Positions 1 through 64,000 of a stretch of DNA of 64,000 bases are shown here, piece by piece. The first letter of the stretch is position 1. Every line of letters starts with the position of its first letter. The translations under genes and the position numbers were made by a program. This DNA is from Alphaproteobacteria bacterium (lineage in GTDB: Bacteria > Pseudomonadota > Alphaproteobacteria > UBA8366 > Aestuariispiraceae), in assembly GCA_024743195.1 (NCBI GenBank), contig JANSXE010000003.1:186001-250000 (forward strand), read 5' to 3'. The notes below the pieces were generated by a model, which saw nothing but the letters and a program-made list of their open reading frames with translations, had not been told where the DNA came from and ran no database searches.

Positions 1-292
1 GAAGGACCAGATGGGCCTGACCGGCGAGGCGGCGGTGGTGTGGCGGCGCTCCAGCGAGGGCGCCCGGCGCGGCTTCTGCGGAACCTGCGGCTCGTTCCTA
101 TTCTTCGATGTGATCGGGGCGGAGACGATCTCGATCGCCGCGGGCGCGCTCGACGACGCCAGCGGATTAGAGATCGCCGCCCACGTCTTCACCGCCGACA
201 AGGGCGCCTATTACGAGATCCTCGACGACGCCCCACACTTTCCCCTAGGCGGCTCTACGGTCCCCATGCCGCCCCGCGACGCGGACGGGTGA
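1..292 (+). CDS. GFA-family (CENP-V/GFA domain) protein, 5' end missing
   Basis: This is the C-terminal part of a zinc-binding protein of the glutathione-dependent formaldehyde-activating (GFA) family; the start lies before the window. The open frame runs from base 2 to the stop. Visible are CGTCGSFLFF, which supplies one of the family's Cys-x-x-Cys zinc pairs, and a tail ending in a YEILDDAPHF-like segment typical of the family. Members bind zinc and are often annotated as S-(hydroxymethyl)glutathione synthase, but most have no proven activity. It converges on the restriction-modification gene, with 4 bases between the two stop codons. Confidence 0.8.
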   Translation, partial: KDQMGLTGEAAVVWRRSSEGARRGFCGTCGSFLFFDVIGAETISIAAGALDDASGLEIAAHVFTADKGAYYEILDDAPHFPLGGSTVPMPPRDADG

Positions 293-296
293 GGGC

Positions 297-3200
297 TCAG
301 TCGCTGGAGACGTAGCGCTCCCCCCGCTTCTCCGCATGGCCGAGGAGCGCGAGCGAGGCCAGGATCTCCGCCACCTTCGGCTCCGCCCGCTTGCCTTGGG
401 CGAAGCGGCGGGCCAGCGCTTGCGCGCTCGTCGGCGCGTCGGCCTGCAACAGCACGCCGCGGACCGCCGCCATCTGCTCGGGCAGGGTCTTGGGCAGCTT
501 GGGCTTGGCGGCCTTTTGCGCGGCGACGCCCAGGTCGGCCTCGATCTGCTCCGCCTTGGCGGCCGCGGCGGCCTCCTTGGGCGCCTGGAAGTCCGGGCGC
601 AGCCAGCGCACACGGCCGGCGCGCTCCTCGGCCGCGCGCTCGGCGTTGAGCGCGACCAGCCGCTCCAGCAGCGCCGCCTCCGACAGGTCGGCGGGCCAGC
701 CATAGGCCTCGGCGACGGCCGCATCCAGATCGTCGTGGATCTGCTGCAGGATGGCGACCTGACCGGCCGCGTTGACGTCCTTCTCGGCGTCGCTCAACGC
801 CGCGCCGGCCCGGCGCTTCTCCAGCACGTTGTAGAGCCCGGTCATGGTCAGATGCGGCTGCGCCGCGAGGCGCTCCTTGCGGAAGCCGTCGAGCCGCTCC
901 CCCAGTTCGCGAATCCGCGCCGCCTGCGCCGCCGTCGCGTCCGGGAAGGGGAAGGGGTCGAAGCAGCGGGTCTTGTTATAACGCGGCCGATCTTCAAGCG
1001 TGCCCCCCATCGCCAAGGCCCAGGCGCCATGCAGGTGCGACGAGAGCACGCCGAGATGGAAGGCGTCGTCGCTCGCGATGTTCACCAGCATGTTGTCCGG
1101 CCGCACGTCGGCGTCGAGGAACTGGAAGAAGCGGTGCTTGGAGGTTTCGACGGTGGCGATGTAGCGGGTGAGCCCGCTCAAAGCTTTGCGGAGTTCGGTG
1201 CGCGGCTTGCCGAAGAGCCACCAAGACTTGGCGTACTCATTCGAGTCCTTCGTGCCGCCCGCCGCGCCGTCTCTCTGGGGCTTCACGTGGTCTGCGACCC
1301 ATTGAAAAACCTCAGGGAACCTGGTCTGGGCGTCCTCCGCGGTCAGCGGATAGAGATCGATCACCATCACGCCGCGCGGGCGGGCGGTCAGGTCGCGCCC
1401 GTTGCGGTAGTCGAGGATGTGGCTCTCCAGACCGGGGCGCTTGCCCAGGCCCAGCGCCCGCGCCTGCTCCGGCGTGACGATGAAGCCGGCGCCGTGCAAG
1501 GAAACGCCCCGGCTGCTGAGCCCCCCGTTCGCTCGCAACGGAACCGCCGCGGAAAGATCGGCGCCGAGCGTCAGATTCGACCAGATCTTGCCCGTCGCGC
1601 TCGTCAGCGCCACTTTCGGCGCGTCGCTGTTCAGCGCGTCCTCCCGCACCACCGTCTGCAAGAGGCCCGGCCCGTCCCCGGGGACGCCGACCGTCATGGC
1701 GATCCGCACGGCCGCGCGGTCCGCGCCCTTGAGCCACGGATGGTCGGGGATGGCGAGGGCGAGCGACAGCGGCTTCTTCTGGCCCAAATGCCGTTCGATC
1801 ACCCGGCGCGAGAAGGTCTGGGTGATTGAGTTCGTGGTGATCAGCCCGAAGCGCCGCGCCTTGCCGGTGCGCACCAGCTCCGCCGCCTTGTCCCAGAAAT
1901 GCATGACGAAGTCCGCGCCGCCGGGAATGTAAGGGCGCGCGGCCCAGCAGGCCTCCGCATAGCCGTCGCCCAGTTCCTGGCGCATGTCCTTGCCGCCGAT
2001 GAAGGGCGGGTTGCCGATGATGAAGTCGGCGGCGGGCCAGTCGGCGGGCTTGGGGCTCTTGTAGCGGTAAAGCTCGATCCGCCCGTCCTCGTCCGGGACG
2101 GCGGCGCCGGTGACGGGGTGCGGCTTGAAACTGATCCCGTCCCAGCGGGTGCGCGGGCGGCCCCGATCGTCGCGCAGGATGTCGCGGCCGGAATGGGCGA
2201 GGATCGCGTCCTTCTCCCGGATGTTGGCGAAATTCTTCAGCACCGGCTGGGCGGGCATGGATTTGCCGCGGGTGCGGAAGTGCCATTGCAGATAGCCGAT
2301 CCACAGCACCAGCTCCGCGATCGCGACCGCGCGGGGATTGACCTCCAGCCCCAGGAACTGATGCGGGTCGACCGTGTGGCGGTCGAGCTCCAGGATATGC
2401 TGCTGCTCGCCCAGATCGGCCAGCAGCTCCAGCACCTCCCCTTCCAGGCGCTTCATCAGCTCCAGCGCGACATAGAGGAAGTTGCCGGTGCCGCAGGCGG
2501 GGTCGAGGATGCGCGTCTCGCACAGCCTCAGGTGGAAGGCGCGCACCTCGGCGCGCGCCGCCTCCTCCTTGCCGGCCTCGCGCAGCAGCGCGGCGGCGAG
2601 GCGCACGTTCTTCCAATCCTCCGTCAGCGGGTCGATGACGGTGACGCTGACCAGCCGCTCGACATAGGCGCGCGGCGTGTAGTGGGCGCCGAGCTGATGG
2701 CGCTCCGCCGGGTCGAGCGCCTGCTCCAGCAGGGTCCCGAAGATCGCGGGCTCGACGTCCTTCCAGTCGCGCTGGGCGGCGATGTGGAGGAGGTCGAGCT
2801 CGTCCTCGTCGATCGGGATCGCCTCGGCGTCTTTGAACAGCTTGCCGTTGAAGTGCAGGATGTCCTGGTCGAGGGCGGCCGACCAGCCGTCGGCCCCGCC
2901 GCTGTCCATGTCGCGCCACAGGGCCGCCAGCTTATGGTGCAGCCGGTCGGCCTTGCCCTTGTAGTCGGCGAGCAGTCTGGTGAAGCTGCCGGGGGCGAGC
3001 AGACGCACATCCTCCGCGAACATGGTGAAGAGGCAGCGCATCAGAAATAGCGCCGTCTTCTCCGCCACCGCGCGCTTCTGATGCGGCGGCGCCTCGGGGC
3101 CGGCCAGGCGCCGCTCCAGCCGCTTCGACAGGCGGGCGAGCAGGGCGGCGATCTCACGCGTCACCTCCGCCGTGCGGCGCGCGGGGTTGAGGGCCAGCGG

Positions 3201-3815
3201 GTCCTCCCAGAGCTGGCGCAGCCGCGCGCGCACCGCCTCGTCCCGCAAATCCTCCAGATAGATCCGGTAGGACTGACGGTCGGGGAACTGGGCGTAATGC
3301 TTCCCTTGCAGCGAGAAGTCGGCGTAGAGCTCGATCACGTGGCCGACATCGACCACGACCAGGAAAGGCGGCCAGCCTTCGGAGGGCGGCAGGTTCTTGG
3401 CGTAGCTCTCCGCCTGTTCGCGGGCGCTGCGCATCATGGCGTCCCATTGCGGGCCGCCGCGCTTGCCGGACCCGACGCGCATCGAGGCGGCGGCTTCCCG
3501 CTCCTCGCGGAATAGGCCGAGATCGAGCAGCCGCTCCACCCGCTTGCGGCTCTGCTTCGCCTCCATCACGAAGCAGCCGCGGCGGTAGAGGTCGATGAAA
3601 TTGACGGCGTCCCGCCCCTCCAGGCGGCGCGCCTTGACGGTGCGCTCGAAGACGTAGGCGTTGCGGCTCTCGTCCTCCACGCTCGCATCCGGTTTCGGCG
3701 CGCCGAGCAGGTCGCACAGCTCGTTCAGGAAGCTCTGGAAATTGGAGCGCTCGCCGGCGCTGGAGCGCGCCCACTTGTCGATGAAGGCGTCGATGTCGTC
3801 CGCCCCGTCGGCCAT
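297..3815 (-). CDS. MmeI-like Type IIL restriction-modification enzyme (fused nuclease, methyltransferase and specificity domain)
   Basis: A single 1172-residue protein. Residues 75-87 read D-x9-E-A-K, matching the PD-(D/E)xK nuclease motif of MmeI-type enzymes. A helical linker follows, with [14 protein letters not shown] near 376. Then come the N6-adenine methyltransferase motifs DPACGTGNF (438-446) and NPPF (602-605). The C-terminal ~400 residues should hold the target-recognition domain. In this family one polypeptide methylates one strand and cuts at a fixed distance from its site. There is no separate specificity or nuclease gene, which fits the family. The start is ATG at 3815. The nuclease motif looks intact, so it may be an active restriction system rather than an orphan methylase. 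A BREX PglX-like methylase is a less likely alternative because of the N-terminal nuclease motif. Confidence 0.85.
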
Positions 3816-4051
3816 GCCGCCCCGCCCGGAAAAGGCGCGCCGACCCGGCCGGGCCGCGCGCTGGATGCACCCAACGCGCCAAGAGTAGGCCGGTGCGACT
3901 CGCCGGGCAAGCGGCGTCGCGCCGCGTCCGGCTCGACGGGACGCTTGACGCGCCGGGGGCGCGTCGCAACTCTACGCGGCCCGCGACGGGGGCCGCGTTG
4001 CGGCGCGCCGGCGCGGGCGGAATCGAGGAACACGGGGTGAAGGGGGTTTCA

Positions 4052-6235
4052 ATGCAGGATGCTGAAGCGGGCGCCGGCGGGGCGGTCGAGGAGCGGGCGG
4101 GGCTGGCCGTCGCGGCGGAGCTGGCCGCCTTCATCGAGCGCGAGGCGCTGCCGGGGACCGGCGTCGCGCCGGAGGCGTTCTGGGACGGGCTGTCCGCCCT
4201 GATCCACGAGTACGGGCCGAAGAACGCCGCCCTGCTTGCGACGCGCGAAGAGTTGCAGCGCAAGATCGACGCCTGGCATCTGGCCCATCGCGACCGGCCG
4301 CACGATCACGAGGCCTATAAGGCCTTCCTCACCGAGATCGGCTATCTGGCGCCCGAGGGCGAGGCCTTCGAGATCGAGACCGCGAATACGGACCCCGAGA
4401 TCGCGACCACGCCCGGCCCGCAGCTCGTCGTGCCGGTGACCAATGCGCGCTACGCCCTGAACGCGGCCAACGCGCGCTGGGGCAGCCTCTATGACGGGCT
4501 CTACGGCACGGATGCGATGGGAAGCCGGGCGCCGGCCGGCGGCTACGACCGCGGGCGCGGCGCGCGGGTCGTGGCGCGCGCCCGGGTCTTCCTGGATCAG
4601 GCCTTCCCGCTGCAGGGGATCAGCCACGCGGACGCGCGGCGCTATCACGTGCATCAGGGCGAGCTGCTGGTCGACGATCTGCCGCTCCTCCATCCGAGCA
4701 AGTTCATCGGCTATCGCGGCCATCCGCGCGCGCCCGAGGCGGTGCTGCTGCGCAACAACGGGCTGCATGTCGAGCTGGTCTTCGACCGCACCGACCGGAT
4801 CGGCGCGCGCGATCAGGCGGGGTTGGCCGACGTGCGCCTGGAGAGCGCGGTCTCGGCCATCATGGACTGCGAGGATTCGGTCGCCTGCGTCGACGCCGAG
4901 GACAAGGTGCTGGCCTACCGCAACTGGCTGGGCCTGATGACGGGCGATCTGGAGGAGCGCTTCGAGAAGGGCGGCGAGACCGTCACGCGCCGCCTCAATC
5001 CGGACCCGACCTACACCGCGCCCGACGGCGGCGAGGTGACGGTGAAGGGGCGCGCGCTGATGCTGGTGCGCAATGTCGGCCATCTGATGCGCACGCCTGC
5101 GATCCGCGACCGCAACGGCGAGGAGGCCTTCGAGGGCCTGATGGACGCCTACGCCACCGTCCTGATCGCGATGCACGACCTGAAAAAGACCGAGGGCGCG
5201 CGCAACTCCGTCAACGGCTCGATCTACGTCGTGAAGCCGAAGATGCACGGGCCGGAGGAGGTGGCCTTCACCGACGCGATCTTCACCCAGGTCGAGGCGG
5301 CGTTGGGCCTGCCGCGCTACACCGTCAAGATCGGCGTCATGGACGAGGAGCGGCGCACCTCGGTCAACCTGAAGGAGTGCATCCGGGCCGCCAAGCATCG
5401 GGTCGCCTTCATCAACACGGGCTTCCTCGATCGCACCGGCGACGAAATCCACACCTCGATGGAGGCCGGCCCCTTCAGCCGCAAGGACTTCATCAAGCGC
5501 AAGGCCTGGATCGGAGCCTATGAGAATCGCAATGTGGACATCGGCCTCGAATGCGGCCTGTCCGGCAAGGCGCAGATCGGCAAGGGCATGTGGGCCATGC
5601 CGGACATGATGGCGGCGATGCTGGAGACCAAGATCGAGCATCCGAAGGCCGGCGCCAACTGCGCCTGGGTGCCGAGCCCGACGGCGGCGACCCTGCACGC
5701 GCTGCACTATCACCAGGTCGACGTCTTCGCGGTGCAGAAGGCGCTCGCCAAGGGCGGGCGGCGGGCGCATGTGGACGCGCTCCTGGACATCCCGGTCGCC
5801 AGCTTCCGCAAATGGTCGCCCGAGCAGATCCGCCGCGAGGTGGAGAACAACGCGCAGGGCATCCTCGGCTACGTCGTGCGCTGGGTCGATCAGGGGGTCG
5901 GCTGCTCCAAGGTGCCGGACATCAACGATGTCGGGCTGATGGAGGATCGCGCGACCTGCCGCATCTCGGCCCAGCACATCGCCAACTGGCTGCATCACGC
6001 CGTCGTCGGTGAGGACGAGGCGATGGAGATCCTGAAGCGCATGGCCGAGGTGGTGGATCGTCAGAACGACGGCGACCCGCTCTACCGCCCGATGGCGCCC
6101 GGCTTCGACGGCGCGGCCTTCCACGCCGCCTGCGATCTGGTCTTCAAGGGCCGCGCGCAGCCCTCGGGCTACACCGAGCCGCTGCTGCACGCCTACCGTC
6201 TGCAGGTGAAGGCGAGCCGGCGCAACGTGGGCTGA
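4052..6235 (+). CDS. glcB: malate synthase G
   Basis: Condenses glyoxylate with acetyl-CoA to malate in the glyoxylate and glycolate pathways. From ATG 4052 the protein has 727 residues, close to the 723 of E. coli GlcB, and it aligns along its whole length by eye. Conserved blocks include [56 protein letters not shown] and [11 protein letters not shown], which carry the active-site Arg, Glu and Asp residues. An open frame continues upstream to 3893, but that extension has no family similarity, and a GAAGGGGG ribosome site lies about 6 bases before 4052. No isocitrate lyase or glycolate oxidase gene is in the window. Confidence 0.96.
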
Positions 6236-6251
6236 GGAATTAGCGGCGCCG

Positions 6252-6361
6252 CCCTTCGAGACGGGCGCTGACGCGCCCTCCTCAGGGTGAGGGTTCTTCA
6301 TTTTGGGTCCGGGAGTTGGCCCTCATCCCGAGAGGTCGCCGGCAGCCGGCGTCGCGAAGGA
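6252..6361. repeat. pair of inverted REP-like palindromic repeats (copies 1a and 1b)
   Basis: Copy 1a (6252-6293, forward) begins CCTTCGAGAC, has the stem GGGCGC-TGAC-GCGCCC at 6263-6278 and ends CTCAGGGTGAGG. Copy 1b (6320-6361) is the same element in reverse orientation with CCGGC arms, a degenerate copy near its TCTC segment. The pair sits between the converging 3' ends of malate synthase and the MFS gene, so the transcript could fold into a long hairpin and act as a two-way terminator or mRNA stabiliser. Confidence 0.75.
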
Positions 6362-6384
6362 CGCGGGCGGCGTTTGGCGCGCGC

Positions 6385-7776
6385 TCAGTCTTCGCCGGCG
6401 GCCCGCGCCATGTCCGCCGCCGGCGGCAGGGAGCGGGCGTAGAGAGCGGCGATGAGCGCCAGCGCGCCGGCCGCCGCGACGCCCGCGGGCGCGCCGGCGG
6501 CGTCCACCAGCACGCCGACGAACAGCGCGGCCAGCGCGATCAGCCCGACGGCGCTGTTGGCGAAGGCGGCGTAGAGCGCCTTTTCCTCCTTCGGCGCGCC
6601 GTCGACCAGATAGGTCTTGCGGCCGAGCCGCACGCCGGCCTCCGCGACGCCCAGCAGCACGAAGACCAGCCCATAGAGCCAGAGGCTCCAGCCCGGCGCG
6701 CCGCCGATCAGGAAATGGATGGCGAGCGCGAGGGCCGCGGCCGCGACGGCCGCGAGGGCGGCGAGCGTCATCACCGTCTCGCTCGCCGCGTCCGAAAGCC
6801 GGCCCCAAAGCGGGCTGGAGACGATGTTGGCGAGGCCGACCGCGAACAGCATGACCGCCAGCGCGCCCGCCCCCTGGCCGTAGAGCGAGACCGCGTGCAG
6901 CGCATAGACCGGCATGGCGAGTTCGACCGACAATAGGAGCGCGCGCGCCTTGACGAAGCGGTTATAGGGCCGGTTCTCGCGCATCGCTGCGAAGCCGGCG
7001 GCCAGCGATTGGGCCATCGAGCGCCCGCCGCCGGTCGCGCCCGGCGCTTCTTCGATCAGCGCAAAGGCGAGCGTCGCGCCGACCCAGAGCGCCGCGGCGC
7101 CGAGCACCAGGGGCAGCGCCAGCGCGGCCCCGTCCTCGACCCCGAATTTGAGCGCGGCCGCCGCGACGAGCACCAACGCCCCGCCGATCGCCGCGCGCGT
7201 CGCCAGCAGCCGCCCGCGCCGTCCCTTGGGGATCGTCTTGCCCATCACGTCCTGGAAGGCGACGGAGGCCGCGCCCGACATCACGCTGAAGAGCGCGAAC
7301 AGCGCGACGGCGGCGACGCCTGCGGCGAGCCCGTTCAGCGACGTTGCGGCGAGCGCCAGCCCCGCCATCGCCGCGGCCTGCACCGCGCCGGCGGCGACCC
7401 AGACCTTTTTGCGCGTGGGCCGGCCGCGGATCGCGCCCGCAACCAGCATCTGCGGGGCCAACGAGAAGGCTTGCTTCACCGCCGGCATGACCGTCGCGAA
7501 GGCGGCTGGGGCGCCCGCGGCCGTCAGCAGCCAGGGCAGCGTCAGGCCCGGGCTCGCCAATTGCTCCGCCAGCTTCGAGCAGGCGCCGTTCAGGGCGTTC
7601 AGCGTGAAGTTGCGGGGCACGGCCGTGCACTGCCCGTCGGGAATCGCCTCGCAGGCCCGTTCGTCCGCGTCGTCGCCCGATAGGATGCGATAGGGCAGAT
7701 CGAACCGTCCGCCCCAATCGGGCGTGGGCTCGGCGTTGAACGCGTCGCCGGTCGAAGCGGTTGGAGAGTTGGTCAT
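6385..7776 (-). CDS. MFS transporter
   Basis: A 463-residue polytopic membrane protein. The first ~60 residues are hydrophilic; then come about 11-12 hydrophobic segments rich in Ala, Gly and Leu. The loop GKTIPKGRRGRLLATRAAIG resembles the conserved cytoplasmic loop of major facilitator carriers. Start ATG 7776. It is transcribed alone, divergent from the small exported protein at 7899. The substrate cannot be deduced. Confidence 0.8.
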   Translation of the reverse strand: MTNSPTASTGDAFNAEPTPDWGGRFDLPYRILSGDDADERACEAIPDGQCTAVPRNFTLNALNGACSKLAEQLASPGLTLPWLLTAAGAPAAFATVMPAVKQAFSLAPQMLVAGAIRGRPTRKKVWVAAGAVQAAAMAGLALAATSLNGLAAGVAAVALFALFSVMSGAASVAFQDVMGKTIPKGRRGRLLATRAAIGGALVLVAAAALKFGVEDGAALALPLVLGAAALWVGATLAFALIEEAPGATGGGRSMAQSLAAGFAAMRENRPYNRFVKARALLLSVELAMPVYALHAVSLYGQGAGALAVMLFAVGLANIVSSPLWGRLSDAASETVMTLAALAAVAAAALALAIHFLIGGAPGWSLWLYGLVFVLLGVAEAGVRLGRKTYLVDGAPKEEKALYAAFANSAVGLIALAALFVGVLVDAAGAPAGVAAAGALALIAALYARSLPPAADMARAAGED

Positions 7777-7898
7777 GGGCGGTCAGGGGGCAATGGGGGC
7801 GGGATGATGCGGCAAGGAGCCTAGCGCGGCGGCGCGCGCAGTCAAATCGGCGACGCGCGCGTCTCTCCCCTTGGCGCGAAATCGGGTAGGCTCCGCGG

Positions 7899-8210
7899 AT
7901 GCGATACGCGCTCACGATCGTCCTGATGCTGTTGCTGCTTCCGTCCGCCGCCGATGCGCCCGCGGGGGCGCAAGGAGTGTCGGAAGGCGCGCGGTCCCCG
8001 GACCGCTTCATGCTGACGGTCGAGGATTCCAACGCGCGCCGTCGGCTGGAGACGCTGCTGCTGGCGGAGTGCCTCCAGGTGGTCGGCGCTGAAGGGCTCG
8101 AGCGGCTGCGGCGGATGCGCCGCGAGGAGGGGCTGCCCGCCTTTTCCGTGGGCTGGTGCATCCGGAAAGGCCATATGCCCTGGGACCTGGACGGGGATTG
8201 GCCGCGCTAG
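7899..8210 (+). CDS. small putative exported protein, unknown function
   Basis: A 103-residue protein whose first ~25 residues (MRYALTIVLMLLLLPSAADA and a short Ala/Gly stretch) look like a Sec signal peptide. The mature part is mostly charged and helical (RRLETLLLAECLQ, GLERLRRMRREEGL) and has two cysteines. I do not recognise the family. Its stop lies 7 bases from the stop of the converging cytochrome gene. The signal peptide and normal codon usage support a real gene, but it could be spurious. Confidence 0.5.
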   Translation: MRYALTIVLMLLLLPSAADAPAGAQGVSEGARSPDRFMLTVEDSNARRRLETLLLAECLQVVGAEGLERLRRMRREEGLPAFSVGWCIRKGHMPWDLDGDWPR

Positions 8211-8217
8211 CGCGCGA

Positions 8218-8697
8218 TCAGTCGTCGTTCCCGATTAGCAGGTCGTCGTCCCCCGTGCAGCGCTGCGAGTCCTCGACGCCAGGGTTAGCGGTCTGGCAGG
8301 CGTAGTAGAGCGCAAGGTCATGCAGGGTTCTGTAGTCGAGGCGTTGCGCGAAACTCTCCATGAAGGCGTGCGGTCGATAGCCGTCCCGGAAGTTGCGCAT
8401 GGTGTTGAGCAGATACTGCTCGTGCTGGCCGGCGAGCTTGGGCCAGCCGGGCTCGACTCCGAATCCGGCGCGGCCGTGGCACGAGTCGCAGTTGAGCTCC
8501 TCCGCCAGCCGTTCGCCGCGATCATAGCTGCCCAGCGTCGGCTGCAGTTTCACCGCGGGCAGGCGTCCGTCGCGCGCGGAATAGTCGTCCCTCTGCGCCG
8601 GTTCGTCGTTTGGAACATCCTGCTGCGCCGGTTCGTCCTGCGCCTGCGCGGCAATAAGCGCGGGCGCCGCCAGAACGACGGCAACCGCGGCGGCCAA
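8218..8697 (-). CDS. class I c-type cytochrome (single haem), exported
   Basis: A 159-residue protein with one haem motif, CDSCH, near residue 70 in the context LNCDSCHGRAGFG. GWPKLAGQHEQYLLNTMRNF follows, typical of cytochrome c553/c4-type domains in which a later Met gives the sixth ligand. The N-terminus is hydrophobic and precedes an AQAQDEP stretch, consistent with a cleaved signal peptide. The start is unclear: TTG at 8697 gives a signal peptide without the usual basic residues. The same frame runs on upstream to a stop at 8803 and includes FRAFRRCR just before it, but offers no ATG or GTG; CTG 8730 is possible. Probably a periplasmic electron carrier. Confidence 0.82.
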   Translation of the reverse strand: MAAAVAVVLAAPALIAAQAQDEPAQQDVPNDEPAQRDDYSARDGRLPAVKLQPTLGSYDRGERLAEELNCDSCHGRAGFGVEPGWPKLAGQHEQYLLNTMRNFRDGYRPHAFMESFAQRLDYRTLHDLALYYACQTANPGVEDSQRCTGDDDLLIGNDD

Positions 8698-8832
8698 CCG
8701 GCAGCGTCGAAAGGCCCGGAAAACGAACAGCGCGGCCTCACCACCCGAAACGCAGGGTCCCCACCCTGGATGAACCGGCCGGCCCCACGATCGGCCGCCG
8801 ACCTAACACACGCATCGTTCGCCGTCTCGCGC

Positions 8833-9636
8833 CTAGGACCGGTAACTCGGATCGACCCGGTCCAACATGCGCAGATAGGCGGGCCATTCCGGCACATCCT
8901 CGCTCGACCCGGCGGAGGCCTCGCTGCTCTCCCACTGCTGGGCGGTGTGCTCGCACACCTGCGGGGAGGGCAGCGTGATCGTGCGGCCGGTCTGCATGAC
9001 GTCGAGCTGCACCTGGCAGGCCTGTTCCAGATAGTACAGGCGAGAGAATGCACGCGCAACACTATGCGCGGCGGTGAGAAGCCCGTGATTGCGCAGGATC
9101 ATCGTGTGCTTGTCGCCGAGATCGGCGATCAGCCGCTCCCGTTCCGACAGGTCCAGCGCGATGCCTTCATAGTCGTGATAGGCGATCCGGTCGTAGAATT
9201 GGAAGCCCCCCTGGGTCATGGGCAGGAAGCCCTCCTCCAGGCAGGAGACCGCGACGCCGGCGCGGCTGTGGGTGTGCAGGACGCAGACGAGATCGGGCCG
9301 CGCGCCGTGCACCGCGCTGTGGATCGTGTAGCCGGCCATGTTGATCCCGTAGTCGGAGCCGTCCAGCACATTGCCGTCGAGATCGATCTTCACGAGGTTC
9401 GAGGCGCAGACCTCGTCATAGGCGAGGCCGTAGGGATTGATCAGGATCTCGTGCCGGCCGTCCGCATGCTCGCCCGGAACCCGCGCGGTGATGTGGTTGT
9501 AGATCTGGTCGGTCCAGCCGTAGTGATGGATCAGCCGATAGCAGGCCGCGAGATCGACCCGCATGGCCCATTCGGCGTCCGAGCAGTCGAGCGTGCGGGT
9601 CGGCGGGGACAGATCGGCGCGCAGTTCGTCGGGCAT
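8833..9636 (-). CDS. class II aldolase/adducin family protein
   Basis: A 267-residue protein of the zinc-dependent class II aldolase family, which includes fuculose-phosphate aldolase, ribulose-phosphate epimerase and decarboxylase-like members. Zinc-binding histidines are visible in VLHTHSRAGVAVS and in ILRNHGLLTAA; the YNHITARVPG segment near the start is also typical. Start ATG 9636. It lies 51 bases after the dioxygenase gene and probably shares its transcript. Together with the dioxygenase and the EamA carrier it suggests turnover of a small oxygenated metabolite. The substrate is unknown. Confidence 0.88.
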   Translation of the reverse strand: MPDELRADLSPPTRTLDCSDAEWAMRVDLAACYRLIHHYGWTDQIYNHITARVPGEHADGRHEILINPYGLAYDEVCASNLVKIDLDGNVLDGSDYGINMAGYTIHSAVHGARPDLVCVLHTHSRAGVAVSCLEEGFLPMTQGGFQFYDRIAYHDYEGIALDLSERERLIADLGDKHTMILRNHGLLTAAHSVARAFSRLYYLEQACQVQLDVMQTGRTITLPSPQVCEHTAQQWESSEASAGSSEDVPEWPAYLRMLDRVDPSYRS

Positions 9637-9687
9637 CGTCCATGACCTCCGTCTGTGGGGCCGGGCAGTGGCGCTGGGGGAAACGGC

Positions 9688-10500
9688 TCAGCCGGCGCGT
9701 TGCACGGCTGCGGCCCGGGCCAATTCGTGCAGGGCGTCGTCGTCGGTCGGCGTCAACGCCGTGCGGTCGGGATTGTTGTGGAACCAGGCGCGCTCGTTCC
9801 CGCCGGTCGGCAGGTTCTCCACGCTGTTGTAGTTCATGTACATGATGGCGCGCGGCCAGGGGCTGACATTGTTGGAGGAGCCGTGCACCAGATTGCAGTG
9901 GATGAAGGCCACGGTGCCGGCGGGGCCGCACAGCGGCTCGATCCCGCCTTCGCTGGCCAGCGCCTCCAGCATGCGCTCGCTGATCTGCATCACGGTGTAG
10001 CCCTTGGCGTCGGCCTCGGGGCTGACCTCCTGCACCTCGCCGTGCCGGTGCGAGCCAGGCACGACCAGCAGCGGGCCGTTCACCGCGTTGGCGTCGTCCA
10101 GCAGGATCGCCGTCATGACGCAGACCGGCTCCGGCATGCCGTCTTCGCGATGCCAGGTGCCGAAATCCTGGTGCCAGTTCCAGGCGCCGCCGGTGAAGCC
10201 CTGCTTCGGGTTGAGGCGGCTTTGATGGATGTAGGCGGGGGCCCGGAGCAACTGGCGCACCGGGCCGAGCAGCCGCGGCAGCTGCGACAGGCGCTTGAAC
10301 GGCTCGCTGTATTCGTGCGCGCCGTAGACCAGCCGGATCGCGTCGGAGGTCTTCTCGCGCACCACCTCCGGTCCCGTCCGCGCGTAGAGGCCGCGGCGCT
10401 CGGCGTTGAGCACCGCCACCTCCTCCGCATCCAGAAGGCCGGAGAAGAGCAGGAAGCCGCGCTCGTCGAATTCTTCGATCTGTTGGTCGCTCAAATGCAT
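9688..10500 (-). CDS. EctD-like Fe(II)/2-oxoglutarate dioxygenase (phytanoyl-CoA dioxygenase family)
   Basis: A 270-residue PhyH-family dioxygenase. The iron ligands appear to be His110 and Asp112 in NWHQDFGTWHREDGMP and His206 in NLVHGSSNNVSP. The surrounding blocks (QSRLNPK, NGPLLVVPGSH, YNSVEN) closely resemble ectoine hydroxylase EctD, more than generic PhyH proteins. No ectABC genes are in the window, so either ectoine is made or imported elsewhere or the substrate differs. It is 42 bases downstream of the EamA carrier and upstream of a class II aldolase on the same strand. Function beyond 2-oxoglutarate-dependent hydroxylation is inference. Confidence 0.85.
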   Translation of the reverse strand: MHLSDQQIEEFDERGFLLFSGLLDAEEVAVLNAERRGLYARTGPEVVREKTSDAIRLVYGAHEYSEPFKRLSQLPRLLGPVRQLLRAPAYIHQSRLNPKQGFTGGAWNWHQDFGTWHREDGMPEPVCVMTAILLDDANAVNGPLLVVPGSHRHGEVQEVSPEADAKGYTVMQISERMLEALASEGGIEPLCGPAGTVAFIHCNLVHGSSNNVSPWPRAIMYMNYNSVENLPTGGNERAWFHNNPDRTALTPTDDDALHELARAAAVQRAG

Positions 10501-10542
10501 GGGCGGGAGACTATCTGAACCGGACGGATGGGAAAAGACAGC

Positions 10543-11460
10543 TCAAGAGCCCGTGGCGGCTTGGTCGGGCGTTTTGCCCGGCCGGCTGTAGAGCAGCAGG
10601 CCGCCGACCACCAAGGCGCCGCCGAGATACTGGTCGGTCGTCAGCAGTTCGCCCAACAGCGCGGCGGCGACCAGGATCGAGATCACCGGCTCCAGATTGA
10701 ACAGGATCGCGATCATGGGCGCGCTCGCGAGCTTCAGCGCCGCGAACTGCAGCAGCAGCGCCAGCGTGTAGAAGCCGCAGACCGCGGCCATGGCGAGCCG
10801 CCCGACGTCCCCGCCGGGGAAGTCGAGCCCGCCGAACAGCACGGGCGCCAGCGCCGCGCCGAGCAGCACCGCCCCCAGATTGGCGGTCAGGCTGACCGTC
10901 ATCGCCGGCACGTCCTGCAGCGCGCGGCGGCTGAACAGGATGAAGGCGGCCAGACCCACCGCGCCCAACAGCGCCAGCGCCACGCCGCGGGGATCCAGCG
11001 TCTCCAAGGACGGCCCGATGGCGAGCGCCAGCCCGGCGAAGGCGATCAGGAAGGCGAGCGCGTCGAGCGGCTTCAGCTTCGGCCCGCCGAGCAGGGGGTC
11101 GACCAGCGCCACCATGAGCGGCCAGGTGAAGAAGAGCACGGCGGCCAAGCCGACCGGGATGTAGGCGACCGAACCGAGATAGCCGATTCCCTGCAGCGCC
11201 AGGCTCAACGTCACGCCGACGAGCGCCGGCCAGGCGCTGCGCGGGATGCGGGGCAGGCGGCGCGCCGCGATCAGGAAGAGCAGCGCCAGCAGCGCCGCCG
11301 CCGCGGTGCGCGCCACCATCAGGGTCGCCGGGTTGCCGCCGTCCGCATAGACGAAGGGCGCGATCGGCGTGTTCATGGCGAAGCCGGCCGCCGAGCCGAG
11401 CGTCAGCGCGGCGCCAAGCCCTCGGGTCGGCGCGCGCTGCACGGGCGGGATGGCGCTCAT
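10543..11460 (-). CDS. EamA/DMT-superfamily transporter
   Basis: A 305-residue membrane protein with about ten hydrophobic segments and the two-fold repeat of the drug/metabolite transporter superfamily (for example ALFFTWPLMVAL-like and LFNLEPVISILVAA segments). ATG 11460 is preferred; the frame reaches 11544 but the extra 28 residues are Arg-rich and look like non-coding DNA. It is the first gene of a three-gene minus-strand unit with the dioxygenase and class II aldolase, so it may export their substrate or product. Confidence 0.83.
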   Translation of the reverse strand: MSAIPPVQRAPTRGLGAALTLGSAAGFAMNTPIAPFVYADGGNPATLMVARTAAAALLALLFLIAARRLPRIPRSAWPALVGVTLSLALQGIGYLGSVAYIPVGLAAVLFFTWPLMVALVDPLLGGPKLKPLDALAFLIAFAGLALAIGPSLETLDPRGVALALLGAVGLAAFILFSRRALQDVPAMTVSLTANLGAVLLGAALAPVLFGGLDFPGGDVGRLAMAAVCGFYTLALLLQFAALKLASAPMIAILFNLEPVISILVAAALLGELLTTDQYLGGALVVGGLLLYSRPGKTPDQAATGS

Positions 11461-11773
11461 GGCCGAGCGCTGATGTCGCGTGGCGGCGTGCGCACGGAGG
11501 CTTCCCGCGCGGCCGGGGAAGGTTGGACGGCGGCGCGCGTCCAAGACGTCTCTTCTTGTCGCGTCGTCCCGGGCGGCCGTCGCGCCGATCCGGGATCCAG
11601 GAGCCCCCGGCGCCGCTTGGCGAACGCTGCTCTGGGCCCCGGCTCGCCGCTGTCGCGTCGTCCGGGGTGACGCCGATGGGAATAGGGAGACATGCCGCCC
11701 ACTGCCTTGAGCCGCCCGCTCCGGCGTGGGCGCCGGCGGTCGTCGACGCGAATCCCGCAGAGCGCGCCGCCCG
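11461..11773. repeat. intergenic region with a ~90-base dispersed repeat (copy F1)
   Basis: No gene is supported in these 313 bases. Bases 11588-11676 form a repeat that starts near CCGGGATCCAGGAGC and ends CGTCCGGGGTGACGCC. A second copy, nearly identical at both ends, is at 21314-21402, and a shorter reversed copy is at 25466-25506. Copies contain the self-complementary GGGATCC...GGCTC and CCGGGGTGA ends common in alphaproteobacterial intergenic repeats. The rest presumably carries the EamA promoter, but I see no convincing -35/-10 pair. Confidence 0.65.
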
Positions 11774-12949
11774 TCAAGACAGTTCCCGCATGGCGTCGTC
11801 GAGCCCGGAGAGGGTCAGCGGGTACATCCGCCCCTCCATCTGTTCGCGCGCCATGTGGATCGACTGGTGGTAGGCCCAGCGCGCCTCAGGCTGCGGATTG
11901 AGCCAGACCGCCTTCTGGAAATGGCTCAGCAGGCGCTCCATCCAGACCCGGCCGGGCTCCTCGTTCCAATGCTCCACGCTGCCGCCGGGATAGGCGATCT
12001 CGTAGGGGCTCATGGTCGCGTCGCCGACGATGATCAGCTTGTAGTCGCGCGGATAGGTGCGGATCACGTCCCAGGTGGAGATCGCGCTGCGCCACCGGTT
12101 GCGCATGTCCTCGAACAGATGCTCGTAGACGTAATTGTGGAAATAGAGATGGATCGCGTGCTTGAACTCGGCCCCGACGGCGTCGAACAGCCGGCGGCTC
12201 TCCAGGATGTGGTCGTCCATCGATCCGCCGACATCGTAGAGCGCCAGCAGCTTCACCGCATTGTGCCGCTCGCGCGCCCATTTGATGTCGACATAGCCGG
12301 CGTTCTTGGCGGTGCTGCGGATCGTGTCCGGGAGGTCGAGTTCGAAATTGGCGCCGGTCCGCGCGAAGCGCCGCAGCCGGCGCAGCGCGATCTTCATGTT
12401 GCGGTTGGAGAGCGGCTCGTCGCTGTCGAGATTCCTGAATTCCCGCTTGTCCCAGACCTTCACGGCGCGGCGGTGGCGGCTTTCCTCCTGGCCGATGCGC
12501 ACGCCCTCCGGGTTGTAGCCATAGGCGCCGAAGGGGCTGGTCCCGGCCGTGCCGATCCACTTGTTGCCGCCCTGATGGCGCGCCTTCTGCTCCTCCAGCC
12601 GCTGCTTCAGCGTCTCCATCAGCTTCTCGAAGCCGCCCAGCGCCTCGACCATCGCCTTCTCCTCCTCGGAGAGGCTCTTCTCGGCGAGCTTCATCAGCCA
12701 CTCGGTCGGCAGCGCCGTCGCCTCCACGCCGGGCTCGCCGGCGACGCCTTCGAACACCTCGCCGAACACCCTGTCGAAGCGGTCCAGGAAGCGCTCGTCC
12801 TTCACCAGCGCCGCACGGGCGAGATAATAGAAGCGGTCGAGCTCGTACTCGGGAACCTGCTTCTCCATACCCTCCAGCAGCGTCAGGTACTCGCGCAGCG
12901 TGACCGGCACGCCGGCGGATTTCAGCTTGTAGAAGAGGGTCGGAAACAT
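11774..12949 (-). CDS. VWA domain-containing CoxE-like protein
   Basis: A 391-residue protein of the VWA/CoxE-like family. The N-terminus (FPTLFYKLKSAGVPVTLREY) is characteristic. The VWA domain begins around residue 215 with LALYDVGGSMDDH, a metal-ion-adhesion motif of DxGxS type, and includes LYFHNYVYEHLF and YKLIIVGDATMSPYEI. Family members usually work with a MoxR-type AAA+ ATPase as metal-insertion or assembly chaperones; no such ATPase gene is in the window. Start ATG 12949. It is divergent from the glutathione peroxidase gene. Confidence 0.88.
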   Translation of the reverse strand: MFPTLFYKLKSAGVPVTLREYLTLLEGMEKQVPEYELDRFYYLARAALVKDERFLDRFDRVFGEVFEGVAGEPGVEATALPTEWLMKLAEKSLSEEEKAMVEALGGFEKLMETLKQRLEEQKARHQGGNKWIGTAGTSPFGAYGYNPEGVRIGQEESRHRRAVKVWDKREFRNLDSDEPLSNRNMKIALRRLRRFARTGANFELDLPDTIRSTAKNAGYVDIKWARERHNAVKLLALYDVGGSMDDHILESRRLFDAVGAEFKHAIHLYFHNYVYEHLFEDMRNRWRSAISTWDVIRTYPRDYKLIIVGDATMSPYEIAYPGGSVEHWNEEPGRVWMERLLSHFQKAVWLNPQPEARWAYHQSIHMAREQMEGRMYPLTLSGLDDAMRELS

Positions 12950-13102
12950 CGCACGGCTTCGCTTTGGCTTCGGGGCTCGGTGTCGCGCAGGGCGCGGCGC
13001 CGCACACGATAGGCGATCGGGCGCGGCGCTCCAAGCGTCCGCTGACGCGGGCCGGCGCGGTCCCTTTCAATCCACGGCCGGCGCGCCTACGTAGAACGGA
13101 TC

Positions 13103-13609
13103 ATGAGCGACGCGACGACGAAACGCAAAGCCGGCGCCCACGCCTTCGGCTTCGACCTGAACGGCGGCGGGCGGTTGGAGCTTGCCGACTGCGCGGGCAA
13201 ACCGGTTCTGGTGGTGAACGCCGCCTCGCGCTGCGGTTTCACCCCGCAATATGAGGGGCTGGTCCGTCTCCACCGGCGCTTCCAGGATCGCGGCCTGACC
13301 GTGCTGGCCGTGCCAAGCAACGACTTCGCCGGACAGGAGCCGGAGGACGACCCGGCCATCCGCGCCTTCTGTCAGTCGACCTACGACGTGGCGTTCCCGA
13401 TCGCGTCCAAGGTCGCGGTGAAGGGCGCCGACGCGCATCCCTTCTATCGTTGGGCTCGGCGCGAGGCCGGCATGCTCGGCGGCACGCCGGTTTGGAACTT
13501 CCACAAGTACCTGATCGGGCCCGACGGCGATCTGGTCGATTGGTTCGCGCCGCCGACCAAGCCCGAAAGTCCGAAAATCGTTCGGCGCATCGAGGCGCTG
13601 CTGGGCTGA
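13103..13609 (+). CDS. glutathione peroxidase family protein (Cys-type thiol peroxidase)
   Basis: A 168-residue protein that reduces hydrogen peroxide or organic peroxides. The peroxidatic Cys44 lies in NAASRCGFTPQY; Gln78 (NDFAGQEP) and Trp131/Asn132 (WNFHKYL) complete the usual catalytic tetrad. Cys90 (AFCQS) sits where the resolving cysteine of thioredoxin-dependent bacterial enzymes is found, so thioredoxin may be the real reductant. There is no selenocysteine codon. Length is normal for the bacterial BtuE/Gpx type. It is transcribed alone and converges on the CoA-transferase gene. Confidence 0.92.
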   Translation: MSDATTKRKAGAHAFGFDLNGGGRLELADCAGKPVLVVNAASRCGFTPQYEGLVRLHRRFQDRGLTVLAVPSNDFAGQEPEDDPAIRAFCQSTYDVAFPIASKVAVKGADAHPFYRWARREAGMLGGTPVWNFHKYLIGPDGDLVDWFAPPTKPESPKIVRRIEALLG

Positions 13610-13634
13610 AGCGCCGGGCCGGCGTCCGCCCTCG

Positions 13635-13749
13635 TCCTTCGAGACGCCGCCTGACGGCGGCTCCTCAGGATGCGGGCTCTGTATGTCCCTCTAAAGCGTG
13701 ACGTCGCACCCTCAGGAAGGCGCTTCAGCGTCCGTCTCCAAGGGCGAGG
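13635..13749. repeat. pair of inverted REP-like palindromic repeats (copies 2a and 2b)
   Basis: Copy 2a (13635-13675) reads CCTTCGAGAC followed by the perfect stem GCCGCC-TGAC-GGCGGC (13646-13661) and CTCCTCAGGATG. Copy 2b (13708-13749) is in the opposite orientation with CTTCAGCG in its centre. The pair occupies the space between the converging ends of the peroxidase and CoA-transferase genes. Confidence 0.75.
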
Positions 13750-13756
13750 CCTGCAG

Positions 13757-14884
13757 TCAGGACGGACCGAACTCCCGCCGCAAGGCCTCCGTGTGCTCCC
13801 CCAGCGCGGGGATGCGGCCCAGATGCTCGGCTTGGCCGTCCCAGACGGCGGGCGGGGCGACGAGGGCGATCTCCGTCCCGTCGGGCAGCGTCGCCGGCCG
13901 GCGGCGGAGCTGCGGGTGCGCGATAAGCGCCTGTGGGTCGTTCATCAGACCGAAGGCGATCCCCGCCGCTTTGAGCCCGGCGGCCAGATCCGCACTGTCG
14001 GCGCGCGCGAAGACGGCGGCGACGGCGGCGTCCAGCGCCGCGCGGTTCTCGATGCGCGCGCTGTTGTCCCGGAAGCGCGGGTCCTCCGCCATCGCCGGCG
14101 CGGCCAGCACGTCGGCGCAGAGCCGGCGCCATTCCCGCTCGTTCTGGATCGAGATCAGCACCGGCTTGCCGTCGGCCGCGGGGAAGGCGCCGTAGGGCGC
14201 GATCGTCGGGTGGGCGAGGCCGACGCGCTTGGGCGGCTTGCCGCCATATTGCGTCTGCAACAGCGGCACCGTCATCCAGTCGGCCATCGCCGCGAAGAGG
14301 GAAACCGCGATCGTCTTGCCCAGGCCCGTGCGTCCGCGCTCGATCAGCGCCTCCAGAACCGCCTGATAGGCGTACATGCCGCAGGCCACGTCGCACACGC
14401 TGACGCCGACGCGGCCGGGCTCGTCCGGCGTGCCGGTGATCGCGCACAGGCCCGATTCCGCCTGCACCAGAAGGTCGTAGGCCTTCATGTCGCGATAGGG
14501 CCCGTCTTCGCCGTAGCCGGAGATGTCGACGCAGACCAGCTCCGGGCGCTCGGCGCGCAGGTCGGCCGAGCCGAAGCCGGCGCGGGCGGCCGCGCCGGGC
14601 GCCAGGTTCTGTATGAAGACGTCCGCCTTCGCCATCATCGCGGCCAAGAACGCCCGGTCGCCGCCGTCCTTCAGATCGACGACGGCGGATTCCTTGCCCC
14701 GGTTCAGCCAGACGAAATAGGCGCTCTCCCCCTTGGCGAGGCGGTCGTAGCCGCGGGCGAAATCGCCGTCCGGCCGCTCGACCTTGACCACGCGGGCGCC
14801 GGCGTCCGCCATCTTGCCGGAGCAATAGGGCGCCGCCACCGCCTGCTCCAGCGAAACGACGAAAAGGCCGTCGAGCGCCCCCAT
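13757..14884 (-). CDS. CaiB/BaiF family (class III) CoA-transferase
   Basis: A 375-residue protein that would move CoA between carboxylic acids. Typical features are EQAVAAPYCSGKMADAGARVVKVERP at the start, the LNRGKES block, and DLLVQAESGLCAITG. The stretch FIQNLAPGAAAR leads to the loop with the catalytic-type Asp region. ATG 14884 fits the family start and overlaps the GST stop as TGATG, pointing to translational coupling; an in-frame extension to 14932 is unlikely. Third gene of a unit with release factor 3 and a GST. The acyl substrate cannot be read from sequence. Confidence 0.9.
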   Translation of the reverse strand: MGALDGLFVVSLEQAVAAPYCSGKMADAGARVVKVERPDGDFARGYDRLAKGESAYFVWLNRGKESAVVDLKDGGDRAFLAAMMAKADVFIQNLAPGAAARAGFGSADLRAERPELVCVDISGYGEDGPYRDMKAYDLLVQAESGLCAITGTPDEPGRVGVSVCDVACGMYAYQAVLEALIERGRTGLGKTIAVSLFAAMADWMTVPLLQTQYGGKPPKRVGLAHPTIAPYGAFPAADGKPVLISIQNEREWRRLCADVLAAPAMAEDPRFRDNSARIENRAALDAAVAAVFARADSADLAAGLKAAGIAFGLMNDPQALIAHPQLRRRPATLPDGTEIALVAPPAVWDGQAEHLGRIPALGEHTEALRREFGPS

Positions 14885-15516
14885 CAGATCGGTCCGTCTG
14901 CCTTCGGCAGGAGGTCGTAGGGCGGCTTCCAATTGGGCAAGGCCCGCAGCCGGTCGAGCCAGGCTGAGACCGCCTCCCAGCGGTCGAGGTCGAAATCCGC
15001 CTCCTCGGCCAGCAGCACATAGGCGCTGCAGGCGATGTCGGCGATCGTGGGCTTGGCGCCGGCCAGGAAGGGCAGGGCGCCGAGGCCCCGATCCAGCTCC
15101 CGCAGCGCCCGCTCGCCCTGCGCCGTCAAGAAGCTCATCACGTCGGGTTTTGCGCGGTTCGGCGCGAAGCGGATCAGGAAACGCTTCATGGCCAGGCCGG
15201 AGAAGATGCGCTGCTGGTCGAAATAGAGCCAGTTTTCGATCCGCGTCGCCTCCTCGGGGCTTTCGGCGCCGAAGCGCCCTGTGCGCGCGGCCAGATGCTT
15301 CAGGATCATCGGGGAGTTGGCGATCGCCTTGTCCGCGTCGACGAGCGCCGGGATTTCGCCGAAGGGGCTGACTTGGCGGAAGGCGGGGTCATGCTGCGCG
15401 CCGGCGGCCAGATCGACGAAGCGGTAGGTCGCCGGCAGTTCGCAGAGCGTCAGCATCCGCGCGGCCTTGTGGCAATTGCCCGAGGTCGGCGCGGCGTAAA
15501 GGGTGAGGGTCGTCAC
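14884..15516 (-). CDS. glutathione S-transferase family protein
   Basis: A 210-residue protein. The thioredoxin-like N-terminal domain begins TLYAAPTSGNCHKAARML and has the glutathione-contact block FGEIPALVDADKAIANSP. The helical C-terminal domain contains LPFLAGAKPTIADIACSAYV, the usual capping motif. The start is GTG 15516, which overlaps the prfC stop as GTGA; a longer frame to 15582 would run deep into prfC. Likely cytosolic conjugation or glutathione-dependent isomerisation, substrate unknown. Confidence 0.88.
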   Translation of the reverse strand: MTTLTLYAAPTSGNCHKAARMLTLCELPATYRFVDLAAGAQHDPAFRQVSPFGEIPALVDADKAIANSPMILKHLAARTGRFGAESPEEATRIENWLYFDQQRIFSGLAMKRFLIRFAPNRAKPDVMSFLTAQGERALRELDRGLGALPFLAGAKPTIADIACSAYVLLAEEADFDLDRWEAVSAWLDRLRALPNWKPPYDLLPKADGPI

Positions 15517-17093
15517 GCCCGTTCCTTCGTCTTGGTGAAGCGGATTTCGGGGTGCTGCTGCATCTGATGGTTCAGCTCCCACATGTTGCGGGCGAGGAAG
15601 ACCGGCGCGCCGTCGCCGTCCGCCGCCATGGCGCTGGGCACGGCGCGGGTGAAGGCTTCCAGCGTCTTGCGGTCGTCGCCCGCGACCCAGCGCGCGGTCT
15701 CGTAGGGCGCGGGTTCGAGCGCGACCTTGATGCCGTACTCCGACTCGATGCGCGCCACCAGCACGTCGAGCTGCAACTGCCCAACCACCCCGACGATCCA
15801 GTTGGAGCCGAGCTCCGGCTTGAAGACCTGGGTGACGCCTTCCTCGGCCAGGCTCTCCAGCGCGCGCTGCAGATGCTTGCCCTTCATCGGGTCGTCGAGG
15901 CGCACGCGGCGCAGGATTTCCGGCGCGAAGTCTGGGATGCCCGTGAAACGCAGCATGTCGCTTTCCGACAGCGTGTCGCCGACGCGCAGCGCGCCGTGGT
16001 TCGGCACCCCGATGATGTCGCCGGGATAGGCTTCCTCCGCCAGTTCGCGGTCCTCGGCGAAGAACAGGATGGGGTTGTAGATCGCCATCTGCTTGCCGGA
16101 GCGCACGTGTTTCAGCTTCATGCCCCGCTTGAAGCGCCCGGAGACGAGCCGCACGAAGGCGATCCGGTCGCGATGGTTCGGGTCCATGTTGGCCTGCACC
16201 TTGAAGACGAAGCCGGTCACCTTGTCCTCATGCGGATCGACGGTGCGGCTGTCGCTCTCCTGCGGACGGGGCGCGGGCGCGTAGTCCTCGAGCGCGTCCA
16301 GCACCTGGCCGACGCCGAAATTCTTCAAGGCGCTGCCGAAGAAGACCGGCGTCATATGGCCGGCGCGGAAGGCCTCCGGATCGAAGGTCGGGCAGGCCTC
16401 GCGGGCGAGCTCCGCCTCCTCGCGCAGCCTGTCCAGCAGGCGATCCGGCACATGCTCCGCGATCTTCGGGTCGGCGAGGCCGTCGACCTCGACCGATTCC
16501 GTCCGGTCCTCGCCCATCAGCAGCAGCCGGTCGCGGACCAGATCGTAACACCCCATGAAGTCCTGCCCGATCCCGATCGGCCAGGTCAGCGGCGTCACCT
16601 CCAACTGCAGCTCGTCCGCGATCTGGTCCATCAGCTCGAAGGGGTCGCGGGTCTCGCGGTCCATCTTGTTGATGAAGGTGGTGATCGGCACGTCGCGCAG
16701 GCGGCAGACCTCGAACAGCTTGCGGGTCTGCGGCTCGATGCCCTTGGCGCCGTCGATCACCATGACCGCGCTGTCGACCGCGGTCAGCGTGCGGTAGGTG
16801 TCCTCCGAGAAGTCTTCGTGGCCCGGCGTGTCCAGGAGGTTGAAGTGCACGCCGTCGCGAATGAAGTGCATGACCGAGGTGGTGACCGAGATGCCGCGCT
16901 GCTGCTCGATCTTCATCCAGTCGGAGCGCGCGCGCCGGCGCTCGCCCTTCGCCTTCACCTCGCCGGCGAGATGGATCGCGCCGCCGCGCAGCAGCAGCTT
17001 CTCGGTCAAGGTGGTCTTGCCGGCGTCCGGGTGCGAGATGATCGCGAAGGTGCGGCGGTTGAGCGCCGCGTCGGTCAGGGGGGCGTCGGGCAC
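15513..17093 (-). CDS. prfC: peptide chain release factor 3
   Basis: A 526-residue translational GTPase that removes RF1/RF2 from the ribosome after peptide release. The G1 loop is SHPDAGKTTLTEK, G2 lies in the switch region with QQRGISVTTSVM, G3 is DTPGHEDFSEDTYR and G4 is NKMDRE. Length and order match E. coli RF3 (529). The start is GTG 17093, with a GAGG ribosome site about 10 bases upstream. Its last bases overlap the GST start, making prfC the head of a coupled three-gene unit. Confidence 0.96.
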   Translation of the reverse strand: MPDAPLTDAALNRRTFAIISHPDAGKTTLTEKLLLRGGAIHLAGEVKAKGERRRARSDWMKIEQQRGISVTTSVMHFIRDGVHFNLLDTPGHEDFSEDTYRTLTAVDSAVMVIDGAKGIEPQTRKLFEVCRLRDVPITTFINKMDRETRDPFELMDQIADELQLEVTPLTWPIGIGQDFMGCYDLVRDRLLLMGEDRTESVEVDGLADPKIAEHVPDRLLDRLREEAELAREACPTFDPEAFRAGHMTPVFFGSALKNFGVGQVLDALEDYAPAPRPQESDSRTVDPHEDKVTGFVFKVQANMDPNHRDRIAFVRLVSGRFKRGMKLKHVRSGKQMAIYNPILFFAEDRELAEEAYPGDIIGVPNHGALRVGDTLSESDMLRFTGIPDFAPEILRRVRLDDPMKGKHLQRALESLAEEGVTQVFKPELGSNWIVGVVGQLQLDVLVARIESEYGIKVALEPAPYETARWVAGDDRKTLEAFTRAVPSAMAADGDGAPVFLARNMWELNHQMQQHPEIRFTKTKERA

Positions 17094-17406
17094 GGGGGTC
17101 GATCCTCGGGGCGTGTTGGGGCCGCTCGATCAGCGGTGTTGCGGTTCTAATCCGCGCGGGCGGCCGCTTCAAGAAGTGGGGGCGGGGGCGGGGGCTTCCA
17201 AGGGCCGCCGCCCATCGCCAACGGCGCGGGCCGCGCCCTTCGAGACGCAGCCTGACGGCCGCTCCTCAGGCTTAGGCCTCGGCGCGGAAGGGATCAGAGG
17301 CGCAGACCTCATCCGGAGGAGGCCCGGAAGGGCCGTCTCGAAGGACGAAAGCGGCCGAGCGCGCTTCCCGTTTGCCCGCGCGTCCGGCTTCCGGTAAGGG
17401 CGATCC
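17094..17406. repeat. divergent intergenic region with inverted REP-like pair (copies 3a and 3b)
   Basis: These 313 bases lie between prfC and the divergent DMT carrier. Copy 3a is at 17236-17276 (CCTTCGAGAC then an imperfect TGAC-centred stem). Copy 3b (17307-17348, reverse) is one of the best preserved; read on the minus strand it starts CCTTCGAGACGGCC and ends CTCCGGATGAGG. Unlike pairs 1, 2 and 5, this one separates two 5' ends, so it cannot be only a terminator. No clear promoter boxes were found. Confidence 0.7.
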
Positions 17407-18312
17407 ATGAGACGCGCCCCGCAACAGGACAATCCGACGCTGGGCATCGCCCTGGTCCTCGGGGCGATGCTGATCTTCGCGACCCAGGACGCCGTCACCA
17501 AGCATCTGGCGCAGAGCTACTCGACGGCGCAGATCCTGTGGGTGCGCTTCGTCTTTTACGCCGCGTTCGCGCTGCTCTACTCCCTGCGCAAGAAGCCGCT
17601 CAGCCAATGCCTGAAGAGCGAGCGGCCGCGGCTCCAGATCTTTCGCTCGCTGCTGATCCTGGTGGAGATCGGGACCTTCGTCGTCGCGATCCGCGTGCTC
17701 TCGCTCGCCGAGATCCACTCGCTGATGGCCACCTTTCCGCTCATCGTCACGGCCTTTTCCGCGCTGTTCCTGAAGGAGACCGTCGGAATTCGCCGTTGGG
17801 CGGCGGTTCTGGTCGGGTTCCTGGGCGTGCTGGTGATCCTGCGGCCGGGCGTGGAGGCGTTGCAGCCGGGCGCGCTTGTGGCGCTCGCCGCGGCGGCGAT
17901 GTTCGCGGGCTATACGGTGCTGACCCGCGTCGTCGCGCGGCACGACGATTCCGAAACCTCGCTGGTCTATATGGCCGTGATCGGGGCGGTCGCGACGACG
18001 GCGGTCGGCCCGTTCTTCTGGACGCCGCCGACGCTCGCCGATTGGGGCTGGCTGCTGCTGCTCTCCTGCACGGCGGCGACGGGGCATATGCTGCTGATCA
18101 AGGCCTTGGAGGCGGCGCCGGCCTCGACGCTGCAGCCCTTCAACTACACGCTGCTCGTCTTCGCCACCGTGATCGGCTACCTCGTCTTCGACAATCTGCC
18201 GGACCTCTGGACCGTGGTCGGGGCGGGGATCGTGGTGGCCAGCGGCCTCTACACCATCTATCGCGAGCGGGTGCGCGGCGCGCGCCGGCCGCCGCCGGAC
18301 ATCCGGACCTGA
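17407..18312 (+). CDS. DMT-family (EamA) transporter
   Basis: A 301-residue inner-membrane protein with about ten hydrophobic segments in two EamA repeats. The first includes LGAMLIFATQDAVTKHLA; the second repeat begins near residue 150. Blocks such as ATFPLIVTAFSALFLKETVG and LQPFNYTLLVFATVIGYLVF are typical of the RhaT/EamA group. Start ATG 17407. It is transcribed alone; the substrate is unknown. Confidence 0.85.
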   Translation: MRRAPQQDNPTLGIALVLGAMLIFATQDAVTKHLAQSYSTAQILWVRFVFYAAFALLYSLRKKPLSQCLKSERPRLQIFRSLLILVEIGTFVVAIRVLSLAEIHSLMATFPLIVTAFSALFLKETVGIRRWAAVLVGFLGVLVILRPGVEALQPGALVALAAAAMFAGYTVLTRVVARHDDSETSLVYMAVIGAVATTAVGPFFWTPPTLADWGWLLLLSCTAATGHMLLIKALEAAPASTLQPFNYTLLVFATVIGYLVFDNLPDLWTVVGAGIVVASGLYTIYRERVRGARRPPPDIRT

Positions 18313-18325
18313 GCGGCCATCGGCG

Positions 18326-19051
18326 CTACAACTGGTCTTCCAATCCCAGCCCGCGCGCCACTTCCAGGATCATCTTGGCGCGCACCGCCTCGGCGAAGGT
18401 GCGGTTCTCGTCGACCGTCATGACGAAGGCGCCCATGCCGCCGATCACGTCGCGCTCGTAATGGGCGACGAGTTGCTCCGGGCTGCGGGTCGGCAGGCTG
18501 CCCTCGCGATGCAGCACCAACAGCGCGTTGATGGTGAAGCCCTTGGCGATGGCGTCGTCGCGCGCGGCCTGGATCGACCGGCCGCCGATGTTCGGCCCGT
18601 CCGCCGAGATGTCGATGATGCGCCGAAGCCCCTTGTATTCGTTGGTTTCCGTCAGCCCGACCGAATAATCGATGGCGTTGGAGATCGAGTTGTAGCCGAC
18701 CGCCTGGCGCGGCGCGGCGCGCAGGGCGGCGCCGAAGGCGGCGGCGCTTTCCGGTCCGTCGATCACCGTCCAGTCGACGATGGTGTGCTGCGAGAAGGGC
18801 CCGCCCCATTCGACATAGGCGACGGCGATCCGGCCCGTCAGCCCGCCCTGGATCAATTTCAGGATTTCCGGGTCGGCGATCGCGTCGGCGTAGCCGTCGC
18901 GCTGCAGGGACAGCTCGCCGTCGTCGATCGAGCCGGAGCCGTCAGCGGCGAGCACGAGCTCGAGATCGACGTCGATCTGCTGGGCGGCGACGGGCGCGGC
19001 GAGCGCGGCGATCGCCGTCAGGACGGCGAGAAGAGACAGGATGCGGCGCAT
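18326..19051 (-). CDS. DUF1194 (VWA-like) exported protein
   Basis: A 241-residue protein with a clear signal peptide (MRRILSLLAVLTAIAALAAP, cleavage likely after VAAQ). The mature start VDLELVLAADGSGSIDDGEL matches the DUF1194 family, whose DGSGS motif resembles a metal-ion-adhesion site of von Willebrand A domains. Other family blocks are IAVAYVEWGG and RRIIDISADGPNIGG. Function is unknown; members are periplasmic or secreted. ATG 19051 is chosen over the frame extension to 19126 because it begins the signal peptide. Confidence 0.88.
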   Translation of the reverse strand: MRRILSLLAVLTAIAALAAPVAAQQIDVDLELVLAADGSGSIDDGELSLQRDGYADAIADPEILKLIQGGLTGRIAVAYVEWGGPFSQHTIVDWTVIDGPESAAAFGAALRAAPRQAVGYNSISNAIDYSVGLTETNEYKGLRRIIDISADGPNIGGRSIQAARDDAIAKGFTINALLVLHREGSLPTRSPEQLVAHYERDVIGGMGAFVMTVDENRTFAEAVRAKMILEVARGLGLEDQL

Positions 19052-19192
19052 GGATCGCTCTCCCGATGCGTGGCCTGAGCATGATATAGCGCGCGCCGCG
19101 GGCGGGGCGAGAGCAGGGCGAGACATCGCCGCGCGGCGGTGCTAGCGTCCGGCGCATCGGTTCGGTGACGGCGATCGGCAAGGAGACGGCTC

Positions 19193-20209
19193 ATGACCGC
19201 GGATCTGGTGACGCTCAGCCTGGAGGAGGGCTTCGATCTGGCGGTGGCGGCCTTTCTGGCCAACGGCTGCGACCGCCGGAACGCCGAGGCGGTCGCCCGC
19301 AACATGATGCGCGCCGAGGGCGACCGCTGCGCCTCGCACGGGCTGTTCCGACTGCCGGGCTATCTCGCGTCCCTGAAGAGCGGCAAGATCAACGGCGAGG
19401 CCGAGCCGAAAGTGATCGATCTGGCGCCGGGCGCGGTGAAGATCGACGGCGACGGCGGCATGGCGCCGGTGGCGCTGGAGGTCGGGCGCGACCCGCTGGC
19501 GGAGAAGGCGCAGACCAACGGGATCGCCGCGCTGGCGCTGACGCGTGTGCATCATTTCTCCGCACTCTGGGTCGAGGTCGAGACGCTGTGCGAGCGCGGT
19601 CTCGCCGGCTTCGCCTTCACCGCCTACAAGCCGGTGGTGACGCCGGGCGGCGGGACGCAGGCGCTCTACGGCACCAACCCGATGGCCTTCGGCTGGCCGC
19701 GGCCGGGCAAGGACCCGGTGATCTTCGATCAGGCCTCCTCGGCCAAGGCGCGGGGCGAGATCCAGATCGCCGCGCGCGACGGGCACGAGGTTCCCCCCGG
19801 GACCGGCATCGGCCCGGACGGCGAGGAGACCACGGATCCGAACGCCATCCTGAAGGGCGCGCAGCTTCCCTTCGGCGGCTACAAGGGCGCCAACATCGCG
19901 ATGATGGTCGAGCTTCTGGTGGCCGGCCTGATCGGCGAGTGGTTCAGCTTCGAGGCGGCCGAGGGCGACAAGGAGGACGGCGGTCCGCCGCGCGGCGGCG
20001 AGTTCATGATGGCGATCGACCCCGCGCGCTTCGGCGACGCCGACGGCTGGGCCGCCCATTGCGAAGCCTTTTTCGAGCGCTTCCAGGCGATTCCCGGCAC
20101 GCGTCTGCCGTCCGCCCGGCGCTACAAGAACCGCGGCGAGACGCCCGAGACCGGCGTCGTGATCCCCAAGGCGCTGTTCGACAAGATCACGGAGATGACC
20201 GCCGCGTAA
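19193..20209 (+). CDS. malate/L-lactate (Ldh2/DpkA-type) dehydrogenase family oxidoreductase
   Basis: A 338-residue NAD(P)-dependent oxidoreductase of the Ldh2 family. Conserved points are the SHGLFRLPGY block (near residue 48), LTRVHHFSALW (catalytic-type His near 120) and PFGGYKGANIAMMVELL near residue 225. The family includes malate, lactate and ureidoglycolate dehydrogenases and delta-1-piperideine/pyrroline-2-carboxylate reductase (DpkA). The last group, acting on cyclic imino acids, seems a good guess but is unproven. The gene lies 140 bases before the HisA-like gene on the same strand. Confidence 0.87.
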   Translation: MTADLVTLSLEEGFDLAVAAFLANGCDRRNAEAVARNMMRAEGDRCASHGLFRLPGYLASLKSGKINGEAEPKVIDLAPGAVKIDGDGGMAPVALEVGRDPLAEKAQTNGIAALALTRVHHFSALWVEVETLCERGLAGFAFTAYKPVVTPGGGTQALYGTNPMAFGWPRPGKDPVIFDQASSAKARGEIQIAARDGHEVPPGTGIGPDGEETTDPNAILKGAQLPFGGYKGANIAMMVELLVAGLIGEWFSFEAAEGDKEDGGPPRGGEFMMAIDPARFGDADGWAAHCEAFFERFQAIPGTRLPSARRYKNRGETPETGVVIPKALFDKITEMTAA

Positions 20210-20349
20210 TCGCGCATCGGGGGCGTATGTCGCAATCGCGCAGCCAGGGGTCGCGCCGGCGCGAGGGCGCGCCGGCCCTTGCTAGTATCAGCACGGACGA
20301 TCCCCGCCGTCAGAGCGGGACGTCAGGCGAGAGCGAGGGAGCCGCGCCC

Positions 20350-21093
20350 ATGCTGATCTATCCCGACATCGAGGTGAAGGACGGCCGTTGCGTGCTGTTG
20401 GCGCGCGGCAGTTTCGAGGATCCCAAGGCCTTCGAGATCGCGCCGCTGGAGGCCGCGAAAAAATTCGCCGCCGCCGGAGCGGAGCGTCTTCACGTCGTCG
20501 ATCTCGACGGGGTGGAGCAGGGCGGCCGGCACAACGCCGACCAGATCGTCGAGATCATCCGGGCCGTCGACATCCCGGTTCAGGTCGGCGGCGGCGTGCG
20601 CACCCTGGCCGGCGTCGACTGGTGGATCGAGAACGGGGCGGCGCGGGTCGTTCTCGGAACCGCGGCGGTCAAGGACCCGACGCTGGTGCGGGAGGCCTGC
20701 GCCCGCCATCCCGGAAAGATCGTCGTCTCGCTCGACGCGCGCGACGGCTATGTGATGATCGAGGGCTGGCGCGAGCAGACCAGCTTCACCGCCGGCGATA
20801 TGGCCCAGCGCCTCGCCGACAGCGGCGTCGCCGCCATCATCTTCACCGACATCGACGCGACCGAGGGGGAGCGCGAGGCGACCTTCGCGGAGACCAGCGC
20901 GCTCGGCTCGGAAATCTCGATCCCGCTGATCTCGTCGGGCTGCGTGCGCACGCTCGACGACGTCTCGGTGCTGAAGCACATCCCCGGCGTCCAGGGCTGC
21001 ATCATCGGCTGGGCCTTCTTCGAGCGTTGGATCTCGGTCAAGGACGCGCTCGCCGTCGCCCGCGAACCGGTGACGGAGGCGGAGTTCATCTGA
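20350..21093 (+). CDS. divergent HisA-like (beta/alpha)8 barrel protein
   Basis: A 247-residue protein aligning with phosphoribosylformimino-AICAR-P isomerase (HisA) over its length. It retains AERLHVVDLDG, QVGGGVRT (80-85, phosphate loop) and Asp129 in VVSLDARDGYV, one of the two catalytic aspartates. The other, Asp8 of ordinary HisA, is Glu8 here, with an Asp at position 6 (YPDIEVKDG). The second phosphate loop, normally ASGG, is SSGC (195-198), and the YTDI-type strand reads FTDIDATEGERE. So it may be a paralogue with another substrate. No other his genes are nearby. ATG 20350 fits the family start; the longer upstream frame does not. Confidence 0.75.
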   Translation: MLIYPDIEVKDGRCVLLARGSFEDPKAFEIAPLEAAKKFAAAGAERLHVVDLDGVEQGGRHNADQIVEIIRAVDIPVQVGGGVRTLAGVDWWIENGAARVVLGTAAVKDPTLVREACARHPGKIVVSLDARDGYVMIEGWREQTSFTAGDMAQRLADSGVAAIIFTDIDATEGEREATFAETSALGSEISIPLISSGCVRTLDDVSVLKHIPGVQGCIIGWAFFERWISVKDALAVAREPVTEAEFI

Positions 21094-21462
21094 GCGGGCG
21101 GCGCCCCGACACAAAGGGAGGTCGCGCGTCGCGCGTCGAAGGCCCGCCGCTGACGGGAACAAGGATCCTATCCCCGGCTTCTCCTGATTGCGACGCCGTC
21201 ACGGCAGTTCCGCCGGTGTGTTCTTCAGCTCCTTTATGATGGCGGTCGCAATGACGAGGAGCTTTCGTGTGACAACGGCGCGGGCGGGCCCCGCACGGGC
21301 TTGGCGCTTGCCGAGCCGGGATCCAGGAGCGCCTGGCGCCCGCGCGAGCGCGCCGCTCTGCCCTCCGGCTCGCCGCTGTCGCGTCGGCCGGGGTGACGCC
21401 GGGCGCATGCAGGCATCGGAGACACGCACGGGTTTCCGTAGAGCCGCCTGAGCCGACTTCGG
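21094..21462. repeat. convergent intergenic region with ~90-base dispersed repeat (copy F2)
   Basis: No gene is supported in these 369 bases between the HisA-like gene and the alanine-dehydrogenase-like gene, which converge. Bases 21314-21402 are a close copy of the repeat at 11588-11676, with the same CCGGGATCCAGGAGC left end and the same right end containing CTCGCCGCTGTCGCGTCG. The remainder contains a GCAATGACGAGG-type segment that resembles another alphaproteobacterial intergenic repeat, but I have only one copy. Confidence 0.6.
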
Positions 21463-22572
21463 TCAGCTCAGCGGAGGCGCGGCCAGCACGTCCTCCAGCG
21501 CCGCACGCGCGCGGCCCTGCACGCGGGCGGTCTCCTCGTGCACCAACGCGCCGCCGGCGCAGACGAGGCCGCGGGCGAGCCACGGGTCCTGCGCGCAGGC
21601 CGCCCGCCAGCCCTGCGCCAGGATCGGCCGGATATGCCGCATCAGCGCCGCGCCGTAGCCGGCGCTGGCGGCGACCGGCGCGGCGCCGGGGATGTTGTCG
21701 ACGCAGAAATGCCGCACGCCCTCGACCTCGTAGACCGGGTCGGCCCAGCTGGTCGGACGGCTGGTCTCGATCGCGCCGGCCTCGTCGCAGGCGATGTCGC
21801 AAATCACCGCGCCGGGGCGCAGCCCCATCAGCATCTCGCGCGTGATCAGATGATCGTCGCGATGCTTCGGCCAGAGGACGCAGTTCACGATCAGGTCGGC
21901 CTCGGCCAGATGCTCGGACAGCGCCTCGATCTCCGCGGTCCGGAAGAGCGGGGTCGGGTGGTCCTGCTCCGCCCGATAGCGCGCGCCCCACACCAGATCG
22001 AAGCCGACCGTCTCGCAGCCGAGCCCCAGCAGGGTGCGCAAGGCCCCGCGCCCGACATTGCCGAGCCCGAGCACCAGCGCCCGGATCGGCCGGCTTCCGA
22101 AATGGCCGAAGAAATGCCGGCCGGCGCCGCCATGCGGGGCGAGGCACAGACGGATTCCTTCGAAGGCCCCGATCTCGCCCGCCAGGGCGCAGTTTGGCGA
22201 GCCGAACCGGTGCGTGTCCTCGGCCGCGATCGCGGTCAGGCCGGCTTCCAGCAGCCGGTCCGTCTCCTCGCGGTTGGCGGCCGTGTGGAGGTTGGTCAGG
22301 ATCAGGTGATCGGGCCGCAGGAAGCCGTATTCGGCGGGCAGGATCTCCTTCACCTTGACGATGAAGTCGGCGCCGGCCCAGACCGCCGCGGCGTCTTCCA
22401 GAACCTGGGCGCCGGCGGCGGCGTAGTCTGCGTCCGCCGCGCCGCTCAATCGCCCCGCGCCCGCCTCGACCAGCACGGTCTGGCCGGTTTCGGTAAGCTC
22501 TCGAACGTGATCCGGCAGCAGCGCGACGCGCCCCTCCTGCGGCTTGATCTCCTTGGGCGCGCCGATCGTCAT
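21463..22572 (-). CDS. alanine dehydrogenase / transhydrogenase-family oxidoreductase
   Basis: A 369-residue protein of the AlaDH/PNT family. Counted from ATG 22572 it keeps Arg15, Lys75 and His96 (TNLHTAA) at the numbers used for alanine dehydrogenase, an Asp at 263 (CDEAG) where the second catalytic Asp falls, and the nucleotide loop GLGNVG (169-174). It departs from typical Ald in the middle (SPNCALAGEIGAFEG replaces the MSEVAGR-type block). A relative such as N5-carboxyethyl-ornithine synthase is therefore possible. Last gene of a four-gene operon, 13 bases after the GNAT gene. Confidence 0.75.
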   Translation of the reverse strand: MTIGAPKEIKPQEGRVALLPDHVRELTETGQTVLVEAGAGRLSGAADADYAAAGAQVLEDAAAVWAGADFIVKVKEILPAEYGFLRPDHLILTNLHTAANREETDRLLEAGLTAIAAEDTHRFGSPNCALAGEIGAFEGIRLCLAPHGGAGRHFFGHFGSRPIRALVLGLGNVGRGALRTLLGLGCETVGFDLVWGARYRAEQDHPTPLFRTAEIEALSEHLAEADLIVNCVLWPKHRDDHLITREMLMGLRPGAVICDIACDEAGAIETSRPTSWADPVYEVEGVRHFCVDNIPGAAPVAASAGYGAALMRHIRPILAQGWRAACAQDPWLARGLVCAGGALVHEETARVQGRARAALEDVLAAPPLS

Positions 22573-22585
22573 GCAGTCGGCTCCT

Positions 22586-23656
22586 TCAACGCGGATAGGG
22601 AGGAACGTCGCTCAACACCGTCGCATGCGGCGGCGTCAGGCCGCGGGCGCGCGGGTCGGGGACCGCGGAGGTGGTGCGGTCATAGACCTGGAAGCCGGCC
22701 TTCTGGTAGCCGGCGAGCGCCTTCGGATGGTCCAGCGTGCAGGTGTCGACGGTGAGCCGCTTCGGGCGCGGCTCGCGCTCCCAGGCGCGGCGGATCGCCC
22801 AGTCCAACAGATAGGGGCCGAAGCCGCGGCCGATGCACCATTGCATCAGGCCGAGATAGGCGAGGTTCGCGACCTCCGGGCTCTTGCGAAAATCGAGCTC
22901 CGCGAAGCCAGCCGGCGCGCCCCCGAGGTGCAGCACGTAGATCTCGACCGCGTCGTCATGGACGATGTCGGCGAGTTGCGCGTCCGTCAACTCGCGGCGC
23001 ACCCACCAGAGCCAGGGATCGCCGATTGCGTGGTGGATGAAGCGGTAATAGTCGACCGGCGGCTCATGCAGCCGGGTCAGGCTCAGCGGCTTGTCGCTGC
23101 CGGGCTGGGGCAGGGGCGGTCGGCTCGGCGGCTCCGTCATCTCGAGCCAGGTGACGGTCACGTCGAGGGTGGGGACCTCGCCGTCGACGGCGTCGGGCGA
23201 ATCGTCCTCGGCGCTCAGGCTCTCGAGCTGCGGGGCCGGCGGTTCGATCAGCCATTTCGAGAACAGCCGCCGCGGCTCCCGGTGATAGCCGATCGAGCGG
23301 TAGAAGGCGTCCGCCGCGTCGTTCTCGCGCCGCACGATCGCCTCGACCTTGGGGCAGCCGAGGTCGCGCAGATGCGCCTCCGCCGCGCCGGCCAGCGCCC
23401 GGCCGACGCCGCTCCCGCGCTGCGCCGGGTGGCTCGCCAGATAGTAGAGCCAGCCGCGATGGCCGTCGAAGCCCGTCATGACCCCGCCGACCAGCGCGCC
23501 GTCCGCGTCCTCGGCGACGAGCAGGGTCGCCGTGTCGGTCCGCATCGCCAGGTCGATGTCGGCGTCCGGATCGTTCCAGGGACGCACGAGGCCCGCGGCC
23601 TCCCACAGCGCGATCAGGGCGGCGCGGTCCGCATTGCGGAACGGGCGGATCTGCAT
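22586..23656 (-). CDS. tandem GNAT acetyltransferase (YpeA-like domain fused to a second GNAT domain)
   Basis: A 356-residue protein with two acetyltransferase-like halves. Residues 1-145 follow E. coli YpeA closely (MQIRPFRNAD, RPWNDPDADID, GFDGHRGWLYYLASHP, then RGSGVGRAL as the acetyl-CoA loop). Residues ~190-356 look like a second GNAT fold (YVLHLGGAPAGFAELDF, IGRGFGPYLLDWAIRRAW, ALAGYQKAGF). The halves are joined by a Pro- and Asp-rich linker. ATG 23656 matches YpeA's start. It lies 16 bases after the sulfurtransferase stop, in the same operon. The substrate is unknown. Confidence 0.85.
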   Translation of the reverse strand: MQIRPFRNADRAALIALWEAAGLVRPWNDPDADIDLAMRTDTATLLVAEDADGALVGGVMTGFDGHRGWLYYLASHPAQRGSGVGRALAGAAEAHLRDLGCPKVEAIVRRENDAADAFYRSIGYHREPRRLFSKWLIEPPAPQLESLSAEDDSPDAVDGEVPTLDVTVTWLEMTEPPSRPPLPQPGSDKPLSLTRLHEPPVDYYRFIHHAIGDPWLWWVRRELTDAQLADIVHDDAVEIYVLHLGGAPAGFAELDFRKSPEVANLAYLGLMQWCIGRGFGPYLLDWAIRRAWEREPRPKRLTVDTCTLDHPKALAGYQKAGFQVYDRTTSAVPDPRARGLTPPHATVLSDVPPYPR

Positions 23657-23672
23657 GGGCTCTGTCCTCAAC

Positions 23673-24554
23673 TCACCGGAGGGGGCCGGTTTCGATCGGC
23701 GCGTCCGCGCGCGCCCCCCATTCGGACCAGCTTCCGTCATAGACGGCGGCCTCCCGCTCGCCCAAGAGGAAGAGCGCGAAGGCCAGCGCGCAGGCGGTGA
23801 CGCCCGAGCCGCAGCTCGTCACGATCCGGTCGCGGCCCAGATGCACGCCCGCCGCCTCGAACAGCGCCTGCAGCGTCTGGATCGGCTGCACGCGGCCGGT
23901 CTCCGAGTCGGTCAGGCTGTCATAGGGCAGGTTCAGCGAGCCGGGGATGCGGCCCGAGCGCAGCTCCGACCGCGGCTCCGGCGCGGTTCCTTCGAACCGC
24001 CCGCGGCTGCGCGCGTCCAGCACCGTCAGCGTCGGAGCCGGCCCGTGCGACAGATCGTCGAGGATGTCGCGATAGCGGCGCAGCAATTCGGGCCGCAGGC
24101 GGATGCTGGTCTCGCCGTCGGGCTCGGCCGAAGGCGGGGGCGGGCCGCTCTCCGTCGGGTAGCCGCAGGCCTTCCACTGCTTCAGCCCGCCGTCCAGGAT
24201 CGCGACCCGCGGCAGCCCGAAGAGCCGGAACATCCACCAGGCCCGCGCCGCGGAGAACAGCCCGTAGCTGTCGTAGCAGACGATGCGGCTCGCATCCGTC
24301 ACGCCCAGCGCGCGCACGGCCCGGCGGAAGGTCTCGCCGTCCGGGACCATGTGGGGCAGGGGATCGTCCGGGTTCTTGATCGCGTCGATGTCGAAGAAGC
24401 GGGCGCCGGGCAGGCGCTCGGCCTCGAACTCAGCGCGCGCGTCGCGGCCCGTCGTCGGCAGATGATAGGTCGCGTCCAGCACCACCAGATCCGGATCGCC
24501 GAGCGCGCCCTTCAGCCAGTCCGCGAAGACGAGGGGGAACAGATCGTCGGCCAT
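23673..24554 (-). CDS. sseA: 3-mercaptopyruvate sulfurtransferase
   Basis: A 293-residue two-domain rhodanese. The active-site loop is CGSGVTA with Cys248, the signature that separates mercaptopyruvate sulfurtransferases from thiosulfate sulfurtransferases. The inactive N-terminal rhodanese domain carries VVLDATYHLP and RIVCYDSYGLFSAAR. Moves sulfur from 3-mercaptopyruvate to thiols or cyanide in the cytoplasm. Second gene of a four-gene operon, 10 bases after AlaX. Confidence 0.92.
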   Translation of the reverse strand: MADDLFPLVFADWLKGALGDPDLVVLDATYHLPTTGRDARAEFEAERLPGARFFDIDAIKNPDDPLPHMVPDGETFRRAVRALGVTDASRIVCYDSYGLFSAARAWWMFRLFGLPRVAILDGGLKQWKACGYPTESGPPPPSAEPDGETSIRLRPELLRRYRDILDDLSHGPAPTLTVLDARSRGRFEGTAPEPRSELRSGRIPGSLNLPYDSLTDSETGRVQPIQTLQALFEAAGVHLGRDRIVTSCGSGVTACALAFALFLLGEREAAVYDGSWSEWGARADAPIETGPLR

Positions 24555-24564
24555 GGCGCGCCCC

Positions 24565-25284
24565 TCAGCCTTCCAGATGGATGTTGACCCGGCGGTTGCG
24601 CGCGCCCTTGTTTTCGATCTTGCCGACGCGCAGCCGGCCGATCTCGCCCGTGCGCGCGACGTGGGTGCCCCCGCAGGGCTGCAGGTCCACGTCTTCCCCC
24701 ACCTGCATCAGCCGCACCCGGCCCTTGCCGCGGGGCGGGGCCACCGACATGGTGCGCACCAGGTCGGGATTGGCGTCCAGTTCCGCGTCGTCGACCCAGC
24801 GCGCGCCCACTGGGTGGTCGGCGTCGACCAGGGCGTTCAACTGCTCGGTCAGCGCCTCCTTGTCGAGCGTGTGATCGCCCACATCGAAGTCGAGCCGGCT
24901 CTTCTCCGCGCCGACCTGCCCGCCGGTCACCCCGCAGGGCACCAGCGCGCACACCAGATGCATCGCCGTGTGCATGCGCATGTGCTTGTGGCGGGTGTCC
25001 CAGTCGATGGCGCAGGACACCGTCTCGCCGGGCGCGGGAAGATCCTGCCCCTCCTCCGGGACGTGCACGATGTCGCCGTCCGCGTAGAGGGTGGTCCCGA
25101 TCCGAACCTCGCGTCCGTCCGCCTTGGTCAGCACGCCGCGGTCGCCGGGCTGGCCGCCGCCGGTGGGGTAGAAGACGGTCCGGTCGAGGACGACCCCGCC
25201 GCGCTCATTGACCGCGACAACCGTGGCCTCGCAGGTCTTGAGATAGGAGTCCTCGCGGAACAGTTCCTCGGTGCGGTCGGTCAT
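24565..25284 (-). CDS. alaX: alanyl-tRNA editing protein (AlaX)
   Basis: A 239-residue stand-alone editing protein that removes Ser or Gly wrongly attached to tRNA-Ala. Zinc ligands are H105-x3-H109 (MHTAMH) and C204/H208 (CGGTH), the full set used by AlaX and by the AlaRS editing domain. The N-terminal part (FYPTGGGQPGDRG) is the glycine-rich motif of the longer AlaX-M form. First gene of the operon alaX-sseA-GNAT-alanine dehydrogenase; the neighbours suggest amino-acid or sulfur metabolism. Start ATG 25284. Confidence 0.93.
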   Translation of the reverse strand: MTDRTEELFREDSYLKTCEATVVAVNERGGVVLDRTVFYPTGGGQPGDRGVLTKADGREVRIGTTLYADGDIVHVPEEGQDLPAPGETVSCAIDWDTRHKHMRMHTAMHLVCALVPCGVTGGQVGAEKSRLDFDVGDHTLDKEALTEQLNALVDADHPVGARWVDDAELDANPDLVRTMSVAPPRGKGRVRLMQVGEDVDLQPCGGTHVARTGEIGRLRVGKIENKGARNRRVNIHLEG

Positions 25285-25741
25285 CGCGGTCCTCTCCCTC
25301 GCTGGACGATGCGGACAGGCGCCAGCTTAGGGGGCGGCGGCGGTTGGGGAAAGAGGGCCCGGCGCCTGGCCGCAGGGCGGCGGCCCCGGCCGCGCCCGAT
25401 CCGTCGAGACGCCGCCCGACGGCGGCTCCTCAGAGTGAGAAATTCCGGGGCCGTCGAGCGATTCCCCGGTCATCCCGGCCGCAGCGCAGCGGAGAGTCGG
25501 GATCCAGAGCGGTTCCCGCCAGCGGCGCCGGCCGCTCCTCCCGTCCCGGATCGGCCTGCCGGCCGTCCGGGAGGACGATGGAGAAAGAGCCGTCTGGGAC
25601 GACGACGGGCCGGGGACGGGCCGGGGACGGGCCGGGGACGGGACGGCGCAGCGCGCAGCTCTGACGCGCCGTCTCAAAGGCCGGGTTGACGCGCTTGGAG
25701 GCGTAGCGCCGGCCGCCGTGCGCCTGCTATGGGTATTGGAT
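25285..25741. repeat. divergent intergenic region with several short repeats
   Basis: No gene is supported in these 457 bases. They hold a REP-like copy (25401-25440, stem GCCGCC-CGAC-GGCGGC), a short reversed copy of the GGGATCC repeat (25466-25506: GTCATCCCGG then GAGAGTCGGGATCC) and 3.5 copies of an 11-base unit, ACGGGCCGGGG, at 25605-25642. A degraded reverse REP-like copy spans about 25655-25682. Promoters for alaX and the methyltransferase should lie here, but no boxes stand out. Confidence 0.65.
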
Positions 25742-26572
25742 ATGACCGTCGATCCAACCCTGCGCCGCCGGTACGGCGACGAGATTCGCGCGCTCGGTGC
25801 GCTGCACGGCGTCCCCGGCGCCGAGCGCGTGATCCGCGCCTTCGAAGCGGTCCCGCGCGAAGCCCATGTGGGCCCCGGCCCCTGGACCCTGACGTCGCCG
25901 CTGCACGGCATGGCGCGCTCGCGCACGCCGGACGCGGACCCGGCGCATCTCTATCACTGCGTCCTGATCGCGCTGGACCCGGCGCGCGGGATCAATATCG
26001 GGGAGCCCAGCCTCTGGGCCCGCCTGCTGAGCCGGGCCGGACCGCCATCGGGCGCGCGGGTCCTGCAGGTCGGGGCCGGCAGCAGCTATTTCACCGCCGT
26101 GCTCGCCGAATTGGTGGGACCGCGCGGGGCGGTCGTCGGCTATGAGACCGACCCCGCGCTCGCCGCGATGGCGGAAAGGGCGCTCGCCGAGCGGCCCAAC
26201 GTCCTCGTGCGCGCGGGCGACGCGACCAGGCCCGCGGCCTCGGACGGCCCGTTCGATTTCATCGTCGCCTTCGCCGGCGTCACCCATCCGGTCCGCGCCT
26301 GGGCCGAGGCGCTCGCGCCGGGCGGGACCTTGCTGCTGCCGGTGACCGGCGCGTCCTGGTGGGGCGCCTTCTGCCGCTTCACGGAGCGCGACGGCGCCTT
26401 CGACGTCGAAACGCTGGGCGGCTGCGGCTTCTATCCCTGCGCCGGCGCGCGCGACGCGGCCGTCGAGCGCCAAGTGGAGGCGCTGTTTCAGGACCCCTCC
26501 GGACGCGACGGGGCGCGCCTCAGCGGGCGTTGGACCGACGGACGGTTTCTCTATGAAGCGCCCGGTTCATAG
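25742..26572 (+). CDS. SAM-dependent methyltransferase related to protein-isoaspartate methyltransferase
   Basis: A 276-residue protein with a class I methyltransferase fold. Motif I is VLQVGAGSSYFTA (107-119), followed by VVGYETDPALAAMAE as motif II and PFDFIVAFAGVTHP. The N-terminal third (VIRAFEAVPREAHVGPGPW) resembles PCMT proteins, where the equivalent segment contacts substrate. A different pcm gene in the window (55545) has the standard layout, so this is probably a paralogue with another target. The frame allows GTG at 25718; ATG 25742 is preferred but not proven. Confidence 0.78.
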   Translation: MTVDPTLRRRYGDEIRALGALHGVPGAERVIRAFEAVPREAHVGPGPWTLTSPLHGMARSRTPDADPAHLYHCVLIALDPARGINIGEPSLWARLLSRAGPPSGARVLQVGAGSSYFTAVLAELVGPRGAVVGYETDPALAAMAERALAERPNVLVRAGDATRPAASDGPFDFIVAFAGVTHPVRAWAEALAPGGTLLLPVTGASWWGAFCRFTERDGAFDVETLGGCGFYPCAGARDAAVERQVEALFQDPSGRDGARLSGRWTDGRFLYEAPGS

Positions 26573-26597
26573 GGACGCACGGATCAGCCGCGCCAGA

Positions 26598-26710
26598 TCC
26601 TTCGGGACGCGGCCTCACAGCGGCTCCAGAGGACGAAAGGCGCCCCTCTGGTCTTGCGGAAAAAGCGCCGCACCCCAAGGAGGGCGCGTCAGCGCCCGCC
26701 TCGAACGGGG
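26598..26710. repeat. pair of inverted REP-like palindromic repeats (copies 5a and 5b)
   Basis: Copy 5a (26598-26640) is degenerate: CCTTCGGGAC then GGCCTCACAGCGGC. Copy 5b (26671-26710) is reversed and has the stem GGGCGC-GTCA-GCGCCC. It separates the converging ends of the methyltransferase and cysteine synthase genes. Confidence 0.68.
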
Positions 26711-26721
26711 ACGCCTCGCGC

Positions 26722-27723
26722 CTACAGCCAGTCCGGCGCCGGCAGGCCCTTCTCCTTCAGGAACGCCGGGTTGAAGAGCTTCGAGGCGTAGCGCTGTCCG
26801 CCGTCGCACAGGATGGTGACGATGGTGTGGCCGGGGCCCATCTCCTTGGCGAGGCGGATGGCGCTCGCGACGTTGATCCCGCTGGAGCCGCCGAGGCACA
26901 GCCCCTCCTCCTTCAACAGGTTGAAGGTGATGGGGAGCGCTTCGGAATCCGTGATCTTGTAGGCGTCGTCGATCGGCGCGCCGTCGATGTTGCCGGTGAT
27001 CCGGCCCTGGCCGATGCCTTCGGTGATCGAGCCGCCGTCCTCCGCCTTCAACTCCCCGGTCTTGATCCAGTTGTACATCGCCGCGCCCCACGGGTCGGCG
27101 GCGACGATGCGGACGTCCGGGTTCTTGTCCTTGAGGTAGAGCCCGACGCCGGCCAGGGTGCCGCCCGTCCCCATGGCGCAGGTGAAGGCGTCGACCGCGC
27201 CCTCGGTGTCGGCCCAAATCTCCGGACCGGTGGAGCGCACATGCCCCTCGCGGTTGGAGAGATTGTCCCACTGGTCGGCGTAAAGCGCGCCGTGCGGCTC
27301 GCTTTTCGCGCGCGCCTCGGCGGTGCGCCGGGCGACATGGACGTAATTCTCCGGGTTCTTGTAGGGGACGGCCGGCACCTCCATCAACTCGGCGCCGCAG
27401 AGCCGGAGCATGTCCTTCTTCTCCTGGCTCTGGGTCTCCGGAATGACGATCAGCGTGCGGTAGCCGCGCGCATTCCCGACCAGCGCCAGCCCGATCCCGG
27501 TGTTGCCGGCGGTGCCCTCGACGATCAGCCCGCCCGGTTCGAGATCGCCGCGCGCTTCGGCGTCGAGGATGATGTATTTCGCCGCCCGGTCCTTCACCGA
27601 GCCGCCGGGGTTCAGGAACTCCGCCTTGCCGAGGATGGTGCAGCCGGTCTCTTCCGAGGCGCGCTTGAGCTTGATCAGGGGCGTATTGCCGACTGCGTCG
27701 ACGAAGCCGTCGCGGATGGTCAT
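26722..27723 (-). CDS. cysK: cysteine synthase A (O-acetylserine sulfhydrylase family)
   Basis: A 333-residue PLP enzyme making cysteine from O-acetylserine and sulfide. PLP Lys44 lies in NPGGSVKDRAAKY; the substrate loop is EGTAGNTG, and MGTGGTLAG binds the cofactor phosphate. The insert around YKNPENYVHVARRTAEA and the C-terminal FNPAFLKEKGLP resemble a CysK branch common in alphaproteobacteria. ATG 27723 has GGAG nine bases upstream; a longer frame to 27798 exists. It sits 59 bases downstream of the Nudix gene and is probably co-transcribed. Confidence 0.9.
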   Translation of the reverse strand: MTIRDGFVDAVGNTPLIKLKRASEETGCTILGKAEFLNPGGSVKDRAAKYIILDAEARGDLEPGGLIVEGTAGNTGIGLALVGNARGYRTLIVIPETQSQEKKDMLRLCGAELMEVPAVPYKNPENYVHVARRTAEARAKSEPHGALYADQWDNLSNREGHVRSTGPEIWADTEGAVDAFTCAMGTGGTLAGVGLYLKDKNPDVRIVAADPWGAAMYNWIKTGELKAEDGGSITEGIGQGRITGNIDGAPIDDAYKITDSEALPITFNLLKEEGLCLGGSSGINVASAIRLAKEMGPGHTIVTILCDGGQRYASKLFNPAFLKEKGLPAPDWL

Positions 27724-27782
27724 GGGTCTATTCTCCGCCGGTTGGGTGTGCATCGCCGCTTCGCCCCGAAGCCGGTGCGTAT

Positions 27783-28433
27783 TTAGGGTCTCGACCACCC
27801 CGTGCGCAAGGCCTCCCGCCGCGCCGCGGTCTGCAGGATCGCGAGCGCCGTCATGGCGTTGCGGATGCGCCCGTCCAGCGCCATAGCCTCAGCCTCCGCA
27901 AAGGGGCGGGTGAAGACCCGGATGTCCTCGCCCTCGTGGTCGAGGCCGTGGATCCCGCCCGCGCGCGCGCTGTCGGCCTCGCCCACCATCAGGACGATGC
28001 TCTCCGAACTGCCGCCGGGGGTCATGTATTGGGTCGACAACGTCTCCAGCCGGCCGAGGCGCAGACCCGCTTCCTCCTCGGCCTCGCGACGGGCGACGGT
28101 CTCCGCCGCTTCGCCGGGCTCGACGATGCCGGCGACGGCTTCCACGAGCCAGGGATCGGGGTCGCCCGCCGCATGGGCGCCGATGCGGAATTGCTCGATC
28201 AACACCACCGCGTCGCGGAGCGGGTCGTAGGGCAGCACGCAGACCGCATGGCCGCGCTCGAACACCTCGCGGCTTATCTCCGGACCCATGCCGCCGGCGA
28301 ACTGCTCGTGGCGCAGCCGATGGCGGTCAACGGCGAAATAGCCCTGGAACACCCGGTCGCAGGCGATCCGCTCGATGCGGCGAGGCGCCGGCCGCGACGC
28401 GGCGCCGGTTCCGTTTTCGTCCTGCCGTGCCAT
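27783..28433 (-). CDS. nudF: Nudix hydrolase, ADP-ribose pyrophosphatase type
   Basis: A 216-residue Nudix protein. The Nudix box spans residues 102-124 with the catalytic core REAEEEAG (116-123). VVLIEQFRIGAH and the TLSTQYMTPGGSSES segment after the box resemble E. coli NudF (ADP-ribose pyrophosphatase), as does a Pro about 16 residues beyond the box. Likely hydrolyses ADP-ribose to AMP and ribose-5-phosphate. Start ATG 28433. It precedes cysK on the same strand. Confidence 0.87.
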   Translation of the reverse strand: MARQDENGTGAASRPAPRRIERIACDRVFQGYFAVDRHRLRHEQFAGGMGPEISREVFERGHAVCVLPYDPLRDAVVLIEQFRIGAHAAGDPDPWLVEAVAGIVEPGEAAETVARREAEEEAGLRLGRLETLSTQYMTPGGSSESIVLMVGEADSARAGGIHGLDHEGEDIRVFTRPFAEAEAMALDGRIRNAMTALAILQTAARREALRTGWSRP

Positions 28434-28642
28434 TGCATCCTCCTGCCCGGGCGCCTGTTCTCCAGCGTGCCGACGGACGGACGGGCAAGCAAGGCTTAGA
28501 GAAGGGTCAGCGAAGTATGCGAGATAACAATGGGGTGAACGGAAAAGCTGAAGTTATGTCAAAGGTCTCGGAGCTGGATTCATTCGTAGTTTTCGAGGGG
28601 GCGCTCCGCGGCAAGTCGTTACGTAGACGTAACGAAAGCGAG
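28434..28642. promoter_or_regulatory. AT-richer spacer with an 8-bp palindrome; likely nudF promoter region
   Basis: These 209 bases contain no supported gene and are noticeably richer in A/T than their surroundings between about 28510 and 28600. Minus strand: TTGACA (complement of 28557-28562) could be a -35 box for nudF, but its -10 is poor. A perfect inverted repeat CGTTACGT-AG-ACGTAACG lies at 28617-28634, next to the desaturase stop. It lacks a T-run, so an operator or small hairpin is as likely as a terminator. Confidence 0.4.
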
Positions 28643-29638
28643 TCAGCGCGCGGTCGGATGGATGGGCCCGTCCTTCGGTCGCAGCAGGTGGCGGCGCGCG
28701 ACCTGCCAATAGTCGCGGTAACGATAGCCGCCGTTGCGCGCGAGCCAGCCGTCGCGGTCCGCGCGGTAGGCGGCCGGGATGCGGTGCCAGGCCAGCCCCG
28801 GACGACGGTGGTGGACCACGTGGAAGTTATTGTTGAGGAAGAGGAGTTGGGTCAGCGGGCCGCCCTCGACGACGCAGCAGCGTTCGTCCTGGGTCGCGCC
28901 CGGCCGGTGCTCGACATAGGAGCGCAGCAGGCCGAGCGACAGACCCGGATAGACGATGGCGGCGAGATAGAACCACAACGGCATCTCGCAGACGGCGACG
29001 ATCCAGATCAGCAGGAGCGCCGAAAGCCCGAGATGAACCGCCCAGGCGCCCAGATAGGCGCTATCGCCGGCGGTGATGCGGCGGATTTCGCCGGCCCAGA
29101 AACGCCCCACCATCAGCGCGGGGCCGATCGTCAGGCGGCCCAGCATCGTCTGGTTCCAGACCAGCAGGCGCCGCCGGATCGCCGACATCGACCGCCACCG
29201 AGCGGGCGTCTGGTAGAAGCTTTCCGGGTCCTCGATCGGGCAGGTCAGCGCCCCGATCCGGTGGTGCGCCAAGTGGCTGTCGCGATAGATCGGGTAGGGG
29301 ATCCAGAGGCCGAGCGGCGGCCAGGCGAACAGCTCGTTGAGCCAAGCTTTGCGGGTCGGGTGGCCGTGCAGGATCTCATGCGTCAGATGCGCCTGCAGGC
29401 AGACGAGATAGCCTCCCAAGGCGGCGACCAGCAGCGGCGGCAGGGCCGCCCACCAGTAGGTCAGGGACGCGAACCCGCCATAGGTCGCAAGGATCACCGC
29501 CCAAGTCGGCGCCTCGCAGGCGTCCAGCCAGCCCAGGAAGGCGCCGGCGCGACGCGTCGGAACGCGCGGGCGGGGCGGGTGGTTTTCGGTCGGCGGGCCC
29601 GTTCGGGCCAAGGGGGAGGCGTGCAGGAACTCGGTCAT
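28643..29638 (-). CDS. membrane fatty acid desaturase family protein
   Basis: A 331-residue di-iron membrane desaturase or hydroxylase. The three histidine boxes are present: HEILH (87-91), HLAHH (122-126) and FHVVHH near residue 273. Hydrophobic segments flank them (around 45-80 and 190-240). The family introduces double bonds into lipids or acts on related substrates such as carotenoids or alkyl compounds. ATG 29638 is preferred, with 12 more residues possible up to 29674. It is divergent from the XRE regulator at 29795, which may control it. Confidence 0.85.
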   Translation of the reverse strand: MTEFLHASPLARTGPPTENHPPRPRVPTRRAGAFLGWLDACEAPTWAVILATYGGFASLTYWWAALPPLLVAALGGYLVCLQAHLTHEILHGHPTRKAWLNELFAWPPLGLWIPYPIYRDSHLAHHRIGALTCPIEDPESFYQTPARWRSMSAIRRRLLVWNQTMLGRLTIGPALMVGRFWAGEIRRITAGDSAYLGAWAVHLGLSALLLIWIVAVCEMPLWFYLAAIVYPGLSLGLLRSYVEHRPGATQDERCCVVEGGPLTQLLFLNNNFHVVHHRRPGLAWHRIPAAYRADRDGWLARNGGYRYRDYWQVARRHLLRPKDGPIHPTAR

Positions 29639-29794
29639 GGACCGAGCGATGCGCGTGAAAGCGCCAATCCGCAAGGAGAGGATTGTAACACCCTGTCACT
29701 ATATGCGATATGTTGTTTATAATGGTGTGAGAAATCACCAAGATAGAAAAAACACACAAATCCGCCCGACGTCGGCGGGGGACGGAGCGGCGCG
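29639..29794. promoter_or_regulatory. AT-rich divergent promoter region between desaturase and XRE regulator
   Basis: The 156-base gap is clearly AT-rich from about 29680 to 29760. A perfect TATAAT lies at 29718-29723 on the plus strand, placed to serve the XRE gene; upstream CTGTCA (29693-29698) is a weak -35 at 19 bases. An inverted repeat TGGTG-N8-CACCA at 29723-29740 overlaps that -10 and could bind the XRE protein. Confidence 0.55.
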
Positions 29795-30655
29795 ATGAGT
29801 CTGGATCGACGCGAGACAGTGCGCATCTTCCGCGAGCGGCTGGGAGAGGCCATCGCAAAGGCCGGGACCAGCCGCTCTCGTCTGGCGGCGGAGGCCGGGG
29901 TGGACCGCTCCACGCTCTCGCAACTGCTGGCGCCGGACAACGACCGGCTGCCGCGCGCCGACACGGTCGCGGCGGTTGCGCGGGTCCTGCAGGTCAGCCT
30001 GGACTGGCTGCTCGGCCTGACGACGCAGCAGAAGTCCGGGGCGGAGATCCTGCGCGAATCCGTCCAGGTCGCGCTGAGCAGCGCCAGCGCGCCGTCCGAA
30101 GAGAATCTGCAGCGATGGCATCAGGAAGCGGCCGGCTACAAGATCCGCTACGTCCCGGCGACGCTGCCCGACCTCGCCAAGACCGAAGCGGTGCTGCAGT
30201 ACGAGTATTCCGGCTACGCCGCCAAACGCCCGTCGCAGGCGATCGCCGCGGCGACGCGGAAGCTCGCCTACACCCGCACGCCGGACGCGGACTTCGAGAT
30301 CTGCTGCTCGCGCCAGGTCCTGGAGGTGTTCGCGGCCGGCGGCGGCGTCTGGAACGGGCTGGCCGCAGCGCACCGCCGCGAGCAACTCGACCACATGGCG
30401 GCGCTGATCGACGAGCTTTATCCGCGACTGCGGCTCTTCCTGTTCGACGGGCTCGCGCATTACGCGACGCCCTATACGGTGTTCGGGCCGAAACGCGCCG
30501 CGCTGTTCCTGGGGGAGATGTATTTCGTCTTCAACACGACGGAGCACGTCCGTCTGCTGACCGAGCATTTCGACCGTCTGATCCGCGCCGCCGTGGTGCA
30601 GGCGCACGAGGCGCCGGCCTTCCTGCGCGCGCTCGCCCGGGAGAGCGCCGCGTGA
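29795..30655 (+). CDS. XRE-family regulator with a C-terminal sensor-like domain
   Basis: A 286-residue protein. Residues ~8-65 form a Cro/CI-type helix-turn-helix (RLAAEAGVDRSTLSQLLAPD, VAAVARVLQVSLDWLLGL). The remaining ~210 residues form a domain I do not recognise, with aromatic and hydrophobic blocks (YKIRYVPATLPDLAK, VFGPKRAALFLGEMYFVF) that might sense a ligand. Its stop overlaps the GTG of the next gene as GTGA, so the two are translated together. The pair suggests ligand sensing by regulator plus binding protein. A palindrome overlaps its promoter. Confidence 0.8.
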   Translation: MSLDRRETVRIFRERLGEAIAKAGTSRSRLAAEAGVDRSTLSQLLAPDNDRLPRADTVAAVARVLQVSLDWLLGLTTQQKSGAEILRESVQVALSSASAPSEENLQRWHQEAAGYKIRYVPATLPDLAKTEAVLQYEYSGYAAKRPSQAIAAATRKLAYTRTPDADFEICCSRQVLEVFAAGGGVWNGLAAAHRREQLDHMAALIDELYPRLRLFLFDGLAHYATPYTVFGPKRAALFLGEMYFVFNTTEHVRLLTEHFDRLIRAAVVQAHEAPAFLRALARESAA

Positions 30656-31482
30656 TCGCCTCGCTCTTCATGTACGCGCCGCCCGAACTGCGTCCGGCGG
30701 TCGAGGCCTGGTGGGCGGGCGTCGCCGGCCATCTGCGCGCGGCCGGCCTGAGCGACGCGCCGGACCGCCTGGTCTGGCCGGCGGACCCGCTCGCCCATTG
30801 GACGGATCCGGACCTGCTGCTCGCCCAGGCCTGCGGTTATCCGTTGACCCACGCGCTGGCGGGGCGCGTCGCCTACGTCGCGACGCCGCATTACGCGGCC
30901 GAGGGGTGCCGAGGCCCGCTCTACAGCAGTCGGATCGTTGCCCGCGCGTCGGAGGCGGACCGGGACCTTCCGGCGTTCCGCGGCCGACGGCTCGCCTACA
31001 ACGACCCGAGTTCGCAATCGGGATTTTGGGCGCTTCGGGCCGCGCTGGCGGCGCGCCTCGGCCCGGCGACTGAGGCGCAGGGGCCGTTCTTCGCGGCGGC
31101 GCTGCAGACCGACGGCCACCGCGAAAGCCTCGCGGCGGTGCGGGAGGGGCGCGCCGACCTGTGCGCGGTCGACACGGTCACCTGGGCGTTGCTGACCCGG
31201 GTCGCGCCGCAGGAGATTGCGCCCCTTGCGCCGATCGGCTGGACGCCGGCGGCGCCGGGGTTGCCCTACATCACCGCGCTGGCGGGGGCGGCGGGGCGCC
31301 TTCCGGCGATCAGGGCCGGGCTCGAAGCCGCGTTCACGGACGCGGCCCTGAGCGAGGTCCGAGCGGCGTTGTTGCTCGACGGTTTCTCCGTCCTGCCGGC
31401 CGGCGGCTACGCGTGCGTGCGCGCCATGGAACGAACGGCGGCGGACGGCATGCCGGACCATCTGTTCCCATCGCGACAATAA
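30652..31482 (+). CDS. PhnD/SsuA-like solute-binding protein without a signal peptide
   Basis: A 276-residue protein of the PhnD-like (phosphate/phosphonate substrate-binding) fold. Typical blocks are ASLFMYAPPELRPAVEAWW at the start, LLLAQACGYPLTHAL, RRLAYNDPSSQSGFWALR and GRADLCAVDTVTWALL. There is no signal peptide or lipobox, unlike normal periplasmic binding proteins, so it probably stays in the cytoplasm. The GTG start overlaps the XRE stop. A role as a ligand-binding partner of the regulator, or as a small-molecule enzyme of this fold, is inference. Confidence 0.82.
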   Translation: MIASLFMYAPPELRPAVEAWWAGVAGHLRAAGLSDAPDRLVWPADPLAHWTDPDLLLAQACGYPLTHALAGRVAYVATPHYAAEGCRGPLYSSRIVARASEADRDLPAFRGRRLAYNDPSSQSGFWALRAALAARLGPATEAQGPFFAAALQTDGHRESLAAVREGRADLCAVDTVTWALLTRVAPQEIAPLAPIGWTPAAPGLPYITALAGAAGRLPAIRAGLEAAFTDAALSEVRAALLLDGFSVLPAGGYACVRAMERTAADGMPDHLFPSRQ

Positions 31483-31904
31483 CTGATCTCTTTTTGCCGG
31501 TTGATTCGCGGAATCCCCAGTTTATCCGCGGCGTTTACCATTTGACTTTGAAAGGACCCCGCGGCCATACTTTCGTAGACGATCCGTGCAAACTGTTGCA
31601 CGGGAAAGGGAAAATGAGCGCTCCGAAGCAAGGGGCGCCGGCACCGCCGGACAGGCCGGACAGGGTTCCCGGACGCGGCGAACAGGGGCGAGCGCGGCGC
31701 GACGGCTCGGGGGCGCTCACAGGCGCAGTCAGCACGACGTCCGACGGCAGCCGAAACAGGGATGGCTTTTTGTCGCCAAGCGGAATGATCGCGACGTTTT
31801 CGCTTTCCAGATCGTAACGCCTGCGGGCGCGGGCGGCCGGGAAAGCCGGGACGCAGCGCGCGCCGCAGCGATTGTTGGGCCATAGCAAAGGGAGACGGCT
31901 AAAC
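31483..31904 (+). promoter_or_regulatory. leader of the ABC-importer operon: promoter and 20-bp palindrome
   Basis: No gene is supported in these 422 bases. A candidate promoter is TTGACT (31542-31547), 18 bases, CATACT (31566-31571). Just downstream lies a perfect palindrome, CCGTGCAA then a 4-base spacer then TTGCACGG (31584-31603), at about +6 to +25 from the expected start. Upstream, CGCGGA/TCCGCG arms sit at 31507-31512 and 31525-31530. A repressor or activator site is likely. The leader then runs ~300 bases to the ATG without an obvious riboswitch. Confidence 0.55.
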
Positions 31905-33632
31905 ATGTTCAAACGCAACAGCCTCTTGGGGAAGAAGCGCTATATCGGGACCGAAGCGCGTAAGCTCGGTTACGAGACGCACCCCTACATGCCGGAGCTG
32001 GCGGACCTCTTGTACCGCAACCGGATCGACCGGCGCGACTTCCTGCGCACCGCGTGCCTGCTCGGCATGTCGGCGACGGCCGCCTACGCGATGGCCGGCG
32101 CCATCACCGGCCAGGGCGTCGGCGTCTCGAGCGCCAAGGCGGCCACGCCGAAGGCGGGCGGCAGCCTGCGCGTCGCCATGGCGGTGCAGGAAATGACGGA
32201 CCCGGCCACCTTCGACTGGGTGGAGAAGTCCAACGTCGCGCGCTTCATCGTCGAGCATCTGACCCGCACCGGTTCGGACAACATCACGCGCCCCTATCTG
32301 GCGGAAGGCTGGGAGGCGTCCGAGGACCTCAAGACCTGGCGCTTCACGGCGCGCAAGGGCGTGATGTGGTCGAACGGCGACGAGTTCGGGGCGGACGACA
32401 TCGTCCACACCATGAACCGCTGGCTCGATCCGGCGACCGGGTCGTCCAACCTCGGTCTGTTCGCGCCGATGGTGGAAGAGGTCGACGGCAAGAAGCAGGG
32501 CATTCCCGGCGCGGTCGAGAAGGTCGACGACTACACCGTTCAGTTCAATCTGCGCAGCGCCGCGCTGGCCATGCCGGAGAACTTCTACAATTATCCGGCC
32601 GCCATCACCCATCGCGGTTTCGGCAAGGACTACGAGGCCGATCTCTCGGCCAACCCGATCGGCACCGGCCCCTGCGAGATCGCGGAGTTCGAGGTCGGCC
32701 GCAAGGCGGTTTTGCGCAAGGCCCGCGAGTGGTGGGCGGGTCCGTTCTATCTGGACGAGATCCAGTACATCGATCTCGGCAACGACCCGAACGCCCAGAT
32801 CGGGGCCATCGCGTCCGATCAGGTCGACATGACCTACAACACGCCGGTGGATGAGCTCGATGTCGTTCGGCGCCTGCCGAACGTGGAGCTGCATGAGGCG
32901 GTCACGGCGCAGACCGGCGTCATGCGCATGCGCACCAGCGAGGCGCCGTTCGACAACATCCATGTCCGCAAGGCGGTGCAGGCCTGCGCCAACCGTCCGG
33001 AGATGCTGTCGATCGCGCACCGCGACGCCGGCCAGATGGCGGAAGACCATCACGTCTGCCAGATCCATCCGGAGTATTTCGCGCTTCCGGCCCAGACGCA
33101 GAACGACATCGAGGCGGCCAAGGCGCACCTCGCCGAGGGCGGGTTCGCGGACGGCGTCGATCTCGAGATCGTCGTCGGCGACACCCAGGGCCCCTGGGAG
33201 ACGGCGCAGTGCGAGGCCCTGGCCGCGCAGTGCCGCCCGGCCGGGATCAACGTCCGGATCAACAAGATGCCGGCAAACCAGTACTGGGAGGTGTGGGACA
33301 AGGCGCCCTTCGGCCTCACCAGCTGGACCCACCGGCCGCTCGGCACCATGGTGCTGTCGCTCGCCTATCGCGCCGGCGTGCCCTGGAACGAGAGCGCCTA
33401 CAACAATCCGGAGTTCGACGCGGCGCTCGACGACGCCGAGGCGACGCTGGACGTCGAGGCGCGCAAGGCCAAGATGGAGAAGCCGGAGCAGATCCTTCAG
33501 GACTCCGCCATCATGGTCCAGCCCTTCTGGCGCTCGGTCTTCAAGGCGGCTCACAAGCGGGTGCAGGGTCATACGACGCACCCGACCTACTACCACCAGT
33601 TCCACAACGTGTGGATCGACAACGACGCCTGA
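31905..33632 (+). CDS. Tat-exported ABC importer substrate-binding protein (peptide/opine type, SBP family 5)
   Basis: A 575-residue binding protein. The N-terminus has a ~40-residue lead, then a twin-arginine motif DRRDFLR (Arg43-Arg44) and a hydrophobic stretch ending in AKAA; folded export by Tat is therefore likely. The mature protein has SBP family 5 hallmarks (LAEGWEASEDLKTWRFTARK, WSNGDEFGADDIVHTMNRW, NPIGTGPCEIAEFE). Such proteins bind peptides, opines, sugars or nickel complexes. ATG 31905 has AAAGGGAGA upstream. First gene of a four-gene importer operon. Confidence 0.93.
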   Translation: MFKRNSLLGKKRYIGTEARKLGYETHPYMPELADLLYRNRIDRRDFLRTACLLGMSATAAYAMAGAITGQGVGVSSAKAATPKAGGSLRVAMAVQEMTDPATFDWVEKSNVARFIVEHLTRTGSDNITRPYLAEGWEASEDLKTWRFTARKGVMWSNGDEFGADDIVHTMNRWLDPATGSSNLGLFAPMVEEVDGKKQGIPGAVEKVDDYTVQFNLRSAALAMPENFYNYPAAITHRGFGKDYEADLSANPIGTGPCEIAEFEVGRKAVLRKAREWWAGPFYLDEIQYIDLGNDPNAQIGAIASDQVDMTYNTPVDELDVVRRLPNVELHEAVTAQTGVMRMRTSEAPFDNIHVRKAVQACANRPEMLSIAHRDAGQMAEDHHVCQIHPEYFALPAQTQNDIEAAKAHLAEGGFADGVDLEIVVGDTQGPWETAQCEALAAQCRPAGINVRINKMPANQYWEVWDKAPFGLTSWTHRPLGTMVLSLAYRAGVPWNESAYNNPEFDAALDDAEATLDVEARKAKMEKPEQILQDSAIMVQPFWRSVFKAAHKRVQGHTTHPTYYHQFHNVWIDNDA

Positions 33633-33971
33633 GGCGTCGCAGGGGCGGCTCCCGGCGCCTTGGCGCCGGGAGCCCGTTCCTTCCGGTTGGCGGCCCCGAC
33701 TTCATCGAGCCCCGCATCGTGCGGCAACGCCGCTGACGGCGCGCCGCGCGCCGGATCGGGGCGAGCGGGCCGGGGACCGACGCCGGTGACGGATTAGCTT
33801 TGATGCAGCACCGCCGCGGGCAAGACGGCGGGCATGCGACGCGGCCGCCGCATCGTGCTTGCCTCCCTGTTCGGGGCGCGCGCGCTTCGGCCGCACCCGG
33901 GTCTATGCGGCGGACCGGCGATCGCCGGGGCGACGGGACCCGGACGGGGACGAACAAGGGGGACGGCGATT
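33633..33971 (+). terminator. 339-base spacer with a strong hairpin after the binding-protein gene
   Basis: A near-perfect 13-bp hairpin, GGCTCCCGGCGCC-TT-GGCGCCGGGAGCC (33647-33674), lies 15 bases after the binding-protein stop and is followed by a pyrimidine-rich stretch (GTTCCTTCC) rather than a true T-run. In other ABC operons such hairpins protect or partly end the message so that binding protein is made in excess of permease. The rest of the spacer holds no supported gene. Confidence 0.6.
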
Positions 33972-34904
33972 ATGGCGCGACTTTTGGTCCGACGGCTTGG
34001 CTTGATGCTGCTCATCATGCTGGTGGTCGGCTTCATCCTTTTCATTGTCAACGAGGGCGATCCGCGCAAGGTCGCCCGCGGGGTTCTGGGGCCCTACGCC
34101 CAGGAGCAACAGCTCGACATCTGGATCCAGGAGAACGGCTACGACCGGCCGATCCCGGTTCGATTCCTCGATTGGGTCGGCGGGGTCGCGACGGGCGACC
34201 TCGGCGAGTCGGTTCAGTACAAGCGACCGGTCAACGAGTTTTTCTGGGAGCGCTTGGGCAACACCGGGATACTCGCCGGGCTGACCTTCCTCATCATGGT
34301 GCCGCTGGCCCTCCTGCTCGGCGTGTTGGCCGGCATGAAGGAGGGGTCGCTGCAGGATCGAACGATATCCGTCGCCTCGATCATAACGACCTCGATTCCT
34401 GAATTCGCCAGCGCGGTCATCCTGACAACGGTGTTCGTCATTCAGCTGAAATGGCTGCCCGGCACCAGTTCCATGGCGGCGGGCTGGGACTGGATGCAGA
34501 TGATCCTGCCGGTCACGGTGCTCGTGCTCTACGGTTTCGGATACATCGCGCGGATGACGCGGGCCTCCATGGCGGAGGTGATGACCACCCACTACATCCG
34601 AACGGCCGTGCTGAAAGGGCTGCCCTACAAACGGGTGATCCTGAAGCATGCGCTGCGCAACGCGCTGATCGCGCCCTTCACGGTGATCATGCTGCAACTC
34701 AACTGGCTGCTCTCCGGCGTGGTCGTGACCGAATACGCCTTCGCCTACAAGGGCTTCGGCACCCTGCTGCTGGAGGCGGCGCTGCGCCGCGACATTTTCG
34801 TCATCGAGGCCTGCGGTCTGGCCGCGGTGTTCGTGGCCGTGCTCAGCCAGACGTTGGGCGACATCGGCTACACCTTCCTGAATCCGCGCATCCGGTTCAG
34901 TTGA
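33972..34904 (+). CDS. ABC importer permease, DppB/OppB type
   Basis: A 310-residue inner-membrane permease. It begins with the family's hydrophobic anchor (RRLGLMLLIMLVVGFILFIV), followed by a periplasmic loop and about five more membrane segments. The EAA-type coupling loop (YIRTAVLKGLPYKRVILKHALRNAL) is near residue 220. ATG 33972 fits; the frame extends to 33834 but those 46 residues look non-coding. Couples with the permease at 34918 and the ATPase at 35846 to import whatever the Tat-exported protein binds. Confidence 0.92.
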   Translation: MARLLVRRLGLMLLIMLVVGFILFIVNEGDPRKVARGVLGPYAQEQQLDIWIQENGYDRPIPVRFLDWVGGVATGDLGESVQYKRPVNEFFWERLGNTGILAGLTFLIMVPLALLLGVLAGMKEGSLQDRTISVASIITTSIPEFASAVILTTVFVIQLKWLPGTSSMAAGWDWMQMILPVTVLVLYGFGYIARMTRASMAEVMTTHYIRTAVLKGLPYKRVILKHALRNALIAPFTVIMLQLNWLLSGVVVTEYAFAYKGFGTLLLEAALRRDIFVIEACGLAAVFVAVLSQTLGDIGYTFLNPRIRFS

Positions 34905-34917
34905 GGGGAGAGGGATC

Positions 34918-35823
34918 ATGAGCCAAGCGAACGCTACGGACGGAACCGTCTCCGCCTCCGATCGCCCGAAAGGGCTGTTCGAGCGCACGATCGGATCGAT
35001 CGTGTTGCTCAAGGAAAGCCCGGTGGGCCTCGTCGGCGCGGTGCTGGTGACGATCTTCTTCATCGTCGCCATCTTCGCGCCGCTGTTGGCGCCGCATCAC
35101 TACGAAACCTTCATCATGCCGATGGCGGCGCCGCTCAGCACCGGCCCGAACGGCGAGTTCCTGCTGCTGGGCGCGGATCTGCGCGGCCGCGACATCTTCT
35201 CGCGGCTGATCTACGGCACCCAGCGCGTCGTCTTCTACGCCTCGCTGGCGACCTTCTGCGCCTACATCGTGGGCATCCTGATGGGGCTCGCCGCCGGCTA
35301 TTTCCGGGGCTGGGTGGACGAGGTTCTGTCCTTCCTCGCCAACGTCATCCTGTCCTTCCCGGTGATGGTGCTCTTCGTTCTGATCATCACTTCGATCGGC
35401 GCCTCGGGGGCGACCATCGTCTTCGCGGTGGTTTTCGCCTCGGCGCCCGGGATCATGCGCATCGTGCGCGGGCTGACGCTTGACATCGCAACCCGCGACT
35501 ACATCGCCGCCGCCCAGACCCGCGGCGAGAGCCCCTGGTACATCATGCTGGTCGAACTGCTGCCCAACGCGCGCGGGCCGCTGATCGTCGACGCCTGTCT
35601 GCGCATGGGCTACACGACGATCACCATCGGCGCGCTCGGCTTCCTGGGGCTCGGGCTGCCGCCGCCGTTCCCCGATTGGGGCGGGATGATCAACGAAACC
35701 CGCACGCTGGCGATGGGCGGCTTCTGGTGGATGCCGTTCTTCCCGGCCCTGGCCGTGTCGCTTCTGGTGCTCGGCTTCAACCTGCTGGCCGACGGCCTGC
35801 GCGAAGTGTCGCTGCGCGACTGA
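34918..35823 (+). CDS. ABC importer permease, DppC/OppC type
   Basis: A 301-residue permease with a hydrophilic N-terminal ~40 residues, the OppC-type N-terminal membrane anchor (GAVLVTIFFIVAIFAPLLAPHH) and the GADLRGRDIFSRLIYG block. The EAA loop is TRDYIAAAQTRGESPWYIML and the PDWGGMINE segment is near the end. It starts 13 bases after the first permease gene and forms the membrane channel with it. Confidence 0.93.
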   Translation: MSQANATDGTVSASDRPKGLFERTIGSIVLLKESPVGLVGAVLVTIFFIVAIFAPLLAPHHYETFIMPMAAPLSTGPNGEFLLLGADLRGRDIFSRLIYGTQRVVFYASLATFCAYIVGILMGLAAGYFRGWVDEVLSFLANVILSFPVMVLFVLIITSIGASGATIVFAVVFASAPGIMRIVRGLTLDIATRDYIAAAQTRGESPWYIMLVELLPNARGPLIVDACLRMGYTTITIGALGFLGLGLPPPFPDWGGMINETRTLAMGGFWWMPFFPALAVSLLVLGFNLLADGLREVSLRD

Positions 35824-35845
35824 TCGTCAAAGGGGGAGCATCATC

Positions 35846-38005
35846 ATGAGCGACACACTGCAACAGGCCGAACCGGTCAAGAGCCCGCCCAAGGGCGAGC
35901 CGGTGCTGGCGATCGACAATCTCTCGATCTCCTACTTCATCCGCGCCGGCGAGGTGCCGGCGGTCAAGGACTTCACCCTCACCCTCTATCCGGGCGAGGC
36001 GGTCGGGATCGTCGGCGAATCCGGCTGCGGCAAGTCCACGGTGGCGATGGCCATCATGCAGTATATGGGCGGCAACGGCGGGATCGTCGGCGGTTCGATC
36101 AAGTTCATGGGCCGCGACATGTCCAAGATGTCGCAGGAGGAGCTGCGTCAGCTTCGCGGCTCCGACATCGCCATGATCTATCAGGAGCCGATGTCGGCCC
36201 TGAATCCCTCGATGCTGATCGGGCGTCAGCTCTTGGAAGTGCCGCTGTTCCACGAGCCCGGAATCTCGGAAGACGACGCCTGGACGCGGGCGGAGGAGAT
36301 GCTGGCCAAGGTCAAGCTGCCCGATCCGGCGCGCGTGATGAACGCCTATCCGCACCAGATCTCCGGCGGTCAGCAGCAGCGCGTGGTGATCGCCATGGCG
36401 CTGTTGTCGAATCCGACGCTGCTGCTGCTGGATGAGCCGACCACGGCGCTCGACGTCACGGTCGAGGCCGGCATCGTGAAGCTCATCAAGGAGATCAGCG
36501 CCGAGTTCGGAACCTCTATGATCTACATCTCCCACAATATGGGACTGATCCTGGAAACCTGCGACCGCGTCTGCGTGATGTATTCCGGCGTTGCGGTGGA
36601 GACGGGCACGGTCAAGGAAGTGTTCGACATGATGCGGCACCCCTACACCCGGGGGCTGTTCGGGTCGATCCCGCTTCCGACCGCCGACAAGAACGCCAAT
36701 CCCCTGGTGCCGATTCGCGGCCAACTGCCGTTGCCCTACAACCGGCCGGACGGCTGCTATTTCGGGCCGCGCTGCGATTTCTTCGAGGAAGGCCGCTGCG
36801 ACGATCCGAAGGGCGTTCCCTGGCTGACGGTCGACGAGGCCTCGGGCCACGCGGTGCGCTGCCTGCGCTGGACCGAGATCGATTGGGACAACTACACGCC
36901 CGACATGGAGCAGCATCCCCCGAACGAACCGGGCGAAGAGGTGCTCCACGTCGAGAACATGCGGAAGTACTTCGAGGTGCGCGACACCTCGCTCAAGGCG
37001 CTCTTCACCGGCAAGGCCTCGCGCTGGGTGAAGGCCAACGAATCCATCTCCTTCTCCGCCCGCAAGCGGGAGACGGTGGCGATCGTGGGCGAGTCCGGCT
37101 GCGGCAAGTCCACCTTCGCCAAGGTTCTGATGGGTCTCGAGACCTCGACCGACGGGCAGATCGTCTATAACGGCGAGGAGATTTCGCAGCTTCCCGTGAC
37201 GCGTCGCACGCCGAGACAGATCGGCAGCCTGCAGATGGTCTTCCAGAACCCGAATGAGACGCTCAATCCCAGCCACACCGTGGGCGGGCAGATCATCCGC
37301 GTCATCAAGAAGTTCGGCGTCGCCAAGTCGGAAGAGGACGTGCACAAGCGGGTGGACGAGCTTCTCGACCTCGTGAAGCTGCCGCGCGCCTTCAAGTACC
37401 GCAAGCCGCGCCAGCTTTCCGGCGGCCAGAAGCAGCGCATCGGCATCGCGCGCGCCTTCGCCGGCTATCCGCCGATGGTCATCGCGGACGAGCCGGTCTC
37501 GGCGCTCGACGTCTCGGTTCAGGCGGCGGTGACGGGCCTGCTGATGGACATTCAGCGTCAGTACGACACGACGCTCCTGTTCATCAGCCACGATCTGTCG
37601 GTCGTCCGGTACCTCTCGGATCGGGTCGTGGTCATGTATCTCGGCATGATCATGGAGCAGGGGGATGTTGAGGAGGTCTATGCGCCGCCCTACCACCCCT
37701 ATACCGAGGCGCTGCTGTCCGCCGTGCCGATCGCGGACACCTCGATCGAAAAGCGCGAGATCGTGTTGGAGGGCAATCTTCCCTCGGTGCTCAATCCGCC
37801 GAAGGGCTGCCCCTTCTCGACGCGCTGTCCGCGCAAGATCGGGGCGATCTGCGACGAGGAGCGCCCGCCCTTCCGCGACGCGGGCAACGGGCACGTGATC
37901 ACCTGCCATATCGAGCTCGAGGAGCTCTCCAAGGTGGAGCCGGTCATCGTCACCAAGTCGCCGGGCGGCGGCGCCGGAGAAAAGGCCCCGGAGCCGGCGG
38001 AGTAG
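35846..38005 (+). CDS. fused double ABC ATPase for peptide-type importer (DppD-DppF-like)
   Basis: A 719-residue protein with two complete nucleotide-binding domains in one chain. Walker A GESGCGKST occurs at 57-65 and again near 415; each half has a C-loop (SGGQQQR, SGGQKQR) and Walker B (LLLLDEPTTALD, IADEPVSALD). Each half also ends in the oligopeptide-transporter C-terminal domain with cysteines (GCYFGPRCDFFEEGRC, GCPFSTRCPRKIGAIC) that may hold an iron-sulfur cluster. Powers the two permeases. It starts 22 bases after the second permease gene. Confidence 0.95.
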   Translation: MSDTLQQAEPVKSPPKGEPVLAIDNLSISYFIRAGEVPAVKDFTLTLYPGEAVGIVGESGCGKSTVAMAIMQYMGGNGGIVGGSIKFMGRDMSKMSQEELRQLRGSDIAMIYQEPMSALNPSMLIGRQLLEVPLFHEPGISEDDAWTRAEEMLAKVKLPDPARVMNAYPHQISGGQQQRVVIAMALLSNPTLLLLDEPTTALDVTVEAGIVKLIKEISAEFGTSMIYISHNMGLILETCDRVCVMYSGVAVETGTVKEVFDMMRHPYTRGLFGSIPLPTADKNANPLVPIRGQLPLPYNRPDGCYFGPRCDFFEEGRCDDPKGVPWLTVDEASGHAVRCLRWTEIDWDNYTPDMEQHPPNEPGEEVLHVENMRKYFEVRDTSLKALFTGKASRWVKANESISFSARKRETVAIVGESGCGKSTFAKVLMGLETSTDGQIVYNGEEISQLPVTRRTPRQIGSLQMVFQNPNETLNPSHTVGGQIIRVIKKFGVAKSEEDVHKRVDELLDLVKLPRAFKYRKPRQLSGGQKQRIGIARAFAGYPPMVIADEPVSALDVSVQAAVTGLLMDIQRQYDTTLLFISHDLSVVRYLSDRVVVMYLGMIMEQGDVEEVYAPPYHPYTEALLSAVPIADTSIEKREIVLEGNLPSVLNPPKGCPFSTRCPRKIGAICDEERPPFRDAGNGHVITCHIELEELSKVEPVIVTKSPGGGAGEKAPEPAE

Positions 38006-38048
38006 CGCTGGACCGCACATTTCTTACCTGGGGGGAGAGGGCCTGTGA

Positions 38049-38089
38049 GACGGGGTCGGCGCTTGGGGGCGCCGGCCCCGTCGGCTTTT
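38049..38089 (+). terminator. Rho-independent terminator of the ABC importer operon
   Basis: Fourteen-bp stem GACGGGGTCGGCGC / GCGCCGGCCCCGTC (one G-T pair, loop of 6) at 38049-38082, followed by GGCTTTTCC. It lies 43 bases after the ATPase stop and before the SapC gene. Confidence 0.8.
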
Positions 38090-38161
38090 CCGGACGCGGA
38101 TATTCAGGCATAACGGCCGTCAGGGCGCGACGGCCGGCGTCGACGCCGGGCGCGGAGCGGG

Positions 38162-38989
38162 GTGAGGACCGAGGAGATGGCCGAGGCTGCGGACGAGGAG
38201 CGGGAAACCCAACGGCCCGGGGGCGCATCGCCGCCCCTGTTCTTTCGCCGGTTGGAGATCCTGGAGGCGGCGCGCCACGACGATCTGCGTCTTTCCGAGA
38301 CGCAGGAGTACGGCTTCGCCCGGGACTCGCACATGGTCCCGTTGAATGCGGTCGAGTTCATGGCCGCGGCCCGGCACTACCCGATCCTGTTCAACGGCGA
38401 CATGACCAACATGCCGGTGGTGCTCGTCGGCGTGCGCGCAGCGCAGAACCTGTTCGTCGAGCCGGACGGAAGCTGGACGGTCGGCTGCTACATCCCGGCC
38501 TTCGTGCGACGTTATCCCTTCATCCTGTTGCGCGACAGCCGCGGCCGCGCCCAGGGGCGGACGCCCGAGATTCGGCTCGGCGTCGACACGGAAGCGGCGA
38601 TGGTCTCGCGCGAGCGTGGGACGCCGCTGTTCGTGCATGGCAAACCCAGCGCGCTGATGAAGCGCAAGGGTCGGTTCGCCGGCGCCTTCGCGCGCGAGCA
38701 GGCCCGGACGCGCCGCTTCGTCGAGGCCTGTCGCGACCGCGACTTGCTCGTCGATCGGGCGGTCGACATCGAATTGGCCGACCACCGCCACATGGAAATC
38801 CGCGGGTTCCGCGTGATTGATGAGGACCGGCTGCGGGCCATGCCGGCGGAGTTCATGGAGGAGTGGTGGCGCAACGGTTGGTTCGCGCTCGCCGTCGCGC
38901 ATCTGGTCTCGCTCGGAAACTTCGGTCGGCTGTTCATGAAGGACGAACGCCAGGCGGCGACCCCCATGGATCTGACAGGGCGGTCCTGA
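38162..38989 (+). CDS. SapC family protein
   Basis: A 275-residue protein matching the SapC family: HDDLRLSETQEYGFARDSHMVPL, AVEFMAAARHYPILF, then VPV-type hydrophobic segment, NLFVEPDGSW and YIPAFVRRYPF. The family name comes from an S-layer gene neighbourhood; its function is unresolved, and it is soluble with no membrane segment. It is not the SapC permease of Sap transporters. GTG 38162 has a GGAG 6 bases upstream; ATG 38177 is the alternative but its ribosome site is too close. It follows the ABC operon terminator, so it likely has its own promoter. Confidence 0.85.
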   Translation: MRTEEMAEAADEERETQRPGGASPPLFFRRLEILEAARHDDLRLSETQEYGFARDSHMVPLNAVEFMAAARHYPILFNGDMTNMPVVLVGVRAAQNLFVEPDGSWTVGCYIPAFVRRYPFILLRDSRGRAQGRTPEIRLGVDTEAAMVSRERGTPLFVHGKPSALMKRKGRFAGAFAREQARTRRFVEACRDRDLLVDRAVDIELADHRHMEIRGFRVIDEDRLRAMPAEFMEEWWRNGWFALAVAHLVSLGNFGRLFMKDERQAATPMDLTGRS

Positions 38990-39023
38990 CGGGCCTCGGG
39001 CGGTTGGCCGAACCGGCGGCGCG

Positions 39024-39497
39024 TCACGTCTCGGGGGCGTCCGGCCCTTCGATCGGCGCGCCGCTTAGCGCTTCAAGATCCGCTTCACTCGCGCCGCACG
39101 GCGTCTGCTCCCGGGCCGAACGGCGGCGCTCCGTGGCGCTCCGCTCTACGATCGATTCGAGATTGCCCGCGAGAATGCGGAACAAGGCCGCCACGAAAGG
39201 GTCGGCTTCGGCCAGCTTCCGCTCGATACCGGTGCGCTCGACGGCCACCACCTGGCTGTCGATCAGGGCGCGGGCGCCGGTCTCGCGCTCATGCTCGCGC
39301 ACAAGCGCCAGTTCGCCGAACACCTGGCCCGCCTCGCGGACGCCGACCGTTTCGTAGAATCCCAGGGAATCCCGGGCCAACAGCTCGATGCGGCCCGACT
39401 GGATCAGATAAGCCGTCGCGCCGGGGTCGCCCGCCTCGTAGATCATGTCGCCCGCGGCGACGTCCTTTCGTTGAAGCGGGCTGGACGGGGCGCTCAC
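39024..39497 (-). CDS. stand-alone cyclic nucleotide-binding domain protein (second of a pair)
   Basis: A 157-residue protein made of one CAP-like beta-roll domain (AGDMIYEAGDPGATAYLIQSG, then FGELAL at 60-65) and an Arg/Ala tail; there is no DNA-binding domain. The phosphate-binding cassette is altered: REHERETGAR where the family has xPRxA, leaving Arg71 as the only candidate phosphate contact, so it may bind a different ligand or none. The start is GTG 39497, overlapping the upstream gene's TGA as GTGA. Probably forms a complex or regulatory pair with its neighbour. Confidence 0.84.
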   Translation of the reverse strand: MSAPSSPLQRKDVAAGDMIYEAGDPGATAYLIQSGRIELLARDSLGFYETVGVREAGQVFGELALVREHERETGARALIDSQVVAVERTGIERKLAEADPFVAALFRILAGNLESIVERSATERRRSAREQTPCGASEADLEALSGAPIEGPDAPET

Positions 39498-40018
39498 GAC
39501 GCCGTCCCGTCTTTCGCGCCGGCCCCGTCAGCCCCGTCAGCCTCCCCGGCCGCGCCGGCCTCGCCGGCCTCGCCGGATGCATCGGGCGTGTCGGCCTTCG
39601 CCTTCGGTTCCGCCGCATCGACCAACGCGCCCATCTCGTCGGCGCGCAACGGGGTCTGGTCGGCGATGGTGCGGATCAGGCGGATCATCATGACGATGAG
39701 CATCTGCAAGGAGGGGTCGCATGCCTTCAGCTTTGCCCTGACCGTCTCTTCCGGGATCGTAATGCAGACCGTGGCGCTGTCGGCGATGGCGCTCGCCATG
39801 CGGGGCGACCGGTCGATCAGCGCCATCTCTCCGAAGATGCCGCCCGGCTCGACGAAGCCGAGGGTCGCGCGCTCCCCGCCGGGGGCCGTCCGCGCGATGC
39901 GCACCCGGCCCGATTGGACGACGAAGGCCTGGGCGCCTTGGGTTCCCTCGTGAAAAATGACGTCGCCGGCGTAGAAGGTGCGGCGATTGAGAACCCGCAC
40001 CTGATTGTCCTTGGCCAT
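39494..40018 (-). CDS. stand-alone cyclic nucleotide-binding domain protein (first of a pair)
   Basis: A 174-residue protein with one CAP-like domain (AGDVIFHEGTQGAQAFVVQSG, FGEMAL 62-67) and an intact cassette: Arg73 in SPRMASA corresponds to the phosphate-binding arginine of CAP. After residue 125 the chain becomes Ala/Gly/Glu/Asp-rich and disordered. No HTH is present, so it cannot be a CRP-type activator by itself. ATG 40018 is preferred; a frame to 40159 adds 47 unlike residues. It is divergent from the receiver gene at 40281. Confidence 0.86.
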   Translation of the reverse strand: MAKDNQVRVLNRRTFYAGDVIFHEGTQGAQAFVVQSGRVRIARTAPGGERATLGFVEPGGIFGEMALIDRSPRMASAIADSATVCITIPEETVRAKLKACDPSLQMLIVMMIRLIRTIADQTPLRADEMGALVDAAEPKAKADTPDASGEAGEAGAAGEADGADGAGAKDGTAS

Positions 40019-40280
40019 CGAAGACCGTCCCCGATCTAGCGGCCCCCACCGCGGAGCGTTCGGTGCGGCGGATGCTAGCACGGGTTCGGGCGGGAAACCA
40101 CCGCCGCTCAGAGCGCCTTCGCCGCCGCCGCAAGGCCTGCGGCTTAGGATCTGTCGCAAAACGGTTCCCGTTTTCGGGTCTGTTTGCTATAGAACCGAAT
40201 CGGGGAGTACGCCCGACGTGCGGCAAGGGCGCGCGCCGGGAAGAGAGCAGCCCGTCTCGAAGGGCGGTGGAGCAAATCGC

Positions 40281-40796
40281 ATGTCGAATCGGCACCGGCA
40301 CGATTTCAGTCAATTGAGCGTCCTGGTCGTGGACGACTGCCGGTTCATGCGCATGGTGCTGGAGCGCATGCTGGAGGCGCTCGGCATCACCAAAGTGCGT
40401 TTCGCGGCCGACGGGTTCGAGGCGTGGGACCTGATCAACGAGGTCGAGCCGGACGTTATCGTCTGCGATTGGGAGATGCAGCCGGAGGACGGCCCCAGCT
40501 TCGTGCGTCGGGTCCGGCTGGAGCCCGACAGCCCCTGCCGCTACGTCGCGATCATCATGCTGACGGGCTACACGGAACGGTCCAAGGTGATGAGCGCCCG
40601 CGACTTCGGCATCACGGAGTTTCTGGCGAAGCCGGTGGCCGCGCGCTCGCTGCACGCGCGCCTGGTTCAGATCGTCGACAACCCGCGCCCCTTCGTGCGC
40701 ACCTCGGATTTCTTCGGGCCGTGCCGACGGCGTTTGAATCTGCCTGGATATGACGGGCCGGAACGGCGCGGACGGCACGACGAGATCGAGATTTAG
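40281..40796 (+). CDS. single-domain response regulator (CheY-like receiver)
   Basis: A 171-residue protein: a receiver domain plus a short basic tail. The acidic pair is Asp18/Asp19 (VVDDCRFMR), the phospho-acceptor Asp63 (VIVCDWEM), the switch Thr95 (MLTGYT) and the Lys117 (LAKPV). All catalytic residues are present, so it should be phosphorylated. The C-terminal FFGPCRRR and GPERRG are typical of alphaproteobacterial stand-alone receivers; there is no output domain. ATG 40281 has GGAG 8 bases upstream. It sits 69 bases before an HPt gene, suggesting a phosphorelay module. Confidence 0.88.
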   Translation: MSNRHRHDFSQLSVLVVDDCRFMRMVLERMLEALGITKVRFAADGFEAWDLINEVEPDVIVCDWEMQPEDGPSFVRRVRLEPDSPCRYVAIIMLTGYTERSKVMSARDFGITEFLAKPVAARSLHARLVQIVDNPRPFVRTSDFFGPCRRRLNLPGYDGPERRGRHDEIEI

Positions 40797-40865
40797 GCCG
40801 GCCGGCGATCCGACGATCGGGCGGCGAGTGCAAGTCGGGCGGCGGTCCGGGAAAGGTGAGCGATC

Positions 40866-41381
40866 GTGGCGAAGGAACAATTGCCTGAAGCGCCCCGCGA
40901 GGCCGGGACGGCGTGGCACCAAATCATCGAACGCCCGAACGAACTTGCCAAGAAGGTGCCGAAGACGGGCGGTCGCGACCCGGAGCGGGCGATCGCGGAA
41001 GCGGACCAGATCGTCAAGAAGCTGGAGGTCGAGTATATCGACAAGCTCGGCCAGGACATCGACCGGCTGCAGAGCTATGGGGTGAAGTACCGGGACAGCC
41101 GGGACCCCCGGGCGCTCGACGGTTTGTTCCGGCTGATCCACAACATGCGCGGCCAGGGCTCCACCTTCGGCTATCCGTTGATCACCGACATCGGCCGCTC
41201 CTTCTGCCGCTATGTCCGGGAGCTCCCCCCCGGCAAGGAGGTCACGCCCGCCCTGATCGACCAGCATGTCGACGCGATGAAGGTCGTCTACAAACGCGGC
41301 ATCAAGGGCGAGGGCGACGAGATCGCCCAGGCGGTCGTCGAAGCGTTGGCCGACGCGGTTGCGCGCGAATTAGGCCGCTGA
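40866..41381 (+). CDS. HPt-like histidine phosphotransfer protein
   Basis: A 171-residue, mostly helical protein. The block FRLIHNMRGQGSTFGYPLI carries His92 in the place of the phosphotransfer histidine; the IHNMRGQG form is a variant of the usual H-x-x-x-G motif. It follows the receiver gene on the same strand and starts at GTG 40866 with AAAGGTGAG upstream. Together they could relay phosphate between a kinase and a partner. No hybrid kinase gene is in the window. The N-terminal 60 residues are a charged helix of unknown role. Confidence 0.78.
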   Translation: MAKEQLPEAPREAGTAWHQIIERPNELAKKVPKTGGRDPERAIAEADQIVKKLEVEYIDKLGQDIDRLQSYGVKYRDSRDPRALDGLFRLIHNMRGQGSTFGYPLITDIGRSFCRYVRELPPGKEVTPALIDQHVDAMKVVYKRGIKGEGDEIAQAVVEALADAVARELGR

Positions 41382-41530
41382 ACCGATCGGCCCCACGACC
41401 TCGCCTTTACCTCCGCAGACGGCCCGGTTAGGGTGCGCGCCTAGAGAGACGACGGTGCGTCGTCCGCCGCGTGCGTGCGATCGCCGCCGTCCATTCCGCG
41501 TCAGGTCCAATCCGCATCAGGGAGCAGCCC

Positions 41531-41878
41531 ATGTCCGCCGCAGACGCGTCCCCCATCGGCCCGCGCATCGTCCGCGCCCGAGAGCATCAGGGGTGGTCTC
41601 AGGAGGAGTTGGCGCGCCGCGTCGGGGTTACGGTCAAGACCGTGGCGTCCTGGGAGAAGGGGGCGCGCGACCCGCGCGCCAACCGGCTCTTCACCCTGGC
41701 CGGCATCCTGAACGTCACGCCGCAGTGGCTGCTGGAGGGCGAGATCGCGCAGTTCGAAACCTCCGACGCCGGCGACCCGGTGGAGGCGATGCGCGCCAAG
41801 CTCGGCGCCGCGCGCCTCAAACTGCAGGAGGCGGCCGACCTGGTGAACGAGCTGGAACAGCAGCTCGACAGTCTCTGA
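41531..41878 (+). CDS. small XRE-family regulator
   Basis: A 115-residue protein with an HTH near the N-terminus (ARREHQGWSQEELARRVGVT-like segment, TVASWEKGARDPRANRLFTLA) and a C-terminal helix (KLQEAADLVNELEQQLDSL) that probably makes dimers. ATG 41531 has GGAG 7 bases upstream. It lies 198 bases before bioM on the same strand and could act on itself or on the biotin operon. Confidence 0.85.
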   Translation: MSAADASPIGPRIVRAREHQGWSQEELARRVGVTVKTVASWEKGARDPRANRLFTLAGILNVTPQWLLEGEIAQFETSDAGDPVEAMRAKLGAARLKLQEAADLVNELEQQLDSL

Positions 41879-42076
41879 CCCGGGCGGGGAGCCTCAGGAC
41901 CCGGACGCTTGCGCGCGCGAACGGGCGGCTCTAGAACAACCGGGCGACGCCGGCCGAACGCGTACGGCGTACGCCCGTCCACCGTTGAGGCGCTCACCGC
42001 GCAGGCGGTGCGTCCGCGCCCATCGACTGCGCCCGCCGTTCATGGGGGAGCGCTCAGCACTGAGCGGCCGGCTGCC
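41879..42076 (+). promoter_or_regulatory. bioMNY upstream region with two palindromes
   Basis: No gene is supported here. A perfect repeat CGCTCAG-CA-CTGAGCG lies at 42051-42066, 10 bases before the bioM ATG where the ribosome site should be. A second palindrome, GGCGTACGCC, is around 41966-41975. I do not see the TTATCTATAA-type site used by the alphaproteobacterial biotin regulator BioR. Either palindrome could bind the XRE protein just upstream. Confidence 0.45.
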
Positions 42077-42865
42077 ATGACCCATAAATCCACCACCCCG
42101 CCGCGCGACGAAGACGGCGTTCGCCTCGATGGCGTCGACGCCGACGGAGCCCATCGCGACGGCGCCCATCTCGACGGCGTCACTGTCCGGCTCGGCGGCC
42201 GGCCGGTGCTGCGCGATCTCTCGCTGACGCTCACCGAGCGTCGGATCTGCCTGGTCGGCCGCAACGGCTCGGGCAAGTCGACGGTGGCGCGCGTGGTCAA
42301 GGGGCTGATCGTTCCGGAGACGGGTCGGGTCCGCGTCCATGGGATGAACCCGGCCGAGCGCTCGGCGGAAGCCGTCGCCGCAGTGGGTTTCCTGTTCCAG
42401 AACTCGGACCACCAGATCCTCTGCCCCACGGTGCTGGAAGAGATCGCCTTCGGGCCGCTGGAGGGCGGTCTCGCGCGCGCCGAGGCGGAGGAGCGCGCGC
42501 TCGCTCTGATGCGTCTGCACGGCGTCGCCGGATGGCGCGATCGCCCCGTTGCGGCGCTGTCGGAGGGCCAGCGGCGTCTCGTTTGCCTGCTGGCGGTTCT
42601 GGTCATGGAGCCCAAGCTCCTCGTTCTGGACGAGCCCTACACCGGGCTGGACATCCCGACGCGCGTGCGTCTCGCGCGGTTCGTGGCGGGATTGCCGCAA
42701 CGGATTCTGGCCGTCAGCCACGATCCGGAGACCATCGAGACGGCGGACCGGGTGCTCTGGTTGGAGGAGGGCGCAGTGCGCGCCGACGGTCCGCCGGCGA
42801 CGGTGCTGCCGGCCTATCTGGACGCGATGCAGCGCGCCGGGGCGCAGGAGGAGGCGGCCGAATGA
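42077..42865 (+). CDS. bioM: biotin-uptake ATPase BioM
   Basis: A 262-residue ABC ATPase of the energy-coupling-factor type. Walker A is GRNGSGKST, the signature is LSEGQRR, Walker B is LLVLDEPYTGLD and the H-loop is AVSHD. With BioN and BioY it forms the BioMNY importer found in alphaproteobacteria. ATG 42077 is chosen; the frame runs back to 41909. Its stop overlaps the bioN start as ATGA. The first ~35 residues are hydrophilic and Asp-rich. Confidence 0.92.
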   Translation: MTHKSTTPPRDEDGVRLDGVDADGAHRDGAHLDGVTVRLGGRPVLRDLSLTLTERRICLVGRNGSGKSTVARVVKGLIVPETGRVRVHGMNPAERSAEAVAAVGFLFQNSDHQILCPTVLEEIAFGPLEGGLARAEAEERALALMRLHGVAGWRDRPVAALSEGQRRLVCLLAVLVMEPKLLVLDEPYTGLDIPTRVRLARFVAGLPQRILAVSHDPETIETADRVLWLEEGAVRADGPPATVLPAYLDAMQRAGAQEEAAE

Positions 42866-43458
42866 TCGGCGTGACCGCCGAAAGCGCCCGCTGGCTGCGC
42901 GCCATCCCCGCCGGCGTCAAACTGGCGGCGCTCGCCGCGATCAGCGCCGGCCTTTTCATGCTCGACGGGCCGATCCCGCTGGGCGCGGCCTTCGCGGCGT
43001 CGCTTCTGGTCGCGGTGGCCGGGTGCGGCTTCGCGCTGCTTCGGAGCCTTCGGCCGATCGCCTGGATGCTGCTCTTCGCCCTCGTCGCGCACGGGGTGCT
43101 GGGGGATTGGATGCTTGGGCTCGCGGTGGTCTTCCGGATCGCGACCCTGGTGCTGCTGGCGAGCGCGGTCAGCGCCTCGACCGAACTGTCCGACATGCTC
43201 GCGGTGTTCGACCGGCTGCTGGCGCCCTTGCGCTGGGTCGGCGTCCCGACCCGGCCGGCCGGGATCGCCTGCGTCATGGCGCTGCGCTTCGCGCCGATGC
43301 TGACGCAACGCTGGACCGCCATGTCCGACGCCTGGCGCGCGCGCTCGTCGCGCCGCGTCGGCTGGCGGCTGGTGACGCCCTTCTTGCTGTCCGCGCTCGA
43401 CGACGCCGACGGCGCGGCGAACGCCCTCGCCGCGCGCGGCGCCTTTCGTAGGAGATAG
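42862..43458 (+). CDS. bioN: biotin-uptake transmembrane protein BioN
   Basis: A 198-residue EcfT-type membrane protein with about five hydrophobic segments and the coupling region around MALRFAPMLTQRWTAMSDAW; arginines (RARSSRR) lie where EcfT proteins contact the ATPase. It links BioM to the S-component BioY. ATG 42862 overlaps the bioM stop. A longer frame to 42532 exists only inside bioM. Confidence 0.92.
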   Translation: MIGVTAESARWLRAIPAGVKLAALAAISAGLFMLDGPIPLGAAFAASLLVAVAGCGFALLRSLRPIAWMLLFALVAHGVLGDWMLGLAVVFRIATLVLLASAVSASTELSDMLAVFDRLLAPLRWVGVPTRPAGIACVMALRFAPMLTQRWTAMSDAWRARSSRRVGWRLVTPFLLSALDDADGAANALAARGAFRRR

Positions 43459-43462
43459 GTAA

Positions 43463-44029
43463 ATGGAAAGAACCGTCGCCCGGGTCGCCCTGTTCGCGGC
43501 CCTGATCGCCGCGCTCGGCCTGATCCCGCAAATCGTCATTCCCTTCGCCGGCGGCGTGCCGATCACGGCGCAGACGCTGGGGATCATGTTGGCCGGGCTG
43601 ATACTGGGCCCCTGGCGGGCGCTGCTGGCGGTGCTGGTGTTTCTGGCGGTGCTCGCCATGGGCGCGCCGCTCCTGGCGGGGGGGCGGGGCGGCCTCGGCG
43701 TTTTCGCCGGGCCGACGGTCGGTTTCCTGATCGGGTGGCCGGTGGCGGCGATCGTCACCGGGTGGCTATTCCGAATGATGGCGGGAACGCAGGGCCGTCC
43801 GGGCCGCTTCCAGGCCAAATTCTGGCCCGGCGTGATCGCCAGCATCGTCGGCGGCATCCTGGCGCTTTATCTGTTCGGCGTCGTGGGCATGGCGGTGGTG
43901 ACGGATCTCAGCCTCGCCGCGGCGACGCTTGCGGTTCTGATCTTCATCCCGGGCGACGTGCTGAAGGCGGTGGTCGCCGGTTTGATCGCGCAACAGGCGG
44001 CCCGCGCCCGCCCGGATCTGTTGGAGTGA
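43463..44029 (+). CDS. bioY: biotin-binding transporter subunit BioY
   Basis: A 188-residue S-component with six hydrophobic segments. The family pattern is clear: GGVPITAQTLGIMLAGLILGP, then GAPLLAGGRGGLGVFAGPTVGFLIGWP. Binds biotin and gives the transporter its specificity. It begins 4 bases after the bioN stop and ends the three-gene operon. No biotin-synthesis genes are nearby, so this strain may rely at least partly on imported biotin. Confidence 0.94.
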   Translation: MERTVARVALFAALIAALGLIPQIVIPFAGGVPITAQTLGIMLAGLILGPWRALLAVLVFLAVLAMGAPLLAGGRGGLGVFAGPTVGFLIGWPVAAIVTGWLFRMMAGTQGRPGRFQAKFWPGVIASIVGGILALYLFGVVGMAVVTDLSLAAATLAVLIFIPGDVLKAVVAGLIAQQAARARPDLLE

Positions 44030-44114
44030 CGGGCGGCTTTGACCTAACGCAAGGATCGCGCGCCCCGACGGCCGCATAATCGGCCGCGTTGCACGCAACC
44101 GATCCGAGGCGCCG

Positions 44115-44867
44115 ATGACCCGCCCCGTGCGGACCGCCGATCCGACCGACCCGCAGGGGGCGGCGGAGCCCTGCTTTGTCGCCCGCGGGATCGACAAGAT
44201 TTACCGCACCGGCGAGGTCGAGATCGCGGCCCTGCGCGGCGTCGATCTCGACCTCTACGCCGGCGAGCTGATGGTGCTGCTGGGCGCGTCCGGCAGCGGC
44301 AAGTCGACGCTGCTGAACATTCTCGGAGGCCTCGACCGGCCGACCCGGGGCAGCGTCCGCTTCCTGGATCACGACCTGACCGAGGCGAGCGACGCGGCGC
44401 TGACCCGTTTCCGGCGCGATCATGTCGGCTTCGTCTTTCAGTTCTACAATCTGATCTCCAGCCTGACGGCGGCGGAGAACGTGGCGCTCGTGACCGAGAT
44501 CGCGCGCGATCCGATGGACCCGCGCGAGGCGCTGGAGGCGGTCGGGCTCGGCCCGCGCTGCGACCATTTCCCCGCCCAGCTTTCCGGCGGCGAGCAGCAG
44601 CGCGTCGCGATCGCCCGCGCCGTCGCAAAACGCCCGGAAATCCTGCTCTGCGACGAGCCGACCGGCGCCCTCGACAGCGCCACCGGGGTGACGGTGCTGG
44701 AGGCGCTGGAGCGCGCCAACCGCGCGTTCGGCACGACGGTCGCGCTGATCACGCACAACGCCGGCATCGCTGACATGGCGGATCGCGTCGTGCGCATGGC
44801 CGACGGCCGCATCGTCGAGGACCGGCGCAACGAGACCAAGGCGCCGGCCTCGGCGCTGGCGTGGTGA
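44115..44867 (+). CDS. ABC exporter ATPase, LolD/MacB type
   Basis: A 250-residue ATPase. Walker A is GASGSGKST, the signature LSGGEQQR, and Walker [12 protein letters not shown]. The Q-loop region [18 protein letters not shown] is characteristic of the LolD/MacB/FtsE group, which drives FtsX-like permeases without pumping across the membrane. Its stop is 10 bases before the permease start, and the adaptor gene follows; together they form a tripartite exporter. Confidence 0.92.
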
Positions 44868-44877
44868 GGCGGGGCGG

Positions 44878-47238
44878 ATGAGCGCGCTCGACGCCAAGCT
44901 GATGCGCGACCTTTGGCGCATGCGCGGCCAGGTTCTGGCGATCGCGCTGGTGATCGCCTCGGGCATGGGGGTGCTCGTCATGTCGCTCTCGGCCATGGAG
45001 GCGTTGGACGAGACCACGGCCGCCTACTACGAGCGCTACCGCTTCCCGCACGTCTTCGCCGAGGTGACGCGCGCGCCCGAGACGATGGTCGAGCGGATCG
45101 CCAACCTGCCTGGCGTACAGAGCGTCGAGAGCCGGATCGTCGATTACGCCCCGGTCCGCCTCGACGGTTTCACCGAGCCCGTCACCGGGGTCGTGACCTC
45201 GATACCGGAGCACGCCGAGCCGCTGCACAGCCGCTTGGTCCTGCGCGCCGGCCGTCTGCCGACAGGGCGCTCCGCGCAGGAGGTCGCGGTCGGCAGCCGC
45301 TTTGCGGACGCTCATGGGCTGACGCTGGGCGACCGGCTGACGCTGATCCTGAACGGCCGGAAGACCGAGACGCGCGTGGTCGGGATCGCCTTTTCGCCGG
45401 AGTTCGTCCATGCGGTCGGCCCCGGGACCCTGATCCCGGACGACAAGCGCTTCGCGGTGCTCTGGATGACCCGGCCGCCGCTCGCCGCCGCCTATGACAT
45501 GGAGGGGGCCTTCAACAGCGTGACGCTCCGGCTGCGGCGCGACGCCCGGGTGGAGCAGATGGTGGACCGGCTGGACGGGATGCTCGCCCGCTATGGCGGG
45601 ATCGGCGCCTATGGCCGCAAGGACCAGGCCTCCAACTGGGTGCTGATGAACGAGATCGAACAGTTGCGCAGCATGTCGGTCATCCTGCCGGCGGCCTTCC
45701 TCGCCGTCGCGGCCTTTTTGACCAACATGGTCCTGGCGCGGCTGATCGCGGTGGAGCGCAGCGAGATCGGGCTCCTGAAAGCCTTCGGCTACGGCTCGAC
45801 GGCGGTCGCCTGGCACTATCTGAAGCTGGTGCTGGCGATCGGAGCGCTGGGCGCCGTGCTGGGGACGCTGTTCGGCTATTTCTTCGGCCGGTGGGTGACG
45901 GAGCTCTACGCCGCGTCCTTCGCCTTTCCGTTCCTCTATTTCGCGCCGAGCCCGCAACCCTTCGCGGTCGGGGCCCTGGTGCATGTCGGGGCGGCGGCCC
46001 TGGGCGCGCTCGGCGCGGTGCGCCGCGCGGTCGCCCTGGCCCCGGCGGAGGCGATGCAGCCGCCGCCGCCGGCGAGCTTCCAGCGCGGCGTCCTGGCTTC
46101 GCGCGTCTTCGGCTGGCTCGATCAGGAAACCCGCATTCTCCTGCGCCATATCGCGCGCTGGCCGCTGCGCGCGATGCTGACCACGACGGGGATCGGCGTC
46201 GCGATCGGGCTGATCGTCGTGGCGCTGCAATGGCGCGACGGCACGGACGAGTTGATCCGCGTCGCCTATCACGACGCGCAGCGCCACGACGTCGCCGTCG
46301 GGCTGACGGAGGCGCTGGACCGCTCGGTGCTGGCGGACGCGGCCGCCTGGCCCGGCGTCCTGGCGGTGGAGGGCGGCCGCAACGTCGCCGTGCGCTTCCG
46401 GCATGGCCACCGGTTCCGGCGCACCGCGATCACCGGGATCGATCCGGACGCGCGGCTGTCGCCCATCCACGACGTCTCCGGCGCCGTGATCGAGGTTCCG
46501 GACGCCGGGCTGGTGATCGGAACCGTGCTTGCCGAGCGTCTGAAGATTTCCGTCGGCGACCGGGTCGTCGTCGAGGTGTTGGAGGGGCGCCGTCCGGTCG
46601 CCGTCCTGCCCGTCGTCGGCCTGGTCGAGGTCTATCTCGGGACGCCGATCTTCCTGCATCAGGACGCGCTCGCCCGTCTGCTCGACGAGGCCGTGACGAC
46701 GGACACGCTCTATCTGCGCCTCGATCCGCTGAAAGAGGCGGCCTTTTTCGAGGCGCTGCAGGAAACGCCGGCGGTCGCCGGCGCCACCCTGAAACGGGTC
46801 GCCGTCGGCCTGTTCGAGGAGACGCTTGGCGACATCATTCTGATCTATACAGGCATCTTCACCGCCTTCGCCTGCGCGCTGGCGGTCGGCGTGGTCTTCA
46901 ACAGCGCCCGGATCGCGCTCTCCGAACGCGGGCGCGAGATGGCGACCCTGCGCGTCCTGGGCTTCACCCAGGGCGAGGTCGCCTATGTCCTGCTGGGGGA
47001 AATCGCGCTGCTGACGCTGCTGGCCTTGCCGATCGGCGCGCTCGCCGGCTACGGGCTGGCGGCGCTGATGGCGACCAGTTTCGAGACTGAGCTGTTCCGT
47101 CTGCCGCTGGCGATCCGGCCGGCAAGCTACGGGCTCGCCGCGTTGATCGGTCTCGCCGCGGCGGCCTTCTCGATGGCGTTGGTGCGCGACCAAGTGGCGC
47201 GCCTCGATCTGATCGCCGTGCTCAAGACCCGGGAGTGA
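44878..47238 (+). CDS. FtsX-like ABC exporter permease (two FtsX domains)
   Basis: A 786-residue membrane protein. A first membrane helix lies at residues ~15-35 and a large periplasmic region follows to ~250. A first FtsX domain ([27 protein letters not shown]) spans ~260-390. The second half repeats the plan: a helix near 440, another periplasmic part and the second FtsX domain ([24 protein letters not shown]) at ~665-780. It is of MacB/DevC-like length and would link to the adaptor encoded next. The substrate is unknown; candidates include lipids, peptides or antimicrobials. Confidence 0.9.
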
Positions 47239-47245
47239 GCTTGCC

Positions 47246-48469
47246 ATGCCGAGACGCAACGCCGCCGCATTCCGCCGCGCCGCCCTCTGGACGGTCCTGC
47301 TGGGGCTGTTGGGCGCCGGGCTCGCCGTCGCCTTCTGGCCCCGGCCGATCCCGGTCGATCTGGCGGCGGTGCGCAGCGGGCCGATGGTGGTCACCGTCGA
47401 CGCCGAGGCGGAGACCCGCGTGCGCGACGTCTTCACGCTCTCCGCCCCGGTCGCGGGGCGGCTGCAACGGATCGAGCTCGACCCCGGCGACGGCGTCCAG
47501 GCGGATCTGACCGAAGTCGCGCGGATCGAGCCCGTGGATCCGGGCTTTCTCGACGTGCGCACGGAAGCGCAGAGCCAGGCGGCGGTGCGCGCGGCCGAGG
47601 CCGCGCTGGCGCTGGCCGAGGCGGAACTCGCGCGGGCCGAAGCCGACCGCGACTTCGCGGAAAGCGATCTGCGCCGCCTCGCCACGCTGTTCGAGCGTCA
47701 GGCGGTCTCCGAACGCGCCTATGACGAGGCCGAGCGCCGCGCCCGGGCCGAGCGCGCGGCGGTCGCGACGGCGCGCGCGGCCGTGCAGGTCAAGGCGTTC
47801 GAACTGGAGCGCGCACGGGCCGCGCTGATGACGCCGTCCGCGGCGCAGGAGCAGCGGGCCGGCTGCGACTGCGTGCCGGTGCGCTCGCCGGTCAGCGGCC
47901 GGGTGTTGCGCGTGCTGCGCGAGGACGAGGGGGTGGTGCAGGCCGGCGCGCCGCTGGTCGAGATCGGCGATCTCGCCACGCTCGAGATCGTCGCGGACCT
48001 CTTGTCCAGCGATGCGGTCAAGGTGGAGGCGGGCCAGCGCGTCCTGGTCGAGGCCTGGGGCGGGGCGGGCGCGCTCAACGGCGTGGTCCGGCGGGTCGAA
48101 CCGTTCGGCTTCACCGAGGTCTCCGCGCTCGGCGTCGAGGAGCAGCGGGTCAATGTCGTGATCGACCTGAGCGATGCGCCGGAGCGCTGGGCGCGCCTCG
48201 GCCACGGCTACCGCGTCGAGGTGGGCATCGTGCTATCCGAGGGCGAGGCGCTGCAGGCGCCGCTGGGCGCCTTGTTCCGACGGGCCGAGGACTGGGCCTT
48301 GTTCGCGGTCGAGGACGGCCGCGCCGTGGAGCGGGCGGTCGAGATCGGCCGGCGCACGGCGCTCGCGGCCGAAATCGTGAACGGCGCGGCGGCGGGCGAC
48401 GTCTTGATCCTCAACCCCGGAGACCGCATCGGCGACGGCGTCGCGGTGACCGAGCGGCGGGTCGAGTAG
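47246..48469 (+). CDS. HlyD/RND-type periplasmic adaptor of the ABC exporter
   Basis: A 407-residue membrane-fusion protein. A single hydrophobic anchor lies at residues ~12-30. The lipoyl-like halves are around 47-85 (FTLSAPVAGRLQRIEL) and 210-245 (RSPVSGRVLRVLREDEGVVQAG), with a long alanine-rich helical hairpin between them. The beta-barrel and membrane-proximal parts follow. It begins 7 bases after the permease stop. It should bridge to an outer-membrane channel; a tolC-type gene lies at 56284. Confidence 0.9.
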   Translation: MPRRNAAAFRRAALWTVLLGLLGAGLAVAFWPRPIPVDLAAVRSGPMVVTVDAEAETRVRDVFTLSAPVAGRLQRIELDPGDGVQADLTEVARIEPVDPGFLDVRTEAQSQAAVRAAEAALALAEAELARAEADRDFAESDLRRLATLFERQAVSERAYDEAERRARAERAAVATARAAVQVKAFELERARAALMTPSAAQEQRAGCDCVPVRSPVSGRVLRVLREDEGVVQAGAPLVEIGDLATLEIVADLLSSDAVKVEAGQRVLVEAWGGAGALNGVVRRVEPFGFTEVSALGVEEQRVNVVIDLSDAPERWARLGHGYRVEVGIVLSEGEALQAPLGALFRRAEDWALFAVEDGRAVERAVEIGRRTALAAEIVNGAAAGDVLILNPGDRIGDGVAVTERRVE

Positions 48470-48490
48470 CCGCGAATCCGCTTCCCAATT

Positions 48491-48508
48491 CTGGGCGCCA
48501 GCGCCCAG
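48491..48508 (+). terminator. hairpin after the exporter operon
   Basis: Perfect 8-bp stem CTGGGCGC-CA-GCGCCCAG, 21 bases after the adaptor stop. It has no T-run, so it may be a weak terminator or a message-stabilising hairpin. Confidence 0.45.
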
Positions 48509-48554
48509 GACGTTCGCGAGCTTCAAGGGTTCAACCCGATTTGTGTGATTTCTT

Positions 48555-48584
48555 CGCGCAACTGCGCGTCCAGTTAATCTGGAC
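48555..48584 (+). promoter_or_regulatory. two adjacent palindromes upstream of the demethylase operon, candidate TetR operator
   Basis: Two perfect inverted repeats share one base: CGCGCA-AC-TGCGCG (48555-48568) and GTCCAG-TTAAT-CTGGAC (48568-48584). They lie 62-91 bases before the dehydrogenase ATG, within an AT-richer stretch (with TTTAAT at 48592-48597 as a possible -10). The second one has the size and symmetry of a TetR-family operator, and a TetR gene ends this operon. Confidence 0.55.
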
Positions 48585-48645
48585 AGAAGTGTTTAATGCG
48601 ACCTACTGTTGCGCCGGGATTGAGCAAGGCGGTCGGGAGGAGCGC

Positions 48646-51051
48646 ATGAAGTCGCACTATCGCGCGGTGGTGATCGGGGGCGGGGTCGTCGGGACCTCGG
48701 TGCTTTATCATCTGGCGAAACTGGGCTGGACCGACGTGTGCCTGATCGAGCGCTCGGTGCTGACCGCGGGGTCGAGCTGGCACGCCGCCGGCGGCTTCCA
48801 CGCCTTGAACGCCGACCCCAACATCGCGGCCTTGCAGGCCTATACGATCGATTTGCTGTCCGAAATCGAGGCGGAGAGCGGCCAGTCCGTCGGCATGCAC
48901 ATGACCGGCGGCATGACGCTGGCCGGCACGCCGGACCGGTGGGAGTGGCTGCAGTCCGCCTACCGCGTGTTCCAGTCGATCGGGATCGAGGACGTCCATC
49001 TGATCACGCCGGAAGAGGCGGGGGAGCTTTGCCCCGTTATGTCGACGCACGGGATTCTCGGCGGCATGTGGGCGGAGCGCGAGGGCTATGTCGACACGAC
49101 CGGAACGGTCCACGCCTACGCCGGCGCGGCCAAGAAGCGCGGCGCGCAGGTCGTCGAGCACAACCGCGTGCTTGGGCTGACCGAGACCGCCGAGGGTTGG
49201 CGCCTCGACACGGAAAAGGGCCCGGTCCACTGCGAGCATGTGGTCAACGCCGCCGGCCTCTGGGCCAAGCAGGTGGGGCGGATGGCGGGGATCGAACTGC
49301 CGGTCTCGCCGCTCGCCCACCACTACCTGCTGACCGAGTCGATCCCGGAGATCGAGGCGCTGGACAAGGAGTTGCCCTTGGTCGTGGACCTCGAAGGCTT
49401 CACCTATATGCGCCAGGATCAGAAGGGGATGCTGCTGGGCATCTACGAAATCGACCACAAGCACTGGATGATGGACGGCGCCCCCTGGGACTACGGCGTC
49501 GAACTGCTGCAGGAAGAGACCGACCGGATCGAAAACGAACTGGCGCTCGGCCTCGAACGCTATCCGGTGCTGCAGACAGCCGGGGTGCGCAACTGGGTGA
49601 ACGGCGCCTTCACTTTCTCGCCCGACGGCAACCCGCTGGTCGGTCCGGTGCGCGGCAAGCGCGGCTATTGGTGCGCCTGCGCCGTGATGGCGGGCTTCCT
49701 GCAGGGCGGCGGCGTCGGCAAGTCCCTGGCCGAGTGGATGGTCCACGGCGAACCGGAGGCCGACGTCTTCGGCATGGATGTCGCCCGGTACGGCCCCTTT
49801 GCCGAGAACAAGGAATACATCCGCCAGACCACGGGCCAGTTCTACACCCGGCGCTTCGTGATGACCTATCCGAACGAGCAGTTGCCGGCGGGGCGGCCGC
49901 TCAAGATGGCGCCCGCCTACGACGCGATGAGCGCCGCCGGCGCGCATTGGGGCGCGTCCTGGGGGCTCGAAGTCCCGCTCTATTTCGCACCGCAGGGTTT
50001 CGAGGAGACGCCGACGCTGAAGCGCTCCAACGCCTTCCCGATCGTGGCGGAGGAGTGCCGCGCCGTGCGCGAGGCGGTGGGGCTGCTCGACATCACCGGC
50101 TTCTCCCGCTTCGAGGTGACGGGGGAGGGGGCCGAGGCCTGGCTGGACCGGCTGGTGGCGTCGAAGCTGCCGGGCCCCGGCCGGGCCCGGCTGGCTCCCA
50201 TGTTGTCCGAGACGGGGCGCCTCAAGGGCGACCTCACGATCTTCAATTGGGGCGACGGAACCTGGTGGATCATGGGGTCCTACTACCTGCGCGCCTGGCA
50301 TCTTCGCTGGTTCCACGATCATATGGGCGAAGGCGTCAGCCTGCGGGATCTGTCGGATGCGGTCGTCGGGTTCTCGCTGTCCGGTCCCAACAGCCGCGCG
50401 GTCCTAAAGCGGTTGACAGACGGCCCGATCGGCGACGTGCCTTTCATGGGCTGCGGCGTCTTCGACATCGGCCTGATCCGTGCGAAAGTCGGCCGGCTCT
50501 CGGTGGCGGGCGAACTCGGCTACGAGATTCACTGCGGGGCGGTCGAGCACGTCGCGCTGCGTCGCCTGCTGCTTGAGGCGGGCGCCGATCTGGGCCTGCG
50601 CGAGATCGGCTACAATGCGCTCCTCAGCCTGCGCCTTGAGAAGAGCTTCGGCATCTGGTCGGCGGAGTTCACCCAGCGCTTCACGCCGGCCCAAACCGGC
50701 ATGGACCGGTGGATCGCCTGGGACAAAGGGGCGTTCATCGGCCGGGAGGCGGCGCTCGCCGAACGCGACGGCGGCGGGCCGGCCCAAGTGATCGTCACGC
50801 TGGAGGTCGATGCAGACGGCGCCGACGCCAGCGGGTTCGAGCCGGTCTGGCGCGACGGGACTCTGGTCGGCTTCGTCACTTCGGGCGGCTACGGCCATTG
50901 GGTCGGCAAGTCGTTGGCCATGGCGATGGTCGACCGCGACGCGGCGGTCGAGGGAACGGCGCTCAGCGCGCACATCGTCGGGGCGGAGCGGCCGGCGACG
51001 GTGATCGCGCCCTCGCCTTACGACCCCGCAGGCGCGAAGATGAGGGGATGA
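48646..51051 (+). CDS. dimethylglycine/sarcosine dehydrogenase-like flavoprotein (FAD domain + GcvT-like folate domain)
   Basis: An 801-residue two-part enzyme. The FAD domain opens with VVIGGGVVGTSVLYHLAK, and His46 in GSSWHAAG is where mitochondrial dimethylglycine and sarcosine dehydrogenases attach FAD covalently. From about residue 430 the chain becomes an aminomethyltransferase (GcvT)-like domain (LLDITGFSRFEVTGEGAEAWL, VAGELGYEIHC, YNALLSLRLEKSFG) that would transfer formaldehyde to tetrahydrofolate. Probably demethylates an N-methylated amine. ATG 48646 has GGGAGGAGC upstream. First gene of an operon with an MttB homologue (stop overlaps as ATGA) and a TetR regulator. Confidence 0.9.
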   Translation: MKSHYRAVVIGGGVVGTSVLYHLAKLGWTDVCLIERSVLTAGSSWHAAGGFHALNADPNIAALQAYTIDLLSEIEAESGQSVGMHMTGGMTLAGTPDRWEWLQSAYRVFQSIGIEDVHLITPEEAGELCPVMSTHGILGGMWAEREGYVDTTGTVHAYAGAAKKRGAQVVEHNRVLGLTETAEGWRLDTEKGPVHCEHVVNAAGLWAKQVGRMAGIELPVSPLAHHYLLTESIPEIEALDKELPLVVDLEGFTYMRQDQKGMLLGIYEIDHKHWMMDGAPWDYGVELLQEETDRIENELALGLERYPVLQTAGVRNWVNGAFTFSPDGNPLVGPVRGKRGYWCACAVMAGFLQGGGVGKSLAEWMVHGEPEADVFGMDVARYGPFAENKEYIRQTTGQFYTRRFVMTYPNEQLPAGRPLKMAPAYDAMSAAGAHWGASWGLEVPLYFAPQGFEETPTLKRSNAFPIVAEECRAVREAVGLLDITGFSRFEVTGEGAEAWLDRLVASKLPGPGRARLAPMLSETGRLKGDLTIFNWGDGTWWIMGSYYLRAWHLRWFHDHMGEGVSLRDLSDAVVGFSLSGPNSRAVLKRLTDGPIGDVPFMGCGVFDIGLIRAKVGRLSVAGELGYEIHCGAVEHVALRRLLLEAGADLGLREIGYNALLSLRLEKSFGIWSAEFTQRFTPAQTGMDRWIAWDKGAFIGREAALAERDGGGPAQVIVTLEVDADGADASGFEPVWRDGTLVGFVTSGGYGHWVGKSLAMAMVDRDAAVEGTALSAHIVGAERPATVIAPSPYDPAGAKMRG

Positions 51052-52595
51052 TGGATCACGAATCCTCCGGTCGCACGAGCCGCCGGCGCCGCGCCCCGCG
51101 CGGCGAGACGGCGGCGAAGCGGGACGTGAACTACCGCGATCTGCGCAATCCGTTCCCCGTGATGGCGATCTTCTCCGAAGACCGGATCGCCGCGATCCAC
51201 GAGGCGGCGCTGACCATGCTGCAGGATCTCGGGATCAAGGTGCTGCTGCCGCAGGCCCGGGAGATCTTCCGTCGGGGCGGCGCCAAGGTCGACGAGGCGA
51301 GCGAGATGGTCTTCATCGGCCGCGAGATCGTCGAGACCGCGCTCGCCTCCGCGCCGCGCTCGATCCGATGCCGCGCCGGCGCGCGCGATCGGGACGTGAC
51401 GCTGGAGCTGGGCAGGCTGGTGTTTCAACCGGGCGCCGGCGCGCCGCACGCGACCGATCTGGAGCGCGGCCGGCGCCCCGGGCGGGCATGCGACTTCAGG
51501 GAACTGGTGCAGCTCACGCAGCATTTTGACGTGCTGCACATGGTCCCGCCGCTGATCGAGCCGCAGGACGTTGTGGCCAACCTCCGTCACTTCTTCACGA
51601 TGGAGGCGCAGCTCACGCTCAGCGACAAGCTGCCCTTCATCTTCTCCCGTGGGACGCCGCAGGTGCTGGATGGGTTCGAGATGCTGCGCGACTTCCGCGG
51701 GCTGTCCGACGCGGCGTTCCAGGCGGAGAGTTGGTGCTACACGATCATCAACACCAATTCGCCGCGCCAGATCGACATTCCCATGGCGCAGGGCCTGATC
51801 GACTTCGCGCGCTTCGGCCAGGTCTCCATCGTCACCCCCTTCACGCTGATGGGGGCGATGGCCCCGGTCACGGTTGCGGGCGCGATGACCCTCTCGCATG
51901 CGGAGGCGCTGGCGGCGATCGCCTTGACGCAGTTGGTCAATCCGGGCGCGCCCGTGTGCTACGGCACCTTCACGTCCAACGTCGCCATGAAGTCCGGCGC
52001 GCCCGCCTTCGGCACGCCGGAGCATTTCAAGGCCTCGCTGGCGGCCGGCCAGTTGGCCCGCTTCATCGGCCTTCCCTGGCGCTGCGCCAGCGGGTCGGCG
52101 GCCAACATAAACGACGCCCAGGCCGCGCATGAGACGCAGTTCGCGCTCTGGGGCTGCCTGCTGGCGGGGGCGACGGTGGTGATCCATTCGGCCGGCTGGC
52201 TGGAAGGCGGCCTGACGGTCTCCTACGAGAAGCTGATCACCGATCTGGAGGCGCTGCAGATGGTCGCCGAGCTGTGCGCCGAGACGCCGGCGGGCGAGGC
52301 GGAGATCGCGCTGGACGCCATCCGCGACGTCGGACCGGGCGGGCACTTCTTCGGGGCGGCGCACACGATGGCGCGCTATCAAACGGCGTTCTACGAGCCG
52401 TTGGTCGCCGATTGGTCGAACTTCGGAACCTGGACCGAGCGCGGCGGCCTTGACGCCAGCCAGCGCGCGACGAAGGTCTGGCGGGACGTTCTGGAGGACG
52501 GGGCGCCGCCCGCGCTTGACCCGGTCCGGGTTTCGGCTCTAAGCGACTTCATCCGCAAACGGACGGCGGAAGGCGGCGCCCCGCCGGAAAGCTGA
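51048..52595 (+). CDS. MttB/MtgB-like methyltransferase (trimethylamine methyltransferase family, no pyrrolysine)
   Basis: A 515-residue protein of the MttB superfamily. Family blocks include AIHEAALTMLQDLGIKVL, TPFTLMGAMAPVTVAGAMTLSHAEALA and HSAGWLEGGLTVSYEKLI. True archaeal MttB reads an amber codon as pyrrolysine; this gene is open throughout with no in-frame TAG, so it belongs to the non-pyrrolysine group in which the characterised example (MtgB) acts on glycine betaine. The usual next step is transfer to a corrinoid protein, yet no corrinoid gene is present. It overlaps the dehydrogenase by ATGA. Likely substrate: a quaternary or methylated amine. Confidence 0.87.
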   Translation: MMDHESSGRTSRRRRAPRGETAAKRDVNYRDLRNPFPVMAIFSEDRIAAIHEAALTMLQDLGIKVLLPQAREIFRRGGAKVDEASEMVFIGREIVETALASAPRSIRCRAGARDRDVTLELGRLVFQPGAGAPHATDLERGRRPGRACDFRELVQLTQHFDVLHMVPPLIEPQDVVANLRHFFTMEAQLTLSDKLPFIFSRGTPQVLDGFEMLRDFRGLSDAAFQAESWCYTIINTNSPRQIDIPMAQGLIDFARFGQVSIVTPFTLMGAMAPVTVAGAMTLSHAEALAAIALTQLVNPGAPVCYGTFTSNVAMKSGAPAFGTPEHFKASLAAGQLARFIGLPWRCASGSAANINDAQAAHETQFALWGCLLAGATVVIHSAGWLEGGLTVSYEKLITDLEALQMVAELCAETPAGEAEIALDAIRDVGPGGHFFGAAHTMARYQTAFYEPLVADWSNFGTWTERGGLDASQRATKVWRDVLEDGAPPALDPVRVSALSDFIRKRTAEGGAPPES

Positions 52596-52596
52596 G

Positions 52597-53268
52597 ATGG
52601 CCAAACAGCCGACCCCCATGCTGCGCCGGGACGACCCGGACCGCGAACCGCTCACCGGTCACATCAAGGTGACGCGGGACGACTGGCTGAACGTCGCCCG
52701 CGACATCCTGGTGAGCGACGGGGTGAGCGAGGTGAAGGTCTTGGCCATCGGCCAGCGGCTGCAGGTGTCCCGCTCGTCCTTCTATTGGTATTTCAAGAGC
52801 CGCAAGGACCTGCTCGACGCGTTGCTCGACGATTGGGAACTGCGCAATACAGCCTCCATCATCCGCCACTGCTCGGCGCCGAGCGCGACGATCACGGGCG
52901 CCGTGTGCAACTTCTTCCGCTGCTTCCTCGATCCGACGCTGTTCGACCAGGGGCTGGATTTCGCCGTGCGCGAGTGGGCGCGGCGCGACGGCACGGTGCG
53001 CAAGCGCATCGATCTCGCGGATCAGAAGCGCCTGGTCGCCGTCGCCGCCATGTTCGAACGGCATGGCTACAGCCCCTATGACGCCGACGTGCGCGCGCGG
53101 ATTCTGTATTTCATGCAGCTCGGCTATCACGCGCTCGACCAGACGGAGCCGATGGAGGAGCGCCTGAAGCGCCTGGAAGGCTATCTGGAGGGGTTCACCG
53201 GCGTCGCGCCGCGCCCGGAGGAGTGCGAGGCCATCCGCACCCTGGCCGCCCGCGTCGCGAAGACGTGA
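52597..53268 (+). CDS. TetR/AcrR-family regulator
   Basis: A 223-residue regulator. The HTH lies near residues 45-70 (VLAIGQRLQVSRSSFYWYFKSRKDLLDALL), followed by a variable helical ligand domain. It starts 1 base after the MttB-like stop and almost certainly shares its operon. The palindromes upstream of the operon are candidate targets, making this an autoregulated catabolic unit sensing the amine or a breakdown product. Confidence 0.9.
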   Translation: MAKQPTPMLRRDDPDREPLTGHIKVTRDDWLNVARDILVSDGVSEVKVLAIGQRLQVSRSSFYWYFKSRKDLLDALLDDWELRNTASIIRHCSAPSATITGAVCNFFRCFLDPTLFDQGLDFAVREWARRDGTVRKRIDLADQKRLVAVAAMFERHGYSPYDADVRARILYFMQLGYHALDQTEPMEERLKRLEGYLEGFTGVAPRPEECEAIRTLAARVAKT

Positions 53269-53371
53269 TCGCCCGGGCGGCCGTTGGCCTTTCGGGCGGC
53301 GGATGCTATGCGCCGCGCTCCAATCCCAAGCGCCGGCGCTTTGCCGTCGCGCGACATGGAGCCCGGCGAGC

Positions 53372-54490
53372 GTGGACGACGACATTGCGATCATCGGCGG
53401 CGGGCTCAGTGGTTTGGCGCTGGCCGACCGGCTGACCCGGGAGGGGCTCGACTTGCGTCTCTTCGAGGCGCGCGACCGCCTGGGCGGGCGCATCTTGAGC
53501 GAGCCCGCCTCGACGCCCGATCGCGAAGGCGGGAGGACGGTTTTCGGCGCGGCGTTCGATCTCGGCCCCGCTTGGCTGTGGTCCCACAATCGGCGCATGC
53601 TCCGCGCCGCCGAGCGCTTCGGGCTTCCCATCTTCGAGCAATATGCGCAGGGTCGGCTCGCCTTTCAGGACGAGGCGGGCGCGGTCCGCCGCGACCTCGA
53701 ATTCGCGCCGATGGCCGGGTCGCTGCGGCTTGCGGGCGGCGCGGCGGCGCTGACGTCCGCCTTCGCAGAGGCCGTCCCCCCGGATCGCCTGCACGTGCGG
53801 CGCGTCCTGCGCCGGGTGCAGCGCGCGCCGGGCGGCGTCGCGCTGACGCTCGACGGCCCGGCCGGGACCGTGTCGGTGCGGGTCCGTCGGGTCGCGTTCG
53901 CGCTGCCGCCGCGTCTCCTGGCGGCGCATGTCGCGTTCGAGCCCGATTTGCCCTCTGCGCTGCAGCGTGCGCTGACCGCCGCGCCGACCTGGATGGCGGG
54001 GCAGGCGAAACTCGTCGCCGTCTACCCGACCCCGTTCTGGCGCGACGCCGGGCTTTCGGGCGATGCGATCAGCCGCCGCGGGCCGTTGGCGGAAATCCAC
54101 GACGCCTCTCCGGCGGACGGATCGGTTGGCGCGCTGTTCGGCTTCGTCGGCGCGCCGGCGGACGCACGGCGCGGGCGCGCCGCGGGCGTGCGCCAAGCGG
54201 CGCTGGCGCAACTCGGCGCATTGTTCGGACCGCAGGCCAACGCGCCGAGGGACGTCTTGTACAAGGATTGGGCCGATGATCCGGCGACGGCGACGGCGGC
54301 CGACCGCGCGGCGCTGGCCGAGCATCCCCAATACGGCGCGACCGCGGCCTTCCAGGGCGCCTGGGAGGGGCGTCTGTTCTTCGCCGGCGCCGAGGCCGCG
54401 ACGCAGGACGGGGGCTACATGGAAGGCGCGCTGGAGGCGGCGGAGGCCTGCGCGGCGCACTTGGTCGGCAACGGCGCCGCGCCCGCCTAG
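53372..54490 (+). CDS. FAD-dependent amine oxidase-like oxidoreductase
   Basis: A 372-residue flavin monoamine oxidase-type protein. The ADP-binding loop is IIGGGLSGLALADRL right at the start, followed by FEARDRLGGRI; the C-terminus has GRLFFAGAEAATQDGGYMEGALEAAEAC, the family's FAD-binding end. GTG 53372 places the start just before this loop; an ATG at 53303 would add 23 residues. It may have its own promoter, because the TetR gene ends 103 bases before. The substrate is unknown; the neighbourhood suggests an amine. Confidence 0.85.
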   Translation: MDDDIAIIGGGLSGLALADRLTREGLDLRLFEARDRLGGRILSEPASTPDREGGRTVFGAAFDLGPAWLWSHNRRMLRAAERFGLPIFEQYAQGRLAFQDEAGAVRRDLEFAPMAGSLRLAGGAAALTSAFAEAVPPDRLHVRRVLRRVQRAPGGVALTLDGPAGTVSVRVRRVAFALPPRLLAAHVAFEPDLPSALQRALTAAPTWMAGQAKLVAVYPTPFWRDAGLSGDAISRRGPLAEIHDASPADGSVGALFGFVGAPADARRGRAAGVRQAALAQLGALFGPQANAPRDVLYKDWADDPATATAADRAALAEHPQYGATAAFQGAWEGRLFFAGAEAATQDGGYMEGALEAAEACAAHLVGNGAAPA

Positions 54491-54515
54491 AGGCCCGCGA
54501 GGAGCGTCAAAGAGA

Positions 54516-54543
54516 AAACCCGCCCGACGGGTCGGGCGGGTTT
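54516..54543 (-). terminator. Rho-independent terminator for tRNA-Asn
   Basis: Perfect 12-bp stem AAACCCGCCCGA-CGGG-TCGGGCGGGTTT. Read on the minus strand it is followed by TTTTCTCTTTG, a good T-run, so it ends the tRNA transcript. It also lies just after the oxidoreductase stop on the other strand and may end both. Confidence 0.85.
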
Positions 54544-54550
54544 CCGAAAG

Positions 54551-54626
54551 TGGCTCCGGCGGCAGGACTCGAACCTGCGACCCAGCGGTTAACAGCCGCT
54601 TGCTCTACCAACTGAGCTACACCGGA
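54551..54626 (-). tRNA. tRNA-Asn (GTT)
   Basis: Minus-strand cloverleaf of 76 bases including an encoded CCA. The acceptor arms are TCCGGTG/CGCCGGA, the anticodon stem is AGCGG/CCGCT with loop CTGTTAA (anticodon GTT), and the T loop is GGTTCGAGTCC. All arms pair. Confidence 0.97.
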
Positions 54627-54779
54627 TCGGTATGGGACGATGGACGGCGTCCGCGCCTGCGGCGACCCGTCCGTCGACCGGGCGGGTGTATAGCAATCCC
54701 CTCCGGCCTTGCCAAGAGGCCAAACCGTCATCCGCGCGTCATGATATCCGGAAAAATCGGCCGATCCGCCGTCGCCGTC

Positions 54780-55022
54780 TCAAACGGACTGTCCGCCCGG
54801 CGCTTCGTCCGGCGGGATCACGCGCGGCGGCGGCCAGGGCGGTCGCCATTCGACCCCTAGCCGGTCGAGGATGCACAAGGCGACTGGCAGATAGTCGGAG
54901 TTGGGCATGTGGAACCAGCGCAGGAACTCCTCGATGGTCCAGGTGCCGTCGAGGAAGTAATCCAGATACTGGGCGCTCATCGGGTGCAGCCGGTCGGGCA
55001 GACAATCCGCGACGTCCGCCAA
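54780..55022 (-). CDS. small hypothetical protein
   Basis: An 80-residue frame (TTG 55022; or 66 residues from ATG 54980) between the two tRNA genes. The sequence is amphipathic with aromatic clusters (YLDYFLDGTWTIEEFLRWFH, YLPVALCILDRLGVEWRPP) and ends in a proline-rich stretch. These do not look like chance translation of GC-rich DNA, so I keep it. I do not recognise a family and cannot assign a role. Confidence 0.4.
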   Translation of the reverse strand: MADVADCLPDRLHPMSAQYLDYFLDGTWTIEEFLRWFHMPNSDYLPVALCILDRLGVEWRPPWPPPRVIPPDEAPGGQSV

Positions 55023-55245
55023 GGTCCCGCGCGCGCGTTGCGCCCTGACGGCGCTGCGCGCGGTCTGCGGAGGCGGCGAGCCGTCCGATGGTCTGTCGCT
55101 GGGGGCGGGGACTGGCTTCCTCCTTCGCTCTGAAGCGAACCGATGCGATCCAGTCTAACCGAACGGGTCGCATGGGGTCGAAGGAAAAGTCGGTCGCCGC
55201 CGTGGGAGGCGGGCCGTCGCGAGCGGGCCGCATGGGGAAGGGAGT

Positions 55246-55319
55246 TGGAGGCGCGGGCCGGAATCGAACCGGCGTACACGGCTTTGCAGGCCGCTGCGTA
55301 ACCACTCCGCCACCGCGCC
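55246..55319 (-). tRNA. tRNA-Cys (GCA)
   Basis: Minus-strand cloverleaf of 74 bases with encoded CCA. The acceptor is GGCGCGG/CCGCGCC, the discriminator base is U, and the anticodon loop is CTGCAAA (GCA). The T arm is GCCGGTTCGATTCCGGC. A typical bacterial tRNA-Cys. Confidence 0.97.
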
Positions 55320-55544
55320 TCGGACGGTGCGTTGGCGCGACCGTCGGCGGCGGATATACGCGGGCGCCCGGTCCCGGTCAAGGCGGCCGATCGGGCGTCT
55401 CCGCCGGAGAGGGTCGCGCCGGTCGGGCGAATTGCATTGGGGCCGTCGCCTGCTTATAAGGAGCGCGGATCACACCGCCGCCCGCACCCCCCCGCGCCGT
55501 CGACGCGGGCCGGGTCGACGCGGCGCTTCCGGAGGACGATCCGC

Positions 55545-56198
55545 ATGGATTTCGAGATCGCGCGCCGCAACATGGTGGCCAGTCAGCTTCGTCCGAACGA
55601 GGTCACGGACGCCGGCGTGCTCGCCGCCATGGGGGCGCTGCCGCGCGAACGCTTTCTGCCGAAACCGCGCCAGCCGATGGCCTATATCGACGAGGACCTG
55701 GAGATCGCGCCGGGCCGCTATCTGATGGAGCCGGTCACGGCGGCGCGCCTCGTGCAGGCGGCGGGCGTCGGCGCGGGCGACAACTGCTTGGTCGTCGGCC
55801 CGGGCACGGGTTATCTGGCGGCCGTGGTCGGACGGCTTGCGGCGTCTGTCTTCGCGCTCGAGCAGGACGCCGATCTGGCGGCCCGCATGAGCGCGCTGAT
55901 CACCGACATGGCGCTCGACAATGTTGTGATCGTCGAAGGGCCTCACGCCGCTGGATGGCCGAAGGAATCTCCGTATGATGTGATCGTGATCGACGGGGCC
56001 GCGCCGGAAATCCCCGCGGCGCTCGGGGAGCAGCTCGAGGAGGGCGGACGGCTTGCGGCGGTGATCGGCGGGCCCGGGCAGGTCGGACGGCTGACGTTGG
56101 GGGTCAAGCATAACGGCGTGCTCTCGCATCGGGCGCTGTTCGACGCGATGGTGCAGCCGGCCGCCGGGTTCGAACGCGAGGCCGGGTTTGTCTTTTGA
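55545..56198 (+). CDS. pcm: protein-L-isoaspartate O-methyltransferase family protein
   Basis: A 217-residue class I methyltransferase. SAM loop VVGPGTGYLAAVV (84-90 core), acidic residue in ALEQDADL, and YDVIVIDGAAPEIP. The family normally methylates damaged isoaspartyl residues for repair. The usual Ser/Thr-rich PCMT substrate motif is not obvious, so activity is uncertain; in alphaproteobacteria this gene is often next to tolC and popZ, as here. ATG 55545 has GGAGGA upstream. Confidence 0.86.
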   Translation: MDFEIARRNMVASQLRPNEVTDAGVLAAMGALPRERFLPKPRQPMAYIDEDLEIAPGRYLMEPVTAARLVQAAGVGAGDNCLVVGPGTGYLAAVVGRLAASVFALEQDADLAARMSALITDMALDNVVIVEGPHAAGWPKESPYDVIVIDGAAPEIPAALGEQLEEGGRLAAVIGGPGQVGRLTLGVKHNGVLSHRALFDAMVQPAAGFEREAGFVF

Positions 56199-56283
56199 AG
56201 ACGACCTGCGCGTTCAGGCGCAGCCGGCGGCGACGGTCGAGCGATCTGTTGCGGCGCACACGCGCCGGCCACTTTTGGTAAGG

Positions 56284-57750
56284 ATGACCGCGATGGCGGG
56301 ACGGGTGCGAGGCGTCACTTCTTTGACCGGCGGATTGCCGGGGGCGACGGCGTTGGGCGCTTTGGCGCTCGCCGTGGGGCTCTTCGTCGCGCCGGATCCG
56401 GCCGCGGCCCAGAGCCTGGAAGAGGCGCTGGCCAAGGCCTATCGCGACAACCCGACGCTGCAGGCGCGCCGCGCCCGGCTGCGCGCGGTCGACGAGAGGG
56501 TGCCGCAGGCGCTCTCCGGCTGGCGGCCCGAGGTGCAGCTCTTCGGCAATTACGGCGGGCTGCGCACGCGGCAGAATTTCGATCCGCGGCGCGACACGCG
56601 CACGACCTATTCGCTCGAGCTGGAAATCCGGCAGAACCTGTACAACGGCGGCGGCACCGAGGCCCAGATCGCGGCCGCCGAGGCCGACGTCCTGGCCGAG
56701 CGCGCCCGGCTGCGCGCGCAAGAGCAGACGGTGCTGTTCGACACGGTGACCGCCTATATGGACGTGGTGCGCGATCAGGCGGTGCTCGACCTCAACACCC
56801 AGAACGAACGGCGTCTCATCCGCCAATTGGAGGCGACCCGCGACCGCTTCGAGGTCGGCGAGGTCACCCGCACCGATGTGGCGCAGGCCGAATCGCGGCT
56901 GTCCCGTGCGACGTCGGACCGGATCCGGGCGACCGGCAATCTCGAGGTCAGCCGCGCCATCTATGAGCGGGTCGTCGGCGTGCCGCCGGGCGAACTGAAC
57001 CAGCCGCTGGGCTTGGTGGAGCTGCCGACCTCGCGGACCGAGGCGATCGAGCTTGCGGTCGGCGGCAACCCGGACGTGACCGCGACGGTCTACGACCGGC
57101 GCTCGGCCCTGCGCGAGATCGACAGCCAATTCGCCGACCTGCTCCCGGATCTCGATCTGGTCGGCTCCGCCAGCCATGACCGGAAGACGACGACGTCCGA
57201 TTCGGAGCGCAACCAGCTCAGCCTGACCGCCCAGCTCACCGTGCCGATCTATCAGCAAGGCGTGGAGAGCAGCGAAATCCGCGAGGCCAAGCAGCGCGCC
57301 CGCGAAGCGCTGGACGCCATCGAGGAAGCGCGGCGCGGCGCGACCGAGGATGCGACCAGCGCCTGGGAGACCTATCGCACCAGCCTGGCCGAGATCGAGG
57401 CCATCCGCGAAGAGGTGCGCGCGGCGGAGATCGCGCTCGAAGGGGTGGAGCAGGAGGCGACCGTCGGCCAACGCACCGTGCTCGACGTTCTCGACGCCGA
57501 GCAGGAACTGCTGGACGCGCGGGTCTCGCTGGTGGAGGCCGAGCGCGATCTGCTCGTCGCGCGCTACGACCTGCTGGTCGCCGTCGGCTCGATGAGCGCG
57601 CGGGACCTCGGCCTCGACGTCCAAGTCTACGATCCCTTCGCGCATTACAACAGCGTGCGCGATCGGCTGTGGGGGGCGGGCGATCCGGCGGAGAGCAGCG
57701 CCTACGACACCGATCGCGAGACGGTCGTGATCCCCGGCGTTCAGGAGTAG
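56284..57750 (+). CDS. tolC: TolC-family outer-membrane channel protein
   Basis: A 488-residue outer-membrane efflux protein. A signal peptide (LTGGLPGATALGALALAVGL, ending near AAAQS) is followed by LEEALAKAYRDNPTLQARRARLRAVDE, the typical start of TolC. Two repeats of the OEP domain and long coiled-coil helices follow. Forms the outer channel for tripartite pumps and type I secretion, possibly including the ABC exporter at 44-48 kb. ATG 56284 is the best start; the frame begins earlier inside pcm. Confidence 0.93.
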   Translation: MTAMAGRVRGVTSLTGGLPGATALGALALAVGLFVAPDPAAAQSLEEALAKAYRDNPTLQARRARLRAVDERVPQALSGWRPEVQLFGNYGGLRTRQNFDPRRDTRTTYSLELEIRQNLYNGGGTEAQIAAAEADVLAERARLRAQEQTVLFDTVTAYMDVVRDQAVLDLNTQNERRLIRQLEATRDRFEVGEVTRTDVAQAESRLSRATSDRIRATGNLEVSRAIYERVVGVPPGELNQPLGLVELPTSRTEAIELAVGGNPDVTATVYDRRSALREIDSQFADLLPDLDLVGSASHDRKTTTSDSERNQLSLTAQLTVPIYQQGVESSEIREAKQRAREALDAIEEARRGATEDATSAWETYRTSLAEIEAIREEVRAAEIALEGVEQEATVGQRTVLDVLDAEQELLDARVSLVEAERDLLVARYDLLVAVGSMSARDLGLDVQVYDPFAHYNSVRDRLWGAGDPAESSAYDTDRETVVIPGVQE

Positions 57751-57980
57751 ACCGGCCGGGCGCGCCCTTCGGGAAACTCGATTGCAATAAATCCCCGACT
57801 CGGTGCAGCGTTAAGCCAGATCGGGAGTTGTCGGGCCGGGGCGCGCGGCGGCGTTTCGATTCCGGCCGCGGCGCTTGGCGTCATTCGCGGCGGCCGTGCG
57901 TGGGCTGCGTCGTCGGTTGGGGGAAGCGTTCGACGCGGATCGGACCCTGACGGCGGAGGGTGGAAGGACAGGTCTGGACC

Positions 57981-58655
<675 letters not shown>

Positions 58656-58981
58656 GCGGGCGCCAAATCCGGACGCGCCTGCACGGCGACGCCCATGCGG
58701 CGCGGTCGGCCGATCCGGCGGGCGATCGCAAAAAAACTCCCAGCAAGACCTGAGATCGGCCCCGATCGCGTCCCGCGAACGGGTCGCGCTTGTTTCCCGG
58801 GTTTCACAACTGCTTCGTTCGCAAGGCGGTGGTCGGCGTCGCAAGGGCTCAGTACCCTAAGCCCGGATGTGCGACGGCCCGCGCGTCGGTCCGCCGGTTC
58901 GGCTGGATAGGGTGGGGGCGCTTCCGCTAGACTGACTGCCGCGCGCGCAACGGCGCTCGGGACAATAGGGAGAGAGAAGAG
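58656..58981 (+). promoter_or_regulatory. ilvD upstream region, no clear element
   Basis: 326 bases without a supported gene. AGGGAGAGAAG just before the ATG gives a ribosome site. I see no leader peptide with runs of branched-chain codons and no convincing hairpin/anti-hairpin, so attenuation of ilvD is unsupported. A possible -10 (TAGACT at 58928-58933) has no good -35. Confidence 0.4.
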
Positions 58982-60727
58982 ATGGCCGAAGCCGATCCGA
59001 AGACCGGTCGGAAGATCTGGGACAAATCCAAGCTGCCGAGCCGCTACGTCTCGATCGGGCCGGCCAGCGCCCCGCATCGCGCCTTCTATTACGCGATGGG
59101 CATGACGGACGAGGAGATCAAACAGCCCTTCGTCGGCGTCGCCACCTGCTGGAACGAGGCCGCGCCCTGCAACATCTCGCTCGCGCGCCAGGCCCAGGCG
59201 GTGAAGAAGGGGGTGAAGGCGGCCTCCGGCACGCCGCGCGAATTCACCACCATCACGGTTACCGACGGCATCGCCATGGGGCATGCGGGCATGTTCGCCT
59301 CGCTGCCCAGCCGCGACCTGATCGCGGATTCGGTCGAGCTCACCGTGCGCGGCCACTGCTACGACGCGATCGTCGGCGTCGCCGGCTGCGACAAGTCGCT
59401 GCCCGGCATGATGATGTCGATGGTGCGCATGGACGTGCCCTCCATCTTCATCTATGGCGGCTCCATCCTGCCCGGCCGCTACAAGGGCAAGGACATCACC
59501 GTCCAGGACGTGTTCGAGGCTGTCGGCCGTCACTCGGGCGGCCAGATCGACGAGCAGGAGCTGCACGACATCGAATGCGCCGCCTGTCCGTCGGCCGGCT
59601 CCTGCGGCGGCATGTTCACGGCCAACACGATGGCCTGCATTTCGGAGGCGATCGGACTGGCGCTGCCCGGCTCCGCCGGCGCGCCCGCGCCCTATGAGAG
59701 CCGCGATGCGCTGTGCGAGGCCTCCGGCCGCCAGGTCATGAACCTCATAGAGCAGCAGATCCGGCCGCGCCAGATCGTCACCCGCAAGGCGTTGGAGAAC
59801 GCGGCGCGCATCGTCGCCGCCACCGGGGGGTCGACCAACGCCGGCCTGCATCTGCCGGCGATCGCGAACGAGGCCGGAATCGACTTCACGCTCGGCGACG
59901 TCTGCGACATCTTCCGGGACACGCCTTACATCGCGGACCTGAAGCCCGGCGGCCGCTATGTCGCGAAGGATCTGTTCGAGGTCGGCGGCGTGCAGGTCGT
60001 GCTCAAGGCGCTGCTCGACGCGGGCTATCTGCATGGCGACTGCCTGACCGTCACCGGCGAAACGCAGGCGGAAAATCTGGAGGATGTGGTATTCCCGACC
60101 GACCAGGACGTGGTGCGGCCGGTCTCCAACCCGCTCTCGACCTGGGGGGGCGTCGTGGGCCTCAAGGGCAATCTCGCCCCCGAAGGCGCGATCGTGAAGG
60201 TCGCGGGCCTCAAGTCGCTGACCTTCAAGGGGCCGGCCCGTTGTTTCGACCGGGAGGAGGAAGCCTACAAGGCCGTCGCCGAGGGCGACTACAAGGAAGG
60301 CGACGTGCTGGTCATCCGCAACGAGGGCCCCAAGGGCGGCCCCGGCATGCGCGAGATGCTGGCCACCACGGCGGCGATCTACGGCCAGGGCATGGGCGAC
60401 AAGGTGGCGCTGATCACCGACGGCCGCTTCTCGGGCGCGACGCGCGGCTTCTGCATCGGCCATGTTGGGCCGGAGGCGGCGGTCGGCGGTCCGATCGGAC
60501 TGCTGCGCGACGGCGACATGATCACCATCGATGCGCATGAGGGCGTGCTTGAGGTTGACGTCTCCGAAGAGGAGTTCGAGCGCCGTCGCGCCGACTGGAC
60601 CCCGCCCGCGCCGAACGCGAGCTCCGGCGCGCTGTGGCGCTATAGCCAGACCGTCGGCGCCGCCGTCACGGGCGCGCTGACCCATCCAGGCGCCAAGGCG
60701 GAGACGATCCCCTACGCCGACCAATAG
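58982..60727 (+). CDS. ilvD: dihydroxy-acid dehydratase
   Basis: A 581-residue iron-sulfur dehydratase of branched-chain amino-acid synthesis, converting 2,3-dihydroxy-isovalerate to ketoisovalerate. Cluster cysteines are Cys63 (APCNIS), Cys136 (GCDKS, with Lys137 that may be carbamylated) and Cys208 (SAGSCGGMFTANTM). The set fits a [2Fe-2S] enzyme. It is somewhat shorter than E. coli IlvD (616) and could belong to the wider IlvD/EDD group, but dehydratase is the best call. Confidence 0.93.
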   Translation: MAEADPKTGRKIWDKSKLPSRYVSIGPASAPHRAFYYAMGMTDEEIKQPFVGVATCWNEAAPCNISLARQAQAVKKGVKAASGTPREFTTITVTDGIAMGHAGMFASLPSRDLIADSVELTVRGHCYDAIVGVAGCDKSLPGMMMSMVRMDVPSIFIYGGSILPGRYKGKDITVQDVFEAVGRHSGGQIDEQELHDIECAACPSAGSCGGMFTANTMACISEAIGLALPGSAGAPAPYESRDALCEASGRQVMNLIEQQIRPRQIVTRKALENAARIVAATGGSTNAGLHLPAIANEAGIDFTLGDVCDIFRDTPYIADLKPGGRYVAKDLFEVGGVQVVLKALLDAGYLHGDCLTVTGETQAENLEDVVFPTDQDVVRPVSNPLSTWGGVVGLKGNLAPEGAIVKVAGLKSLTFKGPARCFDREEEAYKAVAEGDYKEGDVLVIRNEGPKGGPGMREMLATTAAIYGQGMGDKVALITDGRFSGATRGFCIGHVGPEAAVGGPIGLLRDGDMITIDAHEGVLEVDVSEEEFERRRADWTPPAPNASSGALWRYSQTVGAAVTGALTHPGAKAETIPYADQ

Positions 60728-60759
60728 GGCGCACGACGCCGATCATCGGCTCGATCGCG

Positions 60760-60788
60760 AACGCCGCCCCCGGGATGGGGGCGGCGTT
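60760..60788 (+). terminator. terminator hairpin after ilvD
   Basis: Stem AACGCCGCCCC / GGGGCGGCGTT (11 bp, loop of 7), beginning 33 bases after the ilvD stop, followed by TCGC rather than a strong T-run. Confidence 0.65.
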
Positions 60789-60807
60789 TCGCATTCAGAT
60801 TGAAGTT

Positions 60808-60836
60808 TTGCAAGATACACTAAAAGGTGGCATTAT
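60808..60836 (+). promoter_or_regulatory. candidate promoter for the TPR protein
   Basis: TTGCAA, 17-base spacer, CATTAT in a locally AT-rich stretch 37 bases before the ATG at 60873. Confidence 0.5.
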
Positions 60837-60872
60837 TTCCGAACCACTCTTAATGGGATCGGGAGGGATGTC

Positions 60873-62954
60873 ATGAAGACGGTGCATCGCGCGGTCGCCT
60901 GCGCAGCCGCTGGGTTCGCGCTTTTCATGGGATCGGCCGCGCGGGCGGAGGCGCCGCCGTCGGCGGCGGCGATCGAGGATCTGGTCTATCAGTGCATCGA
61001 GCCGTTGCTGGATGCGACCTATGCGCCGCCGATCTTCTCGGGTCTCGGGCCCATGCGCTATCCCTTCGAGATGAACCCGGCGGACGCGCCGGATGCGGCC
61101 TTGGCGCAGACCTACTTCGTGCAGGGCATGAACCTGTTTTACGGCTTCAACCATCCGGAGGCGGCCCTGTCGTTCGCCGAGGCGGCGGTGCTCGCGCCCC
61201 TGGACCCGATGCCCTATTGGGGGATCGCCCTGTCGGTCGGGCCGGACATCAACTCCAATCCCGACGATCCGTGCCTGGATGTGGCCGGCAAGACGGCGGC
61301 GAAGGCGGCGGCCGCGGCGGCGGCGCAGTGCGCAGCGGCGCCGGGCCTGTGCGCGCCCGGCGCCCGCACGCCGGAGCGGCTCGAACTGATGCTCGCCGAG
61401 GCGATTGACCTGCGCTACGGAAGCGACGATCCGGAGTACGCGCGCAACGTAGCCTACGCCGACGCGATGGCGGAGACGGTCGCGGCCTTCCCGGCGGAGG
61501 CGGATGCGCATGTGCTCTACGCGGCGGCCCAGATGGACGTCTGTCCCTGGCAGTGGTGGCTGAAGCCGGGCCAGAGCGACTGCGAGGGCTGGAGCCCGGC
61601 GGGCGACGATCCGACGCTGACCTACGCCTCGCCGCGCATCGAGATCGCGATCGACCATATCGAACGCGCCATCACCCTCTATCCGCGCCATCTCGGCGCG
61701 CGCCACTATCACATCCACGCGGTGGAGGAATCGCCGACGCCGGCGGACGCGCTGGAGACGGCGGAGATTCTGGCCGAACTTGGCCCGGGCATGGGCCACA
61801 TCGTGCACATGCCCTCGCACATCTACCGCCGCTTGGGGCGGCACGATCTGGCCTCGCTCTACAACTACCGCTCCGTCGCCGTCGACGCCGCCTATGTGGC
61901 GCAGGTGCCGAAGGCGGCGCGCTATCTGCTGCACTATCTCAACCACGACCGGCACTTCCTGATGATCTCGCTGGGGTTCGAAGGGCGGCGCTCGGAGACC
62001 CTGTCGACCGCGGACATCCTGATCGGCGGCGCGACGGAGTACGCGGAGAAGGCCTACAGCGAAAATACGGCGGCCAATCTCTCTGTCTCCGCCGTCAAGC
62101 CGGATTACTTCTTCACCGCCGGACTGTGGGCGCTGGCGCGCTTCTCCAGCATCAGCCCGCTACGGGTCGACGACCCGGCCGCGGTGAGCTGCGATCCGGC
62201 CGATCTCGATTCCGGGCCTCAGGTCACCTGGTCGACGCCCTATCGCTATTTCCTGACCCGCGTGGGGGAGGGGATGGACGGGCTGGAGGGCCTGTCGGAC
62301 CGGACGATCAAGTTCCCGATGGCGCGCTTGGCCGCGGACTATACCTACCTGATGGGCCTGGCCGCCGATCCGGCGGCGAACGGCGCGCGGCTCCTCGACT
62401 GCTTCGCGGGCCGCTATCAGGAGACCGAGGCGGCGGCGGCGCGCATCGCACAGGAGGACGCCCGCTTCTACGCCGGCTACGGCAACAACCGCGCTGAGGC
62501 GGTCCGTCGGCTGATGGTGACGACCTTGGCGGCGCGCATCGCCCGCCGGCTCGCGCCGGGCGACGCGCCCGCGGCCTTCGAGGCGCTGCTGGGCCCGCTC
62601 GGCGCCTCGGGCGCCGCCGCCTGCGCGATGGAGGAGCCGCCGATCGCGGTCGCCTTGCTGGAGGGCGCGGTCGCCCTGCAGGACGGGCTCTATTACAACG
62701 AACCGGACGACTGGTTCTATCCGGTGCGCGAGAGCCTGGGTGCGGCCTATCTGGAGGCGGGCCGGCCGGACTGCGCGCTCGCCGTCTTCCAGCGCGATCT
62801 GGAGGAACATCCGCGCAACCCGCGCAGCCTGTTCGGTCTGGCCGAGACGCTCGACGCCCTGGGCGAGGCGGAGGAGGCCGAACGGGTGCGCGCGGAGTTC
62901 CGCACGGTCTGGCGCAATTCGGAGCTGCGCATGACCTTGGCGGAGTTGCGTTAG
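60873..62954 (+). CDS. exported TPR-repeat protein with conserved histidine motifs
   Basis: A 693-residue protein. The first ~25 residues are a signal peptide ending ARAEA. Helical repeats of TPR type are visible from ~80 to 330 (for example NLFYGFNHPEAALSFAEAAV) and again near the C-terminus (SLGAAYLEAGRPDCALAVFQ). Two histidine-rich motifs, ARHYHIHAVEES near 280 and MGHIVHMPSHIYRR near 308, recur in a family of exported TPR proteins and could bind metal. Function is unknown. Cysteines (about ten) suggest disulfides in the periplasm. Confidence 0.82.
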   Translation: MKTVHRAVACAAAGFALFMGSAARAEAPPSAAAIEDLVYQCIEPLLDATYAPPIFSGLGPMRYPFEMNPADAPDAALAQTYFVQGMNLFYGFNHPEAALSFAEAAVLAPLDPMPYWGIALSVGPDINSNPDDPCLDVAGKTAAKAAAAAAAQCAAAPGLCAPGARTPERLELMLAEAIDLRYGSDDPEYARNVAYADAMAETVAAFPAEADAHVLYAAAQMDVCPWQWWLKPGQSDCEGWSPAGDDPTLTYASPRIEIAIDHIERAITLYPRHLGARHYHIHAVEESPTPADALETAEILAELGPGMGHIVHMPSHIYRRLGRHDLASLYNYRSVAVDAAYVAQVPKAARYLLHYLNHDRHFLMISLGFEGRRSETLSTADILIGGATEYAEKAYSENTAANLSVSAVKPDYFFTAGLWALARFSSISPLRVDDPAAVSCDPADLDSGPQVTWSTPYRYFLTRVGEGMDGLEGLSDRTIKFPMARLAADYTYLMGLAADPAANGARLLDCFAGRYQETEAAAARIAQEDARFYAGYGNNRAEAVRRLMVTTLAARIARRLAPGDAPAAFEALLGPLGASGAAACAMEEPPIAVALLEGAVALQDGLYYNEPDDWFYPVRESLGAAYLEAGRPDCALAVFQRDLEEHPRNPRSLFGLAETLDALGEAEEAERVRAEFRTVWRNSELRMTLAELR

Positions 62955-63463
62955 GCGCGGGCGGCGGGCGGCGTCGCCCAAACCTCCCGATCCAGGCGCA
63001 TCACGAGACACGCGTCGGCGCCGAAGCTCTGACGCTCGATCGGGCGGAAGCCGAGACGGGCGTAGAAGCGCTGGGCGCGGACATTGTCCGCCAACGGATC
63101 GATCAGCACGGCGGTCACCGCCGGATCGGCGAAGCAGCGCGCGAGCGCGAGGCGCATCATTTCCGTCCCGAAGCCGCGGCCGAGGCAATCGGGCTCCCCG
63201 ATCCAGATGTCGATGGCGCGCTGGTTCGGCGCGACCGCGCCCCAGTATCCGGTCGGATCCCGCGCGGGATCAATGATCTGCAGGAAGCCGATGGGACGGC
63301 CGTCCCGCTCCGCGATCAGCATCTGGCGCCAGTCGACCCGCTCCGGGATCTCCCGCTCCCAATCGAACGGCCCGTCGGCGCCCATGGCCGCTTTCACATG
63401 CGGCGCGGCCTCCCAGCGGCGAAGCAGCGGGATGTCCGAAACGGCGGCGGGGCGCAGATGCAT
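62951..63463 (-). CDS. GNAT acetyltransferase of the AAC(6')/Acetyltransf_8 type
   Basis: A 170-residue acetyltransferase resembling aminoglycoside 6'-N-acetyltransferases in family motifs: IDIWIGEPDCLGRGFGTEMM as acetyl-CoA loop, then DPAVTAVLIDPLADNVRAQRFYARLGF. The match is to the fold and motif order; many relatives are housekeeping or siderophore enzymes, so no drug-modifying activity is claimed. ATG 63463 fits the domain start; the frame extends to 63607 but would overlap the opposing gene at 63534. Confidence 0.83.
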   Translation of the reverse strand: MHLRPAAVSDIPLLRRWEAAPHVKAAMGADGPFDWEREIPERVDWRQMLIAERDGRPIGFLQIIDPARDPTGYWGAVAPNQRAIDIWIGEPDCLGRGFGTEMMRLALARCFADPAVTAVLIDPLADNVRAQRFYARLGFRPIERQSFGADACLVMRLDREVWATPPAARA

Positions 63464-63533
63464 GCCGGTCTTCTCCGAAAGCGCGGCGCCTTTTATCATG
63501 CCGCCTCTTCGATTGGGAAGGAGGCGCAATGCG

Positions 63534-64000
63534 ATGCGGGCTTGGATCTGGGCGGCGGCTCTGGCCCTGGCCCTGGCTCTGGCGTCGTCCGTGAGCGGCG
63601 CGGCCACAGCCCAGGAGGTCGCCGCTCTTGGCGACGGAGAGTTGATCGTGCTCGCCGCGCCCCGGGCCGACGATTCCTACTACGCCCCCATGGCGGACGC
63701 GATCGTCGCTTTCCACATCCGCTTCGCGAAGGCGCTCGCGGGCGGCGATCGGGCGCTGATCCTGACCGACGCCGCGACCCGGCCGCACTATGTCCAGGCG
63801 CTGGGCGAGGAGGCCGTCCTGGTCGCGCCGATGGAGGACGTCTGGGCGCGCGATTTCTCCCTGACCCGCCCCGAGCGCCCGGTGCGGTTCCGCTACACCG
63901 CCGAAGGGCAGGGCGGCGGTCGCGGCGGCCAACGCGACGCGGACTGGGTTCAGAGCGGCTTCGAGAGGCTGGCCGCCGCGGCGGGCTTGGACTACCGCGT
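63534..64000 (+). CDS. exported agmatine deiminase-like protein, 3' end beyond window
   Basis: The first 155 codons of a protein of the peptidyl-arginine/agmatine deiminase family. A signal peptide with a Leu/Ala-rich core (WIWAAALALALALASS) precedes AQEVAALGDG. The MEDVWARDFSLTRP block is the substrate-site region of the family (agmatine deiminases read D-T/V-W-x-R-D-F-G-P-T). The catalytic Cys and His would be downstream. GGAAGGAGG lies 8 bases before the ATG. Most agmatine deiminases are cytoplasmic, so the export signal is unusual. Confidence 0.82.
   Translation, partial: MRAWIWAAALALALALASSVSGAATAQEVAALGDGELIVLAAPRADDSYYAPMADAIVAFHIRFAKALAGGDRALILTDAATRPHYVQALGEEAVLVAPMEDVWARDFSLTRPERPVRFRYTAEGQGGGRGGQRDADWVQSGFERLAAAAGLDYR

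Follow-up and report, generated by a model that had tools for sequence, protein, structure and literature searches.

The DMGDH-like gene, the MttB gene and the TetR gene described here lie in the window, which is the whole 64,000-nucleotide stretch of DNA that was analysed. With a probability of about 0.8, the products of the operon would remove methyl groups in successive steps from a single quaternary ammonium compound, a betaine, with the corrinoid set being supplied in trans. This reading was derived from sequence comparisons.

Organization of the operon and its proteins

The first gene (48646-51051, + strand) is predicted to encode a DMGDH-like FAD- and folate-binding demethylase of 801 amino acids, the second (51048-52595, + strand) an MttB-superfamily methyltransferase without pyrrolysine of 515 amino acids, and the third (52597-53268, + strand) a TetR-family regulator of 223 amino acids, the probable local repressor. 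The MttB start codon at 51048 is placed within the end of the DMGDH gene in an ATGA overlap, and a gap of 1 nt separates the end of the MttB gene (52595) from the TetR ATG (52597). Spacing and conservation make it likely that the three genes form one operon with a common transcript. A flavin amine oxidase ORF (53303-54490, + strand, PF01593; start not fixed) follows 34 nt past the TetR stop and is possibly co-transcribed. The initial annotation had the coordinates, strand, overlap and gap all correct, and its assignment to the DMGDH-like, MttB and TetR families agreed with the Pfam domain matches. It had described the genes as "fused by overlap"; the genes do overlap, but the proteins are separate, and "fused" was too strong.

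The DMGDH-like protein contains the domains DAO, FAO_M, GCV_T and GCV_T_C in the order expected for a dimethylglycine dehydrogenase. Its closest solved structures were mammalian dimethylglycine dehydrogenases (PDB 4p9s, 4pab, 5l46; 485-491 bits, best 490.7), with a near full-length alignment and a common WHAAG motif, the histidine of which is presumably the residue that carries FAD. Unlike its mammalian counterpart, the window gene is bacterial and adjoins an MttB gene. The TetR protein matched TetR_N (PF00440) with 39.2 bits at a cut-off of 24.

The MttB protein was matched over its whole length by the superfamily model PF06253 (678.6 bits, cut-off 25, residues 12-510), while the score with TIGR02369, the model for the pyrrolysine-containing trimethylamine methyltransferase MttB, was 278.6 bits and thus below the equivalog cut-off of 525. 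The gene has no in-frame TAG, and Gly349 aligns with Pyl334 of the solved pyrrolysine MttB, which confirmed the earlier designation as a non-pyrrolysine homologue. Among solved structures the top match was 4yyc, a "putative trimethylamine methyltransferase" (293.4 bits, residues 8-506), which also belongs to the non-pyrrolysine family but by eye is nearer to another MttB type (L009). In a quick MttB tree, from which the short L071 and L114 were left out, as was L073, whose matched stretch contains a stop, the window-type MttB formed a clade of its own. The genome contains four further MttB genes; two of these either adjoin another DMGDH gene or are divergent from one.

A corrinoid set encoded on another contig

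The initial annotation had stated that a corrinoid protein is missing. This is correct for the operon, but the genome does encode one: a profile search revealed on contig C11 an MtgC, a DUF1638 protein, a partial-match homocysteine methyltransferase, a pterin-binding MtgD and a corrinoid reactivase (RACo/RamA-like). The MtgC-type corrinoid protein (L014:8646-9341) has B12-binding_2 and B12-binding domains above the Pfam cut-offs and the sequence DIHDIG at 113 (DxHxxG motif); NCBIfam MtgC was its best model, yet below cut-off (214.4 of 370). DUF1638 (L014:9354-10085) scored above the Pfam cut-off, and MtgD (L014:13698-14606) was matched by PF00809 (91.3 bits) and PRK07535 (367, cut-off 259). 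The RamA-like reactivase (L014:14647-16734) has three RACo domains above the Pfam cut-offs and did not reach the NCBIfam RamA model (102.8 of 500). Judged by these matches, the genome holds components of an MtgBCD system, namely an MtgC-type protein, MtgD and genes for reductive activation (RamA, DUF1638). A MetH-type gene is also present.

Two explanations had been offered for the missing gene, namely a corrinoid protein encoded elsewhere or a different methyl acceptor. The first was upheld by the C11 set and by a comparison of 241 alphaproteobacterial genomes, in which a close MtgC (identity of 74% or more) occurred in all 46 genomes with MttB matches and in none of the 195 without, although these are raw genome counts and the co-occurrence follows phylogeny. 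The second gained no support. It would mean that MttB methylates a non-corrinoid acceptor, for example tetrahydrofolate bound to the DMGDH partner, as the tight coupling to a folate-binding enzyme and the operon without a corrinoid gene might suggest; the MtgC in every one of the 46 MttB genomes and the existence of MttB relatives without adjacent DMGDH (see below) make it very improbable. The lack of a corrinoid gene next to an MttB gene is therefore not in itself a sign of a new methyl acceptor: among the sampled alphaproteobacteria, a genome usually has a single MtgC alongside several MttBs.

Conservation of the gene order

The gene order was compared among the best 80 of 219 confirmed MttB relatives, a set in which L134 duplicates L030 and is counted. 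A DMGDH gene was found directly upstream of MttB in 74 of these 80, and a TetR gene was kept in 64 (downstream in 61, divergent in 3). Clustering of the ORFs of the same 80 loci yielded no other constant neighbour. The operon, which is probably controlled by TetR, is common in marine alphaproteobacteria. Across the 46 MttB-bearing genomes, 30 MttB-DMGDH pairs at a distance of up to 3 kb, in any orientation, were present in 24.

The pairing is not obligatory, because the MttB of L115 (69%) stands without a DMGDH gene; in the best 80 of 219 relatives, DMGDH was not adjacent in six. Conversely, relatives of DMGDH and TetR occur together with no MttB beside them in L105, L106 and L107, as would be expected if the three genes were chance neighbours serving separate pathways. 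Given an arrangement conserved in 74/80 and in 61/80 plus 3/80 of the relatives, which is more than chance, and no other neighbour being constant, the probability of this explanation is practically negligible. In one further genome (G037), the window DMGDH and TetR have relatives that neighbour soxBDA and a DctM-type TRAP permease, which is in keeping with the proposed demethylation steps; no MttB match (E <= 1e-60) and no MtgC match (E <= 1e-50) were detected there.

A candidate TetR operator

TetR probably represses the operon via a palindromic promoter site, for which the motif CTRGACA-N4-TGTCYAG is a candidate that appears to be new. The copy in the window, CTGGACAGAAGTGTTTAA (48579-48596, no strand assigned), begins 67 nt ahead of the DMGDH start and is a weak match with 2 mismatches; a site with at most 1 mismatch was not found at the operon in this genome. 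The motif was present in 61 of 81 DMGDH upstream regions, whereas 200 shuffles gave 0.09 on average (L016, which is the same as the window, and the duplicate L134 are omitted from these counts), but as the same regions served both to find the motif and to count it, only its link with TetR is an independent observation. It occurred in 58 of 61 regions with TetR nearby versus 3 of 20 without. When the DMGDHs were collapsed at 90% identity, the coupling to TetR persisted (40/42 and 3/17), as it did at 85% identity (27/27 and 1/11).

An inverted-repeat scan of the promoter returned three pairs and missed the candidate because its arms are imperfect. The first guess had been a perfect repeat, GTCCAG-TTAAT-CTGGAC (48568-48584). 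It was discarded, as 12 of 83 regions matched it when up to 3 mismatches were allowed, versus a shuffle mean of 9.4, in a count that has the window twice (via L016) and R. sediminis twice (via L030 and L134). A consensus scan detected no promoter-like sites; its terminator-like sites numbered 10 versus 3.2 in shuffles, and those on the plus strand lie inside the DMGDH gene. The initial annotation had named a corrinoid gene set that is encoded elsewhere and co-regulated as an outcome speaking against its reading. The set is indeed elsewhere, but co-regulation through the candidate TetR operator was not supported, as sites of it were sought at the corrinoid genes and none were found. The candidate operator allows one to ask which methylated compound releases TetR, and it thereby offers a handle on the substrate.

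Proposed pathway and substrate

DMGDH-type enzymes act on a tertiary amine, as an MttB-type enzyme would release. In the first step, MttB would transfer a single methyl group onto the Co(I) corrinoid that MtgC carries, MtgD would hand it on to tetrahydrofolate, and the RamA-like protein and DUF1638 would keep the corrinoid reduced. In the second, the DMGDH-like flavoenzyme would oxidise a second methyl group of the tertiary amine product onto tetrahydrofolate. The third methyl group might be taken, in a variable step, by an additional oxidase encoded within the operon or close to it, such as SoxBDA, a DAO-family FAD oxidase or perhaps a P450; in the window this could be the amine oxidase at 53303. 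The earlier proposal that the pair strips methyl groups from one amine by two routes can be kept for the single methylated amine, which is probable; its two routes are more plausibly successive steps, because DMGDH-type enzymes use the tertiary amine that an MttB-type enzyme would release.

A third oxidase gene was next in 27 of 79 relatives (the best 80 minus L073, in which the MttB match overlapped the DMGDH match), with DAO in 19 and soxB in 8, and none of the three types sought was found in 51 of the 79. The window's amine oxidase was rejected as a conserved next gene, as 0 of the 79 have it there.

That the substrate is glycine betaine, which MttB would convert to dimethylglycine, DMGDH to sarcosine and a sarcosine oxidase to glycine, is possible, though doubtful. 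It would fit the dimethylglycine dehydrogenases as nearest solved relatives, the adjoining soxB genes (with soxD and soxA in two loci, L037 and L042), and an OpuAC gene with a ProW/choline-type permease, the latter below both NCBIfam cut-offs, beside the L042 operon. However, the OpuAC linkage was 1/80 in the best 80 of 219 relatives, and the genome has the four other MttB genes, two with a DMGDH of their own. In addition, the betaine-induced MttBs of Ruegeria pomeroyi that PMC12478193 names are SPO2108 and SPO2134. From the spacing to mtgC in R. sediminis, they would be of the L009 and L010 types, and the window-type MttB of R. sediminis is on another contig, apart from both. A plasmid search (E <= 1e-120) gave no Ruegeria record among the matches listed.

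Another quaternary amine, e.g., a longer or cyclic betaine, has about an even chance and would be at least as likely a substrate. The separate MttB clade, the several MttB-DMGDH pairs in one genome and the Eubacterium MttB homologues, each with its own betaine (PMC12478193 and PMC12155760), point to it, as does the fact that the extra genes vary from relative to relative (DAO oxidase, P450, alpha/beta hydrolase, Xaa-Pro dipeptidase-like amidohydrolase, 4-hydroxyproline epimerase cluster). Against it, none of the neighbours is conserved well enough to identify the compound, and the sarcosine oxidase and OpuAC neighbours suggest glycine betaine in some relatives. Tentatively, and at slightly less than even odds, the operon might be a module of its own, with TetR as the sensor, that fully demethylates a betaine which is not glycine betaine, and in which an uncharacterised MttB specificity feeds a common MtgC-MtgD relay and the third oxidase (SoxBDA, DAO, P450, amine oxidase) is exchangeable.

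Comparison with known systems

Desulfitobacterium hafniense MtgB, a glycine betaine methyltransferase (PDB 2qne and 9yce; 265.2 and 264.8 bits to the window MttB), also belongs to the non-pyrrolysine family. In contrast to the window's organism group, D. hafniense is an anaerobe, and its mtgA, mtgB and mtgC are described together in PMC12478193, the passages of which on this system, unlike the situation in the window, mention no DMGDH partner. The acetogen Eubacterium limosum has many MttB paralogues, several of which use the common corrinoid protein MtqC; MtpB, MtcB and MtyB have proline betaine, carnitine and gamma-butyrobetaine as substrates (PMC8604678 and PMC12155760) and were likened to the window MttB by description.

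A corrinoid protein encoded apart from MttB is already known for related bacteria, and the C11 set matches the published MtgBCD of R. pomeroyi. In R. pomeroyi DSS-3, MtgBCD(E) serves glycine betaine demethylation with several MttB-family genes, one MtgC and one MtgD, and an mtgC/mtgD/homocysteine-methyltransferase-type cluster exists in S. meliloti (both from PMC12478193). The same source describes MtgBCD as a major betaine route in the ocean, and because of this, knowing which substrate each of its MttB paralogues uses is relevant to the cycling of nitrogen and methyl groups. Like the window's genome, R. pomeroyi is an aerobic alphaproteobacterium with several MttBs and with MtgC, MtgD, RamA and DUF1638 encoded apart; the methyl groups end on tetrahydrofolate in R. 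pomeroyi and by analogy would do so here. The window's genome differs in that MtgC, MtgD and the homocysteine-methyltransferase-like gene are clustered on C11, and the window MttB differs from the R. pomeroyi system in that it stands in an operon with a DMGDH and a TetR of its own.

Organization of the operon and its conservation

The DMGDH-like gene (48646-51051; Pfam DAO, FAO_M, GCV_T and GCV_T_C), the MttB gene (51048-52595; Pfam MTTB, 678.6 bits) and the TetR gene (52597-53268; Pfam TetR_N) lie where the initial annotation had placed them, with the ATGA overlap at the DMGDH/MttB junction and the 1-nt gap between MttB and TetR. Its assignment of MttB as a non-pyrrolysine homologue was also verified: no in-frame TAG was found in the gene, and Gly349 aligns with the Pyl334 place of the solved pyrrolysine enzyme. 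Against the trimethylamine methyltransferase model the protein scored 278.6 bits, short of the 525-bit cut-off. The DMGDH-like protein aligned over nearly its full length with mammalian dimethylglycine dehydrogenase (490.7 bits), and dimethylglycine oxidase was a lower match (243.6 bits). A flavin amine oxidase ORF (53303-54490) starts 34 nt past TetR and stops shortly before a tRNA-Asn gene (54551-54626, minus strand); it was seen at that place in none of 79 relatives.

The gene order was checked in other genomes, as had been proposed, using the best 80 of 219 confirmed MttB relatives from a bacterial and archaeal genome collection, mainly Roseobacteraceae and Paracoccaceae alongside some Hyphomicrobiales and members of other groups. 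DMGDH was directly upstream of MttB in 74 of these 80, and TetR was downstream in 61 and divergent in 3; no other neighbour was found to be constant among them. The next gene was classified in 79 relatives, with locus L073 excluded, and was a DAO-family FAD oxidase in 19 and soxB in 8; the three oxidase types sought were absent in 51, and one locus ends too early. A stop codon lies inside the MttB match of L073. A soxD gene came after the operon in 5/80 and a clear soxA in 2/80. At two loci, L037 and L042, soxB exceeded its NCBIfam cut-off, while soxA and soxD stayed below theirs; soxD of L037 exceeded the Pfam cut-off.

A cytochrome P450 gene separates DMGDH and MttB at L034, L044 and the Leisingera plasmid locus L153; at the former two an alpha/beta hydrolase is also located upstream. 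Public annotation also shows the arrangement, for example on a Leisingera thetidis plasmid, where the genes are named FAD-dependent oxidoreductase, trimethylamine methyltransferase family protein and TetR. At L136 and L138, from two genomes of the window's family, an amidohydrolase comes after the MttB relative, best matching, below cut-off, the Xaa-Pro dipeptidase model, and a sodium:alanine symporter follows as well.

A candidate TetR operator

The word GTCTAGAC was strongly enriched upstream of DMGDH, occurring in 32 regions versus a maximum of 7 for any 8-letter word in 20 shuffles (31 of 81 regions once a duplicate was removed). Of 81 upstream regions, 61 carried the consensus CTRGACA-N4-TGTCYAG with up to two mismatches; 200 shuffles gave 0.09 on average and never more than 2. 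Where a TetR gene is nearby, 58 of 61 regions have the motif; where none is, 3 of 20 do (Fisher p 9e-12; dropping one duplicate had reduced 62/82 and 59/62 to 61/81 and 58/61). This coupling persisted when the DMGDHs were collapsed at 90% (40/42 versus 3/17), 85% (27/27 versus 1/11) and 82% identity (16/16 versus 1/8). The window's candidate operator (48579-48596) has two mismatches.

Ten genomes were scanned allowing one mismatch at most, and by coordinate arithmetic all six perfect sites, in five of them, were at a DMGDH promoter; one-mismatch counts exceeded the reversed-pattern control in none of the ten. No site with up to one mismatch was found near mtgC in the five genomes with known mtgC places (G000-G003, G005). 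In 18 kb around the corrinoid cluster on contig C11 the best matches had three mismatches, which is background level, because the window itself has six such matches apart from its candidate operator.

A corrinoid protein encoded elsewhere in the genome

The absence of a corrinoid protein from the operon had been explained by its being encoded elsewhere or by another acceptor. A profile search (E <= 0.001) detected the B12-binding_2 domain at three places in the genome: on C31 a gene of MetH type, which has pterin-binding, B12 and activation domains; on C29 an ORF of 404 aa; and on C11 a stand-alone MtgC-type protein. The C11 cluster comprises mtgC, DUF1638, a PF13769 protein, an ArsR-methyltransferase, a homocysteine S-methyltransferase (partial match, model positions 2-161 of 283), MtgD and a RACo/RamA-type activase. 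The pterin-binding MtgD exceeded the NCBIfam cut-off for methyltetrahydrofolate:corrinoid methyltransferase (367 versus 259). Scores under the cut-offs were obtained for MtgC with its best-named model (214.4 versus 370) and for the RamA-like protein (102.8 versus 500; AcsV model 386.7 versus 800). MtgC carries DIHDIG at position 113, and we take DxHxxG to be the cobalt-ligand motif. The histidine ligand triad is described in a published study (PMC9842639).

Among 241 alphaproteobacterial genomes, 46 had MttB hits at E <= 1e-60, a threshold that overlooks remote MttBs (it recovers four of the five MttBs that a profile detects in the window's own genome). All 46 encoded MtgC at >=74% identity, compared with 0 of the 195 genomes lacking MttB hits, five of which had a weaker match (43-49%); these counts are not corrected for phylogeny. 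Such co-occurrence would not be expected if a different acceptor were in common use. Thus, the stand-alone MtgC supports encoding elsewhere, and the 46/46 co-occurrence argues against another acceptor.

In the listed matches (150 MttB and 78 DMGDH hits), at least 30 MttB-DMGDH pairs were no more than 3 kb apart, whatever their orientation, in at least 24 of the 46 genomes. In the window's own genome, one further MttB adjoins a DMGDH-like gene (L010, 5195-9281) and another is divergent from one (L009, 10202-14662).

Order of steps and origin

Genome G037 has relatives of DMGDH (66%) and TetR (53%) beside soxBDA, with no MttB or MtgC matches at the thresholds used; therefore, the pair of DMGDH and TetR can also be used for a substrate that does not require MttB. 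G134 has a similar arrangement, with MttBs elsewhere in the genome. An action of DMGDH after MttB in a chain would fit these arrangements. The G037 cluster (L105, 2470-12968) also contains a TRAP permease and two candidate TetR sites, and it may represent a regulon for dimethylated amines under a TetR of this type. Its second site (one mismatch) is 46 nt upstream of a gene that neighbours the DctM-type permease; the product seems to resemble a TRAP binding protein but had no NCBIfam match at 1e-30.

In a quick MttB tree (105 rows, midpoint root) the window row fell into a starred set of 72, mostly Roseobacteraceae and Paracoccaceae, and into no smaller starred set; four homologues from the window's own family were outside a starred set of 81. 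Matches at E <= 1e-180 occurred in 5 of 14 genomes of the family, including the window's; the second genome available for its genus has none. Horizontal transfer is a likely origin. In base composition the operon (68.4% G+C) does not stand out from the window (69.5%). Elsewhere in the window, the protein encoded at 57960-58655 has a long Pro-Glu repeat separating its two ends and may resemble PopZ.

Substrate and comparison with known systems

A 69% MttB relative without DMGDH (L115 in G246, 542-9114) lies 3.7-7 kb from a Rieske oxygenase, a D-amino-acid-dehydrogenase-like FAD protein and a 4-hydroxyproline epimerase, of which the epimerase alone exceeded an NCBIfam cut-off; we take this gene set to be reminiscent of hydroxyproline betaine use. 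Sarcosine oxidase genes next to the operon in some relatives and an OpuAC transporter beside it in one suggest glycine betaine as the substrate. However, the two R. pomeroyi MttB-family proteins described as increasing on glycine betaine (PMC12478193), SPO2108 and SPO2134, would correspond, judged by distance from mtgC in R. sediminis (57 and 28 kb), to MttBs of type L009 (59% identity) and type L010 (58%), not to the window type; glycine betaine is less likely than not. This correspondence uses locus-tag spacing and the shared order mtgC, one gene, DUF1638; R. sediminis has further MttBs (L129, L131, L132, L133) that also best match one of these two types. Another quaternary amine is the reading we favour, with a probability of roughly one half.

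A topic search of the open-licence literature, which did not use the operator sequence, found neither the DMGDH-MttB-TetR operon nor its operator described. Mausz and others (PMC12478193) report up to seven MttB genes per genome and suggest that diverse methylated compounds use the MtgBCD route. They also describe roseobacter MtgC as distinct from that of D. hafniense, a distance to which the below-cut-off score of the C11 MtgC can be likened. Because mtgC and mtgD mutants of R. pomeroyi lost growth on glycine betaine in that study, and MtgC/MtgD-dependent betaine use is thus already published, the operon belongs to a known kind of system.
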